Source: a bacterium
Lineage (GTDB): Bacteria; Verrucomicrobiota; Verrucomicrobiae; JAJYAR01
Direction of reading: 5' to 3'
DNA: 7,089 nucleotides
NCBI GenBank assembly: GCA_021779435.1
Contig: JAJYAR010000140.1
Location: 1 to 7,089, forward strand
This document shows, in pieces, positions 1-7,089 of this stretch. Positions within the stretch are counted from its first letter, which is position 1. Every line of letters starts with the position of its first letter. The notes under the pieces are model-generated. The model worked only from the letters and a program-made list of their open reading frames with translations, had not been told where the DNA came from and did not search any database. The translations under genes and the position numbers were made by a program.

Positions 1-349
1 GCCGGTCGCTTTCCACGCGGAAGCCGGCTGCATCGCCCGGGCCTGCGCCGAGCATCTGCTGGATATGGTCACGCGCGGCGAGCACCAGCGAGATGAGCGC
101 GGGGGTGACCGCGATTCGGCCCTTTCGAAGCTCGTCGAGGGCCGATTCCACGTGGTGGGTGAAGGAAGCGACGCCGTCGAAACCGAACATCGCGCCGGAT
201 CCCTTGATCGTGTGGAAAACGCGGAACAGCCGGTTGACCGCCTCGCGGTCCTCCGGATGCTCGTTGATCTCCAGCACGATCTCCTCGAGCTGGTCGAGAA
301 GGTCCGCCGCTTCGACGAGATATGTCTGGGCCGGGTTGGGCGCTTGCAT
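1..349 (-). CDS. cheA: Chemotaxis histidine kinase CheA, N-terminal Hpt domain (partial)
   Basis: The reading frame opens with ATG at 349-347 and runs off the left edge after 116 codons. It encodes a histidine phosphotransfer domain. The helix with the phospho-accepting histidine reads RVFHTIKGSGAMFGF, with His46 in the classic H-T-[IL]-K-G-[SA] context, followed by a second helix containing FTHHVE. CheA autophosphorylates this histidine in response to receptor arrays and passes the phosphate to CheY and CheB in the cytoplasm. The dimerisation, ATPase and CheW-binding domains would lie outside the window. The start is 5 bases after the response-regulator stop, which points to the same operon. 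No clear Shine-Dalgarno sequence precedes it. A stand-alone Hpt protein cannot be fully excluded, because only the first domain is visible, but the gene order favours CheA. Confidence 0.9.
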   Translation of the reverse strand, partial: MQAPNPAQTYLVEAADLLDQLEEIVLEINEHPEDREAVNRLFRVFHTIKGSGAMFGFDGVASFTHHVESALDELRKGRIAVTPALISLVLAARDHIQQMLGAGPGDAAGFRVESDR

Positions 350-354
350 GGGCT

Positions 355-720
355 TCAGCGGAGGACCTTGCCAACGACGGACACGAGTTGGTCGGGCGTA
401 AAGGGCTTGACGATCCAGCCGGTCGCGCCCGCCGCCCGACCAGCCGCCTTCCTTTCCGGCTCGCTCTCGGTCGTGAGCATGATGATCGGCACGTATCGGT
501 AACGCGGCTCGCAGCGGAGCTGGCGGATGAGTTCGAGCCCGTCCATGTTCGGCATGTTCAGGTCCGCGATGATCATGTCCGCCGCGCCGCCGCGGAGCCT
601 GGCCAGGGCCTCGCGTCCATCGCAGGCCTCGAGCACGGAATAGCCGGCGCGCTGCAGGGTGAAACTCACCATCTGGCGGATGCTCGGCGAGTCGTCGACG
701 GACATGATCGTGCGGGTCAT
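355..720 (-). CDS. cheY: CheY-like single-domain response regulator
   Basis: This 121-residue protein is just one receiver domain, the usual CheY length. The acidic pocket is Asp9-Asp10, the phospho-acceptor is Asp53 in DLNMPNMDG, the switch Thr is Thr83 and the conserved lysine is Lys105 in VKPF, so it should be phosphorylated by CheA. The position matching E. coli CheY Tyr106 is Trp102 (GWIVKPF), an unusual switch aromatic. The ATG overlaps the stop of the STAS gene as ATGA (720-717). The bases before the start are pyrimidine-rich (CCTCCTTTCCCC) with no Shine-Dalgarno sequence, so translation is probably coupled to the upstream gene. Its output could be the flagellar switch, or modulation of the kinase as a phosphate sink; the sequence does not decide which. 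Confidence 0.94.
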   Translation of the reverse strand: MTRTIMSVDDSPSIRQMVSFTLQRAGYSVLEACDGREALARLRGGAADMIIADLNMPNMDGLELIRQLRCEPRYRYVPIIMLTTESEPERKAAGRAAGATGWIVKPFTPDQLVSVVGKVLR

Positions 721-1034
721 GGGGAAAGGAGGGTTTCACACGCAACGGCCGTGGCCGCCTGGCGCACCGCGTCGGAGGAGTTGGTGAAGCGCACGAGCTT
801 CCCGGCCTTCGCCGCGGAGTGCCGCACGGCCAGGAGAAATTGAACACCGAGGGTGTCGCAGGCGGCCACCGCTCCCAGATCGAGCGTGAGTTCCGTCGCC
901 TCGGCGAGACTCGCGCGGCACGAAGCCGCAAACGCCTCGATCGTGTGGATCGTAAGCTGTTCTCCCGCCGAGATCGGGCCCGCGCTGAGCGGAGCGGAGG
1001 CAGCGGTTTGCGATGTCTGGGACGCGTCGTTCAT
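717..1034 (-). CDS. STAS-domain protein (anti-sigma-factor-antagonist fold) of the chemotaxis operon
   Basis: This is a 105-residue protein. Residues 1-22 are a Ser/Ala/Thr-rich, probably disordered tail. The rest is one STAS domain, with a strand (LTLDLGAV, about 49-56) followed by the signature loop and helix CDTLGVQFLLA (59-69). In SpoIIAA/RsbV relatives this loop carries a phosphorylatable Ser next to the Asp. Here Thr61 follows Asp60 and the next residue is Leu62, so any regulation would use Thr61. STAS genes placed before cheY and cheA are known in several chemotaxis operons, but their exact role is poorly defined; a scaffold or partner-switch function is inference. The ATG lies 3 bases after the receptor-like gene stop, and the gene ends in a 4-base overlap with the response regulator. 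Confidence 0.85.
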   Translation of the reverse strand: MNDASQTSQTAASAPLSAGPISAGEQLTIHTIEAFAASCRASLAEATELTLDLGAVAACDTLGVQFLLAVRHSAAKAGKLVRFTNSSDAVRQAATAVACETLLSP

Positions 1035-1037
1035 CGT

Positions 1038-2987
1038 TCAGAATAGTTCCACGTTGTCGCCGAGTCCTTCGGACGCGGGCTGTCGCCCCGCCTTCGCGTC
1101 GACGGCAATCCCTGAACCCTCGCCCCGTCGCCCCAGCTCCCCTCCGCTGAGCGCGGCGGCATGCACGGCCCGCTCGGATTCCATCGTGTACCGGCTCTCC
1201 GCCCCGGCGAATTCAGCCCGCATCGCGGCGGTGTCGGCCTCGTTGCCGTGCTCCGAACACCATGTCCCAAGCGCCTCGAGTTCGCCTCCCAGCGCGTGCA
1301 GCGGCGCCCGATCGACGCCCGCCAGCTCGCAGTCCTTGAGAACGGCGGCGGCATGCTCGGAGGTCTGCCGGAGCAGCGCCGGGAACTCCTGGAGCGCGGT
1401 GACGACGAGCTCCCTCTGCTCCTTCAGTCGCGGTGCGAGGGTCAGGACTCCCGAGTCCAGCTGCCGCCGCTCCTGCTCAGAGGCCGTCGCAAACTTCGTG
1501 GCCTCCGAAACAAGCGCGTTCAATCGCGCATGGATGGCCGCCAGATCGCGGCCGAACACGTCGCCGAACACGCTCGTTTGCTCCGAGACGACATACGTGT
1601 GCCTCGCGAGCACCTCGAGTCCGTCGCAGCGGGCCACCTGGGCCGCCTGGACCTGTGCATTCAATGCAATGAGGCGGATGCCCCAGGTGAGTTCGCGAAT
1701 CGTATCGCTGAGATCCGCGGTGACGCCTCCGAAGGACCTGACCGCTTCTGCGGCCTTCCTGGCGTTTGCCTCCACGCGCCGCATCGAGCGCTGGAGATTC
1801 GCGAGCATCTCCCCGAGTGCATCCACGATGGACGCGACGTTCGAAGCCGTTACCGCGCAATCGGCTTCGCCCAGGCACTCCGATTCCACCCGGGCAAGGC
1901 GTCCGACCACCAGCCGAAGACCAGAGTCGATCGCCTCCACCGCAGAGCCGAGGTCCTGATCGATCGCCTGCAACTGGAGCAACTGCAGTCGTGACGCGTG
2001 TCCGACGTACGCGACAGCGGCGCCTTCGGCTCCGGACTCCACTCGCTGGGGCAACGCTCCCAGCGCCGACCGGACGTGCTCCAGCTTCTGCCGGGTGATA
2101 TCCTGATATTGAAGGCCCACGATGACGCCGCTGGTCTCGCGCTCGATCTGCGTCACGAGGGCGACGGACCGTCCATTTCGTTCCCGTATACCGGCGATCT
2201 CCTTCTCCAGGACAGCCAACGACCGGCGCATGGCGACGCGATCCTCGGCCGCAGCGCGGTCATCCTCGTCGCGCTGGACTTGAAGATGTTGCACAATTAC
2301 CGCGATCGTTCCGCGTGTTTCGGCAAGGGCGTCGAAATGTCGGCTGAACGCCTCCCTCACCCGGGTGTCGAGCCCACCGATTTCCTGTGTGAGCGCGCCG
2401 AACGCCGCCTGCAGTTCCGGAGGAAGGGTCGCCGCCTCGATCCGGAGCAGCGTGTGCACAATGCGCAAGGGAGAGATCGCCCGTTCGAGATGCGCGCCAT
2501 TCTGCTGCAGCCGGGCGATTTCCTCGTGCTGGGCGCACAGCGTTTCGATCAGCCGGGTACTCTCGTCGTGAAAGGCATCGAATGTGCGCAACGCCCCGTC
2601 CACCAAAGCAATCGCCGCTCTGACCGGGTTCTGCTCGTCCGACACCGCCGTGAACGAGTCGAAGTGGCGACCGTGCGCCGCCAACTGCCCCGCGAGTTCC
2701 CGCTGTCGCCCCAGGGCGGCCGCGGCCTGCAGGAACGCCCGCTCAACCGCCTCCGCGTGGGCCGCAAGCGCCGGCTCATGCGCCTGAAGCGCCGCCACAC
2801 GCGCCCTCAATCCACTCCGGGCCTCGCGTCGGATACCGGCGACGCAGCCCCGCAATGCATGAGCCACCCGCACCCCGGCGCGCCTCACGTTCTCGAATCG
2901 CGCAAACCGCGCGCCAAGCGTGGCCCGGCTGCAGGCCGTTCGGCCCGCCAAAGTGGGAAGGAGGGACTGGAGATGCAAATGCTTCAC
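1038..2987 (-). CDS. Soluble, degenerate methyl-accepting-chemotaxis-like protein with CheZ-like motif
   Basis: The GTG start at 2987 gives 649 residues beginning VKHLHLQSLLPTLAG. The protein is Ala/Glu/Arg/Gln-rich and mostly helical or coiled-coil, with no transmembrane segment or PAS/GAF sensor visible. Residues 439-471 (LIALNAQVQAAQ through YVVSEQT) follow the chemoreceptor signalling-hairpin pattern LLALNAAIEAARAGE..GFAVVA.EVR.LA, but the tip Arg and Glu residues are changed. Residues 174-225 look like a second, weaker copy (LLRIEAATL, then FGALTQEIGGLDTRV). Between them lies LQYQDITRQKLEHV (292-305), whose Asp296-x3-Gln300 resembles the catalytic D/Q helix of the CheY phosphatase CheZ. 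A low-complexity linker leads to the C-terminal NVELF. An in-frame ATG at 3188 is disfavoured because a sigma-28-like promoter and a terminator-like hairpin lie downstream of it; an in-frame GTG at 3047 is another option. Gene position says it serves the chemotaxis pathway. Whether it is a receptor, adaptor or phosphatase is open. Confidence 0.75.
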   Translation of the reverse strand: MKHLHLQSLLPTLAGRTACSRATLGARFARFENVRRAGVRVAHALRGCVAGIRREARSGLRARVAALQAHEPALAAHAEAVERAFLQAAAALGRQRELAGQLAAHGRHFDSFTAVSDEQNPVRAAIALVDGALRTFDAFHDESTRLIETLCAQHEEIARLQQNGAHLERAISPLRIVHTLLRIEAATLPPELQAAFGALTQEIGGLDTRVREAFSRHFDALAETRGTIAVIVQHLQVQRDEDDRAAAEDRVAMRRSLAVLEKEIAGIRERNGRSVALVTQIERETSGVIVGLQYQDITRQKLEHVRSALGALPQRVESGAEGAAVAYVGHASRLQLLQLQAIDQDLGSAVEAIDSGLRLVVGRLARVESECLGEADCAVTASNVASIVDALGEMLANLQRSMRRVEANARKAAEAVRSFGGVTADLSDTIRELTWGIRLIALNAQVQAAQVARCDGLEVLARHTYVVSEQTSVFGDVFGRDLAAIHARLNALVSEATKFATASEQERRQLDSGVLTLAPRLKEQRELVVTALQEFPALLRQTSEHAAAVLKDCELAGVDRAPLHALGGELEALGTWCSEHGNEADTAAMRAEFAGAESRYTMESERAVHAAALSGGELGRRGEGSGIAVDAKAGRQPASEGLGDNVELF

Positions 2988-2997
2988 CGGAACAAAC

Positions 2998-3055
2998 AAA
3001 AAAGGCACGGGGAAAGACCTTCGCTCCCATGAGCTGAGGTGTTTCACCGTGCCTT
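2998..3055 (-). terminator. 54-nt extended hairpin with T-run: terminator-like leader or attenuator
   Basis: Read on the minus strand, bases 3055-3002 fold into one continuous hairpin. It has 9 perfect pairs (AAGGCACGG with CCGTGCCTT), a T/C mismatch, 4 pairs (GAAA/TTTC), a C/C mismatch, 4 pairs (ACCT/AGGT), a 2x2 internal loop (CA/GA), 4 pairs (GCTC/GAGC) and the tetraloop ATGG. That makes 21 of 25 positions paired in perfect register. Six T residues (3003-2998) follow, then GTTTG. This is the form of a rho-independent terminator acting leftwards; the other strand has no T-run. It sits between the sigma-28-like promoter and the GTG start of the chemotaxis operon, so it could attenuate the operon or end a short RNA of about 120 nt. 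Confidence 0.7.
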
Positions 3056-3124
3056 CTCGGGTGCAGGCCTGGATATCCTGCCCTGAAATGCTATCGCACC
3101 ACCGTGTGGCGCGACCTGCGGCTT

Positions 3125-3151
3125 GTATCGGCGCTCTCCGCACGGGCTTGA
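3125..3151 (-). promoter_or_regulatory. Sigma-28 (FliA)-type promoter for the chemotaxis operon
   Basis: On the minus strand the -35 region is TCAAGCCC (3151-3144) and the -10 region is GCCGATAC (3132-3125). The enterobacterial FliA consensus is TAAA, 15 bases, GCCGATAA. Here TCAA and GCCGATAC are separated by exactly 15 bases, giving 3/4 and 7/8 matches. Transcription would start near 3118, leaving a leader of about 130 nt before the GTG at 2987. A flagellar-class promoter is what would be expected ahead of chemotaxis genes. It also places the ATG at 3188 upstream of transcription, which supports the shorter protein. Confidence 0.65.
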
Positions 3152-3160
3152 ACGATTTGT

Positions 3161-3182
3161 CGCCAAAAAATGATTTTCGGCG
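3161..3182. repeat. A/T-tract with imperfect dyad upstream of the promoter
   Basis: CGCCAAAA (3161-3168) faces TTTT (3174-3177) and GGCG (3179-3182), with one bulged C at 3178. It is an AT-rich patch in GC-rich DNA about 10 bases upstream of the putative -35 element. It could be an UP-like element, a bend or a regulator site. Function is inference. Confidence 0.35.
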
Positions 3183-3202
3183 GCGCAAATGAAACTTGCT
3201 TA

Positions 3203-3218
3203 CGAAAACGTGTTTTCG
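3203..3218. promoter_or_regulatory. Inverted repeat CGAAAAC-GT-GTTTTCG, candidate operator
   Basis: Perfect 7-base arms (3203-3209 and 3212-3218) flank a 2-base centre. It lies in the divergent control region, about 50 bases upstream of the sigma-28-like -35 element. The size and symmetry suit a dimeric helix-turn-helix regulator. No regulator family is recognised from the motif. Confidence 0.45.
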
Positions 3219-3274
3219 GCCGGCGTCTCGGAGTCGCCGGGATCCGCCCGCTCACCGCAAGGCGTCACGCGTGC

Positions 3275-3289
3275 CACTATATAATAGTG
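3275..3289 (+). promoter_or_regulatory. TATAAT box inside a 15-base palindrome
   Basis: CACTAT (3275-3280), ATA, ATAGTG (3284-3289) is a perfect dyad. It contains TATAAT at 3280-3285 on the plus strand, matching a sigma-70-type -10 box, about 155 bases upstream of the thioesterase-like gene. No good TTGACA-like -35 is seen at 16-18 bases spacing, so the promoter would be weak or activator-dependent. On the minus strand the same site offers TATTAT. A repressor bound on the dyad would cover the -10 box. Confidence 0.4.
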
Positions 3290-3441
3290 TTGCGGCGGGC
3301 ATGGGGTGCAGACGCCGCGGCTGCGGTCGGGCCACCGGCAGGAAGGCCCTCTCCGGTCCGGCACTTTTCCCGATACCACGGGCCGTGCGCCATCGGGCAT
3401 AATCGTTGTCACCGCCAGAAACGAGCGGCGTCACACTTTTC

Positions 3442-4230
3442 ATGACCTTCTCCGCCCATCGTGCAACCGGCCTGCAACTGCCGAACAGCAAATGGTGGCA
3501 GTGCCTGTTTTCGGATCCTGACGCATGCATCCGCCTGTGGGGTTTTCCGTGCATAGGCGCCGGCGCGGCGATCTGGCGCCCCTGGGCTGGACCTCTTGCC
3601 GGGGCCGCCGAGCTTCTCGCCGTTTGCCTGCCCGGGCGGGACGCGCGTCTATGCGAAGCCCCGGTGACGCGTATTGATGTGTTGGCGACGGCGATGGCGG
3701 CCGAATTCGAGCTGCACTCCGATGAGCGCGACGTGTTTCTCGGCCACGGCCTGGGCGCCCTGCTGGCGTATGAGGTCGCCCGCCGACTGAGACGGGATGG
3801 CGCGCCCGGCCCCCGCGCGCTGATCGTCTGCGGCGAGAGACCGCCCGACACCCCGCGTCGCCCGGCCCCGTTCCTGCACACGCTCTCCCCGCGCGAGTTC
3901 AAGGCGGGAGTCGAGCGCACCTACGGCGACATCCCGGCCGAATTTGCACAGTGCCCCGAGGCGCTGGAGTTCCTTCTCCCCATGCTTCGCGCGGACGTCG
4001 AGGCGCTCGAGACCTACGTCTTTGACCGTCGCTTCGAACGCCTCGATATTCCGATCCTCGCAATGGCCGGAACGTCCGACGCCCTTGTCTCCGCGGATGA
4101 CCTCCGAGCCTGGTGCAGGCACACGACGAGTTGGTTTCAATCCGTCCAGGTTGCCGGCTCGCATTTCATCGTTACCGACAACGTATTCGAGACGGCGGAT
4201 CGGGCGCGGACCTTCCTGGCCTCGCTCTAG
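3442..4230 (+). CDS. Type II thioesterase-like alpha/beta hydrolase lacking the nucleophile Ser
   Basis: This protein has 262 residues from ATG 3442; a TTG at 3406 would add 12. Its layout is that of the type II thioesterases that clean carrier proteins of NRPS/PKS systems. The opening strand has RLWGFPCIGAGAAIWRPW (about 31-48), then CLPGRDARLCEAP, the nucleophile elbow at 101-105, a lid region and a C-terminal catalytic half. The acid is Asp213 (AGTSDALV) and the base is His241 (GSHFIV). The elbow, normally G-H-S-x-G, reads GHGLGALLAYEV: the nucleophile position is Gly103 (codon GGC, 3748-3750), one base from the AGC serine codon. As written, it should not be an ordinary serine thioesterase. 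It could be a binding protein, a decaying gene or a read error. No NRPS or PKS gene is in the window. The nucleotidyltransferase gene follows 65 bases downstream. Confidence 0.82.
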   Translation: MTFSAHRATGLQLPNSKWWQCLFSDPDACIRLWGFPCIGAGAAIWRPWAGPLAGAAELLAVCLPGRDARLCEAPVTRIDVLATAMAAEFELHSDERDVFLGHGLGALLAYEVARRLRRDGAPGPRALIVCGERPPDTPRRPAPFLHTLSPREFKAGVERTYGDIPAEFAQCPEALEFLLPMLRADVEALETYVFDRRFERLDIPILAMAGTSDALVSADDLRAWCRHTTSWFQSVQVAGSHFIVTDNVFETADRARTFLASL

Positions 4231-4274
4231 GCATCGGGAACGCGACGCCCTCGGCTGGGTCTGCGCGGTGAAGC

Positions 4275-4286
4275 GGACGATCGTCC
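4275..4286. repeat. 12-base perfect palindrome before the nucleotidyltransferase gene
   Basis: GGACGATCGTCC is a perfect dyad ending 9 bases before the ATG at 4296. AGC and GCT outside it can extend the stem if C4287 is bulged. It could be an operator or a small RNA hairpin near the start codon. A chance palindrome in GC-rich DNA is also possible. Confidence 0.3.
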
Positions 4287-4295
4287 CGCTCTCCC

Positions 4296-5075
4296 ATGCA
4301 GAGCCTTCCGGAATCCACCTTAAAAAATGCTCCGATCCCGGCGCCTTGGGCAGCGCTGATTCCCGATGATCAGTGGGTAGTCTTCACCAGCGGAACCCGG
4401 GCCATCAGGGAGGCCGGCGTCGCCGCGATGCTCGGAGGCGCCGTCGGGCTCGCCACGTACACCCGGCACTGGCGCAACACCAAGGACGTCGACGTGTTCG
4501 TGAGGGACAGCGAACATGAGAAGGCCGTCGCCGCGGTGCTGGCGCTCGGTTTCGAGGACTACCACGGCAGGCTTTCCTACGACCGAAGCTGGATCTTCCG
4601 CGCCTATAGCAACGGCGTCCTATTTGACATCATCTGGGCCCTGCCGAACCACCGCGTGCCGATCGACGACGCATGGTTCGAGCGCGCTCGGGCCGTGTGC
4701 CTGCGCGGCGATGTCCATGACGCCGTTCCGATCGAGGAACTCGTGCGCGTGAAGCTCTACGTCATGCAGCGCGAACGCTGCGACTGGGTGGACGTGTTCA
4801 ATGTCCTCGCGGGCGCGTGTGAGCTGATCGACTGGCCATGGCTCGTGAAAAGGATGGGACGCGATCTGCCGCTCCTGCAGGCGGCGCTATCCGTGTTCGC
4901 CTGGCTGTCACCGGGGCGCGCGGCCGCGATTCCGGTGTGGCTTCGGGAACAGTTGGCGCTGCCAAGCGTCGAGGTGGACGACCCCGCCGCCACTGAACTG
5001 AGGCGCGTCCGGCTGTTCGACAGCCGCCCCTGGTTCGCCAGCCACCAGCCAACCGACAGGCCGCTTGATCGCTAA
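4296..5075 (+). CDS. Stand-alone nucleotidyltransferase-fold protein (Pol-beta superfamily, AbiEii/MNT-like)
   Basis: This is a 259-residue protein. The superfamily signature is present: a Gly-Gly turn in MLGGAVGLATYTRHW (Gly47-Gly48), then NTKDVDVFV with metal-binding Asp64 and Asp66, and a probable third acidic residue Asp111 in LFDIIW. Further on, RVKLYVMQRERCDWVDVFN (151-169) matches the Lys and R-x-x-D pattern common after the catalytic domain in AbiEii-type and aminoglycoside-nucleotidyltransferase-like proteins. The enzyme should transfer a nucleotide from an NTP to an unknown acceptor. Residues 170-259 have no recognised domain. No AbiEi-type antitoxin or HEPN partner gene adjoins it, so a toxin-antitoxin role is not supported. 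The stop is 12 bases before the TIM-barrel gene, which has its own Shine-Dalgarno sequence, so the two probably form an operon. The start lacks a clear ribosome binding site. Confidence 0.8.
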   Translation: MQSLPESTLKNAPIPAPWAALIPDDQWVVFTSGTRAIREAGVAAMLGGAVGLATYTRHWRNTKDVDVFVRDSEHEKAVAAVLALGFEDYHGRLSYDRSWIFRAYSNGVLFDIIWALPNHRVPIDDAWFERARAVCLRGDVHDAVPIEELVRVKLYVMQRERCDWVDVFNVLAGACELIDWPWLVKRMGRDLPLLQAALSVFAWLSPGRAAAIPVWLREQLALPSVEVDDPAATELRRVRLFDSRPWFASHQPTDRPLDR

Positions 5076-5077
5076 CG

Positions 5078-5082
5078 AAGGA
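5078..5082 (+). promoter_or_regulatory. Shine-Dalgarno site of the TIM-barrel gene
   Basis: AAGGA lies 5 bases before the ATG at 5088. It is the clearest ribosome binding site in the window. It supports this start over the out-of-frame ATG at 5084. Confidence 0.7.
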
Positions 5083-5087
5083 AATGC

Positions 5088-5864
5088 ATGCAAATCGGCG
5101 CGATGAACAACCCCGCGGAGCCACTGGCCCGCGAAGTCGAATGGATGGCCGAACTCGAGCTCGACTTCATCGATCTCACCCTGGAACCCCCGGCCGCCGC
5201 CTCCTGGAAACTCAGTGCCGCCGAGGTGGCGGCCATGCTGCGGGACGCCGATCTCGGAGTGATCGGCCACACCGCCTTCTACCTGCCGATTGCCTCGAAT
5301 TTTCCGAGCCTCAGGCGGACCGCGATCGACGAGATCAAGCGCGACATCGAATTCTTCAAGGAAGTCGATGCGCGCTGGATCAACGTGCATCCGGACGGAT
5401 ACGCGCCGTTCATCGACGAACCCACGGTCGTCAGGCGGAACATCGAGGCGCTGCTCGAGCTGACCGAGTTTGCCGACTCGCTCGGCGTGGGCGTCATGCT
5501 GGAGAACGTCCCCGGACGCTTCAACTCGGTCACCCAGCTCGCGCCCATCTTCGCGTCAGTTCCCAAGCTCGCGCTGCATCTCGATCTTGGGCACTGCAAC
5601 CTTTCAGTCCCGCGCAACACCGCCCCCGAGCTGATCTCGTACTTCGGCACGCGCCTCGCGCACGTCCATGTGCATGACAACCGCGGCGGCAGCGCCGACC
5701 TGCACCTCGCCCTTGGTATGGGCGATCTGGATGTCGCGCCTCTCGTGCGCAATCTCCGCGCAAACGGGTACGACGGGACGATCACCCTCGAGGTGTTCTC
5801 ACGGGACCGGCATTTCGTCGCCTACAGCCGCGACCGTCTCCTCGAGATATGGGCCGCCGCCTGA
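5088..5864 (+). CDS. Sugar phosphate isomerase/epimerase-type TIM barrel (endonuclease IV superfamily)
   Basis: This protein has 258 residues and a full-length beta/alpha barrel of the xylose-isomerase-like/AP-endonuclease-2 family. The metal ligands known from E. coli endonuclease IV all have counterparts: His61 (GHTAFY), His101 (NVHPDG), Glu139 (MLENVPG), Asp166 and His169 (HLDLGHCN), His194 (HVHVHDN), Asp204 and His206 (ADLHLALGMGDLD) and Glu235 (TLEVFS). A three-metal site is therefore likely. The family holds both AP endonucleases and sugar isomerases/epimerases, and sequence alone does not separate them here. It is somewhat shorter than endonuclease IV (285 residues), which slightly favours the isomerase-like branch. 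The 12-base spacing to the nucleotidyltransferase gene and the good ribosome binding site suggest co-expression. Their shared substrate, if any, is unknown. Confidence 0.88.
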   Translation: MQIGAMNNPAEPLAREVEWMAELELDFIDLTLEPPAAASWKLSAAEVAAMLRDADLGVIGHTAFYLPIASNFPSLRRTAIDEIKRDIEFFKEVDARWINVHPDGYAPFIDEPTVVRRNIEALLELTEFADSLGVGVMLENVPGRFNSVTQLAPIFASVPKLALHLDLGHCNLSVPRNTAPELISYFGTRLAHVHVHDNRGGSADLHLALGMGDLDVAPLVRNLRANGYDGTITLEVFSRDRHFVAYSRDRLLEIWAAA

Positions 5865-5967
5865 ACGCCGCGGGGCCGCGCTCGGCCTTGATCCCGCCGT
5901 TTCCTCACGTGCCGCGGCGGAGTGCTCCCGATATTCCGCCTCAACCCAAAACGCTACATTTCCGCAG

Positions 5968-7089
5968 ATGACTCCCGCTCCGAGCAGGTCCGCAGAAATC
6001 CGTGCCCCCTCCGGACCTTCACCCGGCGCCCCCGGCCTTCCCGGGGCCGGGCATCTCCGCCGGATGCCAGTCGGAGCGGAGCTCGCGGCCGGAGGGGCCG
6101 CTCATTTCCGGGTCTGGGCGCCGGCCGCCGACTCCGTTTCCGTGGAACTCCTCGACGCAAACGGCAAGGTCGCCCTGAAGCAGCCGCTCGATGCCGAGCG
6201 CAACGGCTACTTCTCCGGGTTCGCCGCTGGCGCACGCGCCGGCTCGCGCTATCGATTCCGGCTTCCCGGGGGCGCCTTTCCCGATCCCGCATCGCGTTTC
6301 CAGCCCGAGGGACCCCACGGTCCGTCGGAGATCGTCGATCCGGCATTTGCCTGGAACGATCTCGCCTGGCCGGGACGTGTGGTCCGCGACCTGGTGCTCT
6401 ACGAGCTGCACCTTGGCACCTTCACGGCCGAGGGCACGTGGTCCGCCGCCGCGAAGGAACTCCCGGAGCTCGCGCGTCTCGGCATCACCGGGATCGAAGT
6501 GATGCCCATCGCGGAATTCCCCGGTGCTTTCGGCTGGGGCTACGATGGCGTCGATCTGTTCGCACCGTCGCATCTCTACGGCACTCCCGCGCAAGCCAGG
6601 GCGTTCATCGACCGCGCACATGAGCTGGGGATCATGGTGATCCTCGATGTCGTTTACAACCACCTCGGACCTGACGGGTGCTTCCTGCGCGAGTTCTCGC
6701 CCGACTATTTCACCACCCGCTACAAATGCGAGTGGGGAGAGCCGCTGAATTACGACGGCGAGAACTCGGGGCCCGTGCGCGAGTTCTTCGTTTCGAACGC
6801 GCGCTACTGGATCGACGAATATCACTTCGACGGACTCAGGCTCGATGCCACGCAGCAGATCTACGACGCGTCGGCCACGAATATCCTCGCCGAGATCACG
6901 GCCGCCGTACGCGCCGCCGCGCCTGGCCGCAAGACGTTCGTCGTCGCCGAGAACGAACCCCAGGACGCGCGCCTCCTTCGGCCAACGGATCGCGGCGGCT
7001 GCGCGATGGACGCCCTGTGGAACGACGACTTTCACCACAGCGCCCTGGTCGCGGCCTCGGGGCACGCCGATGCCTACTATTCCGACAGA
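5968..7089 (+). CDS. treZ: Malto-oligosyltrehalose trehalohydrolase TreZ (partial, N-terminal 374 codons)
   Basis: This is a GH13 enzyme that releases trehalose from maltooligosyl-trehalose made by TreY. Residues 33-100 form the N-terminal beta-sandwich (MPVGAELAAGG, FRVWAPAADSV). The catalytic barrel then begins (LVLYELHLGTFTAEGTW, 142-158). GH13 regions follow: DVVYNHLGPDG (227-237), GLRLDATQQI with the nucleophile Asp293 (289-298), the acid/base Glu328 in VVAENEP, and WNDDFHH (351-357), which is typical of TreZ. The family is about 600 residues long, so the rest lies beyond the right edge. The ATG at 5968 gives a Pro/Gly/Ala-rich 32-residue leader; the ATG at 6064 (MPVGAELAAGG) matches the usual domain start and may be the real one. 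Neither has a clear Shine-Dalgarno sequence. The 103-base gap before it suggests a separate transcription unit. Confidence 0.92.
   Translation, partial: MTPAPSRSAEIRAPSGPSPGAPGLPGAGHLRRMPVGAELAAGGAAHFRVWAPAADSVSVELLDANGKVALKQPLDAERNGYFSGFAAGARAGSRYRFRLPGGAFPDPASRFQPEGPHGPSEIVDPAFAWNDLAWPGRVVRDLVLYELHLGTFTAEGTWSAAAKELPELARLGITGIEVMPIAEFPGAFGWGYDGVDLFAPSHLYGTPAQARAFIDRAHELGIMVILDVVYNHLGPDGCFLREFSPDYFTTRYKCEWGEPLNYDGENSGPVREFFVSNARYWIDEYHFDGLRLDATQQIYDASATNILAEITAAVRAAAPGRKTFVVAENEPQDARLLRPTDRGGCAMDALWNDDFHHSALVAASGHADAYYSDR

What the first reader, a model, noticed from the sequence alone, without database searches (positions are those of the whole stretch)
2998..3055. Near-perfect 54-nt hairpin plus T-run placed between promoter and chemotaxis operon
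The minus strand forms a symmetric hairpin with 21 of 25 paired positions, an ATGG tetraloop and six T residues after the stem. That is a textbook intrinsic terminator, yet it lies inside the leader of the operon it precedes. Options are conditional attenuation, a new cis-regulatory RNA, or a free-standing sigma-28-driven small RNA of about 120 nt. The pairing and T-run are seen directly; the regulatory role is inference. I could not match it to a riboswitch class I know.
Basis: partly seen in the sequence, partly recalled or inferred. Interest (0 to 1): 0.72.

Follow-up and report, generated by a model that had tools for sequence, protein, structure and literature searches.

The report
New riboswitch-like leader of chemotaxis genes
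The hairpin is the last of three in a conserved RNA leader that follows motility-type promoters in Verrucomicrobia and probably decides whether chemotaxis-receptor and outer-membrane-channel genes are transcribed.

Summary
The hairpin is real (-35.4 kcal/mol, z -5.7) but is the last third of a larger element. Window 3117-2996 (minus) holds hairpin A, a GCWUUY linker, hairpin B and the reported terminator hairpin C, just after a sigma-28-like promoter. Covariance models from four, then eleven copies find it in 33 of 252 genomes of the family of Opitutaceae bacterium EW11 (26 at E<=2.5e-6), up to six matches per genome. On 46 copies the helices covary (94.4% of cells paired; 180 double-change cells, 45 in shuffles). 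No Rfam family reaches its threshold; sub-threshold matches are long-hairpin families. A sigma-28-like site precedes 36 of 46 copies (4% of shuffles). 28 of 46 copies precede chemotaxis/signalling genes, 9 precede outer-membrane proteins. The linker can pair with the terminator's 5' arm: predicted in 41 of 46 nascent RNAs, whereas 44 of 46 full RNAs form the terminator. Best reading: a conditional transcription attenuator, possibly a new riboswitch class. Termination, read-through and effector are untested; the antiterminator lacks covariation support.

The parts
3125..3151 (-). sigma-28-like promoter TCAA-N15-GCCGATAC; its last base lies 7 nt before the element
   Evidence: 10 of 12 matches to TAAA/GCCGATAA (consensus recalled); 36 of 46 copies have such a site at 9 of 12 or better, shuffles 4.0%
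2996..3117 (-). whole conserved leader element (three hairpins plus T-run)
   Evidence: model R3, 68.6 bits, E 1.8e-17 (the window is one of the 46 sequences behind R3); non-seed copies score 45-66 bits with R1, built from four copies
3093..3115 (-). hairpin A
   Evidence: fold; all 9 pairs have changes on both sides
3085..3091 (-). conserved linker GCAUUUC; proposed antiterminator strand
   Evidence: complementary to the terminator 5' arm in most copies; in the window 5 of 6 positions pair, with one A-G mismatch
3060..3083 (-). hairpin B with conserved loop GGAU....GGCC
   Evidence: 5 of 6 pairs have changes on both sides
2999..3058 (-). hairpin C, the reported terminator hairpin (core 3002-3055)
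   Evidence: distal pairs outside the model also covary
3051..3058 (-). 5' foot of hairpin C (GAGAAGGC), shared by terminator and proposed antiterminator
2998..3003 (-). run of six T after the stem
   Evidence: 45 of 46 copies have at least 5 T in 10 bases there
1038..2987 (-). first gene behind the element: 649-aa chemoreceptor-like protein from a GTG start chosen by me (true start uncertain)
   Evidence: no Pfam match itself; some distant relatives carry the MCP signalling domain
717..1034 (-). STAS-domain protein
355..720 (-). CheY-like response regulator
2..349 (-). Hpt-domain protein, cut by the window end; start chosen by eye

Best explanation
It is the expression platform of a conserved cis-regulatory leader RNA. 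A sigma-28 promoter starts an RNA that begins almost at hairpin A. RNA polymerase makes hairpin A, the linker and hairpin B, then the 5' arm of the terminator. At that point the linker (GCUUUC in most copies) can pair with the 5' arm (GAAGGC), enclosing hairpin B: an antiterminator. If nothing holds it, the longer hairpin C displaces it and transcription stops at the T-run; if an effector stabilises the hairpin-B domain, transcription reads through into the chemoreceptor or porin gene. Shown by computation: the conserved three-hairpin RNA, promoter-like sites, gene context, competing folds in prediction. Inferred: termination, switching, the direction (effector gives ON), the effector. I think a small molecule somewhat likelier than an RNA-binding protein.
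For: Three helices covary in 46 copies, in the 11-copy MAFFT alignment and in an unsupervised column scan. Promoter-like sites end 6-17 nt before the element in 36 of 46. Rule-chosen gene starts lie close behind the T-run, 7-13 nt in four of the five genes of the window's family and 8 nt for the window's GTG, which leaves hardly any room for another promoter; only 4 of 46 copies show a sigma-28-like site in the 70 nt after it. Linker and terminator foot are complementary in 90.9% of cells, slid controls 35-64%. Nascent RNA is predicted to form that helix in 41 of 46 (largest pair probability over 0.5; at least 5 of 6 pairs in 33), full RNA the terminator in 44 of 46.
Against: The antiterminator pairing is hardly better than shuffles (cells paired 14/500, double-change cells 26/500, score 86/500), since both strands barely vary. 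Shuffled linkers still pair 4 or more bases with the arm in 60% of cases (43 of 46 observed). In 5 of 46 copies, and poorly in the window (2 of 6 model pairs), it is not well predicted. Two copies have no close gene behind them. Other promoter types after the T-run were not scanned. No transcript data, no effector.
Confidence: 0.62

Rival explanations
1. A free-standing sigma-28-driven small RNA of about 125 nt, ended by hairpin C, acting in trans; the neighbouring genes have promoters of their own.
For: Promoter, compact structured RNA and terminator form a complete small-RNA gene; 2 of 46 copies, L122 and L126, have no same-strand gene close behind; the linker is conserved and partly single-stranded when C is formed.
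Against: The other copies stand before a limited set of gene types, with up to six matches per genome; little room for a second promoter in the window's gene family; few sigma-28-like sites after the T-run (4 of 46).
Confidence: 0.15
2. A fixed, non-sensing attenuator or 5' stabilising structure that only lowers or protects the message, spread with its promoter as a module.
For: Promoter-like site plus element recur before unrelated genes; 27 of 31 loci with homologues of the window's first gene show no match to it, so the module does not follow the gene.
Against: A plain terminator needs neither a conserved 5' arm nor two covarying hairpins and a conserved linker before it.
Confidence: 0.12
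3. The leader acts after transcription (translation or decay), and hairpin C is not an efficient terminator in vivo.
For: No termination data exist; efficiency in these bacteria is unknown.
Against: Long GC-rich stem with at least 5 T in 10 bases in 45 of 46 copies; the element often ends tens of bases before the start codon.
Confidence: 0.08

Closest known systems
c-di-GMP-I (GEMM, RF01051) and cGAMP riboswitches
   Same: Leader RNAs tied to environment, membrane and motility genes, with terminator platforms (abstract and outline of PMC9262584 seen; other papers seen only as listing)
   Different: Not listed among Rfam matches to this element at E<=10 or E<=1; simpler layout; RF01051 matched 0 of 25 element-bearing genomes, but the tool's control genomes were silent too, so that absence is not shown
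sigma-28-dependent small RNAs of enterobacteria such as MotR, FliX, FlgO, UhpU (recalled)
   Same: RNAs of the sigma-28 regulon linked to motility
   Different: Here the RNA lies at the 5' end of the gene it precedes, with a terminator between promoter and gene; other phylum; no sequence relation tested
Protein-controlled antiterminators overlapping a terminator, such as BglG/LicT or ANTAR targets (recalled)
   Same: A hairpin domain shares bases with the 5' arm of a terminator
   Different: Layout recalled as different (hexaloops or RAT sequence); no binding-protein gene was sought

Membership tests
Any Rfam 15 family | Score over the curated gathering threshold | tested here: not met
   Window at gathering: 0 matches. 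At looser E-values only sub-threshold matches to the element, the best mir-9456, 26 bits against 80, E 0.0028, on hairpin C alone; mir-4788 20.5 against 91; the only match over threshold among ten loci was a neighbouring tRNA
Riboswitch (transcription-terminating) | Conserved covarying aptamer-like structure in 5' leaders | tested here: met
Riboswitch (transcription-terminating) | Antiterminator and terminator that exclude each other | tested here: inconclusive
   Predicted folds support it; covariation does not; shuffled-linker control is weak
Riboswitch (transcription-terminating) | Selective binding of a small molecule | not testable with these tools
   needs in-line probing or similar
sigma-28 (FliA) regulon | sigma-28-type promoter | tested here: met
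   36 of 46 at 9 of 12 or better, shuffles 4.0%, upstream control 1 of 45
sigma-28 (FliA) regulon | FliA gene present in element-bearing genomes | tested here: inconclusive
   Over cut-off in 21 of 26 element-bearing and 14 of 26 element-free genomes (my count of its rows); completeness is not told
c-di-GMP-I riboswitch | Match to RF01051 | tested here: not met
   No match to the element at E<=10
Intrinsic terminator | GC-rich stem followed by a T-run | tested here: met
   termination itself not tested

The most novel reading that the evidence does not exclude
A new riboswitch class, found so far in the family of Opitutaceae bacterium EW11 and a few other genomes of its class, that senses one unknown small molecule and switches a taxis-and-uptake module by transcription attenuation: chemoreceptors of several sensor types, CheW, STAS and response-regulator genes and outer-membrane porins, mostly behind sigma-28-type promoters. 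The cell would thereby couple what it can swim towards to what it can take up.
Probability: 0.4. Interest if true: 0.9.

Novelty: new variant of a known kind. Interest (0 to 1): 0.77.

Why it matters
It is a well-supported structured RNA family for which Rfam 15 has no match over threshold and for which my paper searches showed no description. It joins a sigma-28-type promoter to a conditional-looking terminator before chemoreceptor and porin genes, so two layers of control would act at one place. The gene set poses a concrete, testable question: what signal tells these bacteria to make receptors and channels together?

Tried and rejected
Intergenic repeat: the flank has no other repeat. A loose AAGGCAC...GTGCCTTTT pattern found 11 matches in 4 of 5 genomes, six of them being three palindromic sites seen on both strands; some in G062 are of another sequence type and look like ordinary terminators.

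Terminator of an upstream gene: rejected, as the upstream window gene is divergent.

Known riboswitch, tRNA or other Rfam RNA: nothing over threshold on the element.

Leader peptide: no conserved start codon seen by eye in the alignment.

CsrA-type GGA site: the loop's GG is base paired and changes with its partner in a few copies (columns 62-75 and 63-74); GGA is not kept in L138 or L145.

Strict sequence pattern: 5 of 252 genomes; G001 and G062 real, the single hits in G013, G076 and G195 lie in what look like coding frames and I saw no terminator in the 200 nt printed.

Kissing contact between loops A and B: looked at by eye only, not convincing.

Left out of the counts: of the 53 rows, three antisense matches (L120 minus, L115 plus, L124 plus) and four weak or partial ones (L151, L152, L156, L157); the weak G010 match L078; weak matches listed without a fetched copy. 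The neighbour chooser picked wrong strands in places and was replaced. Alignment A3 was made but not used for a model.

Viral contigs: no relative of the protein.

Full report
WHAT IS THERE. The reported hairpin is exact: two 25-nt arms, 84% complementary, 4-nt loop, -35.4 kcal/mol, z -5.74, 0 of 200 shuffles as good, followed by six T. It lies on the minus strand between a divergent thioesterase-domain gene (plus strand, 3406-4230) and an operon that reads: a 649-aa protein without Pfam match, some of whose distant relatives carry the chemoreceptor signalling domain, a STAS protein, a CheY-like response regulator and an Hpt protein.

CONSERVATION. The window has no whole genome on hand. Relatives of the 649-aa protein came from a protein search (47 proteins among the 7995 candidates scored), genome contigs (19 loci) and whole genomes. 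The only named carrier is Opitutaceae bacterium EW11 (L001, genome G001). Its leader, that of a second copy in the same genome (L024) and that of a closer homologue (49% identity, genome G062, L026) carry the same hairpin at the same place and two more hairpins above it. These four gave model R1. R1 found seven further copies in six other genomes at 45-66 bits (a 23.9-bit match in G010 and antisense matches in G001 and G062 were set aside). Eleven copies gave model R2.

DISTRIBUTION. R2 matched 33 of 252 genomes of the family of G001 at E<=0.01, 26 of them at E<=2.5e-6, with up to six matches in one genome (G067). In a sample of 384 genomes of the class 18 matched at E<=0.01; among handles not in the family list three scored 57-64 bits (G740, G831, G825), one 40 bits (G717), the others 31 bits or less. 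R3, from 46 copies, matched 7 of 377 genomes of the phylum at E<=0.001, each a genome already matched. So the family is patchy: 219 of 252 family genomes gave no match. The tool uses stricter filters for such large sets and may lose weak matches.

STRUCTURE. On 46 copies (29 genomes plus the window) 94.4% of cells are paired against 78.9% in shuffles, and 180 cells carry changes on both sides against 45.3; 0 of 500 shuffles reach either, or the covariation score; 1 of 500 reaches the count of pairs with double changes; sliding the partners drops pairing to 37-55%. That alignment is fitted to the model, which leans towards it. The 11-copy MAFFT alignment shows the same (94.5%, 14 of 25 pairs with double changes), though its structure was chosen by me from those sequences. 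RNAalifold on the 46 predicts 21 pairs, 16 with double changes. A scan of all column pairs recovers the helices and also distal terminator pairs that were in no model. Consensus (lower case less conserved): aggnncgcnnnnnggnngcggncaGCuUUcncgggcaGGacunngGgcCugunagncgaAGGCaCa...uGuGCCUUUUunnu.

PROMOTER. Within 70 nt upstream, 36 of 46 copies have a site matching TAAA-N14-17-GCCGATAA (consensus recalled) at 9 of 12 or better; 4.0% of shuffled sequences do, and 1 of 45 regions 300-370 nt upstream. The -10 part ends 6-17 nt before the element, so the RNA would begin almost at hairpin A. In the 70 nt after the element, 4 of 46 have such a site. FliA is over its cut-off in 21 of 26 element-bearing and 14 of 26 element-free family genomes (my count), a weak contrast.

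GENES BEHIND IT. Of 46 copies, by Pfam or similarity to those proteins: 16 MCP chemoreceptors with several sensor types (dCache, 4HB, CZB; L121 by similarity only); 5 members of the window's chemoreceptor-like family; 2 CheW; 1 STAS; 4 response regulators (28 in all). 3 OprB, 2 Porin_O_P, 1 Alginate_exp, 2 Phenol_MetA_deg, 1 outer-membrane efflux protein (9; that Phenol_MetA_deg and Alginate_exp are outer-membrane proteins is recalled). 3 of one secreted-looking family without Pfam match (L123, L139, L150). 1 carbonic anhydrase. 2 without a close same-strand protein gene (L122, L126). 3 unassigned (L155; L147 at 4005; L148, cut by its contig). Start codons were chosen by rule, some corrected by eye. 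The element does not follow one gene: of 31 loci with homologues of the window's first gene, 4 show it and 27 do not; at least two of the 27 (L027, L038) begin so near a contig end that the leader may be missing.

MECHANISM. The linker between A and B is GCUUUC in most copies and complementary to GAAGGC, the foot of the terminator's 5' arm. The six positions pair in 90.9% of cells, against 35-64% when slid, but shuffles give 89.8% because both strands hardly vary; covariation is not above shuffles (score 86/500, double-change cells 26/500). Four copies change C-G to U-A (L120, L124, L127, L140), and L153 has variant letters on linker, 5' arm and 3' arm with five of six positions still pairing. 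Folded up to the 5' arm, 41 of 46 RNAs have a pair of this helix at probability over 0.5, and 33 of them at least five of six; folded whole, 44 of 46 form the terminator (L140 and one copy of L147 do not). In the window the helix is imperfect (one A-G mismatch, shifted register). A control tempers all this: shuffled linkers pair four or more bases with the arm in 60% of cases, against 43 of 46. I hold a switching attenuator likely (0.62), not shown.

WHAT IS KNOWN. No Rfam family reaches threshold on the element; the best sub-threshold match, a microRNA family on hairpin C alone, has 26 bits where 80 are asked. Paper searches gave no description of such an RNA in the rows listed: 5 of 5 shown; none found; 20 of 61; 20 of 60; 10 of 63; 12 of 40; 1 of 1. 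In three ncRNA-discovery papers a passage search for chemotaxis, Verrucomicrobi, Opitut and porin found none in the main text (PMC11109978, PMC8632094, PMC2864571; I read no more of them, and no supplements). Subscription papers and preprints are not held, so an earlier description cannot be excluded. Cyclic-dinucleotide riboswitches are nearest in logic (PMC9262584, abstract and outline seen); RF01051 gave 0 of 25 in element-bearing genomes, but the control genomes were silent too, so that says little.

VERDICT. A real, conserved and, as far as I could search, undescribed leader RNA family. It looks as if it works like a terminator-based riboswitch or attenuator; membership among riboswitches cannot be claimed before a ligand is shown.

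Noticed in passing
L133:4045-4160 and 4789-4897 (minus): Two copies of the element in one stretch of genome G158, one before a CheW gene and the next before a carbonic anhydrase gene.
   Followed up: partly
L122:4046-4156 (minus), same copy as L072: A copy with no close protein gene: a tRNA lies about 340 nt behind it and then a 319-aa frame without Pfam match. With L126 it is a candidate free-standing form or a remnant.
   Followed up: partly
L147:4005-4113 (minus): Behind this copy the frames show pieces resembling a phosphate-type porin and an MCP tail, as if the gene were broken or misassembled.
   Followed up: no
alignment A7, columns 54-84 and 55-71: High mutual-information scores outside the known helices, between the linker and bases around hairpin B; possible tertiary contacts or mere relatedness.
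   Followed up: no
   Followed up: no
window 4296-5864 (plus): A frame with a weak NTP_transf_5 match (below cut-off) followed by an AP_endonuc_2 TIM-barrel protein; a TIM-barrel protein also lies near the element in G062 (L070).
   Followed up: no
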